DNA of 64,000 nt, taken from positions 1 through 64,000 of the forward strand of contig NZ_JADEWY010000008.1 of assembly GCF_015207375.1 (NCBI RefSeq), in the 5' to 3' direction. The notes beneath the pieces were generated by a model. The model was not told the DNA's origin. It searched no databases and worked only from the letters and a program-made list of their open reading frames with translations. Shown here in pieces: positions 1 to 64,000 of the stretch; position 1 is the stretch's first letter; each line of letters starts with the position of its first letter. The DNA comes from Coleofasciculus sp. LEGE 07092 (GTDB lineage: Bacteria > Cyanobacteriota > Cyanobacteriia > Cyanobacteriales > Coleofasciculaceae). The position numbers were made by a program, and so were the translations under genes.

Positions 1-631
1 TCAGTGACTTTTCCGGCTCCACAGAAAATCGTAGTCTGATTACCACCTTAGGGGCTGGCACTTATTGGCTTAACGTTTACACCCACAATAGTGAGCAAAA
101 TACTGCCTATACCCTCACCGCCGAATCAACAGCTCTCCCTACAGTTATTCCCGAACCAGGCAATGACTACAACACCGCCCTTGATATTGGTGTTCTAGGG
201 ACGCAGCAAACCTTCACCGATGCCGTGGGGAGTCTTGACCGCAAGGACTTCTACCAATTTACCCTCAATCAGAATAGCCAAGTGAGTCTCAACCTAAGTG
301 GGCTCAGTGAGCCGGCTCAAGTGGCGATTATGGCGGATTTGGATGGAGATGGCATCGTAGACTCCAATGAGAGTGTGGAATTCGATACCATCAGTGACTT
401 TTCCGGCTCCACAGAAAATCGTAGTCTGATTACCACCTTAGGGGCTGGCACTTATTGGCTTAACGTTTACACCCACAATAGTGAGCAAAATACTGCCTAT
501 ACCCTCACCGCCGAATCAACAGCTCTCCCTACAGTTATTCCCGAACCAGGCAATGACTACAACACCGCCCTTGATATTGGTGTTCTAGGGACGCAGCAAA
601 CCTTCACCGATGCCGTGGGGAGTCTTGACCG
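1..631 (+). repeat. 390-bp in-frame tandem duplication
   Basis: Bases 1-241 are identical to 391-631, a period of exactly 390 bp (130 codons), inside the PPC-like part of the giant gene. The perfect identity over 241 bp, synonymous sites included, indicates recent duplication or gene conversion. More copies may lie upstream of the window. Confidence 0.9.
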
Positions 632-3600
632 TAATGACTTCTACCAATTCAGCCTCAATCAACCCAATCAGGTTACCCTACAGCTAATTGATTTACAAGA
701 AGATGCTGATTTAGAACTTGCTGTTGATATCAACGCTGACGGCAAAATTAGTTTCAATGAAGTGCTCGACAGTGCAAGATTTAGTGATAATCGCGATCGC
801 ACGATTCAAATTGACCTCGCCAGTGGCACTTATTTTGCAAGGGTCTACACGGACTCAGTGAATAGTAACACGAGCTACACCCTTGTTGCATCTGGCTCAG
901 GAACGACTCTCAATGCGCCTAACCTAGTTGTTACGAATGCGACTGCACCCACTACTGGGGGTATTCAAGACACTATAACTGTAGGCTGGACGGTTGAAAA
1001 TCAAGGAGAGATTCAAGCCTCAGCCAACTGGTACGATGCGGTTTACATCTCTGATGATCAGATTTTAGACCTTTCAGAAGGTAGCTCTGATACCAGGCTG
1101 ACGACCAAACTGACAGGAGTACACACGCCCTTAGCAGCAGGAGCTAGCTATACCGAAACCATCAATGTCACTCTTCCGGATAGTGGTATAGGCGATCGCT
1201 ATTTACTCTTTCTAGCCGATAACTATGGCTACCAGGGGGAAACTCACGAAGATGATAACCTCTATGCGCTGCCGATTACGGTTTCAGCACCGAACTTAGT
1301 CGTTTCTTCGGCAACCGCACCAGACACAGCGGGTTTAAATCAGAGGATTGATGTAGGTTGGACGGTAGCAAACCAGGGGGGAAACATTGCAACCGCGAAT
1401 TGGTATGACCAAGTTTATCTGTCTGATGACCTGACGCTGGATGTGTCTGATACTCGACTAGCGTCTACCTGGACGGGAGCGAATACACCGATTGAAGTCG
1501 GTGAAAGTTATACGGTTAATCCTAGTGTCTTGATTCCTGGGAATACGGCGGCTGGCGATCGCTATCTACTCTTCGTTGCGGATGGTTCTAGTCATCAAGG
1601 CGAGACAGATGAGACCGACAATATTCTAGCTCGACCGATTAGCATTGCAGGTCCTGATCTGATTCTGTCCAATGCTTCGACAGCCACCAGTGCTGTGCCG
1701 GGTGAAGTGATTGAGATGAATTGGACGGTGCAGAATCAGGGGGTTGCCACCGCCTTGGCGAACTGGTCGGATTACATTTATCTCTCGACTGATAATGTCC
1801 TTGATGCAGCGGATCAACGCATTGCTACGGCAGCAACGGGTAGCGAAACTCCTCTAGCGACAGGAGAGTCCTATACGATTACACGGGATGTTCGCATCCC
1901 AGAAACGGTACTGCCAGGAAATTACCATCTCATTTTTGCCGCAGACGGGAGTCGAAACCAGGGGGAATCGAATGAGGCGAATAATCAGTTTGCTCTGCCA
2001 CTTCAGGTAACGGGTCGAGATTTGACGATTTCCAGTGTAACTGCCCCTAGCACAGGGCAACTCGGTAGTAAGGTATCGGTAAGCTGGACAGTTGCAAACC
2101 AAGGCGATGCGGCGGCTATAGCTGGCTGGGTTGATCACATTTATCTGTCGGATAATACAACCTTAGATCAGAGCGATCGCTTAGTCAGCTCTGTGTCAAC
2201 CGCGAATCAGATGCCCTTGGTGGCTAGCGGTAATTATACCCTGAATGCAGACCTTTATCTGCCCAACGACACCGCTACAGGAAACCGCTACCTGCTGTTT
2301 GTTACGGATGGCAACAACAAGGAACGAGAACTGAATGAAAACAATAACATCCTGGCTCAGGGCATTACGCTCAATGGTCCAGACTTAGCCGTGACAGAGG
2401 CTACGGCTCCTGAATCCGCCAGTCTGGGGGATGAGGTTGCTCTGAGTTGGACTGTGATTAATTCAGGGAGTCACTCAGCGTCCGCCCCCACTTGGTCTGA
2501 CCAGATATTCTTATCTAGTGATACCACGCTAGATGCCACTGATACGCTGATTGGGACTCACATCCGTACTAATAACATCACTTTAGGAACAGGTGAAACC
2601 TACACCCAGCAGCAGATGGTAACGATTCCCAATACCGTAGCGGCGGGTAGCCAGTATCTTCTTTTTGTCACCGATGGTGGAGATGCTCAAGGCGAAACCA
2701 ATAGTGGGAATAATGTCCTAGCCCAATCTATTGACCTGGCTGGACCTGATCTGACATTTACAGCTACACAGGCTCCTGCCACGGCTCATCGAGGCGAACT
2801 GGTTGACGTTTCTTGGACGGTGGAAAATCAAGGCGCAACAGGACTATTGCCGAATCAGTGGTACGACGCAGTTTATTTGTCCAGTGACGCAGTTTGGAGT
2901 AGCAACGACCAGTTTATCACTGCCGAGCCGATTACCCCTTCGGAGACTATTGTCCCTGGAGCGGGTTACACAGTCAATCGCTCTGTGTTTATCCCCACTA
3001 ATGCGGCGACGGGCGATCGCTACTTGCTCTTTGTCACTGATCAGCAGGGAGTCCAAGGGGAAGCCAGTGAAGGGAATAATGTGACGGCGGTTCCCATTAA
3101 TATTACGGCGGGGAACCTGACTGAAGACATCACCTGGAGTGGGGTGATTGCCCTTTCTGGATCACTCACAATTCCTGAAGGGGTAACGCTAACCCTAGAA
3201 CCGGGAACAGTGGTTAAATTTACGGGCGCTTTCGCAGGCTTAAATATTAAAGGGACGCTGGATGCTAAGGGAACGTTAGACAATCCGGTGGTGTTCACTT
3301 CCTGGCTGGATGATACAGTGGGTGGGGATAGTAATGGTGATGGCTCCACGAGTTTACCGGAAGCGGGAGACTGGCAGGGGATTACGTTCTCCGGTGGCAA
3401 TGCAGTGGGGACGTTCAACCACGCAATCGTCCGCTACGCCGATCAAGGGATTCTGGGTATCCAGCAGGGTGTCAGCGTCACCCTAGAGAATTCCCAACTT
3501 ACCCATAATTATCAGGGAATCTATGTCTACACGCCTCTGATTGAAATTAACGGGGATAATTTGCTGATTGCCCGCAACCGCTATAACGGTATTTTCATGC

Positions 3601-6600
3601 GGGCTGATTCCAGAGGGGTGTTTCGGAATAGCACCATTGTCGAGAATGGTTTCTATGGGTCGGGCTGGACAGCGGCTGGGATTCATCAGGGGGCAGCCAA
3701 CCTTACCCTAGAAAATTCTATCGTGGCATTTAACCGCAATGGTTGGGATCACAGTGGTGATGTGCCGCTGACGAATATTAATCATTCAGTTTTCTATAAT
3801 CCCGGTGGTAAGGAAGTCGTGTGGGATGGAGATCCCGGTGAGCCAGATTTAACAGCAAATGGGAACCGTGTAGCTGATCCGCTTTTTGTGAATCGGTTTG
3901 AGGAAAATTATCAACTGCTTCCAGGTTCTCCGGCAATTGATGCTGGGGTAGCGACCGATGCCCCACCCCAGGATTTACTGGGACAGGAGCGGTTTGATGA
4001 TGTTGGTATTGCCAATCGTGGTACAGGTTCTCTCGACTATATCGACATCGGAGCCTATGAGTATCAGGGTCGCACTAACAGTGCTGATTTGGCGGTTACG
4101 ACGGTCACGACTCCAACGCCAACAGACGTCAATATCGGAGACACGTTTACCGTCAGTTGGACTGTTGCCAATGAAGGGGAGATAGCCACTAACGCGACCT
4201 GGAGCGATCGCGTTTATCTTTCTGCTGATTCGGTGATTAGTCCAGATGATATCTTACTCGCCACTCGACAGCACACCACACCTCTAGCTCCGGGAGAAAG
4301 CTACACAGAAACCTTAACCACCACCGTTCCCGTTACAGCCGGACCCCAATATCTCCTAGTGGCAACGGACGTAACGGAGGTTGTCACAGAGTCCGATGAA
4401 ATTAATAACAGTCGTGTCTCCTCTGAACCCCTAGCTGTGAATGTGCCAGTGCTGGCTGTCGGAACTCCTGCCAATGGAGCCGTGCAGGTGGGAGAGTGGA
4501 CGTATTTCCAGATTACAGCAGAGCCAGGAAAAACCCTGCGACTGACTCTAGATAGCGCCACAACTGCTGGCACGGTAGCCCTCTATGGTCGTGCAGGTGC
4601 GCCACCAACCCTGACCGAGTATGACGCAGTAGCAGCGAACCAGCAACCGGATCAGACCCTGAGCCTACCAGATACTGCTGGGGGAGACTACTACATCGGG
4701 GTGTATGGGCAGTCCTTAAACGGGGCAACCCCGTTTTCATTAACAGCGGAGAATCCAGCTCCGGCTCTCTACAGTGTGACCCAATCGACGGTTACGGCGG
4801 GGGGACAAACTACCCTGGAGTTGGTTGGGGATAGTTTGACCGCCACAGATACGATTAAGCTGGTGGCTCCAGATGGCGTGACTGAACTGACTCCCGTTTC
4901 AGTACAGTATCAGGATTCGACCCGCACCTTTGCGACATTCAATCTGGCTGGGGTGGATTTGGGAGCCTACAGCGTGGTGGTGGAGCCTGGGAATGGGACA
5001 GCGCCGTTGCAATTGCCCGATGCTGTTACGGTGAAGTCAATGGCGAGTCTGCAAAGTCAGATCTTTTCAGCGAATCTCTCCGCGCCTAACTATGTGCGAC
5101 CTGGGCGGGAAGTTACCCTGACCGTAGACTATCAAAACCTCAGCGGTTCTGACTTGCATAGTCCGCTGTTGAGCCTCACCAGCGACCAGGAAATTGAGTG
5201 GCAGATTCCGGGTACAGATCAGTGGGTGAGGGACACCTCGATTAGCTTTCTGGGGTTGAGTAATAATGGTCCCACGAATTTCTTGCAAGCTGGAGAAAAA
5301 GAAAGCATCAGCTTTAAGATTCGCACCCCCCTGAACACCGAACCGTTGAACTTTGAACTCTATGCCCTGCAAGGGGATGGCAGTGGTAACTCTAGCCAGC
5401 TCATTGATTGGGATGAATTGCAAACTCAGAGTCGTCCAGCCGGACTCAGCGATGAAGCGTGGGACGCGATTTGGGGCAATGTGCAGGCTCAAACAGGGTC
5501 AACTTGGGCTGATTTTGTGGCAATGCTGGGGGATAATGCCGCGTACCTGGCTAAGTTAGGACGCACCGACTACAACGCCCAGGATTTGCTGGCGTTTGAG
5601 GTATTGCAGGCTAATGGTTTGAATCCGGAAACCTATCTGGCGGCTGGGGAGGATGCTTTTACCCCTGCACCGGGTTTAGATGTGCGCTTTGTACGGGTCT
5701 ATGGGCAGTTCCTCGGATCTCGTTATACCGATGGGCTACTAGGCTATGGCTGGACTCATAATTATGACCTATTTGTAGAAGAAACGGATGATAATCGCGT
5801 CCTCGTCCATTGGGCAGATGGCTCCTTCCGTAGCTTTGTCGCGGATGGAGAAGGGGGATATGAGGGCGTACCTGGAGAAGACGGTATTCTTACCCGTAAG
5901 AGCAATGGCACGTTCCAACTGCGGGAACCGTCCGGTCTGACCTATGGCTTTGGTGATAATGCTAAGTTGGCATCCATCAGTGACACGAACGGCAATACCA
6001 TCACCGCTAGCTACGCTGATAATCAATTGACTCAATTGACCCATTCAGCCGGACAAAGCCTCACCTTCAGTTACGCTAATGGCAATCTGACCCAAGTTAG
6101 TGACCAAAATGGTCAAACTACCACCTATCAGTACGACAGCACGGGTAACTTCTTAGAACAGGTTACGACTCCCGATAACCAGACTACCACCTACGCCTAC
6201 GACACAGCCAATCGCGCCCTCACTTCCATCACCAACGCCACGGGAAACACCCTCACCTACAGCTACGATAATCTGGGACGCTTACAGACGGCGGCGCTCA
6301 ATGGTGGGGCAGAAACGGTATCCTACAGCTATGATTCTGCCGGAACGGTGACGGTTACGGATGCAGCAGGTGCTACCTCCCAACTCTTTTTTGATGAGCG
6401 GGGAATTCCCAGTCAGATTCAAGATGCAGAAGGTCGGGTGTATCAGTTTGGTACATCCCCTGATGGGAACTTGATGCGGATTACTCAACCTGATGGTTCC
6501 GATGCAGAAATCCGCTACGATGGGGCAGGTTATCCAACGCAGATTGTGGATGCCTCTGGTAATACCATTGCTCTGAAGTTTGACCCAACCTACGGTAACT

Positions 6601-9600
6601 TGCAATGGATTCTGGATGCCAGGGGTAATACCATGCGCTATGAATACGATAGCGCTGGGAATCTCACACAAATTAAATATCCCGATGGCAGTACGGAAGG
6701 GTTTACAGTAGATGCCCAAGGCAATCTGGCAAGCTACATCAACCGTCGGGGAGAAACGATTACCTACAACTATACCGAAGATGGGTTGATTGCCCAGCAA
6801 ACGAATCCTGGAGAAACTCCAGCTCAATATACCTATGACACAGAAGGCAAGCTGCTTTCTGTCACCGATGCCCAAGGAATGACAACCTTAGACTATGATG
6901 CCAATGACCGTCTAGCAACCATTACTTATCCAAATGGTCGTTTCTTGTCCTTTGAGTACGATGCAGTAGGTCGGCGGACGCAACTTACCGGGTCGGATGG
7001 GTACTCAGTTAAGTATGCCTATGATACGGCGGGTCGTTTGCAACGGCTAACGGATGGCAGTGATGCGCTGATTGTACAGTACAGCTACGATGCAGTAGGG
7101 CGTTTGGCGCGGGAAGATAAGGGTAACGGTACTTACAGTACCTACGAGTATTTTACAGACGGTCAGCTTAAAAGTCTGGTTCACTATGCACCAGATGGGT
7201 CAGTTAATTCTCAGTTTGACTACACCTATGATGCTCTGGGACGGCAAAATAGTGCGGTGACATCGGATGGTGTCTGGACGTATGAGTATGATGCTACAGG
7301 ACAATTGACCCATGCTGTTTTTGTCTCGATTAATCCCCAAATCGCTGACCAGGATTTGACATATATATACGACGCGGCAGGCAACCGGATTCGCACCATT
7401 CACAATGGGGTGACAACGGAGTACACAACTAATAATTTGAATCAGTATGAAACGGTTGGGGATGCGACGTATTTATATGACGAGGATGGAAATTTAATTG
7501 AGAAAACTGAGCAGGGGCAGACTTGGCAGTATGGCTATAACAGTGAGAATCGGTTGGTAAAGGTTACTGCACCGGATGGGTCGATTACGGAGTATGAATA
7601 TGATGTTTTAGGTAATCGTACTGCCACGATTCAAGATGGACAGCGCACTGAGTATTTAGTCGATCCGTTTGGTTTGGGTGATGTTGTTGCTGAGTATGGC
7701 GGAGGTGGTTTAGCGGCTCAATACACTCACGGTATAGGACTGGAAAGTCAGATTGCGTCAGGGAGTTCTAATTACTACGACTTTAATGCGCTCGGGTCTA
7801 CAACAGGCTTGACTGGATCAAGCGGAGGTTATCTCAATCGCTATACTTATCTGCCCTTTGGGCAGGATATTTCGGAGACTGAAACTATTGCCAACGCATT
7901 CGAGTTTGTTGGGCAATGGGGAGTGATGGAAGAGGCAAATGGTCTTGATTTCATGCGGGCACGTTATTACGCAACTGACCTTGGACGTTTCTTGGCGGAA
8001 GATCCACTGAATTTAGAAGGAGGAAATAGTAACTATTATTCGTATGTAGTTAATAGTCCTTTAATAGCAGTTGATCCTCAAGGACTTAAACCTAATTTCG
8101 GTGAAATTGTAAGCACAGGTATAGGAGGTGCAGCTGGTGGTATCGCTAGTGATGCACTTGGAGGTAGCTCTGGTGCTGTTGCTACAGGAATTGGTGCTAT
8201 TGCTGGAAAATTAGGTGGATTCTATGGTGGAAGAGTTGGTCAGCTTGTTGGACTAAATTTAGGACTTGGAGTTGGTTCTCTTTTGGCTCTTCACCCTGTA
8301 GTAGCAATGGCTCTAGCGCTATCTTGGGCATATGGTGGAGGGGTTCTTGGAGAAGCAATTGCAGGAGGAATCGCGGGAGGAATCGCAGGGGCGCTGACAG
8401 CAAGATTAGGTGAACTCATAGCAACAGAGCGTATCGGTAATATCTTCTCCCTCACCCCCGAAGACAAATTCGGTCCTGCAGGCTACGACGCCCCCGACAC
8501 CCCCATAGGCGAAGAAAAACGCTACATCTCCCCCGACGAAAACTTCCACTACCGCATCGACTTCTGGAACGACCCCGACGCTACCGTTCCCACCCAAACC
8601 GCCATTATCAAAGACCAACTCGACCCCAACCTCGACTGGAGTACCTTTGAATTTACCAACTTCGGCTTCCTCGACTGGAACATCGATGTCCCCGGCGGTC
8701 AAACCATCGACACCCGCGTGGATATGCGCCCCCTCTTCAACCTCGCCGTCGATGTCAACGCCACTTTTGACCCCGAAACTGGCGAAATCGAATGGATATT
8801 CCAAGCCGTAGACCCCATCACCGGCGAACTTCCCGAAGACCCCTTCGCCGGATTCCTCCCCCCCTTCAACGAAGACACCAAATACGAACTCGGCTGGGTC
8901 GAATTCACCGTAGACCCCAAAGACGACCTCCCCACCGGCACCCAAATCGCCAACCAAGCCTTCGTCCAATTCGACCTCGTTAATAACTTCAATCCTGCCC
9001 CCAAAGAAGGTCCCTGGATTAACACCATTGACGCTGACGCCCCCAGTAGCACCGTCAATCTCTTACCCGCAACCACCACCAGCGAAGAATTCCTCGTTAC
9101 CTGGTCGGGTACTGATAACGGTAGCGGCATTGCAGGCTACACTGTCTACGTCTCCAAAAACGGCGAACCCTTTACCCCCTGGCTAGAAAACACCCCCCTA
9201 ACCGAAGCCACTTACATGGGTGAAATCGGTAACACCTACGAGTTTTATTCAGTCGCCCTTGATAACACTGGTAATGAACAAAACATCCCCACCGCAGCAC
9301 AAACCATCATCACCCTAGAAGAACCGCCAGTCGTACAAGAAACCATTGGAGAATATGGAACCCTCACCAATCTTGATCACAATTGGCAAACCATTATCCT
9401 CAATCAGAACTACATTAACCCCGTCGTCATCGTTTCCGACCCCACCTTCAATGGGCCCGATCCAGCAACCGTCCGCTTACGGAATGTCACCGGAAACTCC
9501 TTTGAACTGAGAATTCAAGAAACCAACTACAAAGATAATATTCATACAACAGAAATTGTCTCTTACTTAGTGGTAGAAGCCGGAGACTGGGAACTGAGTG

Positions 9601-11009
9601 ATGGCACCCGAATTTCAGCTCGAACCCAACACTCGAACTTACTCTCCTCTCAAGGATTTGAAACAATTCCTCTCTATGGGTTTAACCAAACACCAACGCT
9701 TCTAACCCAAGTCCAAACCTATAATGGCATCGACTGGGTAACTACCCGTACTCAAAACATTACGGCTAATAGTTTTGAGTTTACCATGCAGGAAGAAGAA
9801 GCCTTGAATGGCGGAGCTCATTTAACAGAAACGATTGGTTGGTTAGCCATCGACCAAGGAACAGGTGAAGACAGTCAGACCCTCTTCCAAAGTGGTTTAA
9901 CCAATATCAGTTATGATCACAATCCCCAAAATACACCCTTTGAACCAGGTTTCTTCACTACCACACCTACCCTCTTAGCCAAATTAGGCTCCTATCAAGG
10001 ACCTGACCCGGCTAATCTCCGTTTAGACCATACCATAACTAACTCAGGATTTACAGCCAGAGTTTATGAAGACCAATCCTTTGATTCAGAAATCACTCAC
10101 GTTAATGAACAAATTGCCTTCTTAGCTTTAGAAAACTCCGAAACTAGTGATAAAACAATTAATGCTACTGCTCTGGATTTAGAAGTCAATTTTGGTGAAT
10201 ACGGAACCCTCACCAATCTTGATCACAATTGGCAAACTATTATCCTAAATCAGAACTACATTAACCCCGTTGTTATCGTTTCCGACCCCACCTTCAATGG
10301 ACCTGATCCAGCAACCGTCCGCTTACGGAATGTCACCGGAAACTCCTTTGAACTAAGAATTCAAGAAGCTAACTATAAAGATAATATTCATACCACAGAA
10401 ACTGTCTCCTACTTAGTGGTAGAAGCTGGAGACTGGGAACTGAGTGATGGCACCCGAATTTCAGCCCGAACCCAAAACTCCAACTTACTCTCCTCTCAAG
10501 GATTTGAAACCGTTGCTCTATCTGAATTTGCTCAAACACCAACGCTTCTAACCCAAGTCCAAACCCATAATGGCACAGACTGGGTAACTACCCGTACCCA
10601 AAATATTACCGCGAATAGTTTTGAGTTTACCATGCAGGAAGAAGAAGCCTTGAATGGCGGAGTTCATTTAACAGAAACGATTGGTTGGTTAGCCATCGAC
10701 CAAGGGATTGGTAATGATGGAGATAGTCTCTTACAAGGAGGGTTAACGGAAAGCACCTACACAGATAGTCCAGAAATCGTTAATTTTGAACAGGCTTTCA
10801 ATGAAATCCCCATTGTCTTCGCCAAACTCGGTTCATATTTTGGTAGTGATCCTGCCAATATTCGCTTAGGATCAATTAGCAATTCTGGATTTGAAGCCAG
10901 AGTCTATGAAGACCAATCTTTTGATGCAGAAATTCTCCACACTAATGAACAAATTGCTTTTTTAGCCTTGGGTGATAGTTTGGGATTGTTTACTGGAAGC
11001 TTAATTTAG
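1..11009 (+). CDS. Giant CARDB/RHS/H-lectin surface protein, 5' end outside window
   Basis: The reading frame is open from base 3, so the true start lies upstream. At least 3,668 residues are present. Modules in order: PPC-like beta domains with Asp-rich DGDG-type loops (1-905); six CARDB-type Ig-like repeats of about 366 bp, each with a WTVxNQG core and a [11 protein letters not shown]-like strand (about 915-3110); a right-handed beta-helix-like region (3110-4080); a seventh CARDB (about 4085-4440); PPC- and IPT-like segments; then RHS/YD repeats (about 5690-8087) ending in the classical RHS core with DPQGL at 8073-8087. After this comes a Gly/Ala-rich hydrophobic stretch (8088-8430), a beta-sandwich segment with different codon use (8440-9330), and two 282-residue H-type-lectin-like units. 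It is probably a secreted adhesin or cell-contact protein. A typical RHS toxin tip is not evident. The domain architecture is clear; the function is inferred. Confidence 0.85.
9348..11006 (+). repeat. 846-bp in-frame tandem repeat of H-lectin-like module
   Basis: Two units start at 9348 and 10194, a spacing of 846 bp (282 codons). Long stretches are nearly identical, for example the segments starting [13 protein letters not shown]. Each unit contains about three H-type-lectin-like submodules with repeated P-x-V/L and DPA-x-(V/I)RL patterns. The last third of each unit is more diverged. Confidence 0.85.
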
Positions 11010-11136
11010 CGTGAGTTCGACAGGTGGAAAAAAGCGCCCAAAACAAAACTACATTTTGACCCCAATATACCAGTAACAACTTCAGCCTAACAGGAGAGAG
11101 GAGTAAGATTTCCTACACCTCTGCTCCCCCACACTC

Positions 11137-13818
11137 CTAACGTCCCGAAGCAGCAACCTCATTAACTGGGAAGCGTTCGAGTAACTGGATAGCCCGAATT
11201 GCATTGCGTTTTAAGGAATTGGACAAGGGTGGCACATGGGGAATTTGTGATAAAAGCTCTACAGTGCGGCGCAACATTCGCACGATATCCCCTTCATCCA
11301 AGCTAGTGTTTGCACATAGCTCTGTCCATTCAACACCTAATGCCCACTGTTCCACAATCCCGATCAAGTCACGCTCTAACCAAACGGGTAACGCAACATC
11401 ATAGCGGCGCTGTAGCTGAAAGAGCTGACGCCGTGTCTGCTTTAATGCCTCTAGTGCCTGTATGACTGGCTCAGGTGGTAAGTAGTTTGTCCAGCTATCG
11501 GGACGAGGTGTTTCAGTAACCAGAGCGCAAGCTACTGCTGCTAGATGGTGAGGGTCTAGCTCATCAAATTCCCCTGACATCATAGCTAAACCTACCCATA
11601 ATTCGTTATCGCCTCGAATCGCGGCAGCAGCTTGCCCCAGAGAGGTGGGCGTTACATTCTCTAAGCAACCAAACGCCCTCAAAATTTCCATCAAATTCAG
11701 AAATTCTCGCCAGTTCTGAGCCTGATTTTCTCGAAATTCGGCTTGACGCTGGTTAATTTCCTCTTGTAGAGCTAATCGGCGTTTGTGACGCTTGAGCAGT
11801 TGTGAGGGATTGCCCCACTGCTGCATGAGATGATTTTCAATTTGAGCGGCTACCGCCTCTACAACCTGCTGTTGAGCAACCACTTCGGGAGGCACCGCTA
11901 TCTCTACAGCCCTGGGAATTTGAGCAGCGATGGCTTCTGTTTCTGGGGAGCCGCTCCTAACTTGACCGGGCTTCAGACTTAGTTCTATGGGGGGGACTAG
12001 GGCAGCAATCCCTCGTACTGGCAGTTCACCATACCAGCCACTTACATCAGCCGTTGTTGCTACATACCAGCGATTGTCAGCACTCAAGCAGACCAAATAA
12101 GGGAATTGTCCGCGACCTTTTTCCTTGGCAATCAATACGGCTGGAATGGGAGCGGGAACTGGCACGTATTTTCCTTTGAGAGCGAACAGAGTGCCAGGGT
12201 GGGTATCTTGCAGGGCGTGGGCAATTTCGCTAGCTTTTACGGCTTCGGCTTGCCGTTGCAGGGTTTTGAGCAATCGCCGCTCCTCTTTCAGGCGTTCCTT
12301 TAGTTTTGCGTAGTTGGAGAGGGCTGCTAGATCTACAGGTGCTAATTGAATATCCAGTTTCGTCAGTTCTGTTGTTAGCTCAGTAATTGCCTGTTGCTGA
12401 GGTTTTAGGTACAGAGTTGCCAGATATTGGGCAAAGCTGCGTTCTACTAAGTCTTTGGATCGATTTAAGGTGTGGGTTTGTAGCAAATTCAGCACCATAC
12501 CGTAAGTAGGCGTGAACTGGCTTACAAGAGGGTCGGCACCGGTGGTTGCTAGATAGGCTGCTTCTTTTGCTCCTTCAAATGGTGTTTGCAGTGTTACCAC
12601 ATAGCCGATAGTATCCATTCCCCGCCGTCCTGCCCGACCCGCCATCTGCAAAAACTCAGAGGGTGTCAGCAAACGGTGTCCCCGGTCGGTACGCTTGGAC
12701 AGGGAAGAAATAACTGTGGTGCGGGCAGGCATATTAATCCCGGCTGCTAGGGTTTCGGTGGCAAATACGACCTTAACCAAACCCAACTGGAACAGTTCTT
12801 CCACGAAGGCTTTCCAAGCGGGTAAGATTCCGGCATGATGAGCTGCAATGCCGCGAGAGAGTGGTTCCACTTGTCCGGCGCGACCCACTTCAAGATTGTG
12901 ACTCAAGAATCTATCAATACGCTCTTTAAGGTCGCTTGCTTCTCGTTGGTTAACAAGGGATAAGTCACCCAATTCCTCTACGGAGCGATCGCAACCCCGG
13001 CGGCTGAAGATAAAGTAAATAGCTGGCAACATATCGCGTTGCCGCAGTTGTTCGATGACGTAGGGAAGGCTGGGGCTTTCTGGACGCCCGCCTCGACCCC
13101 TACCTTTTTGACGTTTGGGTTTAAGGCGAGGATTGATTTTAGTTTGGCTGGAGTCCAACAGAGGAAACAGTCCCTTAGGGTTGCCAAAGCTGAACTGCAA
13201 GGGAACCGGTCGGAAGTTGGAGTAAATCAGTTCAGTTGAGCCGTGAACTAGATTTAGCCAGTCCGTTAACTGGTCAGCGTTAGCAATGGTGGCGGAGAGG
13301 GCAACGAGCTGGATCTCTGGTGGGCAGTAAATAATGGACTCTTCCCAAACCGTACCCCGTTGTCGGTCATTCATGTAATGGCACTCATCAAGTACCACTG
13401 CTTCCACCCCTTCCAAGGACGTGCCAATCTCCCCAATGGGTGTGCCGTAAAGCATATTACGGAAGATTTCCGTGGTCATCACCAAAATAGGAGCGTCCCG
13501 ATTAACGGAGATATCGCCAGTCACCAGACCCACTTGCTCTACCCCAAACGCGGCGCGAAAATCTCGCAGTTTTTGGTTAGAGAGGGCTTTTAGGGGGGTT
13601 GTATAGAATACGCGACCGCCCCGCGCTAGGGCTCGGTAAATGGTGTATTCCCCGATTAGTGTTTTCCCGGAACCCGTAGGAGTACAAACCACAACCGAGC
13701 GACCGACGTTGAGAGCAGCAATCGCCTGTTGCTGAAATTGATCGAGTTCAAACGGAAATAGATTTTTGAGGTCAAGCTCTATCGAGCGAGTAGAAACGTT
13801 CACACAAGGTCTTTCCAA
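11137..13818 (-). CDS. Ski2/Mtr4-like DEAD/DExH-box helicase with DSHCT domain
   Basis: This 893-residue superfamily 2 RNA helicase resembles the cyanobacterial Ski2/Mtr4-like family. Visible motifs are Walker A in CTPTGSGKT (about residues 45-53), motif II VVLDECHYM, motif III ALSATIA, motif IV/V region with AGINMPART, and motif VI QMAGRAGRRGMD. The C-terminal third ends in a DSHCT-like helical domain (LLERFPVNE near the end). The family unwinds RNA in processing and decay, in the cytoplasm. TTG at 13816-13818 directly follows an in-frame TGA, so it is the earliest possible start. A GTG five codons later (13801-13803) is a credible alternative. It converges with the giant surface-protein gene. 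Confidence 0.9.
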   Translation of the reverse strand: MERPCVNVSTRSIELDLKNLFPFELDQFQQQAIAALNVGRSVVVCTPTGSGKTLIGEYTIYRALARGGRVFYTTPLKALSNQKLRDFRAAFGVEQVGLVTGDISVNRDAPILVMTTEIFRNMLYGTPIGEIGTSLEGVEAVVLDECHYMNDRQRGTVWEESIIYCPPEIQLVALSATIANADQLTDWLNLVHGSTELIYSNFRPVPLQFSFGNPKGLFPLLDSSQTKINPRLKPKRQKGRGRGGRPESPSLPYVIEQLRQRDMLPAIYFIFSRRGCDRSVEELGDLSLVNQREASDLKERIDRFLSHNLEVGRAGQVEPLSRGIAAHHAGILPAWKAFVEELFQLGLVKVVFATETLAAGINMPARTTVISSLSKRTDRGHRLLTPSEFLQMAGRAGRRGMDTIGYVVTLQTPFEGAKEAAYLATTGADPLVSQFTPTYGMVLNLLQTHTLNRSKDLVERSFAQYLATLYLKPQQQAITELTTELTKLDIQLAPVDLAALSNYAKLKERLKEERRLLKTLQRQAEAVKASEIAHALQDTHPGTLFALKGKYVPVPAPIPAVLIAKEKGRGQFPYLVCLSADNRWYVATTADVSGWYGELPVRGIAALVPPIELSLKPGQVRSGSPETEAIAAQIPRAVEIAVPPEVVAQQQVVEAVAAQIENHLMQQWGNPSQLLKRHKRRLALQEEINQRQAEFRENQAQNWREFLNLMEILRAFGCLENVTPTSLGQAAAAIRGDNELWVGLAMMSGEFDELDPHHLAAVACALVTETPRPDSWTNYLPPEPVIQALEALKQTRRQLFQLQRRYDVALPVWLERDLIGIVEQWALGVEWTELCANTSLDEGDIVRMLRRTVELLSQIPHVPPLSNSLKRNAIRAIQLLERFPVNEVAASGR

Positions 13819-13977
13819 TCAGTGGCTCTAGAAAATTCCCAAACTTTGACTTGAATTCATATTGTGTCATTACCCACATTTTAGGAAGCCTAGAGCCGCA
13901 TGGCAGAGATATATCTTTTGTTTCGATGAGGGAGTGGGGGTGGAGGGGGCAAAGGAACATAACACCTCAAGAGTTTT

Positions 13978-14045
13978 TTTATCTCTTTATCTTTTTATCT
14001 CCCCACTCCTCACTCCCTACTCCCCACTCCCTACTCCCCACTCCC
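13978..14045. repeat. Heptanucleotide STRR (ACTCCCC/T units)
   Basis: A run of C-rich heptamers (ACTCCCC, ACTCCCT) in register, typical of cyanobacterial short tandemly repeated repetitive sequences. It fills part of the 13819-14238 intergenic gap. Confidence 0.8.
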
Positions 14046-14058
14046 GTTCGGACTTCGG

Positions 14059-14108
14059 CGTGAGCGCTCAGTCGAACGCTGACGCTCACGGCAAAAGCCC
14101 ACTCCCTA
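14059..14108. repeat. Dispersed repeat with 8-bp inverted arms
   Basis: CGTGAGCG (14059-14066) pairs with CGCTCACG (14083-14090). The 30 bp at 14079-14108 recur at 20449-20478 with one mismatch, so this is a dispersed intergenic repeat attached to STRR tracts at both places. Confidence 0.7.
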
Positions 14109-14238
14109 GTAAGACGTTTTTTCTCCCAACTAAGTCGATGTCGCTATCTAAAAATTCAATGAAATTTTCCGATTTCGTCCTGATAGTTCATATTTTGATC
14201 TGAAAGAAACAGTAGAAACTCTGACACGGAGATCTACT

Positions 14239-14382
14239 ATGTGCAGTTATGAAAGCGGGTTTTTGGGTCAATCCCGTTTGGAGAAGGGCAGTGAAACCCC
14301 TGTCTTTCTATGGGGTCAGTTAGTTGGCAATTTAGCTTTTGAATGCAAAGGTGATGATGATAATCGTGGTAGTGGTCGCTAA
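14239..14382 (+). CDS. Orphan 47-residue small protein
   Basis: An ATG frame of 47 codons. A GGAG Shine-Dalgarno (14228-14231) lies 7 nt upstream and a strong intrinsic terminator lies 80 bp downstream, a good layout for an independent gene. The peptide starts MCSYESGFLGQ, has a second Cys near the end (AFECKGDDD) and finishes in NRGSGR. It has no signal peptide and no membrane helix. I do not recognise a family. It is convergent with the haloperoxidase gene and shares its terminator. A peptide precursor or small regulator is possible, but the sequence does not decide. Coding potential is supported only by the SD, the terminator and the absence of a competing frame. Confidence 0.5.
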   Translation: MCSYESGFLGQSRLEKGSETPVFLWGQLVGNLAFECKGDDDNRGSGR

Positions 14383-14460
14383 ATAGTAATACCCGATAAC
14401 GGGCATTAAAACCGCTGATACTTTGGGGATAATAAAAATCGAATTTAGCAATTAAAAAAT

Positions 14461-14494
14461 AACCCAGCCTTTTGAGCTGGGTTTTCGCTTTTTT
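14461..14494. terminator. Bidirectional intrinsic terminator
   Basis: AACCCAGC (14461-14468), a 7-nt loop, GCTGGGTT (14476-14483), then a T-rich tract on the plus strand. A matching A-rich tract upstream gives a T-run on the minus strand. It ends the small plus-strand gene and the minus-strand haloperoxidase. Confidence 0.88.
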
Positions 14495-14509
14495 AGTTAT
14501 TTACTCTCT

Positions 14510-16195
14510 TTAGATAGTGATTGCTGTACCATCAAACTTGGTGAGAGAGAAACAGCCATCTTCGTTGTAGGTTAGCTTTTGCTCTTGTAGAATACCAATA
14601 GCGATCGCTTCACCTAGTTTTACCGATTCGGTGTAATCGGTGCGCCAGTGAACACCAGCCATATTGCGACCAATGGAGATGTTAGCAGCCAGCTTATTTA
14701 GCTCACCGCCTACGGTTAACTCCTCCGTACCAGGTCCACTGTAAGGAATGTAAGAAACCAATTGAGTGCCATCTGCATTCGGTACGACTGGCTTCGGCAT
14801 TACATAGGACTCGTCAAACCAGGCTTTCAGCATGGTTACGCAAGCGCCAGCAACCGTAGCGTGTCCTGCACCGTAAGCGGGATGGGTGGGTGACCCTTCT
14901 GGGAAGACTTGCGGTAGTAGGTAAGTTCCGTTCTTATTAAAGATTTCCTGAACTGCTTGGGAGTTGAGAATTTCCTGATCGATGGGATACTTTGCCTTTC
15001 CGGTCAAGTGGTTGTGAATCAGTCCTCCAAGGGCTTCCGGGCGCAGCCGCCGATGCACAAACCACTTTTGATACCAAACGGCTTTAAGTGCTCGTGTGGC
15101 GACTTCCGTCACGAGACTAAGGATATGAGGTCCGCCAAACGTCCCAAACCCATCCTGATTACTGGAAGTAATATAGGGATTGCCTCGATCAAAAGGAGCT
15201 TTTATATCCAGCAAAATCAAACAAGCATTCAGGTAGGCTTCATAGAGGGCATCAAAATGAACGTAATTCCCTAAATCCCGCATATTACGGATATAGCGAC
15301 GAACCGAGTCAAATTTATCCTGACCGCTGAAATCAAAGCCATTTTGCACAGCCAGCCACATTTTGTAATCCGTCATAAAGTCTTTCTGAGGGACTACGGT
15401 TCTCTGGCGTTGATTGATTGTGAGTGTGCCGTATTGGATATCTTTGAGCAAAAATTGAGAGAGGAAAGGACCCACCAAATCCCCTGGCGTCAAGCCTCGG
15501 AAAATAGTGTCTGGCGTCACCTTACAATCTTCCTTGGGTCCCCGGAAATCCGAGCAGCTCGATAGCTCTTCTGCCGCTTTGTCAATACCATTGTTGTCGC
15601 GAAAATCCGTAAAATTTACATCTCGCAACAGTGCCATCCAGTAAAGTTCTATGGCTTCACAGGAGTTTTCTGCTCCATCAATACGGGGTGCGGGTGGAAT
15701 CGCTAATGACTGAGCATCGGGTCCTTCTAGGTCAAAGGCTAATCCGGCTTGAGGATTTGTAAATCGGCGACAAGCAAGGGATTTCTTTTGTTCTGAACTA
15801 TCTTCTGGTTTATCCTCGGGTGGGTATTTTTCCAGCAGCTTCGGCTCTCCTGGTTTAGTTTGTTGAGCCAACTGATGCTCGGATTTCAGAGATTCTGGTA
15901 ACTCGATCTGGCATTCTTTAGAACAACCTCGTGGTATTTTTTCAAAATCTTCATAATTTCCACTACACAAGGCTTTGAGCATGATTCGGTAGGCTGTGGG
16001 TTCCACCTCACCGAGTTGGTTGTGGGGTAAGCCTTTGGAATAGTTCGCAATATAACTTAACTCGTTGTTAGAGTTTCGGTAAGCCGACTCCTCACCATTA
16101 TTTAAGTGTTCGGGATGAGGTCGCAGAAACGCAATTTCAGCGGATTCCTCACGAACTTCTCGGGCTAAGGTACGACGAGAAAAATGTTTTTTCAT
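14510..16195 (-). CDS. Vanadium-dependent haloperoxidase (bromoperoxidase-like)
   Basis: This 561-residue protein belongs to the vanadium haloperoxidase/PAP2 fold. The family oxidises halides with H2O2, using vanadate bound by conserved Lys, Arg and His residues. The vanadate-site motifs are visible in order in the C-terminal half: KWFVHRRLRPEA (Lys/Arg), HPAYGAGHATVAGA (the P-x-GH loop with the acid-base His) and GRNMAGVHWRTD (Arg and the vanadate-ligating His). The length and motif spacing resemble algal and marine cyanobacterial bromoperoxidases more than bacterial chloroperoxidases. There is no clear signal peptide. It reads from a divergent promoter region shared with the dienelactone hydrolase gene. 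Halide preference cannot be read from the sequence. Confidence 0.85.
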   Translation of the reverse strand: MKKHFSRRTLAREVREESAEIAFLRPHPEHLNNGEESAYRNSNNELSYIANYSKGLPHNQLGEVEPTAYRIMLKALCSGNYEDFEKIPRGCSKECQIELPESLKSEHQLAQQTKPGEPKLLEKYPPEDKPEDSSEQKKSLACRRFTNPQAGLAFDLEGPDAQSLAIPPAPRIDGAENSCEAIELYWMALLRDVNFTDFRDNNGIDKAAEELSSCSDFRGPKEDCKVTPDTIFRGLTPGDLVGPFLSQFLLKDIQYGTLTINQRQRTVVPQKDFMTDYKMWLAVQNGFDFSGQDKFDSVRRYIRNMRDLGNYVHFDALYEAYLNACLILLDIKAPFDRGNPYITSSNQDGFGTFGGPHILSLVTEVATRALKAVWYQKWFVHRRLRPEALGGLIHNHLTGKAKYPIDQEILNSQAVQEIFNKNGTYLLPQVFPEGSPTHPAYGAGHATVAGACVTMLKAWFDESYVMPKPVVPNADGTQLVSYIPYSGPGTEELTVGGELNKLAANISIGRNMAGVHWRTDYTESVKLGEAIAIGILQEQKLTYNEDGCFSLTKFDGTAITI

Positions 16196-16588
16196 GTCAA
16201 TTTCTCCCTATGACAATGACCTGAGTTAGATTATGGGATATGAAGGTTGCAAAATGAGACTTAAAAGCTGTTGGATTACAAGAGCTTAATACAAATATTG
16301 CGAAATTTTACGATACTGGTGTGGCACTCCCAGTCTATGCAACCTTCTGTTTGATTCCTAATCGTACTGACTGGAACGTACACACAGAGATGACCTGACC
16401 ATTGAATTTTACTGCAATGCGTGAGTCGTCTGGGAAGGGTCAATTAACTATCCCCAAATGATACCGTTTTTCGAATCGCTTGTGTGGTTTTTCTTAAGGA
16501 AAGTGGTGTGATACGTTTGAAACCAATCAAGATGTCATACTTTATACGGATGAGCCAATACAGAACAACGCGATCGCACCAATTTGAC
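16196..16588. other. Divergent intergenic region, no gene seen
   Basis: A 393-bp AT-rich gap between the haloperoxidase and dienelactone hydrolase starts. It must hold both promoters. I see one HIP1-like GCGATCGC near 16570 and no convincing ORF or RNA. Confidence 0.5.
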
Positions 16589-17386
16589 ATGAAAAACCTA
16601 CTGCCATCAATTCTCCTAACCCCAATTTTCGCCCTACTAGGTTCAGCAGTTGCCCTCGCTGAAGTCCGCACTGAGGTGATTGAATACCAACACGGCGACA
16701 CCGTACTCGAAGGCTTTCTCGCTTATGATGATGAGATTGAAGGCAAGCGCCCCGGTGTCATGGTAGTTCACGCTTGGAAAGGATTGGGAGAATATGAGAA
16801 GGAACGGGCGAAACAGCTAGCCGAACTAGGGTATGTTGCTTTTGCTGCCGATATTTACGGCAAAGGCATCCGACCTCAAACCAATGAACAAGCAGCCGCC
16901 CAAGCAAAGATTTATCGCTCTAACCGAAAGCTATTGCGCGATCGCGCTAATGCCGGATTGCAAGTTTTGCAACAATACTCCCTAACCAACCCCAATCAAG
17001 TTGCGGCAATTGGCTATTGTTTCGGTGGGGGTACGGTATTGGAGTTAGCCCGGAGTGGTGCGCCTGTGGCAGGGGTTGTCAGCTTCCACGGCAACCTGGA
17101 TACACCCAATCCCGCAGATGCCCAAAATATCCAAGGTAGAGTACTGGTTTTGCACGGGGCAGCCGATCCCTATGTGCCAGAGGAACAGGTTGCAGGGTTG
17201 AAAGAAGAAATGAATAGTGCCAATGTAGACTGGCAGTTAGTTATGTACGGCAATGCTGTCCACAGCTTCACTGAACCCAAAGCTGGCAACGATCCCTCAA
17301 CGGGTGCGGCTTATAATGCTGATGCAGATAAGCGTTCTTGGGCAGCAATGAAGCGGTTTTTTGCAGAGATATTTATGGAGAAATAA
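16589..17386 (+). CDS. Secreted dienelactone hydrolase family protein
   Basis: An alpha/beta hydrolase of the dienelactone hydrolase family, 265 residues from the chosen ATG. That start gives a classical signal peptide (MKNLLPSILLTPIFALLG, cleavage near ALA-EV); an upstream in-frame ATG at 16484 would bury it. The catalytic triad is Cys in GYCFGGG, Asp in HGAADPYVP and His in AVHSFTEP. The use of Cys rather than Ser as nucleophile is diagnostic of the family. It is likely periplasmic and acts on esters or lactones; the substrate is unknown. It stands alone on the plus strand, divergent from the haloperoxidase and convergent with the GTPase gene. Confidence 0.85.
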   Translation: MKNLLPSILLTPIFALLGSAVALAEVRTEVIEYQHGDTVLEGFLAYDDEIEGKRPGVMVVHAWKGLGEYEKERAKQLAELGYVAFAADIYGKGIRPQTNEQAAAQAKIYRSNRKLLRDRANAGLQVLQQYSLTNPNQVAAIGYCFGGGTVLELARSGAPVAGVVSFHGNLDTPNPADAQNIQGRVLVLHGAADPYVPEEQVAGLKEEMNSANVDWQLVMYGNAVHSFTEPKAGNDPSTGAAYNADADKRSWAAMKRFFAEIFMEK

Positions 17387-17473
17387 AGGGTGCGGTTTAA
17401 AAGCAATTTTTAATACATAAAAATACGGAACTGGAGTTTTCTAAAATTCCCCATTCCCTAAGTAAGTCAAACT

Positions 17474-18106
17474 CTAGGACAACTGACGCTTGGGCCACTG
17501 ATAAGCAGTTCTGGAAGTCGGCGAAGTTAAAGGAGTAGTTGCCTCTACATTTCCGAGTGGAGACTTACCATGACTCCTTTGGAAGATTTGGTGAGCCATT
17601 AAAACCATCAGTGCTTCAAAGACTGACGTTTTATCATTGGGATTGACTGTTACAATGGGTGGTCGCACCTTGTCATTCATAAAACCCAGACCAAACAAGA
17701 CGTGTTCGTGACCCAATGCTCCTGGTAAATCCATGCAGGTTAGACCAATAATCATCGGGATTTGAACTCGCTGATTCATAAAGGTCATAATTTCGCGAGC
17801 ATCGTTGAAAGAACTAGAACGATTAGCTGCCACCAGCAGAATATAAGCATGGGCTCGGCGAATCAACAAATCCCACATAAAATCAAAGCGTGATTGACCA
17901 GGAGTACCATAGACTTGCAATTCTATGTCTCGTCCCAACATCCGCGTACCGAAATCGAAAGCAACAGTAGTTTTTCTCTTCATCAATGCTGTATCGTCGG
18001 TGGCTTTACGTTCTGTGTCTACAACTGCAGTTTGACTGAATGTTCGGACAAAAGTAGACTTTCCAGCGCCTACCGTTCCGCTTACTACTAAACGCATTGT
18101 TTCCAT
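17474..18106 (-). CDS. Ras-like small GTPase (Rup/MglA-like), cassette 1
   Basis: 210 residues. The P-loop GTVGAGKST is at residues 10-18, a switch-I-like TTVAFDFG follows, and YGTPGQSRF replaces the usual DxxGQ. LTCMD stands in for NKxD, lacking the Lys. The fold matches prokaryotic Ras-like GTPases that lie next to roadblock genes (the MglA and Rup families of the literature). It should be a cytoplasmic nucleotide-dependent switch. About 28 C-terminal residues rich in Ser/Thr/Pro have no counterpart in the paralogue at 21866-22414. It is the last gene of the minus-strand cassette, 174 bp downstream of a roadblock gene. Altered Walker B and specificity motifs make the hydrolysis rate and base preference uncertain. 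Confidence 0.85.
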   Translation of the reverse strand: METMRLVVSGTVGAGKSTFVRTFSQTAVVDTERKATDDTALMKRKTTVAFDFGTRMLGRDIELQVYGTPGQSRFDFMWDLLIRRAHAYILLVAANRSSSFNDAREIMTFMNQRVQIPMIIGLTCMDLPGALGHEHVLFGLGFMNDKVRPPIVTVNPNDKTSVFEALMVLMAHQIFQRSHGKSPLGNVEATTPLTSPTSRTAYQWPKRQLS

Positions 18107-18240
18107 TTATTTTACTCCGCAAAAAACTCGCCAAAACGTCTTAATTAAGTCAATGAATAACTAGTGAGGTACATTTAGTTTTTGTACCTACTCTTTACTC
18201 TTTACTGCCTATTTCCTACTCCCGGAAATCCAGGACTTTG

Positions 18241-18267
18241 TACCTCACCCGATAAAGAAACGCTATA
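18241..18267 (-). repeat. Dispersed 27-bp repeat, copy A
   Basis: The reverse complement matches 36383-36409 at 25 of 27 positions (TATAGCGTTTCT...GGTGAGGTA). A more diverged relative is at 36487-36513. It sits just after the roadblock stop codon. Confidence 0.65.
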
Positions 18268-18280
18268 CAGACTGCCTCAA

Positions 18281-18652
18281 CTACAGCAAAGCTGATTTCA
18301 ATTCAGAAAGGGTGCGTTTAATTTCCAACATCAAAACACCCTGTTTTGCCGCCTTGCTTGCTAGCACCAAAAAGACTGCATCCTCTCCACAACTGGTGAG
18401 GATGCTAAACCCCTCTTCACCCTCAACATAGATGCGATCGATTGCACCCCGCGCCAGTTCTCGACCAATTCGTTCGCCCAAGGATAGCATCGCGGCTGAC
18501 ATGGCAGATACCCGCTCATCATCCATACCTCCCGGCAAGCTAGAGGCTAGAGGTAAACCATCTGGAGTAACCATAGCTGCACCTTGAACATCTGATGTTG
18601 CTGTCACAAAAGTTTGGAGAATATATCCCAATTTTTCAGTATTGATTGCCAT
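18281..18652 (-). CDS. Roadblock/LC7 domain protein, cassette 1
   Basis: A 123-residue single-domain roadblock/LC7 protein. Such proteins (MglB type) dimerise and serve as partners or GAPs of small GTPases. I chose ATG 18652 (MAINTEKLGY) because both paralogues start at this point; an in-frame start six codons upstream is possible. The conserved core has AMVTPDGLPLASSLPGG, DDERVSAMSAAMLSLGER and IYVEGEEGFSILTSCGED, nearly the same in all three copies. It lies between the protoglobin gene (57 bp upstream) and the GTPase gene, consistent with one transcript and a three-part signalling unit. Confidence 0.9.
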   Translation of the reverse strand: MAINTEKLGYILQTFVTATSDVQGAAMVTPDGLPLASSLPGGMDDERVSAMSAAMLSLGERIGRELARGAIDRIYVEGEEGFSILTSCGEDAVFLVLASKAAKQGVLMLEIKRTLSELKSALL

Positions 18653-18709
18653 TGTTGTAATTTGGGTCAAATGTTAGAGATTGCAATACAATTAACTCAC
18701 AGTTCGGGT

Positions 18710-19258
18710 CTAAGCAGCACCGCTTGCAATCAGACGCTTAAACAGACTCTCAGTCCATCCAGTTTCTTTCAAAACAGCCGCCTCACTGACTTCTATATAG
18801 GCTTGCTCGATAAAGGCTAAATCAATCATGCAAATTCGGCTGAGAGCCTCCTGAAGTGCTTCAGGTTTTTCATCTGCCTTGAGGCGCTTTCTCACTTCAC
18901 AAACTACTGCTGCCATTGCTGGAACAACGTGTTGAGGTCCGATTCCAACCCGAACGTGTATTAAACCAATTCGCCAACGACGCTCGGCGTAAGACTTTCC
19001 CCAATGATCTATGCCCGTGAACATTTCGCTAAACCATTCAATAAAGGTGTCCCTTAGGCGATGGATACGTTCTTCTGTACTATTTAAAATAGCATTCATT
19101 TCCGGGTCACTCCCCAAGTAAGCATAGAAACTAACTGCCATTTCAGGAGCGATTTCTCTTCCCCAATCTGCATAGGAGTTTAGAATAGCTTTGTCTTCAC
19201 TTGTTAAACTAATTCGCTCCTCCAGCTTGGATAAGAATGCATGGGGATCTAAGGTCAT
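18710..19258 (-). CDS. Stand-alone protoglobin (globin-sensor domain), cassette 1
   Basis: 182 residues made up only of the protoglobin/globin-coupled-sensor heme domain, with no fused output domain. The proximal heme ligand is most likely His101 in GLIHVRVGIGPQHVV, conserved at the same residue number in the paralogue. The family binds heme and senses O2, NO or CO. As the first gene of a cassette with a roadblock protein and a GTPase, it is a natural input module whose output would go through the partners rather than a fused kinase or cyclase. A 19-bp element conserved in both cassettes lies 42 bp upstream of the start. Confidence 0.85.
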   Translation of the reverse strand: MTLDPHAFLSKLEERISLTSEDKAILNSYADWGREIAPEMAVSFYAYLGSDPEMNAILNSTEERIHRLRDTFIEWFSEMFTGIDHWGKSYAERRWRIGLIHVRVGIGPQHVVPAMAAVVCEVRKRLKADEKPEALQEALSRICMIDLAFIEQAYIEVSEAAVLKETGWTESLFKRLIASGAA

Positions 19259-19300
19259 AACCTTCTCCTCTATAAATTAATTTATCAGAATTACACTATT

Positions 19301-19319
19301 TAAGTTGTAGCAAGTTAAT
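19301..19319 (-). promoter_or_regulatory. Conserved leader element upstream of protoglobin 1
   Basis: TAAGTTGTAGCAAGTTAAT (plus-strand reading) matches 23785-23803 upstream of protoglobin 2 at 17 of 19 positions and sits at the same distance (42 bp) from the start codon. It is surrounded by diverged AT-rich sequence, which suggests selection. Confidence 0.55.
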
Positions 19320-19478
19320 TGGATAAATGGTTGCTATTTGAACTTCCTGTATATGAAGTTTCTGTTGACTTTTCGTGATTTTTTTAAAATCAATCTCTCA
19401 ATAAAAAAAATCGAGAGGGGATATTTTTTAAGCTGAATACTCATCCCGGATAACTTGCTCTATAAATCTTTTCAGGAA

Positions 19479-19497
19479 GTTAGCCCTTAAATCCGGA
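19479..19497 (-). promoter_or_regulatory. GTTAG-N4-TAAATCCGGA motif, copy 1
   Basis: This motif occurs three times in the window (also 23982-24000 and 24407-24425), each time upstream of a protoglobin cassette. This copy lies 221 bp upstream of protoglobin 1. TAACTT (19451-19456) can pair with AAGTTA (19477-19482), placing the GTTA part in a hairpin arm. The surrounding 19320-19680 region is AT-rich and has no gene. Confidence 0.55.
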
Positions 19498-19732
19498 TGG
19501 TTGCTGTACGAGTAAGCTATTTTTCGTTTAGTTTGTACAAGTTAGGACACTCAAGATGCCCATCTGACAAGAATTTTAATACTGTATAGTTTTACGAATT
19601 TAAACAACAAACAAGTTGTTTAAAATAAGAAAAAATCCTTTGAGTGTTATATCAATCAATGATTAGTAAGGAGTAGGAAATAGGGAATTACAGCGGTTTT
19701 CAAGTTAATGGACTACATTTTGACCCCCCTAG

Positions 19733-19751
19733 CCCCCCTTATCAAGGGGGG
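19733..19751. repeat. CCCCCCTT-ATC-AAGGGGGG palindrome
   Basis: A perfect 8-bp stem with a 3-nt loop, the common cyanobacterial C-run/G-run intergenic palindrome. A shorter relative is at 36532-36548. Confidence 0.75.
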
Positions 19752-19846
19752 AACTGCACCACACCGACTTGAAAAGTACTGTGAAATTTCTCTCATTACA
19801 TTTTTGACGGCAACTTGGTACGGTAAATTTCTTCTGCAAAAGATTT

Positions 19847-20424
19847 TTACCGACTCCAAAAGAACAAGAACACCCCCAGAACACTCGCCAGCACCAAACC
19901 GCCAAAGAGATAGAGAAGGCGACGGCGAGGTTGAAGCTTCCCAGTTTTGGGAGATGTATCTAACTCCTGTCCTTTGAGAGAGTGTAACCATTCTGCGACT
20001 CGTTTAGACTTTGGTAAGTCTGGGTGTAGCTTAAAAAACCAGCCAGCACCTCCAATGGTTCCAAGGGCTGACCTTCCGTACCCCGGAGGTTAACGTAGAG
20101 TTGAGCATCGGGAAAATCTGGCTTTAATTGATGGGCAACATGAAGCGCCAGAGCAGATTTACCCACACCTGCCGCACCCGTTACTACAGAAATCAGGGGC
20201 GTTTTTTCTTGTCCGAGGGTTGCTTGTCGCAGTTGAGCCGCCACCCTATCCAATTCGGCTTGACGACCGATAAAGTCAGTAAGATCAGAAGGAAGATGAT
20301 GGGCGAATGTGGGTTGGGTTACATTCCCCTGAAGAATCTGCTTAACTTTGCTAGGGTCAACGGCTATTGCATCTTGTACTAAACCGTGAAAGTGCAGTTC
20401 GTATCTTGATATCTCTCCAGCCAT
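19847..20424 (-). pseudogene. Truncated NB-ARC/AAA ATPase gene fused to a foreign tail
   Basis: The first 120 or so codons look like the N-terminal part of an NB-ARC STAND protein: DFIGRQAELDRVA, a P-loop GAAGVGKSALAL, and NLRGTEGQPLEPLEVLAGFL. Homology then stops abruptly at LAGFL, where the family normally continues with the rest of the nucleotide-binding domain. The frame ends at 19960, but a shifted frame after a T-run near 20035 encodes about 60 residues with a membrane helix (LLYLFGGLVLASVLGVFLFF) and stops at 19847. I read this as a deletion that joined two gene ends, plus a frameshift. It separates the two signalling cassettes and is probably not functional. Confidence 0.6.
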
Positions 20425-20448
20425 TTATTACTCCCTACTCCCGTTCGA

Positions 20449-20478
20449 CTGACGCTCACGGCAAAAGCCTACTCCCTA
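20449..20478. repeat. Dispersed 30-bp repeat, second copy
   Basis: Matches 14079-14108 at 29 of 30 bases and is likewise flanked by ACTCCCTACTCC-type heptamers. Confidence 0.7.
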
Positions 20479-20580
20479 CTCCTAATAACTAAAATCAAAG
20501 ATTCCCCTACCAATTTACAGCAGCGGATGTTTGATAATAAGGGAACCTTTGATTATCGGGGTAATTTACACCTGAAATGA

Positions 20581-20949
20581 CTACAGTGCCAGTTTTAATT
20601 CGCCCAGTGTCCGTTTAATTTCTAACATTAAGACCCCTTGCTTGGCTTCTTTAGTAGCCAGGACAAGGAAGACAGCATCCTCACCACAACTGGTCAAAAT
20701 ACTAAAACCTTGATGACCCTCAACATAGATGCGATCGATGCCACCTCGGACGAGTTCTGTCCCAATCCGCTCACCCAACGATAGCATAGCGGCAGACATC
20801 GCCGATACACGCTCATCATCCATGCCTCCGGGCAGGCTAGATGCTAAAGGTAAACCATCGGGTGTCACCATTGCAGCACCTTCAACATCACTGGTTCCTG
20901 ATACGAAGGTTTTGAGGATATGTCCTAGTTTTTGGGTATTGATAGCCAT
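20581..20949 (-). CDS. Roadblock/LC7 domain protein, middle copy
   Basis: 122 residues, very similar along its whole length to the two cassette roadblock proteins (MAINTQKLGHILKTF at the start, IYVEGHQGFSILTSCGED in the core, MLEIKRTLGELKLAL at the end). It has no adjacent GTPase or protoglobin of its own. Instead it follows the possible V4R-like gene by 128 bp on the same strand. It could form mixed dimers with the other two, or pair a different sensor with the same GTPases. Confidence 0.88.
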   Translation of the reverse strand: MAINTQKLGHILKTFVSGTSDVEGAAMVTPDGLPLASSLPGGMDDERVSAMSAAMLSLGERIGTELVRGGIDRIYVEGHQGFSILTSCGEDAVFLVLATKEAKQGVLMLEIKRTLGELKLAL

Positions 20950-21077
20950 TGCTGTACTCCCGTTTCAATTTCAAATAATACGAAGCGATTAGAATTGATT
21001 CGGTAGAAGCAACCTGAAATTGAGTGATGAATAGCCCTCTTAAGACTGTGCGATAGGGGTTGTTCGTGTTAATTTAC

Positions 21078-21563
21078 TTACCCCATAACACTGTATTGAA
21101 GAACGTCGTGAGTGCCACCGCGCAAGACAGATTCAGTTTGTGTTCCCCGCAAGCGCTTACCGAAAAAGGCTTCTAAGAATCCCTGAATGGCTCCCATAGT
21201 GTAGGTACACTGACGGGATGAACCTTCTTCTTCACCAGCCGAGCAAATGGTTTCTCGCGTATAGACTTTGTACAACTCGCCTTCTTGCTCGACTTTATCC
21301 ACAATGCACAAACGAGTCCCGTCTTTACCGATGATATCGTTAACTTTTGATGCCACGTCTGTCAGGGCAACTCCCTCACCCTTGCCAACTAAGCCAAGCT
21401 CTTCAGCCAAGCTTTTACCACGCTGGCGTCCCGCTGAAATCAGAGCGATCGCGGCGGCTTTTTCTCCGAGAGCTTCTTCAACACCAGTAACGATCGCTTT
21501 CGTGCAAACAACGCTACTAAAATTTCCTAGTTCGTGACGCAATGCATTTTGTGCTATTGACAT
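21078..21563 (-). CDS. Conserved hypothetical, possible V4R-like ligand-binding protein
   Basis: 161 residues. The N-terminal half begins SIAQNALRHELGNFSSVV and is helical in character. The C-terminal half has paired cysteines (RETICSAGEEEGSSRQCTYTMG) followed by IQGFLEAFF, reminiscent of the C-terminal motif of V4R (4-vinyl reductase) small-molecule-binding domains. I cannot confirm that family by eye. Its place upstream of a roadblock gene, in the same position that protoglobin takes in the flanking cassettes, suggests an alternative sensor for the same switch (inference). There is no signal peptide and no membrane helix. Confidence 0.5.
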   Translation of the reverse strand: MSIAQNALRHELGNFSSVVCTKAIVTGVEEALGEKAAAIALISAGRQRGKSLAEELGLVGKGEGVALTDVASKVNDIIGKDGTRLCIVDKVEQEGELYKVYTRETICSAGEEEGSSRQCTYTMGAIQGFLEAFFGKRLRGTQTESVLRGGTHDVLQYSVMG

Positions 21564-21865
21564 AGAATTTACCTCTCTTTAGGGGTTAATCTGAATGGAC
21601 TGAATGGGAATAAATCTGACAATAATTCCCTGGAAAATTCGCTATTAGTAGATACAATCCTAGGTCTAATTCTCTATTACTATTTTAGTAGTTATTATCT
21701 GCTACTGTCTGCTTTTTTTGAAATGATTTTGTTAAGAAAATCTATTCTTGTTTATTGATTTATAAAAAAATAACCGACTAGCATGGTTAATGCTTCGGTC
21801 ATTTAATAAATAGCAAGCTTTTTTGAATTTAAAACTTGTTCCAGCTCATTCCATTCAGTATTGAA
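21564..21865. other. AT-rich intergenic gap, no gene seen
   Basis: 302 bp between the second GTPase and the V4R-like gene. It contains T-rich tracts and several TTTATT-type stretches but no convincing hairpin, ORF or repeat. It probably holds the promoter of the V4R-like gene. Confidence 0.4.
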
Positions 21866-22414
21866 TCAGAATTTATCTGTTACCTCAGATTTATCAGTTA
21901 GCTTGAGCAAAACTTTTAAAGCTTCAACGACCGAGGTTTTAACATGAGGATTAACGGTGAGAATGGGGGGGCAATTTTTATCATTTACTAAGCCCAAGGC
22001 TACCAAAATCTCTTCTGAAGCTAATGCTTCTGCACAGTCCGTATGAGTCAAACCCACAATCATCGGGACTTGTACTCGCTCTTTCATAAACGAAAAAATT
22101 TCGTGGGCGTAGGAAAAACCACTAGGTTGATTGGCAGCGACTAATAGAATATAAGCATCAGCTCCCTTGATTAAAATATCCCACATGAAATCAAAGCGAG
22201 ATTGACCGGGAGTACCGTAGATGTGCAAATCCATATTGGCACCCAGAACGAGTTTCCCAAAATCAAAAGCAACCGTGGTTGTTTCCTTAAATGAAGAGAT
22301 TTTATCTGTGGCACGACGTTCTACTTCTACTACATCAATTTCACTAGCTGTCCGCACAAAGGTAGACTTGCCAGCTCCGACAGTTCCTGTTACAACGATA
22401 CGCAGACTTTCCAT
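21866..22414 (-). CDS. Ras-like small GTPase (Rup/MglA-like), cassette 2
   Basis: 182 residues, a clear paralogue of the protein at 17474-18106. It has the P-loop GTVGAGKST, switch TTVAFDFGK, YGTPGQSRFDFMWD, and LTHTD in place of NKxD. It lacks the Ser/Thr-rich tail of the other copy and ends DKSEVTDKF. Divergence from the first copy is moderate, so the cassette duplication is old rather than recent, and both copies keep every recognisable motif, which suggests both are in use. It follows the roadblock gene at 22652-23023 by 237 bp. Confidence 0.85.
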   Translation of the reverse strand: MESLRIVVTGTVGAGKSTFVRTASEIDVVEVERRATDKISSFKETTTVAFDFGKLVLGANMDLHIYGTPGQSRFDFMWDILIKGADAYILLVAANQPSGFSYAHEIFSFMKERVQVPMIVGLTHTDCAEALASEEILVALGLVNDKNCPPILTVNPHVKTSVVEALKVLLKLTDKSEVTDKF

Positions 22415-22651
22415 GGACTTTTTCTCCGCAAAAACCTACCCAACTGATTGAGCTGTTAATGATTGAAGGTAGGGCGGTAAGCTGAAACACTTAATCTGCA
22501 ATTTTTTTATCTGAGAGGAAGAGTTTTATTTTCGCTTCAGCTAGGTTATACAGGTTAGATGTACAGCAACTTATCGCCTAGCTTAGTTCAAGATCCAATA
22601 ACCAGGAGGGCTAGAACCTAACTGCCTGCTCCTGGAAATTTTTCGACTTGA

Positions 22652-23023
22652 CTAGCCTATAGCTGACTTTAGTTCTGTGAGCGTCCGTTTGATTTCTAAC
22701 ATCAGAACTCCCTGCTTTGCCTCTTTAGTCGCCAACACTAAGAAGACAGCATCCTCACCACAACTTGTCAAAATGCTAAAGCCTTGATCACCCTCAACAT
22801 AGATGCGATCAATGCCACCTCGAGAGAGTTCTTTGCCAATTCGTTCACCCAATGACAGCATAGCAGCAGACATAGCGGAAACCCGCTCATCATCCATGCC
22901 TCCGGGCAAGCTAGAAGCTAGCGGTAAACCATCGGGCGTAACCATAGCTGCACCCTCAACATCACCGGTTGCCGTCACAAAGTTTTTGAGGATATACCCC
23001 AGTTTTTCAGAATTGATAGCCAT
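22652..23023 (-). CDS. Roadblock/LC7 domain protein, cassette 2
   Basis: 123 residues (MAINSEKLGYILKNF at the start), closely related to the roadblock copies at 18281 and 20581. The conserved core MVTPDGLPLASSLPGGMDDE and the C-terminal VLMLEIKRTLTELKSA are shared by all three. It lies 164 bp downstream of protoglobin 2 and upstream of GTPase 2, keeping the same order as cassette 1. It is expected to bind the neighbouring GTPase as a homodimer. Confidence 0.9.
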   Translation of the reverse strand: MAINSEKLGYILKNFVTATGDVEGAAMVTPDGLPLASSLPGGMDDERVSAMSAAMLSLGERIGKELSRGGIDRIYVEGDQGFSILTSCGEDAVFLVLATKEAKQGVLMLEIKRTLTELKSAIG

Positions 23024-23187
23024 TGTTGTACTCCTGCTGAAATTTTTACAGATTGCGATGGAGTTATAACAATCCTAAATAAGGAACCAACTGGAGTTGT
23101 CAGTATCAGGTTCCCTGTGGAAACAAAAGGTTGCCCATCAAATAGGATTGCTACAACTCGTATACCTTGGAACGGAAAACTCTCAAG

Positions 23188-23742
23188 TTACATAGAATTT
23201 GCGCCAGTGGCAATCAAACGCCGGAACAAACCTTCCGTCCAGCCCGTTTCTTTGAGAACTGCTGCCGAACTCACTTCAACATAAGCTTGCTCAATGAAAG
23301 CTAAATCAATCATGCAAATCCGACCGAGAGCATCCCGCAATGCTTCATCTTTACCAGACGCTTTTAGCTTTTGACCCACCGCATTAACGACGATTGCCAT
23401 TGCTGGGACAACGTGTTGAGGTCCGATACCAATTTGTACATGAACTAGACCAATTCGCCAACGGCGATCAGCGTAAGCATTTCCCCATTCATCCATGCCC
23501 GTAAACATTTCGTAAAACCATTGAACGAAGGTTTCACGTAGACGATGAATCCGCCCTTCTTTGGCATTAATAATGGCACTCATTTCTGCGTCACGACCTA
23601 AATAATCATAGAAATGGTCTGCCATTTCTGAGGCAATTTCTTTGCCCCAATCAGCGTTCTCTTTAAGAAGAGTTTTGTCTTCGCCTGTAAAAGCAATGCG
23701 CTTTTCCATCGTACTCATGAATTCATGGGCATTTAATGCCAT
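23188..23742 (-). CDS. Stand-alone protoglobin (globin-sensor domain), cassette 2
   Basis: 184 residues, a full-length paralogue of the protein at 18710-19258. The likely proximal ligand is again His101 (GLVHVQIGIGPQHVV). DWGKEIASEMADHFYDYLG, RIHRLRETFVQWFYEMFTGMD and the C-terminal AVLKETGWTEGLF are shared with copy 1. There is no fused output domain. It is the first gene of cassette 2. Upstream it carries the same leader element and TAAATCCGGA motif as copy 1, so the two are probably controlled alike. Confidence 0.85.
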   Translation of the reverse strand: MALNAHEFMSTMEKRIAFTGEDKTLLKENADWGKEIASEMADHFYDYLGRDAEMSAIINAKEGRIHRLRETFVQWFYEMFTGMDEWGNAYADRRWRIGLVHVQIGIGPQHVVPAMAIVVNAVGQKLKASGKDEALRDALGRICMIDLAFIEQAYVEVSSAAVLKETGWTEGLFRRLIATGANSM

Positions 23743-23784
23743 TTCTATCTCCTGTTGGTGTTAAATGAATGGTGATTTCCCCTT

Positions 23785-23803
23785 TTAGTTGTAGCAATTT
23801 AAT
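23785..23803 (-). promoter_or_regulatory. Conserved leader element upstream of protoglobin 2
   Basis: TTAGTTGTAGCAATTTAAT (plus-strand reading), 17 of 19 identical to 19301-19319, at the same 42-bp distance from the start codon. Confidence 0.55.
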
Positions 23804-23981
23804 CTCAACGATGTCCATTTTTTTGATGTAGAGTTGATGAATTTATTTCTAAATTCTTCACAAATACTTTGCAATCGGATCATCTTAATATCCTGATTTT
23901 TATTTAATTAAAGAATCAGAATATTATTTTTTTTGCAACCGTTTCTACTTCTAAAAGGTTTATCCCCTAACTTTTTCATCA

Positions 23982-24000
23982 GTTAGGAATTAAATCCGGA
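23982..24000 (-). promoter_or_regulatory. GTTAG-N4-TAAATCCGGA motif, copy 2
   Basis: It lies 239 bp upstream of the protoglobin 2 start, against 220 bp for copy 1. CCTAAC (23966-23971) pairs with GTTAGG (23982-23987), so the GTTAG half again lies in a hairpin arm. Confidence 0.55.
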
Positions 24001-24406
24001 GGTTCTGTCACCAATACGCTGCCTGAATTGAGTCAAAGCACTGACTAACTTAATCAAACTAGCGGTTGATTTCTGCCAAATTGCACCAAGCAGGTAGGTC
24101 AAACTCAACTAACCCATTTCCTAGAACTTACTAGAGTGGGCAGCTCATTTGCTGATGCTTACCTGTTCAGCTATTTTTAGTTTGAAAAGAGGTGTTAGGG
24201 GTCTCCAAACCCAGGGAAGGTATTCTTCATCCCTTTGTTACTCTGTCATGACCTCTGTCTTTATAAGCCTTTTTCGTTTCTATAGCCGTTATCTTTTGGA
24301 TGAAATACAACGCATCTCAGTTTTAGAACAAGGAGGAAACCTGCAAGAGTATTTAACCAAAAACTGCTATAGACATAGAAGCCCTGCTAATTAACCTTTT
24401 CCAGGC

Positions 24407-24425
24407 GTTAGGGGTTAAATCCGGA
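24407..24425 (-). promoter_or_regulatory. GTTAG-N4-TAAATCCGGA motif, copy 3
   Basis: The third copy is about 664 bp upstream of protoglobin 2 and 109 bp beyond the 3' end of the oxidoreductase gene at 24534. TTAACC (24391-24396) pairs with GGTTAA (24413-24418). It may mark a second promoter or a small RNA; its role is unknown. Confidence 0.45.
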
Positions 24426-24533
24426 TAATTTTTTCAGTGAATTAGTTTAGCGACATCTGTAATTTCGTATATTTTGATAAAGATTAGTTAAATTATGATT
24501 GTATTAATGCTTTATAAGGGAACTGCAAGAAGT

Positions 24534-25625
24534 CTAATGAATCTGAATGCCTCGGCTTTGCATCGTTTGTTCAAATAACTCAGTAGAAAGTGCTTGTTCC
24601 ACGGGGCAGACACCTGGTTGGTGAAGTTGATCTGTCAGTATTAACTGAGCAATACTACCCGTACCAGCACCAGCCGCTACAGCCGTATTTTCATGTACTA
24701 AGGTCGAGCAGACTGTAATAGGTTTTCCCTCTTTTTGACCCTTCACTTCTGAGCGAATGGCAACACCAATACCGCTGAAGCGATCGCTCACTTGAGTCAT
24801 CTGGTGGCTAACTTGAGACAAAAACTCCACACCCTTAGGATTTTTGATCCAGGATGAGGGAAATATATGGGCGGCAATCCAGGTGAGATGATTGTAAAAA
24901 TCAGGAGCCGAACCAAATTTAGTAATGACGGTTTTTACCGGGAAAGAGTCTACCAGGGTAAAAGCTTCTGGCATATCAAACCAGTAAACTCCAACTTTGC
25001 CATAGGGAGCAGGAAATTGAATGGTTTCGCGATCGCTATAGGGCTTCACCAATTGCCACTGGTTATCAGTCCAAGCCTCAAACGGCTCTTGTAACCCCAG
25101 AAAGGTAGTTCGCATCACTGTGACTCCAGCACCGCCAGAACCCGCTACCACATAACTCAGATGAATTCGTTCTGCCTCATCGAGTTGTTCAACATCATGG
25201 CGCACCATGCTATTGGAAATGCCCGGAAAAATGCCAGTATTGACAATGGCGGTAACATCAGCCGCCGCTGCTGCTTCACTACAGGCTAGCGCTTTTCGGG
25301 TGAAAGAGCGATTGTCGCTGACATCTAGATAATTGACACCTTCTTCGATGCAACTTTTCAGGACACTAGTGTCGCGGTAGAGAAATGGACCGGCACAATG
25401 GATAACTAAGTTGTGAGAAGCGATCGCTCTTCTCAACCCCTCGTGATCAGCTAAATCCAAGGCTAAAAACTCCACTTGGGGCTGTGCCTTTTGGCTGACA
25501 GCAGCTTCTGGTTTCACCTGACGCCCCGTTACAGTAATTTGCGCCTGCGTGTGGGCAATCAGGTCTTGTGCTACACTGCTGCCAATTCGTCCCTGTCCTC
25601 CCAGAATTAAAACCCGGTCTGTCAT
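24534..25625 (-). CDS. Saccharopine dehydrogenase-like NAD(P)-binding protein
   Basis: 363 residues with an N-terminal Rossmann fold (VLILGGQGRIGSSVAQDLI, then the basic TGRQ after the second strand) and the broader saccharopine dehydrogenase/SDR-like layout (NLVIHCAGPF, VNYLDVSDN, ADVTAIVNTGIFPGISN). In this family such proteins reduce or rearrange small metabolites, but most cyanobacterial members are uncharacterised. It lies 140 bp downstream of crtO on the same strand and may be co-transcribed, which leaves a role in carotenoid or lipid metabolism open (inference). Confidence 0.75.
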   Translation of the reverse strand: MTDRVLILGGQGRIGSSVAQDLIAHTQAQITVTGRQVKPEAAVSQKAQPQVEFLALDLADHEGLRRAIASHNLVIHCAGPFLYRDTSVLKSCIEEGVNYLDVSDNRSFTRKALACSEAAAAADVTAIVNTGIFPGISNSMVRHDVEQLDEAERIHLSYVVAGSGGAGVTVMRTTFLGLQEPFEAWTDNQWQLVKPYSDRETIQFPAPYGKVGVYWFDMPEAFTLVDSFPVKTVITKFGSAPDFYNHLTWIAAHIFPSSWIKNPKGVEFLSQVSHQMTQVSDRFSGIGVAIRSEVKGQKEGKPITVCSTLVHENTAVAAGAGTGSIAQLILTDQLHQPGVCPVEQALSTELFEQTMQSRGIQIH

Positions 25626-25765
25626 CGTCCTACATTAGTAACATTCTGTACTTATTGCATCACGTTTACCTTGTTTAAATCATCGGCAGCTAGGGAGACA
25701 TTTGCTCTGCGGAAGGATTGATGTTACTGAAAGAATAGGTTAAGCGGGCGTTGACACTTTTTGGA

Positions 25766-27460
25766 TCAAGACTCCTTAAAGACCCACTCTATCCTCGACT
25801 TTAGGAAATTGCTAGCTTCCTTAAGTCTTTCATTGAACGGCTGCTGATGCTTCAGAAACACCCGCGCACAATTGCGTCCCGGCATTCCAGAAATGGAACC
25901 GCCGGGATGGGTTCCGGCACCTGTGAGAAATAACCCTTCAATGGGTGTCTTGTAATTAGCCAGTTCCGGTAAAGGGCGGAAGAACATCATCTGATCGAGG
26001 GTCATATCGAGGTGGTAGTAGTTTCCCTTATAGGCACCCAAGCGTGCGCCTAATTCGGCTGGGCTTTCTACGCGACGGGCGATAATTGCCTTTTTGACAT
26101 TGGGGGCATAATCTGCCAATTTGTCAATTACCCGATCTGCCACCTTATTTTTCAATTCATCCGTCCAACCCGTACCATTCAAACCCGTCCCCTCAGCCCC
26201 GGCAATCTGATAGGGGGCAAAGAACTCAATCCACAGGGTGTGCTTGCCTTCTGGAGCCATGGACGGGTCTAGCACCGTTGGTACATCCAGATACATGGAG
26301 GGGTTAGAGTCGGGAATTTGTCCTATTTCGGCTAAGGAGTGTGCCTGTTCTACATGGGCTACCGAGTCAGCAATTAATACTGAACCCACTAGATACTCGT
26401 CTTTGTGGTCATAAGCCTCAAAGCGCGGCACCTCTGACAGAGCACAATCAATTTTAAGAATTGTTTCGTTATTGTTGGCAGTACGCCGCTCTACTCTATC
26501 GCGCAGTTTAGGATCGGCTGAATCGATATCTGCTGAGTCAACGAGTTGGAGGAATAAGCGTTTGGCGTCAATATTGGAAATTACGCCTTTGTTGACGCGA
26601 TACTCTTTACCATTGGCAACTCTCACCCCCACAGCCCGACCGTCATCCACTAAAACCTGCTTAACGGGCTGGTCGCACAAAACAACTCCGCCCTTACTCT
26701 TCACCAAATTTAATAGAGCTTGGGTGAGTGCGCCTGTGCCGCCACGGGGTCGAGCCATGCCGGGATTGTGGCGCAGTGACATCATCATTGCACCAATGGC
26801 AATAGTTTTTTGGGAAGGGGGCGCTCCCAGTTCTGATGCGAGTCGGGCGAGTGGGGCTTTGAGGAACTCCGAATCAAACCACTCCTCAAGGATCTCCTTG
26901 GGACTGGTTAGCATATCGCGTACCCAGTCTAGGGTTTTGTCAACACCGCCGATTACGGATAAGAGGTCTTTAAGGTTTGTCCAGCCGTAGTTGCCTGCAA
27001 TATCAATGATTGACTTGGGCGGCGCATTAAACATGGGAGCAATTGCTTGAGTCACCCGCTGCCAGTAGTCCGTAAATTCTGCATATTTTTTGGCATCGCG
27101 ATCGCTGTAGCGGGCAATTTCAGCACAGGTTTGCTCTACCGAACGATGAGCCAAAAAGTACTTGCCGTCAGGATGGGGACAGAAAACAACGGGATCGCAG
27201 AACAGATACTCTAACCCATAGTGATGTAGTTCTAATTCCTCGACTACTGGTCCGAGGTGAATGAATTCGTGGTCGATGGCACACAGATTAAACTTAAATC
27301 CCGGAGCTGCCTCTGGCAAGGCTTCCTCCGTCGTTGCGGCACCGCCTGGGACAGAACGCGCCTCTAGTAGCAGTACGGTATACCCGGCTTTGAGCAGATA
27401 GGCGGCACAGACTAGTCCGTTGTGACCTGCGCCAATGATCGCGACATCATAAGATTCCAT
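25766..27460 (-). CDS. crtO: CrtO-type beta-carotene ketolase
   Basis: 564 residues of the phytoene-desaturase-like FAD oxidoreductase family. It has the dinucleotide-binding motif VAIIGAGHNGLVCAAYLL at the N-terminus, VPGGAATTEEALPE, AIDHEFIHLGPV, ARPRGGTGALTQALL, and the C-terminal FAD signature LFLTGAGTHPGGSISGMPG. From memory, the residue pattern and length follow Synechocystis CrtO, which adds keto groups to beta-carotene to give echinenone. That makes crtO more likely than a desaturase (crtI/crtD). It is membrane-associated in the family. Echinenone is a ligand of orange carotenoid protein, but no OCP gene is in the window. Confidence 0.85.
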   Translation of the reverse strand: MESYDVAIIGAGHNGLVCAAYLLKAGYTVLLLEARSVPGGAATTEEALPEAAPGFKFNLCAIDHEFIHLGPVVEELELHHYGLEYLFCDPVVFCPHPDGKYFLAHRSVEQTCAEIARYSDRDAKKYAEFTDYWQRVTQAIAPMFNAPPKSIIDIAGNYGWTNLKDLLSVIGGVDKTLDWVRDMLTSPKEILEEWFDSEFLKAPLARLASELGAPPSQKTIAIGAMMMSLRHNPGMARPRGGTGALTQALLNLVKSKGGVVLCDQPVKQVLVDDGRAVGVRVANGKEYRVNKGVISNIDAKRLFLQLVDSADIDSADPKLRDRVERRTANNNETILKIDCALSEVPRFEAYDHKDEYLVGSVLIADSVAHVEQAHSLAEIGQIPDSNPSMYLDVPTVLDPSMAPEGKHTLWIEFFAPYQIAGAEGTGLNGTGWTDELKNKVADRVIDKLADYAPNVKKAIIARRVESPAELGARLGAYKGNYYHLDMTLDQMMFFRPLPELANYKTPIEGLFLTGAGTHPGGSISGMPGRNCARVFLKHQQPFNERLKEASNFLKSRIEWVFKES

Positions 27461-27967
27461 GAACGAAATGCTTGCATTCGTGATAATTTCTTGATTTTAA
27501 GAAATCGAAAAGCTTTGCTAGTCTATCATGGGAAGTATATGGTAGCGTGCAGGCAATATTTGTCAGAGGCGACAGTCTCAGCGTTGCTCCATTTCTCAAG
27601 TCTTACAGGGTGTGCGGTTACATCAAGTGAGCTTCAGTTCAGGTATACTCTTTTAGCAATGAGGTACATTGAATAGACCTACCGAAACAATCCGGAGCGA
27701 TACGGTTTTCTTCGGTAAGGACTAGAGTATCTCGAGCAAAATTTGAGATAAACCCTATCCTTGACCAACGCTGGTAGCTAGTTCAGGGAAAGCCGCAAGT
27801 TTTTGGGTTACCTCAACAGGCTAGGGTATAGTTTTGATGAGGTTATAAAATTTCCTGAACCCTGCATTCTACAAAGCACTAGAGTCTAGCTGCTCTGGAT
27901 GAATTGAGTTGTCGCAGCTATACTGGCAAAGTCTGGATATTCTTGTAAAAGCAGTCTTAAGTGGTAT
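27461..27967. other. Divergent intergenic region, no gene seen
   Basis: 507 bp between crtO and the STAS gene. An 84-codon frame overlapping the crtO start (27422-27676) looks like chance. No repeat, strong hairpin or RNA gene was recognised. Confidence 0.45.
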
Positions 27968-28294
27968 ATGAGTCCTGTGGTTAAAATTGTTCAACCCTCT
28001 GGCATCTTAGATGGCACAAAAGCCGGTCAATTTCGTCAAGAGATTAGTGACCTTGTGAAATCTAATGTCGATATCGTATTGATTGATTTCCAAGATGTTA
28101 CTTTTATGGATAGTTCCGGATTGGGAGCCCTTGTCTTAGCACTGAAAACCGTTCGTGCTGCTGGTGGCAAGCTCTTTGTTTGCTCAGTCAACGAACAAAT
28201 CAAAATGTTATTTGAACTAACGAGCATGGATCGGGTTTTTGAAATCTTTCCAACTCGAGCAGATTTTGAAGAATCTGTAGTGTCTGCCAGCTAA
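27968..28294 (+). CDS. STAS-domain anti-sigma factor antagonist
   Basis: 108 residues of a single STAS domain (SpoIIAA/RsbV type). The phosphorylatable Ser lies in FMDSSGLGALVLAL, the canonical D-S-S-G-L-G motif. In partner switching the unphosphorylated protein binds a HATPase kinase and releases its target; a PP2C phosphatase dephosphorylates it. Both partners are close by (RR-PP2C at 28475-29491 and HATPase at 29676-30158), so the three genes form a plausible module although they are not all on one strand. The target (a sigma factor or other protein) is not in the window. Confidence 0.88.
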   Translation: MSPVVKIVQPSGILDGTKAGQFRQEISDLVKSNVDIVLIDFQDVTFMDSSGLGALVLALKTVRAAGGKLFVCSVNEQIKMLFELTSMDRVFEIFPTRADFEESVVSAS

Positions 28295-28474
28295 TTTTAA
28301 GGGTGCTACCTACAGAATCTATACCCTATACCCTACCCACAAGCCTCAGAATGGTCTAGAACGGAGAACTTGGGCGATGAGTTAGGGACAAATAAAAGGT
28401 CAGTTTAATTTTGGAGTACGTCCCGTAGTGCAATAGCTAATGCCTTACGAGAGCGATCGCTCCCATTTCTGAGG

Positions 28475-29491
28475 CTAAGGGTATGAAGGCTCTAGTCCCC
28501 AGATCGAGCCATCCGGTTGGTTAATTTCATAAATCCCATCGCTGAAGACGTAGAGGGTACTTGATTGGGTCACATCACAGCAAGCATCAACATAATCTGC
28601 TTCTAGGAACATACCGACGGGTAGTCCTGCTGTCTTGAGAAGCTTCGCATCCGTGTAGGAAGAGGGTGTACCACAGAACAATATAGCTGGTGGATGTCCA
28701 GCGCTGGCGTAAGTGAGTTGGCGATTGAGGCGATTGTAAACTCCGTACCAAAGAGTAAAGTACTTATCGTTACGCTGAGTCATTTGGAAGGTGTGGTTTA
28801 GCCCTCGCAAAACATCGCTGGGTTGGTAGTAATTGATATTAGGCAAGGCGCGGGACTTGAGCAGATTGATCACTGAAAGCGTGGGCAATGCAGCTCGCAA
28901 GCCATGTCCAGCCGCATCCAACAGGTAAATCGCTAAATGGTCTGAATCAAGCCAGTAATAATCAAAGCCATCGCCCCCCAGTTGCCGAGAAGGAATGAAT
29001 CGGGCGTCGATAGTAACCGGCGGTTCGGTCATCCGGTCTGGAAGGATAGAACGGACATATTCGGCAGCTTCAGCTAATTCCATCTCTAATAGGTGCTTTT
29101 GGTGCTGCAAATCGCGACTGAGTTGATGCAGTCTCAAGCCAGACCGCACTCGTGCTTGCAACTCCGCCATTTCGATAGGTTTGCATACAAAGTCATCCGC
29201 ACCTGCATCCAACCCCTTTACCCGATCCTCAATTGAGCCGAGAGAGGTCAGCAGAATGAACATGGTTGTTGACAGTTCGGGTGTTGCCTTAACATGGCGA
29301 CAGACCTCCAAACCGTTCATGCGTGGCATAATCCAATCGCAAATGACCAGTGCCGGACGTAACTGCCGTGCTTGTGCTAAACCGTCTTCGCCATTGCTGG
29401 CAACAAACACCTCGTAACCCTGATTGTGAAGGGTTCGTTTTAGCAAAATTTGAATGGCGGGGTCATCATCAATAATTAGAATTTGGTTCAT
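28475..29491 (-). CDS. Response regulator with PP2C (RsbU-type) phosphatase domain
   Basis: 338 residues from ATG 29491 (MNQILIIDDDPAIQILLK), which starts the receiver domain directly; a 22-codon upstream extension has no SD support. The receiver domain has the DDD acidic pocket, phosphoacceptor Asp in VICDWIMPRMNG, and Lys in DFVCKPIEM. A coiled linker (LHQLSRDLQHQKHLLEMELAEA) leads to a PPM/SpoIIE-like phosphatase with GGDGFDYYWLD, LLDAAGHGLRAAL and VFSDGIYE metal-binding Asp/Gly motifs. It would dephosphorylate the STAS antagonist when its receiver is phosphorylated. It is divergent from the HATPase gene and convergent with the STAS gene. Confidence 0.9.
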   Translation of the reverse strand: MNQILIIDDDPAIQILLKRTLHNQGYEVFVASNGEDGLAQARQLRPALVICDWIMPRMNGLEVCRHVKATPELSTTMFILLTSLGSIEDRVKGLDAGADDFVCKPIEMAELQARVRSGLRLHQLSRDLQHQKHLLEMELAEAAEYVRSILPDRMTEPPVTIDARFIPSRQLGGDGFDYYWLDSDHLAIYLLDAAGHGLRAALPTLSVINLLKSRALPNINYYQPSDVLRGLNHTFQMTQRNDKYFTLWYGVYNRLNRQLTYASAGHPPAILFCGTPSSYTDAKLLKTAGLPVGMFLEADYVDACCDVTQSSTLYVFSDGIYEINQPDGSIWGLEPSYP

Positions 29492-29675
29492 GGCATTGAG
29501 GTAGTACAAGTCACTCAAGAAGATTGCAGATGCACTGGCTGACAACGAGGATGGCAACTAGATGCAGTTGAGTGTACTTTCATAAGAAAGTGATAAAGAT
29601 CCCAAAGTAAGTCAGTCAATCGTAGAGCAAGGGTTAAATCTAGGGTAAACTGGATTTTTCAACAGTAGAGTATCG

Positions 29676-30158
29676 GTGCATTTAAAACCAGGCTTTGGTG
29701 TCGTTGATTTGAAAGGCTTTGAGCAGTTGAACGACCTTAAAAAATTTACCCGAAACTTTCCCTCCGACCTCAATGCGCTAGATCAGGTTTTGTCATGGTT
29801 CGATCAGCACAGAGTACCATCCATTCCTAAAAAAGTATGGTTACAGTGCCAGTTAGCGCTCGCGGAGGGCTATACCAACGCCGTTCGTTATGCCCATAAG
29901 GGTTTACCGACCACTATTCCCATTACTATTGAAGTTACTCTATTCTCCGAATATCTGGAGATACGCATCTGGGATCAAGGACCGCCTTTTGATTTGGAGC
30001 AACGGCTTCAGAGTCCGCCTCCCTTGGTAGACGCACAGGCTGGCGGTGGACGGGGTTTACTCATCTTACAAAAAATTGCGGATAAGCTCAGTTATACACG
30101 CACGGATGATGATCGCAACTGCTTGCTAGTGGTGAAATGCTATAGCAGTTCTAGTTGA
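29676..30158 (+). CDS. RsbW-like HATPase anti-sigma/switch kinase
   Basis: 160 residues of the HATPase_c-2 (RsbW/SpoIIAB) family. The N-box reads LALAEGYTNAVRYAHKG, the G1-like motif IRIWDQGPPFD and the G2-like motif GGGRGLLILQKIAD. Such proteins phosphorylate the STAS antagonist and sequester a target in turn. GTG at 29676 is the start. It is divergent from the RR-PP2C gene over 184 bp, which must hold both promoters. Together with the STAS gene it completes a partner-switching set. Confidence 0.85.
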   Translation: MHLKPGFGVVDLKGFEQLNDLKKFTRNFPSDLNALDQVLSWFDQHRVPSIPKKVWLQCQLALAEGYTNAVRYAHKGLPTTIPITIEVTLFSEYLEIRIWDQGPPFDLEQRLQSPPPLVDAQAGGGRGLLILQKIADKLSYTRTDDDRNCLLVVKCYSSSS

Positions 30159-30213
30159 GCCGTGAACAACAAGAGTTTACTGGGGTGTAGGGCGTGTCCG
30201 AGGCTGCACCGAT

Positions 30214-30510
30214 ATGGACTTAGAGGTTTACCCACCCCCTGATCTTGCCATTGAGTCTGATGTGACTTCCAAGACTACCTTGGACGCCTACGAAGCCCTG
30301 CGGGTTCCAGAAGTGTGGATCTATCGCGATCGCCAACTTAGGATTTACTTACTTCAGAATGGTAACTATACCCAGTCGTCTATCAGCCCCATCTTTCCTA
30401 AACTACTCATCACCGAAATGATTCCCCAACTCGTGCAAAAAGCCATTGATGAGGGAACCAGTCGGATGCTGCGCGAATTGAAAGTACAACTGTGTCAGTT
30501 AAAAGATTGA
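30214..30510 (+). pseudogene. C-terminal fragment of a Uma2 (DUF820) family protein
   Basis: The 98 codons match only the C-terminal half of Uma2-type PD-(D/E)XK-fold proteins: PPPDLAIESDVTSKT carries the conserved P-D-L-x-I-E-x-D motif and VPEVWIYRDRQLRIY the following strands. The N-terminal half that should precede PPPDL is missing. Upstream sequence to the HATPase gene does not encode it. It is probably a remnant of this highly multi-copy cyanobacterial family, although the internal ATG could allow a short product. Confidence 0.65.
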
Positions 30511-30627
30511 GTTATGGCGGATAGGTTATTACCCGCAGGCTAGGATGACTTCTTGTGAGGATGAAAGCCGAGAGAGTTCATGGTGAGGAGCGATCGCTTT
30601 TTCTGGCTCTCAAATAAACAGTAATCC

Positions 30628-31242
30628 CTACTCCCTATTCCCTATTCTTCGTTTTCTACGTTTCAGAACCCAAACCCCAAACGCCACAATCAGCAATACA
30701 AATACGATCGCAGAGATCGGACGAATGTACTGCTTCACAATGTCATAATTCTCACCCAAGGCATATCCGGCAGATGCCAACACACTTGTCCACCCTAACG
30801 TACCAATTGCCGTGTACAGCAAAAAAGGCTTTAGATTCATCTCACTCAGCCCTGCCGGAACTGAGATCAAGCTGCGAATTCCTGGGACGAAACGACAGAA
30901 AAGTACTGTTTTGTCACCATGTTTATCGAACCACCGATCTGCTCTAGTAATCTCTTTACTGGATAAGGTTAGCCATTTACCATATTTATTCGCCCAACGC
31001 TTTAAGCGCTCGTCGCCTACATATTTGCCGATGTAGTACCAGGGTAACGCACCAAGCACGGAACCTACCATCCCTGCAACAATCACCCCTACTAAATTCA
31101 ACTCACCCTGCTTGGCTGTGAAGCCAGCCAGAGGCATCACTACCTCTGAGGGGATGGGAGGAAGAATATTTTCTAAAAACATCAACATCAGAATTCCCAG
31201 GTAGCCTAAAGAATTCATGATGTTGGTTATCCAGTCAAGCAT
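30628..31242 (-). CDS. DedA family membrane protein
   Basis: 204 residues with about five hydrophobic segments. DedA/SNARE-associated motifs are E-N-I-x-P-P-I-P-S-E (FLENILPPIPSEVVMPLAG), FCRFVPGIRSLISVPAG and the conserved G-x-W/L segment. These proteins act as lipid (undecaprenyl phosphate or phospholipid) flippases or support membrane homeostasis; the individual role is unknown. A basic C-terminal tail (KRRKRRIGNRE) should be cytoplasmic. It stands alone on the minus strand. Confidence 0.88.
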   Translation of the reverse strand: MLDWITNIMNSLGYLGILMLMFLENILPPIPSEVVMPLAGFTAKQGELNLVGVIVAGMVGSVLGALPWYYIGKYVGDERLKRWANKYGKWLTLSSKEITRADRWFDKHGDKTVLFCRFVPGIRSLISVPAGLSEMNLKPFLLYTAIGTLGWTSVLASAGYALGENYDIVKQYIRPISAIVFVLLIVAFGVWVLKRRKRRIGNRE

Positions 31243-31377
31243 TGTTTAGTTAGAACCGGGAGTCTCTCAAGTGTGCGGTTATTCAACCTTGTATTAACCT
31301 ATCTCTAGGCTGAATTTTTGATATTTTGATGATAGAGCCAATCTATTAATTTAAGCATAAATAGAGTATCAGAAGCC

Positions 31378-33348
31378 CTACCCTCTATCCTGGGGAGGTA
31401 TTCTTGAAGGTTTGGGTTTTTTTCCAACGTTACTGACATCCATGACTTTACCCAACATGTCATACCAAAATGACGCGCCCATTGAAATGGCTAAACCACT
31501 TAAAAACCAGCCGACTAGGTATCTCACATCCCAAGGAATTTGCCGATTTTGGCGTTGATGCCTACGATTGAATTCACTCCAACCAATGGGTAGAGATAGA
31601 TTATCTACAGCACGATCAATCTTGTCTAAAGTTTCTGGCGTTAATTGGGTATCGCTGGCAGCGATGTCATTCGCCGTTTGAGTAACGACAGTCCTTAAGG
31701 CTGAGTCTTTAGTTAACCGACTCACCATATATAAAGTATCAGCATTGGCAGCCACAGCAACGGTACAACCAATTGCGATCGCAACCAATTTGGCATTTCG
31801 CTTGTAAACACCGCTAGCACGTTCCATTGAACGATCAAACCAGGTTGCTACTTCCTGCTCAAATTGATGGAAATCCTCCCGAACATCCTGTAAATTGCTT
31901 TGCGTTCGTTCTGCCAGAATACTCAGATTTTCTGTGATAGATTTAGGTAAATTCAATTCTAAAACATGATTTAGCAATTTTTCTAAGTCATCTATCAGTT
32001 TAGTATTTGGCAAATTGGCAATACAACCCAGCGTTAAAATAAATTCTTTAGCGGCTACAGGCAGTTGCACTGTATTTTCTAGCTGAATATCCTGCTTAAA
32101 TTGGTTATAAACTTCCTCATATTCATTATTAAATCTTTCTTCGTAACTAGCAATAATGGTATTAATTGTGTTGATAATTTTTTCCTTAATTAAATGTCGA
32201 GACTCATCTAAATTTAGAATAAAGTTGATGATTGATTTGTAGTCATAAGCCGAATGACTTCGCTGGAGAATTGCTTCAATGTCATTACAGATATCTTGCA
32301 CTTCCGTCGCCATCAGTTCAGGTTTGAATTGATCGACATCTTGCTTCAATTCTTCAAGATACTGTTTGGTTTTTTGGGTAGCTTCTTTTGTTGCTGCAAT
32401 TGGAGCTTCTCGATCGGTAAGCTGTTTGTCATTCTTATAGGTTTGCCAACGCTGGGTAATTTCACCACATGACTCAATTATTTCCACTAGTTCAAAAATA
32501 GTTAACTGCAAGTCTTGTAACACATATAATCGCTCGTTTTGGTTTCTACCAAAAATTTCCCCGTTTAAGCGATCGAGTTGTGCAACCTGCATTTTAGGTA
32601 GATAAGTCTGAGAAAATTCAAAATATCGTTCTAGATTATCGGCTATGCGATTAATAGTTATAGCTAAATCTGCTTTATTACTCTCGAAATTGAGAATAAT
32701 TTTATTAAGATTGTGCTTTAATTTATAGAAATCATTTAATATTAATAAAGTTCGTTTAGAAGAGTCATTTTTGGGGGTAAAAATTTTAAGATAGCCGATG
32801 AGTTCACTTTCAGAATTAAAGTCTAGAGTAATTCTGTTGATCAATTGACTTTGGTCATGTAAAATAGATGCAATTCTAACTATCACGTTTTCTTGTACGA
32901 ACCATTGCAGGTTGAGAGCAGTAATCTGGTGATGAAGTTCTGGTAATTTCAAGCTTTCTAGCAAACTAGCGGCAAAGAAATGTGAAGGGATGTAGGAAGG
33001 TCCGCTGTGTTTTTTATAGCCAAACATACTTTTCCGTCCAAAGCGGACGATAAACCCTAAAAGGTGATTAATCTGTCGGGGAATAGTGGCTAAAAATCCT
33101 TTAGCTTCTTGATTGAGTGTTTTGATTAGAGGACTTTTATAGAGCTCGTTGGCAAGAGTTTTAACCGATTTCAAGTCTTGTTTTTTATTATTTCCTGCTA
33201 AAAGAGTTTCAATTGATTCTTTTAAATGAACGGCTCTCCATTGGAGCAACGTAGCAATTAATTCTTGAATTTCAGAAGCGAGAAGACTTAAAATCAAATA
33301 AATAAAAATTAAACTAAGGGCAATTTCAATGATAATGGGAATAGTCAT
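31378..33348 (-). CDS. Uncharacterised membrane protein with long coiled-coil middle
   Basis: 656 residues. An N-terminal membrane helix (PIIIEIALSLIFIYLILSLL) is followed by ASEIQELIATLLQWRAVHLKESIE, a segment I associate with a family of conserved hypothetical proteins in cyanobacteria and other bacteria. A long helical, Lys/Glu/Asn-rich middle follows. Near the C-terminus are two more helices (VAIAIGCTVAVAANADTLYM and YLVGWFLSGLAISMGASFWYDML) ahead of a basic tail. No catalytic motif is visible. It is A+T-rich compared with its neighbours. It may be a scaffold in the membrane; no function is assigned. Confidence 0.7.
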   Translation of the reverse strand: MTIPIIIEIALSLIFIYLILSLLASEIQELIATLLQWRAVHLKESIETLLAGNNKKQDLKSVKTLANELYKSPLIKTLNQEAKGFLATIPRQINHLLGFIVRFGRKSMFGYKKHSGPSYIPSHFFAASLLESLKLPELHHQITALNLQWFVQENVIVRIASILHDQSQLINRITLDFNSESELIGYLKIFTPKNDSSKRTLLILNDFYKLKHNLNKIILNFESNKADLAITINRIADNLERYFEFSQTYLPKMQVAQLDRLNGEIFGRNQNERLYVLQDLQLTIFELVEIIESCGEITQRWQTYKNDKQLTDREAPIAATKEATQKTKQYLEELKQDVDQFKPELMATEVQDICNDIEAILQRSHSAYDYKSIINFILNLDESRHLIKEKIINTINTIIASYEERFNNEYEEVYNQFKQDIQLENTVQLPVAAKEFILTLGCIANLPNTKLIDDLEKLLNHVLELNLPKSITENLSILAERTQSNLQDVREDFHQFEQEVATWFDRSMERASGVYKRNAKLVAIAIGCTVAVAANADTLYMVSRLTKDSALRTVVTQTANDIAASDTQLTPETLDKIDRAVDNLSLPIGWSEFNRRHQRQNRQIPWDVRYLVGWFLSGLAISMGASFWYDMLGKVMDVSNVGKKPKPSRIPPQDRG

Positions 33349-33350
33349 TT

Positions 33351-33400
33351 AGGGAATGGGGAATGGGGAATAGGGAATAGGGAATAGGGAATGGGGAATC
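33351..33400 (+). repeat. Heptanucleotide STRR (GGAATGG/GGAATAG units)
   Basis: About seven 7-bp units of GGAATRG in register, immediately upstream of the long coiled-coil membrane protein gene. Typical cyanobacterial STRR. Confidence 0.85.
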
Positions 33401-33537
33401 AGTTAACTTCTAGACTGTTTCCCCTTCTTCTTTGTAGTATTGAGTTTTTCTTTATGTCGGTAGCTACCCGATCGCTTTTAACGCTGCAATCGAGTAAACT
33501 ATCTGCCAAGTAAGTCAGTAACTGGCTGAAAGCGTCA

Positions 33538-33639
33538 TTAAATCAACTTAACAGCTCTCAAACCAAAAAACAGGGCTAGGGCAACCGCCGAGGCAGCGCC
33601 GAGGATTAAAAAATAGGCGATGATTCCAGATACAGACAT
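33538..33639 (-). CDS. petL: Cytochrome b6f complex subunit PetL
   Basis: A 33-residue single-helix peptide (SGIIAYFLILGAASAVALAL inside it) ending in FFGLRAVKLI. The C-terminal K-L-I after an R/K-containing tail matches the pattern of cyanobacterial PetL, a peripheral single-span subunit that stabilises the cytochrome b6f dimer in the thylakoid membrane. GGAG lies about 9 nt before the ATG. It is divergent from aroB over 91 bp. Other tiny photosystem peptides (PsaM, Psb30, PetG, PetN) have different signatures. Confidence 0.75.
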   Translation of the reverse strand: MSVSGIIAYFLILGAASAVALALFFGLRAVKLI

Positions 33640-33730
33640 TTACTGTTCTCCACAAGAGGTTCTATTAGTCCATTGAATCATTTTGTGGGCTAGAATACAG
33701 CCCACGGTTGCTTGGCAAAAGGGTTTGATA

Positions 33731-34825
33731 ATGAAATCTGTGATTCGTGTTGATGTACCGCCCCAATCTTACGAGATTGCGATCGCACCAGGACGTTTGG
33801 ACGATTTGGGTGTCTGGATGAGTCGCCTGAAACTTGGCAAGAAGGTTTTGGTGGTATCGAATCCCGCAATTTTCCGCCGATATGGAGAAAGGGTGATGGC
33901 AGCACTGAAGCTGATAGGGTATGAGGTGTCTCACTGCACCCTACCCCCTGGAGAACGCTACAAAACCCTCAAGTCAGCGCAAAAGCTCTACGATGGGGCA
34001 CTAAAACACCGTTTAGAGCGTTCTAGTACGATGGTGGCATTAGGGGGGGGTGTGATTGGCGACATGACGGGGTTTGCGGCTGCTACTTGGTTGCGAGGAA
34101 TTAATGTAGTACAGGTGCCAACCTCCCTACTGGCGATGGTAGATGCGGCAATTGGTGGCAAGACAGGCGTCAATCATCCCCAAGGTAAAAACTTGATTGG
34201 CGCATTTCATCAACCACGATTTGTTTTAATTGACTTCCAAGTTTTAAAGACATTGCCTGCACGGGAATTACGGGCGGGGATGGCAGAGGTGATTAAATAT
34301 GGCATTATTTGGGATGCGGAGTTATTTGCCAAGCTCGAGAGTGCCAAGCGTCTCGACCAAATGCGTTATCTGGATGAGGAGTTACTGTCGTATATCCTCT
34401 CGTGTTCCTGCCAAGCGAAAGCGGATGTCGTGAGTCAGGATGAAAAAGAAGCAGGGTTAAGGGCTATTTTAAACTACGGTCATACCATTGGTCATGCAGT
34501 AGAAAGTTTGACGGGGTATAAATTAGTCAACCACGGGGAAGCGGTGGCGATTGGCATGGTGGCAGCCGCTGAAATTGCAGTGCAACTGAAGATGTGGACG
34601 CCAGAGGAGGCACAGCGGCAGAATGCTTTAATTGAAAAAGCGGGATTACCGAGTCAGTTACCTGCGGGATTAGAGATTGAAGCAATTGTCGATACCCTGC
34701 AAACGGATAAGAAGGTAAAAGATGGAAAGGTACGATTTGTGCTACCAACTCAGATTGGTGCAGTAACAATCACCGATCAAGTGCCAGCCGATGTGATTCG
34801 ACACGTTTTGGAGAAGATGCAGTAA
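33731..34825 (+). CDS. aroB: 3-dehydroquinate synthase
   Basis: 364 residues from ATG 33731 ([21 protein letters not shown]), a start that matches the family N-terminus; an upstream in-frame start at 33683 would add 16 unrelated residues. Family motifs are [61 protein letters not shown] and [10 protein letters not shown], containing the Zn ligands Glu, His and His. It converts DAHP to 3-dehydroquinate in the shikimate pathway using NAD+ and a divalent metal in the cytoplasm. It ends just before a strong palindrome. Confidence 0.96.
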
Positions 34826-34849
34826 TTCCGGCAGACTGTTCATGAAGGC

Positions 34850-34882
34850 AGATCCCCGACTTCTTAGAGAAGTCGGGGATCT
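34850..34882. terminator. 15-bp perfect palindrome between aroB and selO
   Basis: AGATCCCCGACTTCT, a 3-nt loop (TAG), then the exact reverse complement. It lies between two convergent genes and could stop transcription in both directions. No T-run follows, and the sequence resembles a dispersed cyanobacterial palindromic repeat, so it is a terminator by position only. Confidence 0.6.
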
Positions 34883-34927
34883 AAACCGCAAAACGCAGGA
34901 GTTATTAGTAGTCGCTAGTTTATAGGT

Positions 34928-36364
34928 TTACTCTTTCGCCTGTAGCCGCCTTACCAAGTCATAAAAAGGCTCCCAGTTATCATCTCGATCGATAATACCC
35001 CAAACGTCTTCAATCACAGGTCGCAATAATGCCGTTTTCGGATTCTTATCCCGCAAGCGCTTCCCAACAGCCTCCAGTTCATAAGTTGACAAATTCTGCA
35101 AAACATGATGATAGAGCGATCGCCAATTTGCCAGCAATGACGGCTGCTCACCTGATTCTAGAAATGATGTATCGCTAAAAATGTGCTCTTCACTATCGCG
35201 CCATCGTGGGTTAAACTGCTGGGCTAATTGAGCAAAGAATTCGTGATAACCCACCTGAGTTTCCTTGAGAAACTCAATCGTGAGATTCAACAACTCATCG
35301 GCTTCCGGTTCACTCACTGACTCAAACCCCAACTTATTAAGCATAAGCTGGCGATAAGCTGTAGAATAATGGGTATCAAACCGTCTTAACCCCTCCTCCA
35401 TCTCAGCAACAGGAATAATCATCCCTAAAGGCTGCTGAAGCATCTCCAAATTCCCTTTACAAATAGCAGGTTGCCTACCGTAACTGTAGCGCCCATAATA
35501 ATCAAAATAAGCGGCAGTAAACAACGAGCTATAGGTGGGGATAAAGGCATAAGGTCCGTAGTCAAAACTTTCTCCAGTAATCGACATATTGTCAGTATTC
35601 AGCACCCCGTGACAAAAGCCTGCTGCCATCCACTGCGCCGCCAATTCTGCCACTCGTTCCACTAACTCAGCATAAAACTGCACATACTGCTCCGTTTTCT
35701 CCCCCTTACTCACAGGGATGACGTGAGAATAGTACTGTTCAATTACGTGATCTAATAATTTTTCAATTAAATCTCGACGCTTGAAATAGTACAACCGCTC
35801 AAACGTGCCAAACCGGATATGGGAACGACTCAACCGTACCATCACTGACGAACGAGTCGGAGATGGTTCGTCTCCCCGCCACAATGGTTCTCCGGTTTCA
35901 ATCAAGCTCAAACAGCGAGAGGTACGCACCCCCAACGAGTGCAGCGCTTCCGCCGCCAAGACTTCCCGCACCCCACCCTTGAGGGTCAATCTGCCATCTG
36001 CCCCTCTAGAATAGGGGGTAGTACCAGACCCTTTAGTGCCAAAATCGTAAAGTTCCCTATCTCTCCCTCGTACCTGTCCGTAGAGAAAACCCCGACCATC
36101 TCCTAACCTAGAATTATATTCCCCGAACTGATAGCCGTGATATCGCAGGGCTAAAAAAGGTCGAATCCCAACAAATTTGCCGAACGCTTGAATAAAATCT
36201 GCATCCGTAACCTTTTGAAATTCTAAGCCCAACACGGGTAATAGTTGATCATTACGAAACCGTAAGATGTGGCGAGGAAATTCTGCGGCTGCCACTTCAT
36301 CAAAATAGTCATATCCCAAGGATTCCAATGTTGGTTCATAGTCGAGGGAGAGGAACATAGGCAA
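34928..36364 (-). CDS. selO: SelO/YdiU-type protein AMPylase
   Basis: 478 residues of the SelO (YdiU/UPF0061) pseudokinase family, which transfers AMP to protein hydroxyls using ATP bound in a flipped orientation. Visible are [29 protein letters not shown] split around the ATP-binding Lys, [14 protein letters not shown], and the metal-site region [11 protein letters not shown] with GESFDYGP. The Cys of the C-terminal redox/Sec motif found in many homologues is not present at the C-terminus here, which ends RRLQAKE. It is convergent with aroB. Confidence 0.9.
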
Positions 36365-36382
36365 TTCAAGTGTTAAAAAATT

Positions 36383-36548
36383 TATAGCGTTTCTCTATCT
36401 GGTGAGGTATACCCTGATGAAGGCAGAGAGTGGGGAGTGGGGAGTAGGGAATGGGACTGTATCTCATGTAAGTGAGAAGCGCTATATATAGAGTTTCCTC
36501 GTCTTGTTAGGTACGTCCTTGAGCTTCAAGTCCCCCTTTATAAGGGGG
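36383..36548. repeat. Cluster of dispersed intergenic repeats
   Basis: This 36365-36673 gap is built from repeats. 36383-36409 matches 18241-18267 (inverted, 25/27). 36437-36486 matches 39681-39730 (47/50). 36487-36513 is a weaker relative of the 27-bp repeat. 36532-36548 is a CCCCCTT-TAT-AAGGGGG palindrome. No gene is visible. Confidence 0.75.
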
Positions 36549-36673
36549 ATGCGAGGGGGTTGTATTGTATCTCACATGAGAGGGAATCGGTATAATCGCT
36601 ATTTTTGACGCTGACTTTGATAATGCTGGTGCAAACGATAACAATTGATGCCACCGATACTATGATAGTTCTC

Positions 36674-38962
36674 TTAATCTTGAAACACCATAATACTGCC
36701 CGAATAGCAAGCTACCCAAACCTGCCTAGTTTTCGGGTCGTAAGTAATACCAATAGGATTAGCATTTGTATTAACCGTTTGCAGTACCTTCATATCAGTT
36801 GTGCGAACTTTACTGACCGTATTGGAATGGTAATTCACCACATAAAGCAATTGACCATCATCGGATATCACCATGCTCCGAGGAGCACTACCAGTCGCAA
36901 CTTTTTTGAGTACCTTACCTGTGGATAAATCTATCTTCGCAACCATCCCTTCACTGTTCAAGGTTGCATAAAGATACTGACCTGTGGGGTCAATACTCAA
37001 ATGACGGGGTGAATGACCGATATTTTTTAACCAATCTACTGAGAAATCATTGAGGTCTACGACAGCAATGTCATAGGAACCCATGACGGCAACATAGGCT
37101 TTTTCTGACGTTGAATCAACGACAATTCCACGGGGATATCGACCCAATTTAATTCGTTTTATTTCGCGGATTTCTTCAGGGTCTACGACGCTCAAATCCC
37201 AGCTACACCAGTTACTAACCAGTACCAAGCGGTTATCGGGTGAGGTGGCAACAAATTTAGGAACCGAGCCGACTTCAACAACTTGGTCAATTTCTAGACT
37301 GTTAGTATTAACACGATACAAAAAACTATTGTCAGTCTTTTGATTAGAAGTGCATTGGTCGCTACCTGGTTTGTTAAAGCCTGACCCGTACATCTGGTAA
37401 TTAGATATCCAAGCATACTGACCGTTATGAGAAAACGCGGCTTCAACGGGAGCACCTTGATATTTCCCGGTAAATTTTGAATACCCGTATTTTTCTAAGT
37501 TGACGGTATCGGCAAGAGTTTTGACTAATTTATACTTCCGGTCATAAACCGTGATGGTATGGCTATACATCATGTTTTGGGCAAAAAATAAACCCTGACC
37601 GGAATGTACAATTGATTTGGGTGAAATCTTGCCAGAAATGGTTTCTTTGAGTGTCATCTCAGTACCAAGACTCGACTCATTTTCTTGGGTGGTGTCTTGT
37701 TGACTCTGTTCATTGATGAACAAGTCTTGATTAAAGGGTTCCTGCTCATTCTGTTCGTTCAGGGAAGAGTCTTCATTTTGCTCATCAATAAATGAGTCTT
37801 CATTAAATACAGAATCTGAGCTGTCGGGTTGAGAGGAGGTCGATGTCTGGGAGCCAGATTCCAAAACTATTCGGGTATTGGAGCCAACAATGCCATCGGG
37901 GGTTAGACCCTTGGCTTTTTGGAATTTCATCACCGCCTCTTGAGTCATGGAGCCGTAATAACCTGTGAGCGGTCCATTAAAATAGCCATCGTCTAGCAGC
38001 TTTTTCTGGAGGGCGGTTACGTCAGAATTGCGATGTCCTCTCCTGAGAACCAAACCGGGGTTAGCAAATCCGATACGGTCATCGGTGACGGTGGGAGAGG
38101 GGGCAGGCTGCAACGCGGGCATCGGTACTGGGGAACCCGATTCCATGGCGGCGCGGGTTTTGGGACCTGCCAGACCATCGGGGGTTAAGCCCTTGGCTTT
38201 TTGGAATCGAATGACGGCCTCTTGGGTTGTGGAGCCGTAATAGCCTGTAATGGGTCCTTCAAAGTAACCGCCAATTTGCAGATTCTTTTGAAGGGACGTT
38301 ACCTGAGAACTGCGATTGCCTCTTGTGAGGACTAAAGAGGGTCTAGCGGATACTACCGCTTCATTCCTGTCTGCGCCGGGTGGGGGAGTAACTGCGGAAA
38401 ATTCTGGTGATGGGGTTTCGGGGTTGACAAACGTATCATCTGATGGTGGTCTAGATTCCGGCGTTGTCGGAGTTTCTAGATTGACAAAACTATCGGCTGG
38501 TGAGACAGGGCTAAAATCCTGTGTTGTTGGAGCTTCGGAGCTAAAACTACTATTATTATTTGATGCTGAAGAACCCGACTCGATAGCGGATCTCGTTTCA
38601 GATCCAACAATACCATCGGGGCTTAGACCTTTAGCTTTCTGGAATCGAATGACCGCATCTTGGGTCAAAAGTCCGTAATAACCTGTAACAGGTCCATCAA
38701 AGTAGCCATCTTCTTGCAGACTTTTCTGAAGGGCATTAACATCAGAACCACTATTTCCTTTCCGCAGAGCCAGAACCGGGCTAGCCAAACTGACGATGAA
38801 TAGCGCAATGGTCAAAAAAATGAATGGAATCCAGGCTGCACTCAGGCGCTTTTTTCGGTCGAGTTCTGGGAAGAATAACCTGTAACTGGGGATAGTTTCG
38901 GGTTCTGAGTCTGCCCATGCCTCATCTGTTACAGCGTGATGAAGGGAGGCAAGTTTTTCCAT
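36674..38962 (-). CDS. Membrane-anchored peptidoglycan-binding and beta-propeller protein
   Basis: 762 residues from ATG 38962 (MEKLASLHHAVTDEAW). The longer upstream frame runs over low-quality sequence and has no SD. A cytoplasmic N-terminus of about 55 residues precedes one membrane helix (AAWIPFIFLTIALFIVSLA). Three PGBD-type peptidoglycan-binding repeats follow (each with GYYG, RFQKAKGL, PDGIVG/LAGPKTR), separated by Ser/Thr/Pro-rich linkers, then a Gln/Asn/Glu-rich spacer (SFIDEQNEDSSLNEQNEQ). The C-terminal 330 residues form a YVTN-type beta-propeller (SKPSPDNRLVLVSNWCS-like and AYVAVMGSYDIAVVDL-like strands). It probably sits in the inner membrane facing the wall. The combination is unusual; its function is unknown. 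Confidence 0.78.
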   Translation of the reverse strand: MEKLASLHHAVTDEAWADSEPETIPSYRLFFPELDRKKRLSAAWIPFIFLTIALFIVSLASPVLALRKGNSGSDVNALQKSLQEDGYFDGPVTGYYGLLTQDAVIRFQKAKGLSPDGIVGSETRSAIESGSSASNNNSSFSSEAPTTQDFSPVSPADSFVNLETPTTPESRPPSDDTFVNPETPSPEFSAVTPPPGADRNEAVVSARPSLVLTRGNRSSQVTSLQKNLQIGGYFEGPITGYYGSTTQEAVIRFQKAKGLTPDGLAGPKTRAAMESGSPVPMPALQPAPSPTVTDDRIGFANPGLVLRRGHRNSDVTALQKKLLDDGYFNGPLTGYYGSMTQEAVMKFQKAKGLTPDGIVGSNTRIVLESGSQTSTSSQPDSSDSVFNEDSFIDEQNEDSSLNEQNEQEPFNQDLFINEQSQQDTTQENESSLGTEMTLKETISGKISPKSIVHSGQGLFFAQNMMYSHTITVYDRKYKLVKTLADTVNLEKYGYSKFTGKYQGAPVEAAFSHNGQYAWISNYQMYGSGFNKPGSDQCTSNQKTDNSFLYRVNTNSLEIDQVVEVGSVPKFVATSPDNRLVLVSNWCSWDLSVVDPEEIREIKRIKLGRYPRGIVVDSTSEKAYVAVMGSYDIAVVDLNDFSVDWLKNIGHSPRHLSIDPTGQYLYATLNSEGMVAKIDLSTGKVLKKVATGSAPRSMVISDDGQLLYVVNYHSNTVSKVRTTDMKVLQTVNTNANPIGITYDPKTRQVWVACYSGSIMVFQD

Positions 38963-39145
38963 GGTTCTTTGTTTCTCTACCAAACATTCCGCTATCCTAT
39001 ACCAGAGGCTTGAGCTTGGGCTACCCCATCTGAGTAGGACACAAAAATAGAAGGGGGTAGAGCGATCGCGTAAGTCCCACAGACTACAGCCTTGAACCCT
39101 GCTAATGGTAATATCATTTTGACAGGGTAGCTTCCCCAACACAGA

Positions 39146-39613
39146 ATGCAGCAATTGAAAAAAGTTCTCCTTCTCTTCCGAGATTCTTGTCGGGACAACT
39201 CATTTATGGGTGCCATCGAACAGATTGAGGGACTCGTCTCCAAGATTTTGTCCATAGTGATGATTGCCGTCATACTAGTGGCAATGTTTGACCTGGTTGT
39301 CGTCCTCTCCAAACAATTGCTAGTTTCGCCCTACGGCTTCTTTAACCAAAGCTTATTTGAAATTTTTGGGCTATTTTTAAATGTCCTAATTGCCCTGGAA
39401 ATTCTAGAAAATATCACTGCCTATCTCCGTAAGCACGTTGTTCAAGTTGAACTCGTTATCGTTACCTCTTTAATTGCCGTCGCCCGGAAAATTATTATTC
39501 TCGACCTCAAAGGAACCGAAGGCAGCAAAATTATAGGATTAGCCGTCGCAATTCTTGCTCTCTCCATCAGTTATGGAATTATTCGCAGTACCAATGCTAA
39601 AAAACCCCATTAA
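39146..39613 (+). CDS. PsiE-like membrane protein
   Basis: 155 residues with four hydrophobic segments (ILSIVMIAVILVAMFDLVVV, SLFEIFGLFLNVLIALEILE, a third around VELVIVTSLIAVARKIIIL, and IIGLAVAILALSISYGII). The segment order and the charged E-x-x-E-N patch match the PsiE (phosphate-starvation-inducible E) family, whose function is not established. It is divergent from the peptidoglycan-binding/propeller gene. Confidence 0.75.
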   Translation: MQQLKKVLLLFRDSCRDNSFMGAIEQIEGLVSKILSIVMIAVILVAMFDLVVVLSKQLLVSPYGFFNQSLFEIFGLFLNVLIALEILENITAYLRKHVVQVELVIVTSLIAVARKIIILDLKGTEGSKIIGLAVAILALSISYGIIRSTNAKKPH

Positions 39614-39680
39614 CCAGTGGGAATTAGCGCCCTCACCCCCAACCTCTCTCCTACAGGACGTAGCTTGCTTCTCCGAAGGA

Positions 39681-39730
39681 GTGGGGAGTAGGGAATGGGA
39701 CTGTACCTCATGTAAGTGAGAACTGCTATA
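39681..39730. repeat. 50-bp dispersed repeat, second copy
   Basis: 47 of 50 bases match 36437-36486 in the same orientation. The two copies flank the block holding the propeller gene and the psiE-like gene. Confidence 0.75.
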
Positions 39731-39824
39731 GCGATCGCAAAACTCTATGGAGGACGCTTAGGTTATGCCAAGCCAGGTGACGAAGGATAATCCTCACCCG
39801 TTAACTTTAATTGTACCGACTGAC

Positions 39825-40181
39825 TTAACCAATGGCTCCCAGTAGCTGATAAATCAGCGAGTTAATGATACCGAGGGCAATAGCTCCAATTAAAGCACTC
39901 CAAAATCCCCAGCGCAATCGAAATCCCTGTACCAAATAAGCCGCCAAGCCAAAAACAATCGCATTCAGAATAATCGCAAATAAGCCAAAGGTAAGAAAAG
40001 TAATGGGGAAGGCTAAAAACCCCAGGATTGGACGCAAAAAGGCATTTAAGAGTCCAAAAACCACTGCCGACCATAAGGCTTTCTGAAAACTGTCAATTTC
40101 GACACCCGTGGGCAGTTTGGAAATAATGAACAAGCTAACAGAGGTAACTAGCCATGCAATGATCAGACTAACTAGATCCAT
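39825..40181 (-). CDS. Phage-holin-family (holin 4 superfamily) membrane protein
   Basis: 118 residues with four predicted membrane segments. The pattern (FGLLNAFLRPILGFLAFPIT, LTFGLFAIILNAIVFGLAAY, IGAIALGIINSLIYQLL) is that of the chromosomal phage-holin-4 superfamily, widespread membrane proteins of unknown role with no link to lysis here. It is 27 bp downstream of ychF on the same strand and probably co-transcribed. No phage gene is nearby. Confidence 0.85.
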   Translation of the reverse strand: MDLVSLIIAWLVTSVSLFIISKLPTGVEIDSFQKALWSAVVFGLLNAFLRPILGFLAFPITFLTFGLFAIILNAIVFGLAAYLVQGFRLRWGFWSALIGAIALGIINSLIYQLLGAIG

Positions 40182-40208
40182 TTGCGTAACTCCCGCTCTT
40201 CACTACCC

Positions 40209-41300
40209 CTATACATTAAACCGAAATAGCATCACATCTCCTTCCTGCACAACATATTCTTTACCTTCCGATCGCACTAACCCTTTTTCCTTTGCTGCAT
40301 TCATTGAACCAGTCGTCACCAAGTCCTGATAAGCCACTGTTTCGGCTCGAATAAAGCCCCGCTCAAAGTCGGTGTGAATGGTTCCTGCGGCTTGAGGGGC
40401 TGTCATGCCAGTTTTGATTGTCCAAGCGCGAGTTTCCTTGGGTCCAGTAGTTAAGAAAGTCCGTAAGCCCAACAGTTCGTAGGTAGCGCGAATCAGGGAT
40501 TTGAGTCCCCCTTCCGTTACACCTAGAGATTGCAAATAGTCAGCGCTTTCTGCCGCCGATAACTCGACAAGTTCAGACTCAACTTGAGCAGAAACCACGA
40601 CAACTTCAGCTTTTTCAGTCGCTGCCACTTGCCGAACTTGCTCCACCCATTCATTACCCGTTGCCAAGTCATCTTCAGACACGTTAGCCGCATAGATAAT
40701 CGGCTTGGCAGTCAGCAATTCCAAGGGCTTCACCAACTCAGCTTCTTCTGCCGTTAAGTTAATATTCCGCGCCGATTTGCCTTCATTGAGTGCCGCACTC
40801 AACTTTTCCAATGCTCCCAGTTCTACCTGAGCGTCTTTACTCGAACGCGCCTGCTTGCGAGTGCGTTCCATCCGGCGCTCAACTTGGGATAAATCAGCTA
40901 ACGCCAGTTCTAGGTTAATCACATCAATATCGCGTACTGGGTCAACGGAACCCGCAACATGGATAATGTTCTCATCGTCAAAGCAGCGTACCACATGGAC
41001 GATCGCGTCCACTTCCCGAATATTGGCTAAAAATTGGTTGCCCAATCCTTCCCCCTTACTCGCACCTTTGACTAACCCAGCAATATCGACAAACTCAATG
41101 CGAGTTGGCACAATTTGCTCGGAGACAGAAAGCTTGGCGAGAACCTGCAACCGTTCATCCGGTACGGCAACAACGCCGACATTCGGCTCGATTGTGCAGA
41201 ATGGGAAGTTCGCCGCATCCGCCTTAGCATTGGCAACCAGGGCGTTAAATAATGTAGATTTACCTACGTTGGGCAGTCCAACAATTCCGGCTCTTAGCAT
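40209..41300 (-). CDS. ychF: YchF/Ola1 P-loop ATPase
   Basis: 363 residues of the YchF TRAFAC GTPase-like family, which prefers ATP. Visible are the P-loop GLPNVGKSTLFNAL, the DIAGLVKGASKGEGLGNQFL switch II region, NVSEDDL at the altered specificity position (NxxE in place of NKxD), and the C-terminal TGS domain (TFLTTGPKETRAWTIK, TIHTDFERGFIRAE, VRSEGKEYVVQEGD). The family binds ribosomes and modulates oxidative-stress responses. It is full length for the family and is followed by the holin-like gene. Confidence 0.96.
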   Translation of the reverse strand: MLRAGIVGLPNVGKSTLFNALVANAKADAANFPFCTIEPNVGVVAVPDERLQVLAKLSVSEQIVPTRIEFVDIAGLVKGASKGEGLGNQFLANIREVDAIVHVVRCFDDENIIHVAGSVDPVRDIDVINLELALADLSQVERRMERTRKQARSSKDAQVELGALEKLSAALNEGKSARNINLTAEEAELVKPLELLTAKPIIYAANVSEDDLATGNEWVEQVRQVAATEKAEVVVVSAQVESELVELSAAESADYLQSLGVTEGGLKSLIRATYELLGLRTFLTTGPKETRAWTIKTGMTAPQAAGTIHTDFERGFIRAETVAYQDLVTTGSMNAAKEKGLVRSEGKEYVVQEGDVMLFRFNV

Positions 41301-41408
41301 ATTCCGTGTAAAAATCAGTGGTGTTAGCAGGAGTCAAGTGTAGAGACGCGATAGATGACGTCTGTTATATCTTCAACATTTCAGATAAGGGTTTAAGGAT
41401 ATCGGAAC

Positions 41409-42755
41409 ATGGTTAAAATTATCGGTCGCAAAGCCTTGGGTACTCAATTAGTCTATGACATTGGCGTGGAGCGCGACCATAACTTTATTTTGGCAAATGG
41501 GCTAGTGGCTTCCAACTGCTTCAACAAATCTCACTCCACCGCTTACGGTTACGTCACTTATCAAACCGCTTATCTAAAAGCTAACTATCCGGTTGAGTAC
41601 ATGACAGCGCTGCTGACGGCTAGCAGTGGCAATCAAGATAAGGTGCAGAAATACATCGCCACCTGTTCAACAATGGGGATTGATGTGTTGCAACCGGATA
41701 TCAATCGTTCGGATATCGATTTCACTCCCTTATCCGGCAAAATTTTGTTTGGGCTATCGGCAATCCGGAATTTGGGGGATGGGGCGATTGACTGTATTTT
41801 AAAAGCTCGTGAGAAGGATGGTGCGTTTCAGTCTCTAGCCGATTTGTGCGATCGCGTAGATTTGCGAGCTGTCAATCGCCGTGCGCTAGAATCGCTAATT
41901 TACTGCGGTGCTTTTGATAGCATCGAACCCAATCGACACCAACTTATCAAAGATTTGGATGTAGTCATCTCTTGGGCGCATGATCGGGCGAAGGATCGAG
42001 AAAGCGGTCAGATTAACATTTTTGATTTCCTGGAAAACACCAGTGGCAGTCAAGAGGAGAATGGCGAGGCGTGGAAATCTGCCCCCAAAGCGACTGGGGT
42101 TAATGATTTCTCGCGTCAGGAAAAATTACAACAAGAAAAAGACTTACTGGGATTCTACATCTCTGACCATCCCCTCAAATCTGCACGCCAAGCGACTAAA
42201 GTCCTTTCTCCCATTAATCTCAACGAGTTGGGCGAACAGAGCAAGCGAACCCTTTTAAGTGCCATTGTCATGCTCAGTGAGGTTAAGCACCACCTCTCGA
42301 AAAAAAGCGGCGAACGTATGGCATTCGTACAGATGGAAGATTTGACGGGTCAAGCCGAAGGCGTTGTTTTCCCCAAAACTTACAGCCGCATTGAACAACT
42401 CATCCAAACCGACGCTCGTTTGATTGTCTGGGGCAAAGTCGATGAGCGAGATGAAAAAATTCAAATGATTATTGAAGATGCCGAGCCGATTGAAAATGCA
42501 CAAATGGTGATTGTAGAACTGATGCCCCAGGGAGTTAGTACCAGTGAACTCAACCGTCTTAAAAGTGTTCTTAAAGAACAATCTGGGGAGAGGAATCAGG
42601 CAAAAGTGCCAGTGTTGGCAAGGGTAACGGCATCAAACCAAAGTCAAGTTGTGCGCTTTGATTCTAAATATTGGGTGGGGGATTATATAGAGACTGTTGC
42701 AGCTCTTACTAGGGAAGGCTTTTCTGCTCATCCTGTGCCCCTGACGGGGGGGTAA
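41409..42755 (+). CDS. dnaE: DNA polymerase III alpha C-terminal half with split-intein C-fragment
   Basis: 448 residues. The first 36 (41409-41516) are the DnaE split-intein Int-C: IIGRKALGTQLVYDIGVERD and NFILANGLVASN, ending in the obligatory Asn. The +1 extein residue is Cys517-coded (TGC at 41517-41519) followed by FN, the canonical CFN junction. The rest is the C-terminal half of DnaE: finger/tau-binding region, a helix-hairpin-helix part, and an OB fold. The matching N-half with Int-N is encoded elsewhere in the genome, and protein trans-splicing joins them to give active replicative polymerase. The end reads PVPLTGG. It is divergent from ychF. Confidence 0.96.
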   Translation: MVKIIGRKALGTQLVYDIGVERDHNFILANGLVASNCFNKSHSTAYGYVTYQTAYLKANYPVEYMTALLTASSGNQDKVQKYIATCSTMGIDVLQPDINRSDIDFTPLSGKILFGLSAIRNLGDGAIDCILKAREKDGAFQSLADLCDRVDLRAVNRRALESLIYCGAFDSIEPNRHQLIKDLDVVISWAHDRAKDRESGQINIFDFLENTSGSQEENGEAWKSAPKATGVNDFSRQEKLQQEKDLLGFYISDHPLKSARQATKVLSPINLNELGEQSKRTLLSAIVMLSEVKHHLSKKSGERMAFVQMEDLTGQAEGVVFPKTYSRIEQLIQTDARLIVWGKVDERDEKIQMIIEDAEPIENAQMVIVELMPQGVSTSELNRLKSVLKEQSGERNQAKVPVLARVTASNQSQVVRFDSKYWVGDYIETVAALTREGFSAHPVPLTGG

Positions 42756-42784
42756 GTTTTTCCTAAGCTGAATGTCTCTGAAAT

Positions 42785-42826
42785 TATCGCTCTTCTGTCA
42801 AAGTGGGCTGAAACTAAAGAGCGATA
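42785..42826 (+). terminator. 10-bp inverted repeat after dnaE
   Basis: TATCGCTCTT (42785-42794) and AAGAGCGATA (42817-42826) are exact reverse complements with a 22-nt loop, 30 bp after the dnaE stop. It is likely an mRNA 3' hairpin; no T-run follows. Confidence 0.5.
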
Positions 42827-42920
42827 GCAATTCGGATAGGTCAAAAATAACGATGTAGTGGCTGCCATAGTTGATCAACCCTACCTCCAGAGTTATTTTG
42901 CCTACTGTCTCCCTTATAAT

Positions 42921-43056
42921 AAGGAGAAACAGTCAACTTGTATCAAGTGGAGCTGCAAACCTAAGTATGTGCTGTGAGGGGATACAGCAATATCCCCCAA
43001 CAACCTAAAGCTCCACTGAGTGTGGCAAAAGCAGAAATCAACCCTTCAGGTTTTTT
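42921..43056 (+). ncRNA. Candidate structured small RNA
   Basis: TATAAT (42915-42920) stands 26 bp before a closing stem AGTGGAGCT (42946-42954) / AGCTCCACT (43009-43017). Inside are two mutually exclusive hairpins: GCTGT/ACAGC and GGGGATA/TATCCCC. A short AACC/GGTT hairpin with six T's follows (43040-43056). There is no ORF. The -35 box is poor. I do not recognise a known RNA family. Confidence 0.4.
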
Positions 43057-43251
43057 GTCACAGGCTGACTCGTTCTGAACAACAAAAAGCTATGCTTCCC
43101 CGCTCTGGGTTTGGGTGCTTTCTTCACCTTACCCGCAGAGATTGGGGAATCTCTTTTTGATTTTCTACAAACATCACTCGTTCCAACTGATGAGCAATTT
43201 CTGCCTTAGTGTATCTCAAAGCCAATTTATTTTATAGAAGTTGCTTTCTTT

Positions 43252-43785
43252 CTATACCAACTCCAGGCTCCAAGACCCAAGAGAACCTGAATCACCAGCA
43301 GAGCAATCGTTAACAATCAACTGCCAGCTACCAGCCGATGAGAGTCCCTTCAATACTGACAAGGGTTGAAGAGGAGCATAGCTGCCGCTGGGGATAACAT
43401 CATTTTCTGCTGCCACAGCATCAAAGTTACCCTTAAAGGTGTCACTAAAGCTGTAATTGCCGTTGAGGTCGCTGCTATAGCCACTGGAAGAAAATTGGGG
43501 TTGCCCCGGTCGTCGCAACAAATCAACGACAGTACCGGTTTCTATGTGACGCAAACGCACAACGATATCACCCACCCAAGTATGTTCTAAATCGTTGAGG
43601 GTAACGGTGACACTAGAGACTTTGAAGTTATCAGCAACAACAATTTCATCTTGGAAGCTACCCATCCCATCAGGGATGATGCCCCCACGACCCACAAACG
43701 TTGCAATACTAACTGTAGAAGTTGCACTGTTAGCCAATTCAACTTCTACAGTAGCGGTTGATGCCTGGTTCATGAGCTTAGACAT
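43252..43785 (-). CDS. Proprotein-convertase P-domain protein
   Basis: 177 residues that are almost entirely a P/Homo-B domain: VSSVTVTLNDLEHTWVGDIVVRLRH, GTVVDLLRRPGQ, NGNYSFSDTFKGNFDA, and GSYAPLQPLSVLKGLSSAGSWQLIVNDCSAGDSGSLGSWSLEL at the end (listed in parts). Such domains usually follow subtilase catalytic domains; here it stands alone behind a 40-residue Ser/Thr/Val-rich N-terminus without a clear signal peptide. It may be a secreted or cell-surface adhesion module, or an inhibitor or partner of a protease. The 26-residue basic peptide gene lies 69 bp upstream on the same strand. Confidence 0.8.
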   Translation of the reverse strand: MSKLMNQASTATVEVELANSATSTVSIATFVGRGGIIPDGMGSFQDEIVVADNFKVSSVTVTLNDLEHTWVGDIVVRLRHIETGTVVDLLRRPGQPQFSSSGYSSDLNGNYSFSDTFKGNFDAVAAENDVIPSGSYAPLQPLSVLKGLSSAGSWQLIVNDCSAGDSGSLGSWSLELV

Positions 43786-43854
43786 AAGTTAATGGCTCCG
43801 AAAACTAAAGGTTGACAAAAGTAAAACTTGATTGAGCGATCGCGAAATCAATGG

Positions 43855-43935
43855 TTAAGAAAATTTACGCTTTGTTTGCTTTGGCTTTTTAGCTTTGCTA
43901 TAGATGCGACCCTGACTTTTCTTTAATTTCGCCAT
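43855..43935 (-). CDS. 26-residue basic peptide
   Basis: ATG frame MAKLKKSQGRIYSKAKKPK followed by QTKRKFS and stop. It carries 11 Lys/Arg and no acidic residue. An AGGAGA Shine-Dalgarno precedes the ATG by about 10 nt. It sits 69 bp upstream of the P-domain gene and reads in the same direction, so it could be co-transcribed. Its size and charge recall small ribosomal-like or nucleic-acid-binding peptides, but no family is recognised. A chance frame cannot be excluded at this length. Confidence 0.45.
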   Translation of the reverse strand: MAKLKKSQGRIYSKAKKPKQTKRKFS

Positions 43936-45090
43936 CAGACAATACTCTCCTCTTGATTAATAATGGCATTGTTTTTGCTTTTCATCTAGTCCCTCCGAGA
44001 TATCTTTACTGAAATAAAACAATTGAAATCTTTTATCGATTTAGCTCTAATTTCTCTGAATTCCTTTTCAGGCAAGGTTTTTATCTGACACAAGAAATAG
44101 AGGGTTTTTAAATCTTTATGTGAATTTTATGTAAAGTTACTTCAGCTATAACTTTGTTTAATCTTTGCCTAAAGGGTAAAAACTTGTACCAAAAACTACT
44201 TCGACTTTTCGGCTAAGTTGTCCAAAAACAAGCTCAAAAACCTGCCCCAAAATAGCTTTAAGGAAGTCAACAAAGCTAATCAGTCTTGGTTGTGTTAAGT
44301 TTAAACCTTTATTTTGTAAATTTCATTCTTTTTTAGTAAAGATTTGTTTCAATCGACTCCAAAATTTGTTTTCTACGTCCCACTTTTTCAATGAACCCAC
44401 TGACCCTTTCCCCTCTAATTGATTGACTTTAATCTGTTTTTGATGCAGGTTTTCTAGAATCAGTTGTGGTGTCTCCAACTCGTGTCAAGTTAACAACCCG
44501 TCTGAATTGAAACCGGAGTTAACTTATTGCCGGGGTTGGCTCCGCAATACAGAACCTAAAACCATTTCAAACCGAACGCCCCACCCTTTGTCGCTACACT
44601 AGCTGTAGGGGTTTACAACAAATTGAAAACGCTATATATAAGATTGACCTATGGATTTCCTACTCTTTGTACAGTCAGTAGGGGGTCAAACACTGTATAT
44701 AGTGTTTACGCAAATGATGGGAATTCTGGGAGAAGTGAACTTTGGTGTGACACGTAGAAGAACGGATTCAGGCTAAAGCTAGAGAAAGACACGGGTCAGT
44801 CTCTTGCTAGCTGCTGGTATACCTTCCTATCTGTCATACACTGGTATGACAGGTATTACACCATGTTGAATATTATTTCAATTCGCTAACTTAGGCAACT
44901 CTTTGTCTTGCTTAATTCCATCTTTTTTAGGTTAAGATTTGTTAAGCAAGTCAGCAAGGTATCTCAGACAATCGGTAAGAACCACAATAGATAAAAAGGC
45001 TCCCCTTGGGAACCCCTGCTTCTAGCTTAACGACTACCTAGGTTTGCGTTCACATCTATTAACAAAATTTTAACAATCCCAACGAAATTT
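43936..45090. other. Long gene-free AT-rich region with palindromes
   Basis: About 1.15 kb without a convincing gene on either strand. It contains an AAACACT...AGTGTTT palindrome (44688-44707) and a perfect CTGTCATAC-ACTG-GTATGACAG hairpin (44831-44852). The rest is AT-rich and shows no repeat I can match elsewhere in the window. It may hold undetected small RNAs. Confidence 0.5.
44831..44852. repeat. Perfect 9-bp palindrome (hairpin or operator)
   Basis: CTGTCATAC and GTATGACAG around a 4-nt loop. The half-site CTGTCATAC recurs at 57346-57354 in another gene-free region, without its partner arm. Confidence 0.55.
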
Positions 45091-45140
45091 GCGGCGCTTC
45101 CTACCCTATCCCCTCGAAAAGACAGAACTGGAAACGCCGC
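45091..45140 (-). terminator. Hairpin downstream of ho1
   Basis: GCGGCGCTTCC (45091-45101) pairs with GGAAACGCCGC (45130-45140), one mismatch in 11. It begins 25 bp beyond the ho1 stop on the minus strand, and an AT-rich tract follows. Probably the ho1 mRNA end. Confidence 0.55.
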
Positions 45141-45164
45141 TTGGCTTGCTTTTAAGGTCGTTTT

Positions 45165-45881
45165 TTATTCTGCTGTTGCTAGTTCGGTATTACCAGAAGA
45201 ACGACGGCGTGTCAAGGTATTGAAGAGCATTTGACCAATAGCTTTGATCAAGTTACCCTCCAGTTCATTGAACAGTTTCATATTCATGCCAAAGGCCGCA
45301 TTTGCTTCGTCAACAATGCGATCAGCCGTTGCTTGATCGATAGGTAAATCGTTCAGGGCTTGACGATACTCATCCTTGAACGCCTTCTCATCGGGAATCT
45401 CTTGGAATTCATAAAAGGCAGTACCCTCGCCATCGGCTAAATTCATGGCTCGTTGGGCAATCTTTTTCAGAATCTGCCCACCTGACAAGTCTCCTAGGTA
45501 GCGCGTGTAGGATTGGGCAACTAACAGTTCAGGTTCTGACGCCGATACTCCCTGAATTCTCTGGATGTAGGCTTGAGCTGCGGGTGAAGGCTTGACTTCC
45601 TCACGCCAATTGGAACCGTAGTAGTAATACAAGTCTTGCTCTAAGCTCTTTTTCCGGTTGAGTTCTGGAAAGTATAGTTTAGAGAGGACTGGGTGCGTGC
45701 GGTGGCGCTCCATCTCTTCTTCGATTGCCGAGTAGACGAAATAGAGGTTGCCAACTAGCTTCCGGTAAGAGTTTTTTTCAACGACTCCTTTTAAAAAGCA
45801 TTTGACAAACCCAACATTTTCTGCCATCGTGTGGGCTTTTTTAGTACCCTCACGCAGTTGGGTGGCTAAATTGCTACTCAT
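45165..45881 (-). CDS. ho1: Heme oxygenase (biliverdin-producing)
   Basis: 238 residues of the HO-1 family. The proximal heme ligand is His17 in GTKKAHTMAENVGF. YTRYLGDLSGGQILKKIAQ is the family signature of the distal helix with its flexible Gly residues. It cleaves heme to biliverdin IXalpha, CO and Fe2+ with ferredoxin as electron donor, the first step in phycobilin and phytochrome chromophore synthesis, in the cytoplasm. Length and N-terminus (MSSNLATQLREGT) match the constitutive cyanobacterial enzyme. It is monocistronic here, with a hairpin after it. Confidence 0.96.
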   Translation of the reverse strand: MSSNLATQLREGTKKAHTMAENVGFVKCFLKGVVEKNSYRKLVGNLYFVYSAIEEEMERHRTHPVLSKLYFPELNRKKSLEQDLYYYYGSNWREEVKPSPAAQAYIQRIQGVSASEPELLVAQSYTRYLGDLSGGQILKKIAQRAMNLADGEGTAFYEFQEIPDEKAFKDEYRQALNDLPIDQATADRIVDEANAAFGMNMKLFNELEGNLIKAIGQMLFNTLTRRRSSGNTELATAE

Positions 45882-46088
45882 GCTAAATTTCCTGTCCCTA
45901 ACGTTGACGACTAGTGTCTTTTGCTTAACAAAAACGTAAAAAACGTTTCAAATGCTTAGAGTAAACTGATTTGATGAGAGATGCTGTTAAGAATTCTTAC
46001 ACCAACGTGTTGGGGGAGCTGGGGAGTAGGGGAGCAGAAAAGAGAGTTCAGTTGGAGTCGTGTGAAGTTTTTGCTTTTCTTCTAAATG

Positions 46089-47330
46089 TCACTCTTGTAA
46101 CACAGTCTTGGAAACAATACGGGTTTTCTTACGATCGGCTTCTGAGAGTTCTTCCCCAGCTTGTAAGCGAGTGGCATTGGTTTGCAGGACGGTGGCGGCT
46201 CCATTGTCTCCCATTTGAATAGCAGTTTTAGCAGCCGTTTGTAGCATTGTGGCGGCACCAGCCCGATCGCCTTGTTGCAATTTGGCTTCGGCAATTTGAG
46301 TTTGTCGATACTTGGCTAACGCCAGAATGGATTTTTGTACGTCTGTATTGGTAGCGGCTTGATAAACACCCTGAACGTTGGCTTCAACCGTTATTAGTTC
46401 AGACAGCAATCCTTCTTGGCTGGTGGTAGGGTCATCGTATATGATTTGCAGGTTAGCGATCGCTTGACGACCCTGAGACAGTTGACCAATATAAAGGTTA
46501 GCTAAAATCACCCGCTCGGCATCGGTCATCAAGTCTCCCAACCGAACCATAAAGCGATCGCCTTGTTGTTGCAGGGGTAGTTCAATGGTATCAGGAGCAA
46601 CTTGGGCAATGGGTTTGAGTTCGGCAAAGCGTACCTTGGGCATTAGGTCAAACAGCAAGTAAGCATTCGTCAATCCCACCGACTGAATGCGGGTAAATAA
46701 GCGTCCAAACTCTTCCACTGCTTGTTCCGGTTGTTCGATGTAACAGAGTGTCCCACTCCCGGCATCCGCAATTTTCTCGAGAATGTCTTGGTTCCAGTTA
46801 GCACCAAATCCCAAAGCGTTTAGCGTTAGTTTATAATCAACAGCCAGTTGAGCTAATTTCAGACAGCGCTTATTATCACCGTGTTCGTTCTCACCATCTG
46901 TAAGCAGGAACACCTGAGAGACACTATCCTGTTTACCCTTAGCGACTTCTTCAATCCCTAACTTCAGACCCTCATCAATCGCCGTACCCCCGTCGGCTGA
47001 AAGTTGTTGGATTCGCTGTTTAATTTTATCTAGGTCGTCAATTGCCTGGTTGGGAACCAGCACTTTAGCTCGGTGATCAAATGCTACCACCGAAATGCGA
47101 TCACCAGGGTTGAGGCGCTCAATCAGTCGCACCGCTGCCTGTTTCACCGTTTCGAGGGGACGTCCGTGCATCGACCCACTGTGGTCGAGAACCAGGCATA
47201 AATTCAGGGGGACTGACCGATCTACCGAATCAGCGATCGCTCTTACCGCAATGGATAGCTGACGCTGACTGCTGGGTTGATTCCCATCAACATTAGCGTC
47301 ATTGAGGGCAGGATGTAAACCAACTTTCAT
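46089..47330 (-). CDS. von Willebrand factor A domain protein
   Basis: 413 residues. The VWA domain (about residues 40-215) has a complete MIDAS: DHSGSMHG (DxSxS), the Thr in GGTAIDEGL and the Asp in LLTDGENEHGD. It therefore should bind Mg2+. The remaining C-terminal region is helical and Gln/Ala-rich (TMLQTAAKTAIQMGDNGAA) with TPR-like spacing. No signal peptide or membrane helix is visible, so it is probably cytoplasmic, as are similar cyanobacterial VWA proteins of unknown function. It is divergent from clpR over 200 bp. Confidence 0.85.
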   Translation of the reverse strand: MKVGLHPALNDANVDGNQPSSQRQLSIAVRAIADSVDRSVPLNLCLVLDHSGSMHGRPLETVKQAAVRLIERLNPGDRISVVAFDHRAKVLVPNQAIDDLDKIKQRIQQLSADGGTAIDEGLKLGIEEVAKGKQDSVSQVFLLTDGENEHGDNKRCLKLAQLAVDYKLTLNALGFGANWNQDILEKIADAGSGTLCYIEQPEQAVEEFGRLFTRIQSVGLTNAYLLFDLMPKVRFAELKPIAQVAPDTIELPLQQQGDRFMVRLGDLMTDAERVILANLYIGQLSQGRQAIANLQIIYDDPTTSQEGLLSELITVEANVQGVYQAATNTDVQKSILALAKYRQTQIAEAKLQQGDRAGAATMLQTAAKTAIQMGDNGAATVLQTNATRLQAGEELSEADRKKTRIVSKTVLQE

Positions 47331-47530
47331 GCCTAAGACTCCTGAGTAAGCAAGCTGTAATCATACTAACTTCACGGAAATACACCCGTACTACGGAAAC
47401 ATCGAAATTCAAACTAGACAATTCCCCTGTGCAACATAAATGCAGTAAGTAGAAAGAACCGCCCCAGCCAGATTCACCAACACGCTACTATGTTTTATAA
47501 AGATAGCGCCATTATTGCAGCCCAAACACC

Positions 47531-48187
47531 ATGAAATTACCGATTCAGGCTGTTCAATCCGCCTACTATGGTCGGTCTTCTTTCCGAACACCGCCACCGG
47601 ATTTACCCTCGTTGTTGTTGAACGAGCGGATTGTCTATCTAGGTCTGCCTTTGGTGCCACAAGTCACTGAGCTTATTGTTGCCCAACTACTGTATTTGCA
47701 GTACCAAGACCCGGATAAGCCCATTAAAATTTACATCAATTCGACAGGGACTTCCCGTAACGATGGCGAGCCTATTGGCTTTGAAACAGAAGCCTTTGCC
47801 ATCTGCGACACGATGAATTATATTAAACCACCGATCCATACCATCTGCATCGGTTCAGCTATGGGTATGGCAGCGATGTTGCTATCAGCAGGAAGCAAAG
47901 ACTGCCGAGCCAGTTTACCCAATGCCTCAATTGTCCTGCATCAGGTCAAGAGCTACGCTCGAGGTCAAGCGACGGATATCCAAATTCGCGCTAAGGAAGT
48001 GCTGGCGAATAAGACAACCTTGATAGATATTCTATCTCGCAACACCGGTCAGCAACCGGAAAAAATTACCAAGGATATGGAGCGGATGTTGTACATGACG
48101 CCCCAAGAAGCGAAAGAGTATGGCTTGATTGATCGAGTACTTGAAAGTAATGAGGTGCCTGCGGCTGTAGCGGCTGGTGTCTCTTAA
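47531..48187 (+). CDS. clpR: ClpR, catalytically inactive ClpP paralogue
   Basis: 218 residues with the whole ClpP fold, but the active-site Ser position reads GSAMGMAAMLLSAG where ClpP has G-x-A-S-M. The His region (IVLHQVKS) remains. It carries the ClpR-type insertion STGTSRNDGEPIGFETEAFA. Lack of the nucleophile defines ClpR. In cyanobacteria ClpR forms mixed heptamers with ClpP3 in the essential ClpP3/R protease, and clpR-clpP3 are adjacent, as here (106 bp apart). It acts in the cytoplasm with the ClpC chaperone. Confidence 0.93.
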   Translation: MKLPIQAVQSAYYGRSSFRTPPPDLPSLLLNERIVYLGLPLVPQVTELIVAQLLYLQYQDPDKPIKIYINSTGTSRNDGEPIGFETEAFAICDTMNYIKPPIHTICIGSAMGMAAMLLSAGSKDCRASLPNASIVLHQVKSYARGQATDIQIRAKEVLANKTTLIDILSRNTGQQPEKITKDMERMLYMTPQEAKEYGLIDRVLESNEVPAAVAAGVS

Positions 48188-48293
48188 ATCAAGACGTGTT
48201 AAGTCTGTTATCCTGCCGCTGCCATTAAGTTTGCCATGCCTGATTAGGCAATCGTTTCACCCCTCAATTTAGTACAATAGTTCGGAGCAAATT

Positions 48294-48890
48294 ATGCCTA
48301 TTGGCGTTCCCAAAGTTCCCTACCAGATGCCCGGATCGCAGTATACCGAGTGGATTGACATTTACAATCGTCTCTACCGGGAACGGATCATTTTTCTAGG
48401 GAAAGAAGTCGATGATGACATTTCCAACCAGATTATTGCCGTCATGCTTTATCTGGACTCGGAAGATAACAACAAAGATATTTATCTCTACATCAACTCT
48501 CCCGGTGGTTCAGTAACAGCAGGCATGGCAATTTACGATACCATGCAGCACATTAAGTCTGATGTCGTGACCATTTGCGTGGGTTTAGCCGCATCGATGG
48601 GTTCTTTTCTGCTGGCAGCCGGCAAGAAGGGCAAACGACTGGCGTTGCCTCACTCGCGGATTATGATTCACCAACCTTCCGGTGGTGTGCGCGGACAAGC
48701 TACCGATATTGAGATTGAAGCTAGAGAGATTCTGCGCATCCGACGTCAGCTTAACCAGATTTACGCTCAAAACACGTCTCAAACCATCGAAAAGATTGAA
48801 AAAGACATGGATCGTGACTTTTTCATGTCAGCCGAAGAAGCGAAGGAGTACGGATTGATTGACCGTGTCATTGAGGAAAAGGCACCCTAA
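48294..48890 (+). CDS. clpP3: ATP-dependent Clp protease proteolytic subunit ClpP3
   Basis: 198 residues. The catalytic Ser is in [14 protein letters not shown] and the His in [10 protein letters not shown]; the Asp lies in the C-terminal third ([18 protein letters not shown]). The start ([14 protein letters not shown]) has the short N-terminus expected of ClpP3. It is the active partner of ClpR, encoded immediately upstream, and degrades unfolded or tagged proteins with ClpC. The clpR-clpP3 order is conserved in cyanobacteria, which supports the subscript; family membership itself is certain. Confidence 0.92.
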
Positions 48891-48958
48891 GATAGATAAA
48901 TTCGGTAGGGCAGTTGGTGAAGATGCTGCCTCTACACTCATCAGTGCTGTTCCTTTAG

Positions 48959-49567
48959 ATGAAATTGGCTGATTGTTATCACTTGTTGGGTTTGAGGGAG
49001 GGAGCCTCCAGCGTTGAAATCAAAGCGTCCTATCGGCGTTTGGTACGCCAGTATCACCCGGATGTCAACGCTGGAGACAAGCTTGCCCAAGCAAAATTTA
49101 TTAAGTTGACGGAAGCGTACAAGCTTCTCCTCAACGCTACTAAACCGTCTGAGAGCGATCGCAACTCCTCCCAGACGGTTGTCACTGAAAATGAACAGAA
49201 GGCAGCTAGCGTTCCGCAACCGCCGCCACCGACAACAAAGGTGACTCCTAAGCCACCACCGCTTTCTGAGGTGGAGTATCAGCTCAAATGGAATTCCTAT
49301 GAGCATTTACAACAGTTGCTTAAGGAACGACGATTTGCGCGGGCTATTGCATTAGTGGAAGGGTTGGCACAGCGAATTCCTCAAGATCCGGAAGTGCGTC
49401 AGTGGCAAGCGATTACTTATCAATGTTGGGGACGGCAGCTTGTCAAGGATGGGCAGTGGCACAAAGCCAGAATTTACCTGAAAAAAGCCCTGCGTACCGA
49501 CCCCCATAATCGCTCCCTTTGGGCTGAGGTGGAACGAGATTTCCGCCGCATGGAGCAGATGGTTTAG
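48959..49567 (+). CDS. DnaJ-domain protein with TPR-like C-terminus
   Basis: 202 residues. The J domain occupies about residues 1-65 (LADCYHLLGLREGASSVEIK, then YHPDVNAG with the HPD motif that stimulates DnaK). A Pro/Thr-rich linker (VPQPPPPTTKVTPKPPPLSE) leads to a helical C-terminal region with TPR-like features (ARIYLKKALRTDPHNRSLWA). It is a type III J protein and likely recruits DnaK to a specific client. It follows clpP3 on the same strand by 68 bp and may share its transcript. Confidence 0.88.
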   Translation: MKLADCYHLLGLREGASSVEIKASYRRLVRQYHPDVNAGDKLAQAKFIKLTEAYKLLLNATKPSESDRNSSQTVVTENEQKAASVPQPPPPTTKVTPKPPPLSEVEYQLKWNSYEHLQQLLKERRFARAIALVEGLAQRIPQDPEVRQWQAITYQCWGRQLVKDGQWHKARIYLKKALRTDPHNRSLWAEVERDFRRMEQMV

Positions 49568-49780
49568 GGAGTGGCAAAAGCATAAATCACAACAAAAGGA
49601 CTTATAGAGGGACGGTATACCGTATCCCTAGGGTTCCCCATTTTCAAGTTTTCATTAATTTTGCCAGGGGAAGGTTAACATTCGGTGACATTGCCGGTAA
49701 TTCTGGCTAGGATAGTGGCAGTCTAAGTCTCCGAGATTCTACGGAGGTGATGAGACGCTGCTACCCATGAGGAGCTTCAA

Positions 49781-50260
49781 ATGTGGCATCGTGATGCCGT
49801 TGTATCAGCTTTGACGCTGGCAAGTGCCATGGCTGTCAATTCTACAGCACTAGCTCAAAACGTTGACATTCCATTCACGGCTAATGTTCCCATTCAGGTG
49901 AACTTTGGAAATGTTGTCTCGGGTATAGCGGAGACAACGACGGTTGGTAGTTCTACTCAACTACCAAATGTTATTGAATCGGTCACTCCGGCTACGGTTA
50001 CAGTGCAGTCTAATACCCCTGCCACTCTGACCATTTCGCCGCCTCGCCTAATATCTGGGTCAACACCCGATCCGGATGAAACAAAGCATATTACGTTTTT
50101 CAGCTTTGGCTCACAAAATGTGACGGTTGATACAACAGATGTTACAGTTAATCTCCCGGCTGGAATTAGCGATTTAGAGCTAGATATGCGTGTGGAAAGA
50201 CCTGTGCCATTTCCGGCTGGAAGTTATGACTATGCAGTGACTCTGACCGTTACGCCGTAA
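49781..50260 (+). CDS. Secreted beta-rich protein, fimbria-like locus 1
   Basis: 159 residues with a signal peptide (ALTLASAMAVNSTALAQ, cleavage after ALA). The mature part is Thr/Val/Pro-rich with alternating hydrophobics (VDIPFTANVPIQVNFG, ATVTVQSNTPATLTI) and ends YDYAVTLTVTP. Its layout is shared with the next gene, whose product ends YTYKATLTIVP, so the two are probably distant relatives. Such proteins beside a PapD-like chaperone resemble pilus or spore-coat-U-type subunits. No certain family match by eye. Confidence 0.65.
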   Translation: MWHRDAVVSALTLASAMAVNSTALAQNVDIPFTANVPIQVNFGNVVSGIAETTTVGSSTQLPNVIESVTPATVTVQSNTPATLTISPPRLISGSTPDPDETKHITFFSFGSQNVTVDTTDVTVNLPAGISDLELDMRVERPVPFPAGSYDYAVTLTVTP

Positions 50261-50317
50261 CCCGCTTTCTTTGTGAGGGTTGGGTTAGACGTGCATTACC
50301 TTTAGGAGGAATTTTCA

Positions 50318-50893
50318 ATGATTCGTCGTTTACTCTTAACATCCGGACTCGTGCTGGCTGGTGCAGTCGCTTTCAGTCCGAAAGCGTTGGCTCAATCCGT
50401 TGATGTCATGTTTGAAGGGAATATTGGTCCTGAGTGTAGTTTTGCAGCTCCTGTGCCGGGTACGTTAGTGTATGCTGGGGGACCACAAACAAATCCTGGA
50501 CCTCTATCTGGACCGATTACCTCTGATGCACCAGGAGGCGTATCGGGTAAGGTTGATGTTTCCTGTAATACACCAGGGGTAGATATTCAAATTAGTGATG
50601 CTCGCTTTGTGTCATTCACTCCCACCAATCCCGATCCTGGTGCCCCTCCCTTACCTCCAGGTGCATTTGGGAGTCCTTTGGAGGTAAGGGCAAGAGTTCC
50701 AGGTGCGCAGACATTCTATTTTGGTTCTGCTGAAGGTGGTGGTACTCCCAGTCCATCCATGGCACTTTTTCCTATTCCTCTTGCTCCTAACCAACCACTT
50801 CAGCAAACAGTGGAAGTGGATATGTCGGTTGACACCCCAAATCCAAAAGCAGGAATCTACACCTATAAAGCGACTTTAACCATCGTGCCGTAG
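50318..50893 (+). CDS. Secreted beta-rich protein, fimbria-like locus 2
   Basis: 191 residues with a signal peptide (LLLTSGLVLAGAVAF, cleavage near ALA-QS). The mature part starts VDVMFEGNIGPECSF and holds two Cys (one here, one in VDVSCNTPG) about 40 residues apart, which could form the disulphide typical of subunit proteins of chaperone-assembled fimbriae. It ends in the same Y-x-x-x-x-T-L-T-V/I-x-P pattern as the upstream gene, 57 bp away. A clear SD (AGGAGG) precedes the ATG. The structural role is inferred from the neighbours. Confidence 0.65.
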   Translation: MIRRLLLTSGLVLAGAVAFSPKALAQSVDVMFEGNIGPECSFAAPVPGTLVYAGGPQTNPGPLSGPITSDAPGGVSGKVDVSCNTPGVDIQISDARFVSFTPTNPDPGAPPLPPGAFGSPLEVRARVPGAQTFYFGSAEGGGTPSPSMALFPIPLAPNQPLQQTVEVDMSVDTPNPKAGIYTYKATLTIVP

Positions 50894-50960
50894 GAGATTC
50901 GTACTTTGTTAGCAGGGGGCGACCAAGCACGATGGCTAGGACGATAATCGTTATGTAGTA

Positions 50961-51119
50961 GCCCTGGTTGACTGACAAAACTTAACCCCCTCATCCCCTT
51001 CGCCCCTTCTCCCACAAGGGGCGAAGGGGAGCCGGAAGAGTTGAAGCCTCTCAAAGTCCCTCTCCCGCTTTGGGAGAGGGATTTAGGGTGAGGGCAAAGG
51101 ACTTTTGTCAGTCAATCAG
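50961..51119. mobile_element. MITE-like element with 18-bp terminal inverted repeats
   Basis: CCTGGTTGACTGACAAAA (50963-50980) and TTTTGTCAGTCAATCAGG (51103-51120) are inverted, 17/18. GTAGTA occurs on both outer sides (50955-50960 and 51120-51125), as expected of a target duplication. Inside lies a perfect 14-bp palindrome (50995-51008 with 51016-51029). There is no ORF. Confidence 0.6.
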
Positions 51120-51164
51120 GTAGTATCCACGGGTCGCCCCTACCTTTTGTTACTAAATAACTTA

Positions 51165-51998
51165 ATGAATAAGACGGCTATGGCTCTGGGTTCTAATTCT
51201 GTTGTCGCAGCAGCTTCCCGCATCAGTAGCTGGGCATTATTATCCGCTGCCTTGCTTTGCGGTAGTGCAGCTCAAGCCCAGATGAGAATATCGCCATTAG
51301 TTATTGAGGCGCAAGCGAATCGCGGTCAAGCTCAGGGTATTATTAATGTCACGAATAATAGTAACGAACCGTTTCGCGGTCGCGTCTATGCTGAACCGTT
51401 TACTTATGGGGATAATGGCTTTCAAAGCCTAACATCTAGCCCCAGCGACCTGACTCCCTATCTACAATTTTCACCCAGAGAACTCACTGTACCACCAGGA
51501 GTGACGCGCCGGATACGCCTGATTACTCGCTTTCCGCCTAGTTTGCCAGAGGGAGAATATCGAGCGGTTGTTTTTACAGAAACCCTACAAGAAACCACAG
51601 ATAGCAGTGGTAATAGTGTAGCCCTGACTGCAAGAATTGGCACTACAGTTTATGTGCGTCAGGGAGATTTATCCCCGAATCTAGCCGTGGAGAGTGCTAG
51701 CTGGAATCCTGAGCAAAAAAAGATACAGCTACGAGTACAGAATACAGGACAGGCATCGGCTCGACCTGCTGTGAGTTGGACGTTGCAACAAGGAAACACA
51801 GAAGTTGAGACAGGTACTCTTGATCCAACGGGTATTGTAGCTGAGAGCGATCGCAATTTCCTCTTAAATTATTCGGCTCAAGGTCAACCTGCACCGACTG
51901 CTGGAAAATATCAACTTACGGGTGAGTTAGTTTGGGCTCAAGGGGATAATCAACGTACTCAACCGTTCAGTGTTAATCTGACGATTCCGGCAAATTAA
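51165..51998 (+). CDS. PapD-like periplasmic chaperone
   Basis: 277 residues from ATG 51165 (MNKTAMALGSN); upstream in-frame codons lie in the MITE-like element. A signal peptide (WALLSAALLCGSAAQAQ) is followed by a PapD-like first Ig domain: MRISPLVIEAQANRGQ, IINVTNNSNEPFRGRVY, FSPRELTVPPGVTRRIRLI and LPEGEYRAVVFTETL, with the edge strand and the conserved Arg of fimbrial chaperones. The second Ig-like domain follows. It likely folds the two secreted proteins encoded upstream. No usher gene is in the window. Confidence 0.78.
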   Translation: MNKTAMALGSNSVVAAASRISSWALLSAALLCGSAAQAQMRISPLVIEAQANRGQAQGIINVTNNSNEPFRGRVYAEPFTYGDNGFQSLTSSPSDLTPYLQFSPRELTVPPGVTRRIRLITRFPPSLPEGEYRAVVFTETLQETTDSSGNSVALTARIGTTVYVRQGDLSPNLAVESASWNPEQKKIQLRVQNTGQASARPAVSWTLQQGNTEVETGTLDPTGIVAESDRNFLLNYSAQGQPAPTAGKYQLTGELVWAQGDNQRTQPFSVNLTIPAN

Positions 51999-52056
51999 CA
52001 CTGATAATCCACCAGCCAATTTACTCCCTACTCCCCACTCCCTAAAATCTAAACTT

Positions 52057-53502
52057 TTAATCCCCAATTCCGCCCATTCCTCCCATAGAACCCATTCCTA
52101 AAACCATCCCAATTAAAAACAGTGCAAAAATCAACGCCAGCAAAGCCGCAAAACTGCCGACAATCACCCAGGATGCGATCGCCCAAAATCGCTGATGCCG
52201 TTTAAAATCTTTAATACTCCGCCATCGTCGGCTTTTCCAAGCCCACTCATTACCCTTAACACCCAAAACCACACCCACAATAGGCCACGTCGTTCCGAAG
52301 GTGACAGGCAAAGTGATAAGACTCAGATCAGCCCAAGAAATTAGTCCCACCCATACCTGATTAGTCAAACACCAGAAACCCGGTAGCCAAAACGCCCCCC
52401 AGTTCCAACCTTTAATCTCATCGGGTACTTTAAACGATTCATCAAAGATATGCCCGGTACCAGAATCGTTCGTAGGTGCTGACTGATTAGGGATTTCCTG
52501 TAAATCTGCGGCAACAGTATTTGTGAGTTGGGTTGCTGGGAAACCAGACGGTGCGGCGGGTAGCTCTTGTAGAAGTTCATCAACGGACTGGAAGCGATCG
52601 CAAGGTTGCGGTGCCAGCATACGATGGAGAATGTTACTCATTGGCTGGCTGAGGTTCAGTTCTTGCATCCAGCGCCACTCTAATGTATTTGGATCGAGCA
52701 GTTCTGGAGGCTGTTTACCAGTCATCAAAACCAGTATCGTGACACCCAAGGCATACAAATCGCTGTGAGGGGCAACAATACCGAGGCGTAGCTGTTCGTC
52801 TGGGGCATAACCCACTTTACCCAAACGAGTTCCGCTGCTAGAAACAGAAGAATTAGTTTCCCTGACAACAGTCGTCACGGCTTTCAAGGTAACTTGCGCC
52901 ACACCTCCCAAATCAATCAAAATCGGCAATCCATCGGCAGTACGGCAGATAATATTATCAGGAGCAATATCCCGGTGAATGATACCGTAGGAGTGAAGGT
53001 AACTCACCACTGGCAGCAGTTGCTGTAATAGCTGTACTATTTCAGCTTCGCTTAAGGTTTGCCCTGCTGCGAGGCGTTCTTCTAATAAAACCTGATAAGT
53101 TTTGCCTTCAATATAATCTTGCACTAAAAACAGCCGTTTTCCCTCTCGAAAAAATTCCCAGAATCGGGGAATCTGCGGTGATGACAGTTTGTGCAATATT
53201 GCCGCTTCTCGCTGAAAAAGTTCCTCTGCTTTTTGGAGAATGTATGTTTCCTGAGTCGCAGGTGTTAGTTCTTTAATGGTGACTAAATCATTAAAGCGTC
53301 CTGTGTCTTCAGCGAGGTAGGTTCGGCTAAACCCTCCCCGCCCTAGGGGATGGCAGATAATGTAGCGATCGCGCAATCGAGTTCCGGGGGTTAAGTTGCC
53401 ACCAGCTAGACTAGGTTTGGGTAGTGTAGCACCGCAGCGAGAACAAAAACGCGCATCACGGGGATTGGTTTGCTCACAGCTCGTACAAGCAATCGAATTC
53501 AT
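52057..53502 (-). CDS. Zinc-ribbon Ser/Thr protein kinase with C-terminal membrane helices
   Basis: 481 residues. A four-Cys zinc ribbon (CTSCEQTNPRDARFCSRCG) leads to an STK domain (about 45-310) with GRGGFSRTYLAED P-loop, the VAIK-equivalent VTIKEL, and the DFG-equivalent LIDLGG. The catalytic loop reads HRDIAPDNI: the Lys of HRDxKPxN is Ala. The APE region is GYAPDEQ. A linker leads to a hydrophobic C-terminus with several membrane helices (VIVGSFAALLALIFALFLIG) and a Gly/Met-rich end. It is a membrane-bound Hanks kinase of the cyanobacterial type; its targets are unknown. Confidence 0.88.
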   Translation of the reverse strand: MNSIACTSCEQTNPRDARFCSRCGATLPKPSLAGGNLTPGTRLRDRYIICHPLGRGGFSRTYLAEDTGRFNDLVTIKELTPATQETYILQKAEELFQREAAILHKLSSPQIPRFWEFFREGKRLFLVQDYIEGKTYQVLLEERLAAGQTLSEAEIVQLLQQLLPVVSYLHSYGIIHRDIAPDNIICRTADGLPILIDLGGVAQVTLKAVTTVVRETNSSVSSSGTRLGKVGYAPDEQLRLGIVAPHSDLYALGVTILVLMTGKQPPELLDPNTLEWRWMQELNLSQPMSNILHRMLAPQPCDRFQSVDELLQELPAAPSGFPATQLTNTVAADLQEIPNQSAPTNDSGTGHIFDESFKVPDEIKGWNWGAFWLPGFWCLTNQVWVGLISWADLSLITLPVTFGTTWPIVGVVLGVKGNEWAWKSRRWRSIKDFKRHQRFWAIASWVIVGSFAALLALIFALFLIGMVLGMGSMGGMGGIGD

Positions 53503-53747
53503 GAAAATACTCTCGCTTACTATCGATGTGTCTAATCTCGCTGCTGCCAGACTACTGAACGATATTCCTCAATTTTAGCTAGACCAGCACAGCGAAAATT
53601 TCCTACCAGTTCTTTACTCCCCACTCCCCACTCCCCCTTCATCTAACCTGCCTCAGTTACAAGAGTACGCCTCTAACTCTCCAGGAAGATGCGATCGCCT
53701 TTTTCCTCTGTCTAAATAAGGATGTTGGTATAGGCGATCGCAGTCCT

Positions 53748-55082
53748 ATGAATAGCCTCAATCCTTTCCTGATTCAGCCAGAAACAACCGGCAGATATTT
53801 AGTCTTGCTGCCTGAAGATGAGATTGAAGCAGGTATGCAAACCCTACGGGATTCTGCTGGCATCAGTAGCGTTGCCAGAACAGCAGAGAGTGAAGGCAAC
53901 GCTTTACCCCCAGAACAGCTACAAGGTGCAGATACCGTAGTTTTCGACCAACTCGGCGTTGCCGTTGTCACCCTAGAACCGGAACAACTGCGATCTATCA
54001 ACGCCGCCACTACAAACACCAGTCCAATTCTCGCTCTCGAACCCGAACGGGTAGTCTACGCCTTGAGCGATATTCAACCGGGGCGCATGGGGCAACCCCC
54101 CTCCAGTGCGCTGACTCATTTTTCTGCCGATTACCTGCGCGGATATCGGGATGCCGTTGTTCATCTAGTCGATAACTTGCTGGGTGAACAAGCTGAGGCT
54201 TTAGTAGCCCCCCTTAATGAAGTTGAAACAACCTGGGGACTGCAAGTGACAAAGGTTGTAAACTCACCGATAGGCGGTCGTGGGATTCGAGTTGCAGTTC
54301 TAGATACTGGGTTTGACTTTACCCATCCCGATTTTACTGGACGCTCGATTATCGGCAAGTCTTTTATCCCGAATGAAGATGCTCAAGACGGCAATGGACA
54401 CGGCACCCATGTCATCGGTACTGCCTGCGGTTCTTTGAGTCCCCCGATTCCACCTCGTTACGGGGTTGGCTACGAAACCGAAATTTATGTGGGCAAGGTT
54501 TTGAGCAATCAAGGCAGTGGGTCAGATAGTGGAATTTTAGCAGGTATTGAGTGGGCAATTAGCAATGGTTGTCAGCTCATTTCCATGTCTCTTGGAGCAC
54601 CTGCCGTTTTGGGTCAGCCCTATTCTAGAGTATTTGAGCAAGTGGCTCGCCGCGCCTTACGCCGGGGAACGTTAATTATTGCAGCAGCGGGTAACGAAAG
54701 CGATCGCCGTACTCGTCTTGTTAACCCTGTCGGGCATCCTGCTAACTGCCCGTCTATTATGGCAGTTGCCGCTATTGATCGCCAGTTGCAAGTCGCCTTT
54801 TTCTCCAATGGCGGACTCAATCCCTTGGGTGGACAAATTGATATCGCTGCGCCCGGAGTTGATATTTACTCTAGTTGGCTGATGCCCCTCCGCTATCGCA
54901 CAATCAGCGGCACTAGTATGGCAACCCCCCACGTTAGTGGTATCGCTGCCCTCTACGCCCAGACAATGGGAGCCACAGGACAAGAACTCTGGAACCTGCT
55001 CATCCAGACAGCTTTGCGCCTCCCCCTTCCGGCAACAGACGTGGGTGCTGGCTTAGTACAAGCACCGGTTGATGTGTGCTAG
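53748..55082 (+). CDS. S8 family serine peptidase (subtilase)
   Basis: 444 residues with all three catalytic residues: Asp in VAVLDTGFDFTHPD, His in NGHGTHVIGTA and Ser in SGTSMATPHVSG. An N-terminal extension of about 175 residues precedes the catalytic domain; it has no signal peptide and might act as a prodomain. It could be cytoplasmic or exported by another route. The small I9-like gene starts 90 bp downstream. A member of subtilisin family S8A; substrate unknown. Confidence 0.93.
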   Translation: MNSLNPFLIQPETTGRYLVLLPEDEIEAGMQTLRDSAGISSVARTAESEGNALPPEQLQGADTVVFDQLGVAVVTLEPEQLRSINAATTNTSPILALEPERVVYALSDIQPGRMGQPPSSALTHFSADYLRGYRDAVVHLVDNLLGEQAEALVAPLNEVETTWGLQVTKVVNSPIGGRGIRVAVLDTGFDFTHPDFTGRSIIGKSFIPNEDAQDGNGHGTHVIGTACGSLSPPIPPRYGVGYETEIYVGKVLSNQGSGSDSGILAGIEWAISNGCQLISMSLGAPAVLGQPYSRVFEQVARRALRRGTLIIAAAGNESDRRTRLVNPVGHPANCPSIMAVAAIDRQLQVAFFSNGGLNPLGGQIDIAAPGVDIYSSWLMPLRYRTISGTSMATPHVSGIAALYAQTMGATGQELWNLLIQTALRLPLPATDVGAGLVQAPVDVC

Positions 55083-55116
55083 AACATCGGTTGAGTACGG
55101 TGCAGCAGAAATTCAC

Positions 55117-55150
55117 CTTCTGTCTTCTGTCTTCTGTCTTCTGCCTTCTT
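55117..55150 (+). repeat. TTCTGTC heptamer STRR
   Basis: Four in-register TTCTGTC/TTCTGCC units between the subtilase gene and the I9-like gene. Confidence 0.8.
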
Positions 55151-55172
55151 CACCCTAGCCCCTGTGATTCCC

Positions 55173-55412
55173 ATGTCCAAGATAAATGTGTCAGTTTCCC
55201 TTGATGACGAGCATATCGATCAAATACTTGAAGTTGCTCACAACTTAGAGTCTGCTGGCATGAAGGTTGAGAATATGATGTCTGGGATTGGAGTTCTAAC
55301 GGGTTCGTGTGACTCGGAAAAAATCGAGGTACTGGCTCGAGTTGAGGGAGTCTCGGCAGTTGAACCAGAACGACGAGTTCAAATCGCACCACCGGAGTCG
55401 GAAATCCAATAA
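55173..55412 (+). CDS. Peptidase inhibitor I9-like mini-protein
   Basis: 79 residues from ATG 55173; an in-frame GTG three codons earlier is possible. It reads SKINVSVSLDDEHIDQILEV, AGMKVENMMSGIGVLTGSCD and VEGVSAVEPERRVQIAPPES, the beta-alpha-beta plait of I9 prodomains/ferredoxin-like folds, including the V-x-x-V-E-P-(E/D) ending typical of subtilisin propeptides. Its place next to the subtilase suggests a propeptide in trans, acting as folding chaperone or inhibitor. It could be an unrelated small alpha/beta protein. Confidence 0.7.
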   Translation: MSKINVSVSLDDEHIDQILEVAHNLESAGMKVENMMSGIGVLTGSCDSEKIEVLARVEGVSAVEPERRVQIAPPESEIQ

Positions 55413-55551
55413 ATTGAGTCTGGTTTTTGGCATTGACTGGCGACAGTTTGTTCCGGTAAAGAAATGGCTGAAGCGATCGCAAGCGAAGCTCACCTTGCTA
55501 GAATCAACGCAATACTAACTCCGTCCGACCAAGCTAAATACAGAGGGTGAC

Positions 55552-55827
55552 ATGAGAACATTTCGCAATATGTGTGATAACCAGAAAGACTCCTCACCGA
55601 ACGATTCTGGTTCGATTCCCAATAAAGATTTGAAAGCAAGCGCCTACAGTATGGACGCTTTAATTCCAGGCTTTTACTCTTGGTTTAGTCCACTTCACCT
55701 CTATGGAGGTGGCAGTGAGGCAGAAGAAACTGATCCAGGTATGCTCCCTAGTTTTGGTGGTACGGCGCTAGTTTTACCCACGTATCGGATATTCCACACC
55801 TATCAGGGTGACTTCGACCCTCGATAA
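55552..55827 (+). CDS. Orphan 91-residue protein
   Basis: 91 residues with an SD (GAGG) 7 nt before the ATG and a strong intrinsic terminator 47 bp after the stop. The N-terminal third is polar (NQKDSSPNDSGSIPNKDLKA), the C-terminal two-thirds aromatic and Gly/Pro-rich (ALIPGFYSWFSPLHLYGGGS, LPTYRIFHTYQGDFDPR). This leader-plus-core look recalls peptide precursors, but there is no recognised leader motif and no family match. It sits between a subtilase/I9 pair and a DAO-type flavoprotein gene, all on one strand. Whether they cooperate is unknown. Confidence 0.6.
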   Translation: MRTFRNMCDNQKDSSPNDSGSIPNKDLKASAYSMDALIPGFYSWFSPLHLYGGGSEAEETDPGMLPSFGGTALVLPTYRIFHTYQGDFDPR

Positions 55828-55873
55828 GCGTGTAGTTACTGAAGAGCTAGACTCAATAACCATTTTATTGATT

Positions 55874-55909
55874 AAACCTGCTTATTTTTATACCTAAAAA
55901 GCAGGTTTT
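55874..55909 (+). terminator. Intrinsic terminator
   Basis: AAACCTGCTT (55874-55883) pairs with AAGCAGGTTT (55899-55908) around an AT-rich loop, ending in TTTT. It closes the 91-residue gene, making it separate from the flavoprotein gene. Confidence 0.85.
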
Positions 55910-55968
55910 CGTGTACAAACTGATGGAAGTCAATAAAGGTTATTCCACAAAAAGCGATCGCGAGGGCT

Positions 55969-57135
55969 ATGAAAATCTATGACTGGATTGTGGTGGGTGG
56001 TGGTATCACGGGTGCAGCCTTGGGTTACGAACTGCGTCAAAAGGGCTTCAGCGTCCTTATAATCGAGCAAGATGCCACCTTTCAAGGAGCGACCCGATAC
56101 AGCTACGGTGGACTCGCTTACTGGTCTGCCACCTCTGAGTTGACGCGAGTATTGTGTGCCGAAGGTATCGAACGCCACCGCACGTTATCGGCAGAATTAG
56201 ATACGGATACCGAATTCCGGGAACTGGATTTAGTACTAACGATTGCCGCCGATCGCAATCCAGAAGAAGTTGCGACCGCTTACCAAAATTTTGCCATTCC
56301 TCCAACACTTCTGACTGTAGAAGAAGCCTGCAAGTTGGAACCCCTGCTAAATCCAAATGCGATCGCAGGAGCACTCACCGTCCGTCATGGCCATATCAAT
56401 CCCGAACGCACGACCCAAGGCTACCTGCAAGCCTTCCACCGGGCTGGGGGCGAACTGGAATTCGCTCCTGTTGTGGAACTGCTGCAAAAGGGCAATTGCA
56501 TCCAAGGCGTCAAAACAACGAACCAAATCTATCACGCTGCCAACACGGTTATCTGTGCTGGTGGACTCAGTCGTGCCCTACTCCAAGCCACTGGCATTCA
56601 TGTCCATGTGTATTTTACCCATGCAGAAATGATTGAAACACCAAAAGTTGACTTGATGCTGCGTACTCTAGTCATGCCAGCAACGATGCAGCGATTTCAA
56701 CTTGAAGACAAAGCCAGTACTTTAGAAGTAGACCCCCTGTGGGATGAACCAGGACACGAACCCGTCCCACCAATTTTAGATGCCGGAGCAATTCAATTTT
56801 TAGATGGCAGTTTGCGGATGGGTCAAATCAGTCGGGTGCTGACTGACCCTAACGCTAGGATAGACTCGGTAAAAAGCGAAGCCGCCATTCGTACCTCTGT
56901 GGGAAACATCTTACCGACCTTGGAGAATTTACCCGGAACCTGGCATCACTGCTTAGTTGCATTCAGCAGCAATAGCCTTCCCCTAGTTGGAATACTTCCC
57001 GGTGTAGAGGGAGCCTACCTATTCTCCGGCTTCACCAATCCCTTAGTGTTCGTGCCGCCTCTAGCCCAGCACTTCGCCAACTGGGTGGCTGGGCAAGAAG
57101 ACAAGATTGTCCCTCAGCTATCTCCTACGGGTTAA
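55969..57135 (+). CDS. DAO-type FAD-dependent oxidoreductase
   Basis: 388 residues of the D-amino-acid-oxidase-like (DadA/glycine-oxidase) family: the Rossmann motif WIVVGGGITGAALGYELRQ with the acidic end of the second strand (LIIEQD), ATRYSYGGLAYW for FAD binding, GALTVRHGHINPERTTQGYL, NTVICAGGLSR, and the C-terminal HHCLVAFSSNSLPLVGILPG with the FAD-binding GVEGAYLFSGFT. It probably oxidises an amine or amino acid to an imine, giving H2O2 or reduced quinone. The substrate is unknown. Upstream is the terminator of the 91-residue gene, so it has its own promoter. Confidence 0.85.
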   Translation: MKIYDWIVVGGGITGAALGYELRQKGFSVLIIEQDATFQGATRYSYGGLAYWSATSELTRVLCAEGIERHRTLSAELDTDTEFRELDLVLTIAADRNPEEVATAYQNFAIPPTLLTVEEACKLEPLLNPNAIAGALTVRHGHINPERTTQGYLQAFHRAGGELEFAPVVELLQKGNCIQGVKTTNQIYHAANTVICAGGLSRALLQATGIHVHVYFTHAEMIETPKVDLMLRTLVMPATMQRFQLEDKASTLEVDPLWDEPGHEPVPPILDAGAIQFLDGSLRMGQISRVLTDPNARIDSVKSEAAIRTSVGNILPTLENLPGTWHHCLVAFSSNSLPLVGILPGVEGAYLFSGFTNPLVFVPPLAQHFANWVAGQEDKIVPQLSPTG

Positions 57136-57367
57136 GTCAGGGAACGTAAACTTAATTGACTGTTTCTTGTACTTTTTAAACAAAAATAAAATTCTGTATC
57201 ATTTGCTTGTGTTTCACAGAGAGAGGGGTATTATTGAAAATAACGAAGCAAATAAAGCTTCATCTGACAGATATTACAAGTGAGTAGAGCGTTAATTTAA
57301 GGAGGAAAAACTACCTGTTTTATATCGGATCTGTTTCAGTAGTATCTGTCATACCGAGTGACACTAT

Positions 57368-57532
57368 CTTAATTAACAACAGCAGCACTCAAGTAGAAAA
57401 CCGATCATTCCTCAGCTAGTAAATTGAGAGCGATGCAACTGAATAATGAAATTCAGTGCAACTCTATTTAGTATTTTTTACAGGAGGAAGTTATTCGGTA
57501 AATCGAAGAAGGAGTGCTGCTGTTGTTTTAAG
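57368..57532. ncRNA. Long irregular hairpin: structured RNA or MITE
   Basis: AACAACAGCAGCACTC (57375-57390) pairs perfectly with 57512-57527. The outer stem extends by CTTAA/TTAAG. Inside, ACCGA/TCGGT, TTCCTC/GAGGAA and a TGCAACTGAAT/ATTCAGTGCA terminal hairpin continue the fold. There is no ORF. A terminator follows at 57569. Strand unproven, plus favoured by the terminator. Confidence 0.55.
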
Positions 57533-57568
57533 TATTGTTTGAAAATAATGATTATTATTATCAAATAA

Positions 57569-57590
57569 CTCCGTTCTGAAAAGGACGGAG
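57569..57590 (+). terminator. Intrinsic terminator after the long hairpin
   Basis: CTCCGTTC and GGACGGAG form a hairpin (57569-57590) followed by ATTTGTTTT. It lies about 40 bp after the long hairpin, consistent with ending an RNA transcribed from the plus strand. Confidence 0.7.
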
Positions 57591-57636
57591 ATTTGTTTTC
57601 AATGGGGTGTATTCAAGTCCTGTCTTTAACCGCCTC

Positions 57637-57870
57637 TCATCCTATCGTTAAACTGTCGGGGGTACTCAGCGCCGCTTCGATACATCCCCCTAGACTTATG
57701 ACGGGGGTCTTCTCGGCGTTAAGATAAAGCTTAGGCATCAATAAATCATCGGTTTGAGCGATGGTAGGGAGCCGGAGGCGTTGGATGTAGGGTTGAGATG
57801 GTAGTGAATGCCCAGCGCCGTACCCGGCTTCTGTTGCGCTATTTCCCCTATCTCGAACATCCTCATACAA
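57637..57870 (-). other. Possible transposon-end remnant
   Basis: The region contains CCCCC/GGGGG arms around TAGACTTATGA (about 57684-57706) and adjoining text that recalls, from memory only, the ends of cyanobacterial IS200/IS605 elements. A 77-codon minus frame is open but has no domain. No transposase is left. Confidence 0.25.
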
Positions 57871-57887
57871 AATAGAATAGTTTTGCC

Positions 57888-58367
57888 ATGACTATTTATT
57901 TCTATAAAGCTGATGGACTCTACGGTTGCTTTTCCAACTTTTCCCTGCATCCGATCGAGATCGATGACTTGTACTGGTCAACTGTAGAACACTACTATCA
58001 GGCTCACAAGTTTGTCGGTACGGAAGATGAAGCCGCAATTCTTGCCATCCGCAATGCTCAGACGCCCCTGGAGGCAGCAACTCTAGGACGCGATCGCACC
58101 CGAAGGCGACGTTCGGACTGGGAGCAGGTGAAGCTGCAAATTATGTGGCGGGGTGTTTTGAGAAAGTTTTTGACCCATACTGACATTCAAGCCATTCTGC
58201 TGAATACTGGTGAAGAACTTCTTGTTGAAGATTCTCCCTGTGACTATTACTGGGGTTGCGGTAAAGATAAAACAGGTCAAAACCAACTCGGTAAAACGCT
58301 CATGAATGTCCGTCAAGAAATTCGGCGGCGCTTGGCAAAAGAACCGTGTACACTGCTCGAGCCATAA
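57888..58367 (+). CDS. NADAR (YbiA-like) family protein
   Basis: 159 residues of the NADAR superfamily. Motifs are YGCFSNFSLHPIEID, WSTVEHYYQAHKF, the basic RRRRSDWEQVKLQIM, and the C-terminal LVEDSPCDYYWGCGKDKTGQN. YbiA-type enzymes hydrolyse N-glycosidic bonds of riboflavin intermediates, and other members remove ADP-ribose from guanine in DNA or RNA, so the role may be damage control of flavin precursors or ADP-ribosylation reversal. No DarT-like toxin gene is adjacent. The single-copy, stand-alone context favours the housekeeping role. Confidence 0.9.
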   Translation: MTIYFYKADGLYGCFSNFSLHPIEIDDLYWSTVEHYYQAHKFVGTEDEAAILAIRNAQTPLEAATLGRDRTRRRRSDWEQVKLQIMWRGVLRKFLTHTDIQAILLNTGEELLVEDSPCDYYWGCGKDKTGQNQLGKTLMNVRQEIRRRLAKEPCTLLEP

Positions 58368-58619
58368 CCCCAAAGCCATGAACTTGATTGAAAATTCCTG
58401 TTACCTGTCATAAGCTTTTGTAAGTTAAAATGCTGTACTTATTCAGCCATTAAAAAAACTAAAAGGGTTGGCTAGTGATTTAACGGTTTGATTAACTTCT
58501 CAATTTTTACGAATGTTTTAATCCGCTTAAAAGTGACAGAGTACTTATTATGCAATTGAATTTACATACATTTATTAAATAGGTGTATTAAGGGAAACAT
58601 CATACCGAGAACTAAGACA

Positions 58620-61600
58620 GTGCAACAGCCAGAACTCAACCAGAAAGACTTGCTGCGCCGAATCACTAATCGGATTCGTCAATCTCTAGAATTGCAAGAA
58701 ATTTTAGACGCAACCGTTGCCGAAGTTCGGTCATTGCTCGTCACCGACCGAGTTATGGTTTATCGCTTTGATGAATCAGGCAGTGGACAAGTCATTGCTG
58801 AGTCTATTCAACGCGATCGCCTTCCTTCCCTGAACGGGCTACACTTTCCAGCCGATGACATTCCCGAAAAAGCCCGCCAGTTATATCTAAAAGTCCGCTT
58901 GCGTTCCATTGTGGACGTATCTTCAGGACTCATTGGTCTATCACCAATTGCAGGGGCTGGTACGGATGACCTATCAACGGTTGACGAAATCTTCTATCGC
59001 CCTGTAGACCCTTGCCATATCGCCTACTTGAAGGCAATGGGGGTCAACTCTTCAATGGTACTGCCGATTTTGCATTACGATGTCCAAGCCAAACATAACC
59101 GAGAGCAACTCTGGGGACTGTTAGTGTCTCATCACGCATCCAGCCGTATCACGAATAAACGGGAACTACAAACCCTGCAATCTGTAGTCGATCAAGTATC
59201 CATTGCGATCGCTCAATCAAATCTCCTGTCTCAAGCACGCCAACAGCACACCCGCGAAGCCACAATCAATCGCGTATCCACACTATTGCATTCCTTACCC
59301 ACAATCGAACTGCAAGCTGCCCTCGAAGAAACCGTCAATGCCCTTCAAGGCTCCGGCGGCAGACTCTACATCGCCCCCCGCCAAACCCACGATACTGCCA
59401 AGTGGCTAACCTGCGGTATTCAACCCGAACAGTGCGGTCGAGACAACTTAATTGAAGAACATCCCACCTTTACAACGTGGGTGGCATCAGAATCAGACAT
59501 CAGAGACTCTGACAGCGATGAACCTACAACACCAAACTCCCATTCCCTCTTTCCCCTTCCTGTTCGGCGAGCGCGGCAACTGAGCTTGTCGAAGTTCAGT
59601 CGAGGGGCGGAAGCCCTTTCCCCCCATGACAGTAGCAAACCCGTAACCGTTACTGACCTCTATCTAGTCCCAGCCTTAGCCGCCCTCACCCCAGTGTTTC
59701 AGTCTACTCCGATCCGGGGCTGGCTCGTTTTACCCCTGTGTTATCGCTCCTCATTTCTCGGCTACTTGAGTATCTTCCGGTCTCAGATGGATAAAGAAAT
59801 TCTCTGGGCAGGATGCTTTAACTCAAATGAAAACCAAAAGTTTCCCCGCCAGTCCTTTGAACAGTGGCGAGAGTTAAAACGTAATCAAGCCCAACCTTGG
59901 ACGGCTAATGACATCGAGCTAGCCAGTTCTCTTGGTCATCATTTTGCTATGGCAATCGAGCAGTATAAGCTTTACTCTCAGGTAAATGCTCTCAACAATA
60001 ACTTAGAATTTCAGATTGCAGAACGCACCGCTAAGTTACGACAGTCGTTAGATCAAGGACGAGCACTTCAGCGAGTTACCAATCATATTCGCAGCACCCT
60101 TGAGCTGAGAACCACTCTGCAAACCATCGTGCGAGAAGTTCGCAACTTGTTGGACACTGACCGAGTACTTATTTACCAGTTTACGAATGAGTCTTGTGGT
60201 CAGATTATTGTCGAATCGATTGAGGGGAATTGGTCATCGCTTTTAGAAAGCGGCGCTCCCCCAGATTTCTTTTCCCAACGGCAAATTCAATTCTACAAAC
60301 GAGGCAAAGTGGGCGTGATTCGAGATATCTCCCGTGCCAACCTCACTCTTACTCAACGAGAATTTTCGCAGGGTTGCCAAATCCAAGCTGCTTTAATTGC
60401 GCCCATTGGTGTAGGCAATCACCAGGAAGACAAGGCTCTAGAAATTCCAGAGGAGCAACCGCTGTGGGGACTTCTGATTGCCCAAGAATGCAAAGCACTG
60501 CGATATTGGCTTCCCTATGAAATTAAGTTACTGCAAAAGTTAGCTGACCAAGCGGCTGTGGCGATTCAGCAAGCTGAACTGTATGAACGAAGCCGCACGG
60601 TTGCGGCAATCGCTCAAGCCCACGCTCAGAAACTGGCAATTGCCGCCGAACAGCAGAAAGCTTTATTTGGGGTCATTACAAAAATTCGAGAGTCTTTGGA
60701 TGTTGAAACCATTTTCAAGGCAACAACGACAGAAGTCCGGCGGCTGCTAGACGCTGACCGGGTGGCAGTTCTGCGGTTCATCTCCGACTCTAGCCGCGAC
60801 TGTGGAGAGTTCGTCTCTGAGGATGTACAACCCGGTTTTGCCTCTGTTTTAACGGCAAAAATTCATGACCATTGCTTCAGTCACCAGCATGCTAGCCAAT
60901 ATTATCAGGGTCCAATTGTGGCAGTAGCTGATATTTACCAGGCAGGTTTTAAGGAGTGTTACGTCCAGCAGTTAGCAGAATTCCAAGTTCAGGCTCAATT
61001 GTTAGTACCATTGCTGAAAGGGGGAAGGGGTACAGGTTCGCCGTCCCAACTGTGGGGATTGCTTTGCATTCATCAATGTCGGCAGTCACGACAGTGGGAG
61101 TCATCTGAGATTGAATTTGTCAAGCAGATCGCGGTGCATCTGGGGGTTGCCTTACAGCAAGCGGAATTATTCGGGCAAACTCAGCAACAGGCAGAGCAAC
61201 TAGCGATCGCCTTTGATAATCTCAAGCAAACTCAAGCTCAACTCATTCAAACTGAAAAAATGTCCAGTTTAGGACAGTTAGTTGCGGGTGTCGCCCATGA
61301 AATTAACAATCCGGTCAACTTTATCTATGGCAACCTTTCTCATACCAGTCAGTATGCCAAGGATTTGTTCGATCTGCTACACCTCTATCAGCACTATTAT
61401 GATGATCCTGTACCAGCGATTGTTGAGCGATCGCAACTCATTGACTTAAATTTTCTGGAGGAAGATTTACCGAAAATCCTGAAATCGATGCAAATTGGAG
61501 CTGATCGCATCCGTCAGCTTGTGCTATCTCTGAGAAATTTTTCCCGTCTGGATCAAGCCGAAAAGAAGTTAGTTGACATTCATGAAGGACTCGAAAGTAC

Positions 61601-62141
61601 CCTATTAATTTTACAACATCGGCTCAAAGCTAAACCCAACTGTCCGAGTATTCAGGTGGTGAAAAATTACGATAATTTGCCAAAGATTGAGTGTTATACT
61701 AGTCAGCTTAATCAAGTTTTTATGAATGTTTTGAGTAACGCCATTGATGCTTTAGAAACTTACAACACGAACCCAACATTCCAGGAAATTAATAAATCCC
61801 CAAGTACAATTACTATTTCTACTCACTTTAATCACTCCAGTATTCGAGACAAAAAGAAATTAGGTTCTTCCCAACCTGCCAATAACCCATTACTGTCTCC
61901 TTACTACGTTTTGATTCAAATTGCTGACAATGGCTCGGGTATGACACCAGACTTACAAGCTCAAATTTTTGACCCCTTTTTCACAACGAAACCCATTGGG
62001 AAAGGAACGGGCTTGGGTCTTTCGATTAGTTATCAGATTATCGTAGAGAAACACGGTGGTGTTTTTGAATGTATTTCTTATCCTGGAAAAGGAACTGAAT
62101 TTTTGATTGAGATTCCTACAGAGCAGTCTCAAAGGGAGTAG
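58620..62141 (+). CDS. Four-GAF sensor histidine kinase with phytochrome-like GAF1
   Basis: 1173 residues from GTG 58620. Four GAF domains: GAF1 (about 10-200) is phytochrome/cyanobacteriochrome-like with FPADDIPEKARQLY and the Cys-His bilin site DPCHIAYLKAMGVNS (Cys132); GAF2 (about 220-450) is degenerate; GAF3 (about 480-660) and GAF4 (about 680-870) lack that Cys-His. HisKA carries the phosphoacceptor His893 in LVAGVAHEINNPVNF, and HATPase has NVLSNAIDALE, DNGSGMTPD and GKGTGLGLSISY. There is no transmembrane segment, so it is a soluble sensor. Bilin binding is expected from GAF1; ho1 in this window could supply biliverdin. No response regulator is adjacent. Within GAF2 an intergenic-type repeat is translated in frame (see findings). 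Confidence 0.92.
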   Translation: MQQPELNQKDLLRRITNRIRQSLELQEILDATVAEVRSLLVTDRVMVYRFDESGSGQVIAESIQRDRLPSLNGLHFPADDIPEKARQLYLKVRLRSIVDVSSGLIGLSPIAGAGTDDLSTVDEIFYRPVDPCHIAYLKAMGVNSSMVLPILHYDVQAKHNREQLWGLLVSHHASSRITNKRELQTLQSVVDQVSIAIAQSNLLSQARQQHTREATINRVSTLLHSLPTIELQAALEETVNALQGSGGRLYIAPRQTHDTAKWLTCGIQPEQCGRDNLIEEHPTFTTWVASESDIRDSDSDEPTTPNSHSLFPLPVRRARQLSLSKFSRGAEALSPHDSSKPVTVTDLYLVPALAALTPVFQSTPIRGWLVLPLCYRSSFLGYLSIFRSQMDKEILWAGCFNSNENQKFPRQSFEQWRELKRNQAQPWTANDIELASSLGHHFAMAIEQYKLYSQVNALNNNLEFQIAERTAKLRQSLDQGRALQRVTNHIRSTLELRTTLQTIVREVRNLLDTDRVLIYQFTNESCGQIIVESIEGNWSSLLESGAPPDFFSQRQIQFYKRGKVGVIRDISRANLTLTQREFSQGCQIQAALIAPIGVGNHQEDKALEIPEEQPLWGLLIAQECKALRYWLPYEIKLLQKLADQAAVAIQQAELYERSRTVAAIAQAHAQKLAIAAEQQKALFGVITKIRESLDVETIFKATTTEVRRLLDADRVAVLRFISDSSRDCGEFVSEDVQPGFASVLTAKIHDHCFSHQHASQYYQGPIVAVADIYQAGFKECYVQQLAEFQVQAQLLVPLLKGGRGTGSPSQLWGLLCIHQCRQSRQWESSEIEFVKQIAVHLGVALQQAELFGQTQQQAEQLAIAFDNLKQTQAQLIQTEKMSSLGQLVAGVAHEINNPVNFIYGNLSHTSQYAKDLFDLLHLYQHYYDDPVPAIVERSQLIDLNFLEEDLPKILKSMQIGADRIRQLVLSLRNFSRLDQAEKKLVDIHEGLESTLLILQHRLKAKPNCPSIQVVKNYDNLPKIECYTSQLNQVFMNVLSNAIDALETYNTNPTFQEINKSPSTITISTHFNHSSIRDKKKLGSSQPANNPLLSPYYVLIQIADNGSGMTPDLQAQIFDPFFTTKPIGKGTGLGLSISYQIIVEKHGGVFECISYPGKGTEFLIEIPTEQSQRE
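59555..59632 (+). repeat. Dispersed-repeat-like insert inside the kinase gene
   Basis: The 78 bp contain an inverted motif (ACTGAGCTTGTCGAAGTTCAGT) of the type found as intergenic repeats in cyanobacteria. It encodes RRARQLSLSKFSRGAEAL in frame within the degenerate GAF2. Confidence 0.5.
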
Positions 62142-62336
62142 GGAGTGGAGAGATGGGGGAGATAGAATTGTCACACTATTCCCCTTGTTTCCTTCAGGAC
62201 TTAGGTCTTAAGGGGTGACAAGCAGCTCAAGAGCTGGACAGACAAAAGATTTCAGCCCTTCATGAAAACTTTACAAACTAAAATTCTAAAAAGGAATACT
62301 ATTCATACATCAAAATAATCCCCACGGGTTTGGTCA

Positions 62337-63551
62337 TTAATTTCCTTCGCTATTAATACCAAATGCGTGTTTTTTTCTCTTCTGCTTCCCTGGTTTTTTC
62401 TGTAACGAGGAATCAGACAACTGAGATTGGTGCGAGTCGGGTTGAGGTGCTTTGGTTTCTGTGACCAACTGCTTTTGCTCCTGAGGCACATCCGCCAAGG
62501 CTTCATCCGGCAACACATAAGAGCTAGCAATTAATTTTTCATCCCAGTCAATAATCTCAGGAAAGCGGATACCTGGTAACACCTGAACGGCAAAAATTTC
62601 CTGCACCGCCTCTTCAAACTTCAAAAACGCGACCGTTTGCCCCGTCTCAATATTGACTACCCAAACCCCACAAATACGTTCCTCAAGCCGTTCGGTTAGG
62701 GGAATGCCACTAAATACTGCCGTTTCCCGCACCTGAGAAAGACCGATAAACGCCAAAGAACCCCAGAAGTCTATGCCACGAGTAAAGCCAGGAAGCTGAG
62801 TTACTGTCTCAATTTTCCCAGAAGCTAGGTCAACTGTTGCCAGAGAACCATTACCCGATTCCAGTACCCAGAGACGATTTTGATACCATCGCGGTGAATG
62901 GGGCATCGACAAACCCCGCACAATCACCTGATTCGTCTCTACATCCATCAAGACGCCACCATTCGCTTTATTCTCCCGCCAGCCTCCCATGCTATCGGTT
63001 GTCCCCAGTGCGGTGACATATTTGGGTTGATTGTTCACCATACCCAAGCCGTTAAGATGACATCTATCTTCCGGTGACAAGGCACTGACAAAATTAGGTC
63101 GCCAGCGGGGGACAAAACTGTGGTCAAAATCGAGGGTACACAAACAGGAAAAACGAGTATTGACGAACCAGAGTTCTTGTTCTCCCCAAGCCATCTCGTG
63201 AATATCAATATCCCCAGTAATATGAGAGTTGCGGGGTAGATAACAAGCATCATGCTTACCCACAGGTTCCAGTTTTTGGGCAACGGCGGGTACATTGCGG
63301 AGTTCCCAAACTTGGTTCGCTGTCCCAATTGCAATTCTACCTCGATCAGCCGCTAATCCCATCGGTTTTCGGAAGAGACGGAAGTGGGTGTTAATGTGTT
63401 CGCCATCGGCACGGAGGACGATGAGTTTGCCAGCTTGATAGGTGGAGACAACTAGGGAAATCCCCAATTGAGTTAGAATTTGGGGAAAGTTGGTAGTGTG
63501 GACGCTCCGCATGGGGTCGCCCCCTGGTGGTGTTTGGGGAGAATGTGTCAT
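62337..63551 (-). CDS. TIGR03032 family protein (possible propeller)
   Basis: 404 residues. Family TIGR03032 features are recognisable: LVVSTYQAGKLIVLRADG, HFRLFRKPMGLA, GDIDIHEMAWG, LWFVNTRFSCLCTLD, RCHLNGLGMVNNQPKYVTALG and WVVNIETGQTVAFLKF. The repeating strands with W/Y/G turns fit a beta-propeller fold. The function is unknown. The C-terminal 60 residues are charged and low-complexity, ending KKPGKQKRKKHAFGINSEGN, which is probably disordered. Its ATG overlaps the stop of the upstream hydrolase gene (TAATG), so the two are likely translationally coupled. Confidence 0.8.
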   Translation of the reverse strand: MTHSPQTPPGGDPMRSVHTTNFPQILTQLGISLVVSTYQAGKLIVLRADGEHINTHFRLFRKPMGLAADRGRIAIGTANQVWELRNVPAVAQKLEPVGKHDACYLPRNSHITGDIDIHEMAWGEQELWFVNTRFSCLCTLDFDHSFVPRWRPNFVSALSPEDRCHLNGLGMVNNQPKYVTALGTTDSMGGWRENKANGGVLMDVETNQVIVRGLSMPHSPRWYQNRLWVLESGNGSLATVDLASGKIETVTQLPGFTRGIDFWGSLAFIGLSQVRETAVFSGIPLTERLEERICGVWVVNIETGQTVAFLKFEEAVQEIFAVQVLPGIRFPEIIDWDEKLIASSYVLPDEALADVPQEQKQLVTETKAPQPDSHQSQLSDSSLQKKPGKQKRKKHAFGINSEGN

Positions 63552-64000
63552 TACCTGAATTCCTGACTCCTAACAAACTCATCAATATACCCAGCCACTA
63601 AATCCGGTAACGCTTCAGGTAAGTTATTTTCTCCACCCTCAATCCTTCGCAGTTGGGCTTTTGGGGCTTTTTCAGCATAGGTTTGAGAATCAGCGATCGC
63701 CTTAGCAGAATCTTTGCTTCCTTGAAGTATCAACGTTGGCACCTTCAAGTCCTCAAGCCGATCTTGCAGTAATTCCGCTTGAATTTCCGATCGCCTGCGT
63801 TTAAAGAGTAACTTACAGGCAGTAGGAGATTGTAATAGCTGTTGCCGCTGCTTTAGCAATTGTTCAATACCTTTATGACGACCTAACAGCCGCGCCAAAG
63901 GCAGTAGCGATCGTAAAATAGTATACGCAATGGGAGGACGCCCGACTAACCACCGCGCCCACTGCCAATTATCCCCCTGTCCTTCTGCCTGAACGCCCTC
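63551..64000 (-). CDS. Alpha/beta hydrolase, 3' part, runs off window
   Basis: About 149 residues of the C-terminal half; the frame stays open to base 64000, so the start lies outside. The cap-like helical stretch (EQLLKQRQQLLQSPTACKLL) precedes VPTLILQGSKDSAKAIAD, with the usual catalytic-acid Asp (in GSKDS). At the catalytic His position the sequence reads GGENNLPEALPDLV: Asn stands where His is normal, so the enzyme may be inactive or the alignment is uncertain. It overlaps the TIGR03032 start by one base (TAATG), suggesting an operon. Confidence 0.7.
   Translation of the reverse strand, partial: EGVQAEGQGDNWQWARWLVGRPPIAYTILRSLLPLARLLGRHKGIEQLLKQRQQLLQSPTACKLLFKRRRSEIQAELLQDRLEDLKVPTLILQGSKDSAKAIADSQTYAEKAPKAQLRRIEGGENNLPEALPDLVAGYIDEFVRSQEFR

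Follow-up and report, generated by a model that had tools for sequence, protein, structure and literature searches.

On balance, the locus described here from Coleofasciculus sp. LEGE 07092 is probably a conserved cyanobacterial module in duplicate. The module combines a globin with an MglB-type roadblock protein and an MglA-family GTPase, usually also with a DUF4388/PATAN protein and often with a V4R/Bet3-fold protein, and the globin probably acts in trans as the input of the roadblock/GTPase switch. On the minus strand of the window (the whole stretch of 64,000 nucleotides analysed), a V4R-like gene and a third roadblock gene lie between two globin-roadblock-GTPase cassettes, so that the order from right to left is PGb, RBb, GTPb, V4R-like, RBc, PGa, RBa, GTPa (Table 1). 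All genes proposed in the initial annotation are present at their positions, with globins, roadblock proteins and GTPases above the Pfam cut-offs; the V4R-like gene and third roadblock gene between the cassettes were borne out as well, the V4R fold by an AlphaFold model. The parts are of known kinds; no description of their combination turned up in the literature searched, mostly without subscription journals, and the same search returned no paper in which a protoglobin occurs together with a roadblock protein.

Table 1. Genes and upstream elements of the duplicated cassette locus. Pfam cut-offs are 25 bits for Protoglobin (PF11563), 23 bits for Robl_LC7 (PF03259) and 31 bits for V4R.
Feature	Coordinates	Strand	Basis
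Predicted single-domain sensor globin PGb, 184 aa	23188..23742	-	Pfam Protoglobin 70.8 bits; AlphaFold; invariant His101/Tyr45
MglB-type roadblock protein RBb, 123 aa	22652..23023	-	Robl_LC7 57.2 bits; PDB relatives 7f8m, 9jue, CvnB5 3leq
MglA-family small GTPase GTPb, 182 aa	21866..22414	-	Ras and ATP_bind_1 above cut-off; P-loop, T in G2, GTPGQ, THxD
Protein of modelled V4R/Bet3 fold, 161 aa	21078..21563	-	AlphaFold fold match; Pfam V4R below cut-off
Third roadblock protein RBc, 122 aa	20581..20949	-	Robl_LC7 52.3 bits; 88-89% identical to RBa/RBb
Predicted single-domain sensor globin PGa, 182 aa	18710..19258	-	Pfam Protoglobin 77.7 bits; 68% identical to PGb
MglB-type roadblock protein RBa, 123 aa from ATG	18281..18652	-	Robl_LC7 56.2 bits
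MglA-family small GTPase GTPa, 210 aa, C-terminal extension	17474..18106	-	Ras 39.7 bits; GTPb motifs
Upstream element, 41-61 nt before PGa start	19299..19319	-	direct repeat D5, 90% identical to 23783-23803
Upstream element, 41-61 nt before PGb start	23783..23803	-	direct repeat D5

The initial annotation had staked its proposal on a neighbourhood conserved in related genomes, and on this point the idea survived: globin, roadblock and GTPase genes occur together, as same-strand neighbours, in about ten of the phylum's family groups. Two samples were used. In the first, genome contigs were scanned with a globin profile, and the best 80 loci were all cyanobacterial according to their record titles. 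The second consisted of 291 genomes drawn evenly from the phylum and not selected on globin. Here the protoglobin family occurs in 30 genomes, the roadblock family in 43 and the GTPase clade in 26. Globin and roadblock are both present in 27 genomes, globin only in 3, roadblock only in 16 and neither in 245 (Fisher p = 1e-23, calculated as if genomes were independent, which related genomes are not); a chance neighbourhood is ruled out by this co-occurrence. A same-strand roadblock gene lies within 3 kb of 26 of the 33 globin genes belonging to the cassette subfamily. The remaining seven, with neither roadblock nor GTPase, all come from family group f6, where six are second copies in genomes with a full cluster and one (G239) belongs to a reduced cluster with V4R and partial PATAN.

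Further, we compared the organization of about 110 globin-bearing locus records, some of which represent one genome seen twice. The commonest order, globin-roadblock-GTPase-PATAN, accounts for 24 records; several permutations are found, V4R is present in many records, and roadblock and GTPase are both missing in about ten. In compact genomes the genes lie close together; in locus L119, for instance, the gaps measure about 75 and 37 nt. Intergenic gaps in the window cassettes are about 57-302 nt, a spacing that by itself does not prove co-transcription. Adjacency might reflect only co-regulation or shared travel on an island, the proteins having no biochemical pathway in common. This would suit the gene-order permutations and the patchy spread (about 9% of sampled genomes), but the near all-or-none co-occurrence, together with a core that persists while neighbours outside the cluster change from lineage to lineage, makes such an explanation very improbable.

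Both globins match the protoglobin family far above its cut-off. The AlphaFold model of PGb (pLDDT 92.8) is most similar to PDB 8H17, the globin Tlr1989 of Thermosynechococcus elongatus BP-1 (Z 24.3, rmsd 1.3 over 157 residues, 74% identity), followed by HemAT, AfGcHK and GsGCS with Z of about 17. Tlr1989 belongs to the same globin family, and its structure was determined for the globin alone; no paper tying it to a GTPase operon was found in the literature searched, which mostly excluded subscription journals. All 39 globins compared have His101, Tyr45 and Phe44. The first two align with His and Tyr of AfGcHK and HemAT, and by analogy with these O2-sensing globins we assign them the roles of proximal His and distal Tyr in holding heme and ligand. 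Sensor-globin family and heme-ligating residues agree with the proposal that the protoglobins are heme-based gas sensors, binding of heme and of O2, NO or CO being predicted. Cassette globins share globin fold, proximal His and distal Tyr with the globin-coupled sensors HemAT, AfGcHK and GsGCS, but they are single-domain proteins (182-184 aa): the chain ends in a short conserved tail where those sensors have a fused output domain, and the partners are encoded by separate genes. The tail (residues 160-184) extends beyond the globin fold, and 14 of its 25 columns are conserved at 90% or more. Although the 8H17 entry contains the full sequence, the structure covers model residues 3-159 only. Conservation of a segment unseen in the crystal suggests that the tail is a candidate docking site for a partner, and the single-domain globin may work like a globin-coupled sensor in trans.

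A globin could also be a detoxifying or ligand-scavenging protein, such as an NO dioxygenase or O2 buffer, that is co-expressed with the GTPase module without being its sensor. Nitrite-reductase and peroxynitrite chemistry is described for Methanosarcina acetivorans protoglobin (PMC4020757), and the solo copies in family group f6 would fit such a function. We nevertheless consider it quite unlikely, as the nearest folds are sensor-globin domains (8H17, HemAT, AfGcHK, GsGCS), the tail past the globin fold is conserved, and no reductase gene is prominent among recurrent neighbours.

As regards the switch itself, the assignment of the roadblock proteins as MglB-like is supported, and all three exceed the Robl_LC7 cut-off (52-57 bits). 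Their D31-G32 pair is invariant and presumably corresponds to the published Asp-Gly pair of Group 2-5 roadblock partners. The nearest solved roadblock relatives are 7f8m, 9jue and the conservon protein CvnB5 (3leq). An MglA-family GTPase beside a roadblock protein is also the arrangement of the MglA/MglB polarity module of Myxococcus xanthus and Thermus thermophilus, the known output of which is type IV pili. In contrast to this module, the cassettes add globin and V4R partners, and RomR-type input was not seen.

Both window GTPases score above the Ras and ATP_bind_1 cut-offs. The P-loop is intact, Thr46, Thr47 and GTPGQ are invariant, and GTPGQ is found in 40 of 40 sequences; MglA was not among the 60 structure matches listed for the GTPase. 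Motif rules for MglA groups and Rup were taken from Wuichet and Sogaard-Andersen 2014 (PMC4316618). According to these, MglA proteins lack the G3 Asp and have a G3 of TPGQ/TVPGQ type, whereas Rup proteins conserve the Asp; Group 1 has Arg next to the G2 Thr together with TVPGQ, and Groups 2-5 have Thr in place of Arg together with GTPGQ. The "Rup/MglA-like" GTPase of the initial annotation is therefore of the MglA family, and its Rup identity is rejected, because GTPGQ takes the place of the conserved G3 Asp. Thr at the Arg position and GTPGQ instead of TVPGQ separate it from Group 1 and from the polarity-module MglA, and are those of Groups 2-5. Within these, the GTPase differs from Group 2 (CvnD) in that G4 is THxD (TCxD in GTPa) rather than NxFD and G5 has no DAR; compared, by motifs alone, with the Group 5 G4 [NT]KxD, Thr and Asp are kept and Lys is replaced by His or Cys. 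With G4 mostly THxD without Lys and no DAR, it fits no single published MglA group by motif.

The actinobacterial conservon (CvnA-CvnD, MglA Group 2) is similar in that one operon unites a sensor with a roadblock protein and a GTPase of GTPGQ type. In the cyanobacterial module, however, the sensor would be a globin and not the histidine-kinase-like CvnA, and PATAN replaces CvnC. No CvnA-type kinase was found among recurrent same-strand neighbours of the core.

The V4R-like protein scores 18.8 bits with Pfam V4R, and profile sequence search found no solved relative; the fold was therefore assigned from an AlphaFold model (pLDDT 84.5). By this model the protein is of V4R/Bet3 fold, with closest similarity to the phenol-sensing domains of MopR (Z 16.2) and PoxR (about 16), followed by Thorarchaeal TRAPPC3 (14.1) and Bet3 (about 13). 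Proteins of this fold bind phenols or palmitate elsewhere, and a second ligand input through V4R is possible. The co-occurrence of V4R/Bet3 fold, roadblock-like protein and small GTPase recalls TRAPP and the Asgard Rab-roadblock-TRAPPC3 sets. This similarity concerns parts only and does not imply exchange-factor activity; unlike those sets, the cassette is bacterial, operon-like and includes a globin.

The most frequent recurrent neighbour of the globin is a DUF4388 protein, detected at 49 loci and always on the strand of the globin (85-97 bits). We take DUF4388 to be the PATAN domain. Since a PATAN gene is missing from both window cassettes, this partner was overlooked in the initial annotation. 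Its proposal of one globin-roadblock-GTPase pathway is supported in part, by conserved adjacency, co-occurrence and heme residues; the set of three was incomplete, as the usual cluster has PATAN. Elsewhere in the same genome, contig 150 carries a roadblock-PATAN-GTPase-PATAN array and contig 113 a V4R-roadblock pair. Makarova 2006, as cited in PMC4316618, had already pointed out MglB-type roadblock genes in the vicinity of PATAN genes, and neither the word globin nor V4R occurs in the text of PMC4316618.

Globin is present in 24 of the 26 genomes with the GTPase clade in the 291-genome sample, and is thus close to a fixed part there. The two others, G085 and G290, retain V4R, roadblock, GTPase and PATAN. 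Roadblock-GTPase-PATAN loci with no globin were found in these two genomes and at G000:C150 and G054:C16, and the globin is therefore not essential to the core. A protein with a carotenoid-binding domain (Carot_N) adjoins the globin-less core in the window's genome and a lone V4R gene in G056.

These loci bear on an explanation in which the actual pathway consists of roadblock, GTPase and PATAN, the inputs (globin, V4R and further cofactor proteins) being dispensable and exchangeable and the globin ligand perhaps not a gas. Globin-less cores, the positions of Carot_N and the ligands bound by V4R/Bet3-fold proteins elsewhere speak for it. We regard it as doubtful, given that the heme residues of the globin are invariant and the globin itself is nearly fixed in genomes with the GTPase.

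It is very likely that globin, roadblock and GTPase act in a single pathway, and there is a good likelihood that the globin is its input. In the mechanism that we infer, covering gas sensing by the globin, physical interaction, direction of signalling and pilus output, the globin would bind O2 (or NO/CO) at its heme, and its ligand state would alter the way in which the C-terminal tail docks in trans, whether to the roadblock dimer, to the GTPase or to both. The change in docking would shift the GTP/GDP state of the GTPase, whose GTP form would engage a PATAN effector with type IV pili or the pilus chemosensory system as its target. A second, hydrophobic-ligand input may come from V4R, and in the window's genome the PATAN partner would be supplied from another locus.

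With respect to output, PATAN response regulators were linked to type IV pili in Synechocystis, and PixE was proposed to bind PilB1 (PMC7690835). In G085, genes for PATAN-REC, CheY, CheW and a GAF protein come next after V4R-roadblock-GTPase-PATAN, with no change of strand; in G066, a second roadblock-V4R-PATAN set adjoins a related response regulator. The pilus link of PATAN together with these neighbourhoods makes control of type IV pili the leading guess for the output, to which, as it rests on two loci and analogy, we give slightly less than an even chance. More speculatively, the clusters might represent a class of bacterial GTPase systems in which heme globin, V4R and possibly a carotenoid protein act as separate cofactor-binding inputs to a common roadblock/MglA-type switch, and this switch controls type IV pili via a PATAN effector, leading to O2-dependent motility in cyanobacteria; we put this forward only tentatively. 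In most accounts of Ras-like bacterial switches, the inputs are kinases and response regulators. If our reading is true, the globin would give such a switch a defined small-molecule input that is testable in vitro, free-standing cyanobacterial sensor globins would be assigned a role, and oxygen would have a candidate route to influence movement or polarity in bacteria that produce it.

Some details of the locus itself deserve mention. Both globin start codons are preceded by the 21-nt D5 element. The most likely start of RBa is ATG 18652 and not TTG 18670, as judged from an alignment with relatives, to which the ATG is common. The open reading frame 19960-20424 was ruled out as a cassette member. 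What is left there of a STAND-type ATPase matches a 688-aa protein (L049) at residues 27-157 and 630-688 and lacks the part in between.

Proteins of the two cassettes are 68% (globin), 59% (GTPase) and 88-89% (roadblock) identical, a divergence which indicates that the duplication is not recent. Outside the window, the globins have relatives in L038 (88% identical to PGb) and L061 (75% identical to PGa), located on two contigs of one assembly. PGa and PGb are each closer to a globin of another genome than to the other copy. Compared with relatives in other genomes, dN/dS is 0.03-0.16, showing that both cassette copies are maintained by purifying selection.

A 19-nt motif, TCCGGATTTAANNNCTAAC, is present in three exact copies upstream of the two sensor globin genes (Table). 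When the sequence was shuffled as a control, three matches with up to 3 mismatches were obtained in 4 of 100 shuffles. A relative of the STAND-type ATPase remnant that lies between the cassettes, 688 aa in length (L049, 7671-9734), is likewise situated between two cassettes.

Positions and settings of the features (RB, roadblock; locus records denoted by L, genomes by G, contigs by C)
Feature	Position	Setting
Motif TCCGGATTTAANNNCTAAC, three exact copies	window 19479-19497, 23982-24000, 24407-24425	all upstream of the two globin genes
STAND-type ATPase remnant	window 19960-20424	between the two window cassettes
Much more divergent globin	L148:7903-8514 (G048)	globin place of globin-RB-PATAN-GTPase cluster
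Gene for Carot_N (N-terminal domain of orange carotenoid protein)	L149:3317-3844 (G000:C150, window's genome)	adjoins globin-less RB-PATAN-GTPase-PATAN cluster
Carot_N gene	L167:7294-7842 (G056:C10)	adjoins lone V4R gene
V4R/RB/PATAN set	L163:7957-15800 (G085)	adjoins PATAN-REC type response regulator
V4R/RB/PATAN set	L166:6296-9851 (G066)	adjoins PATAN-REC type response regulator

The divergent G048 globin displays 29% identity, its tail end being similar. In family group f6, solo second copies of the same globin subfamily (L126, L134-L137, L146) are present in addition to the full cluster in the respective genomes.

The two Carot_N proteins are 72% identical to each other, and it is possible that Carot_N protein represents an alternative input. 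In G085, genes for CheY, CheW and a GAF protein also adjoin the V4R/roadblock/PATAN set, on the same strand. Further, a SIS-domain (GKRP-like) gene adjoins the V4R gene in two genomes (L163:6386-7372, L169:8835-9833), and in the window's genome a TPR protein gene (L150:12630-13832, G000:C113) is located immediately downstream of a V4R-roadblock pair.
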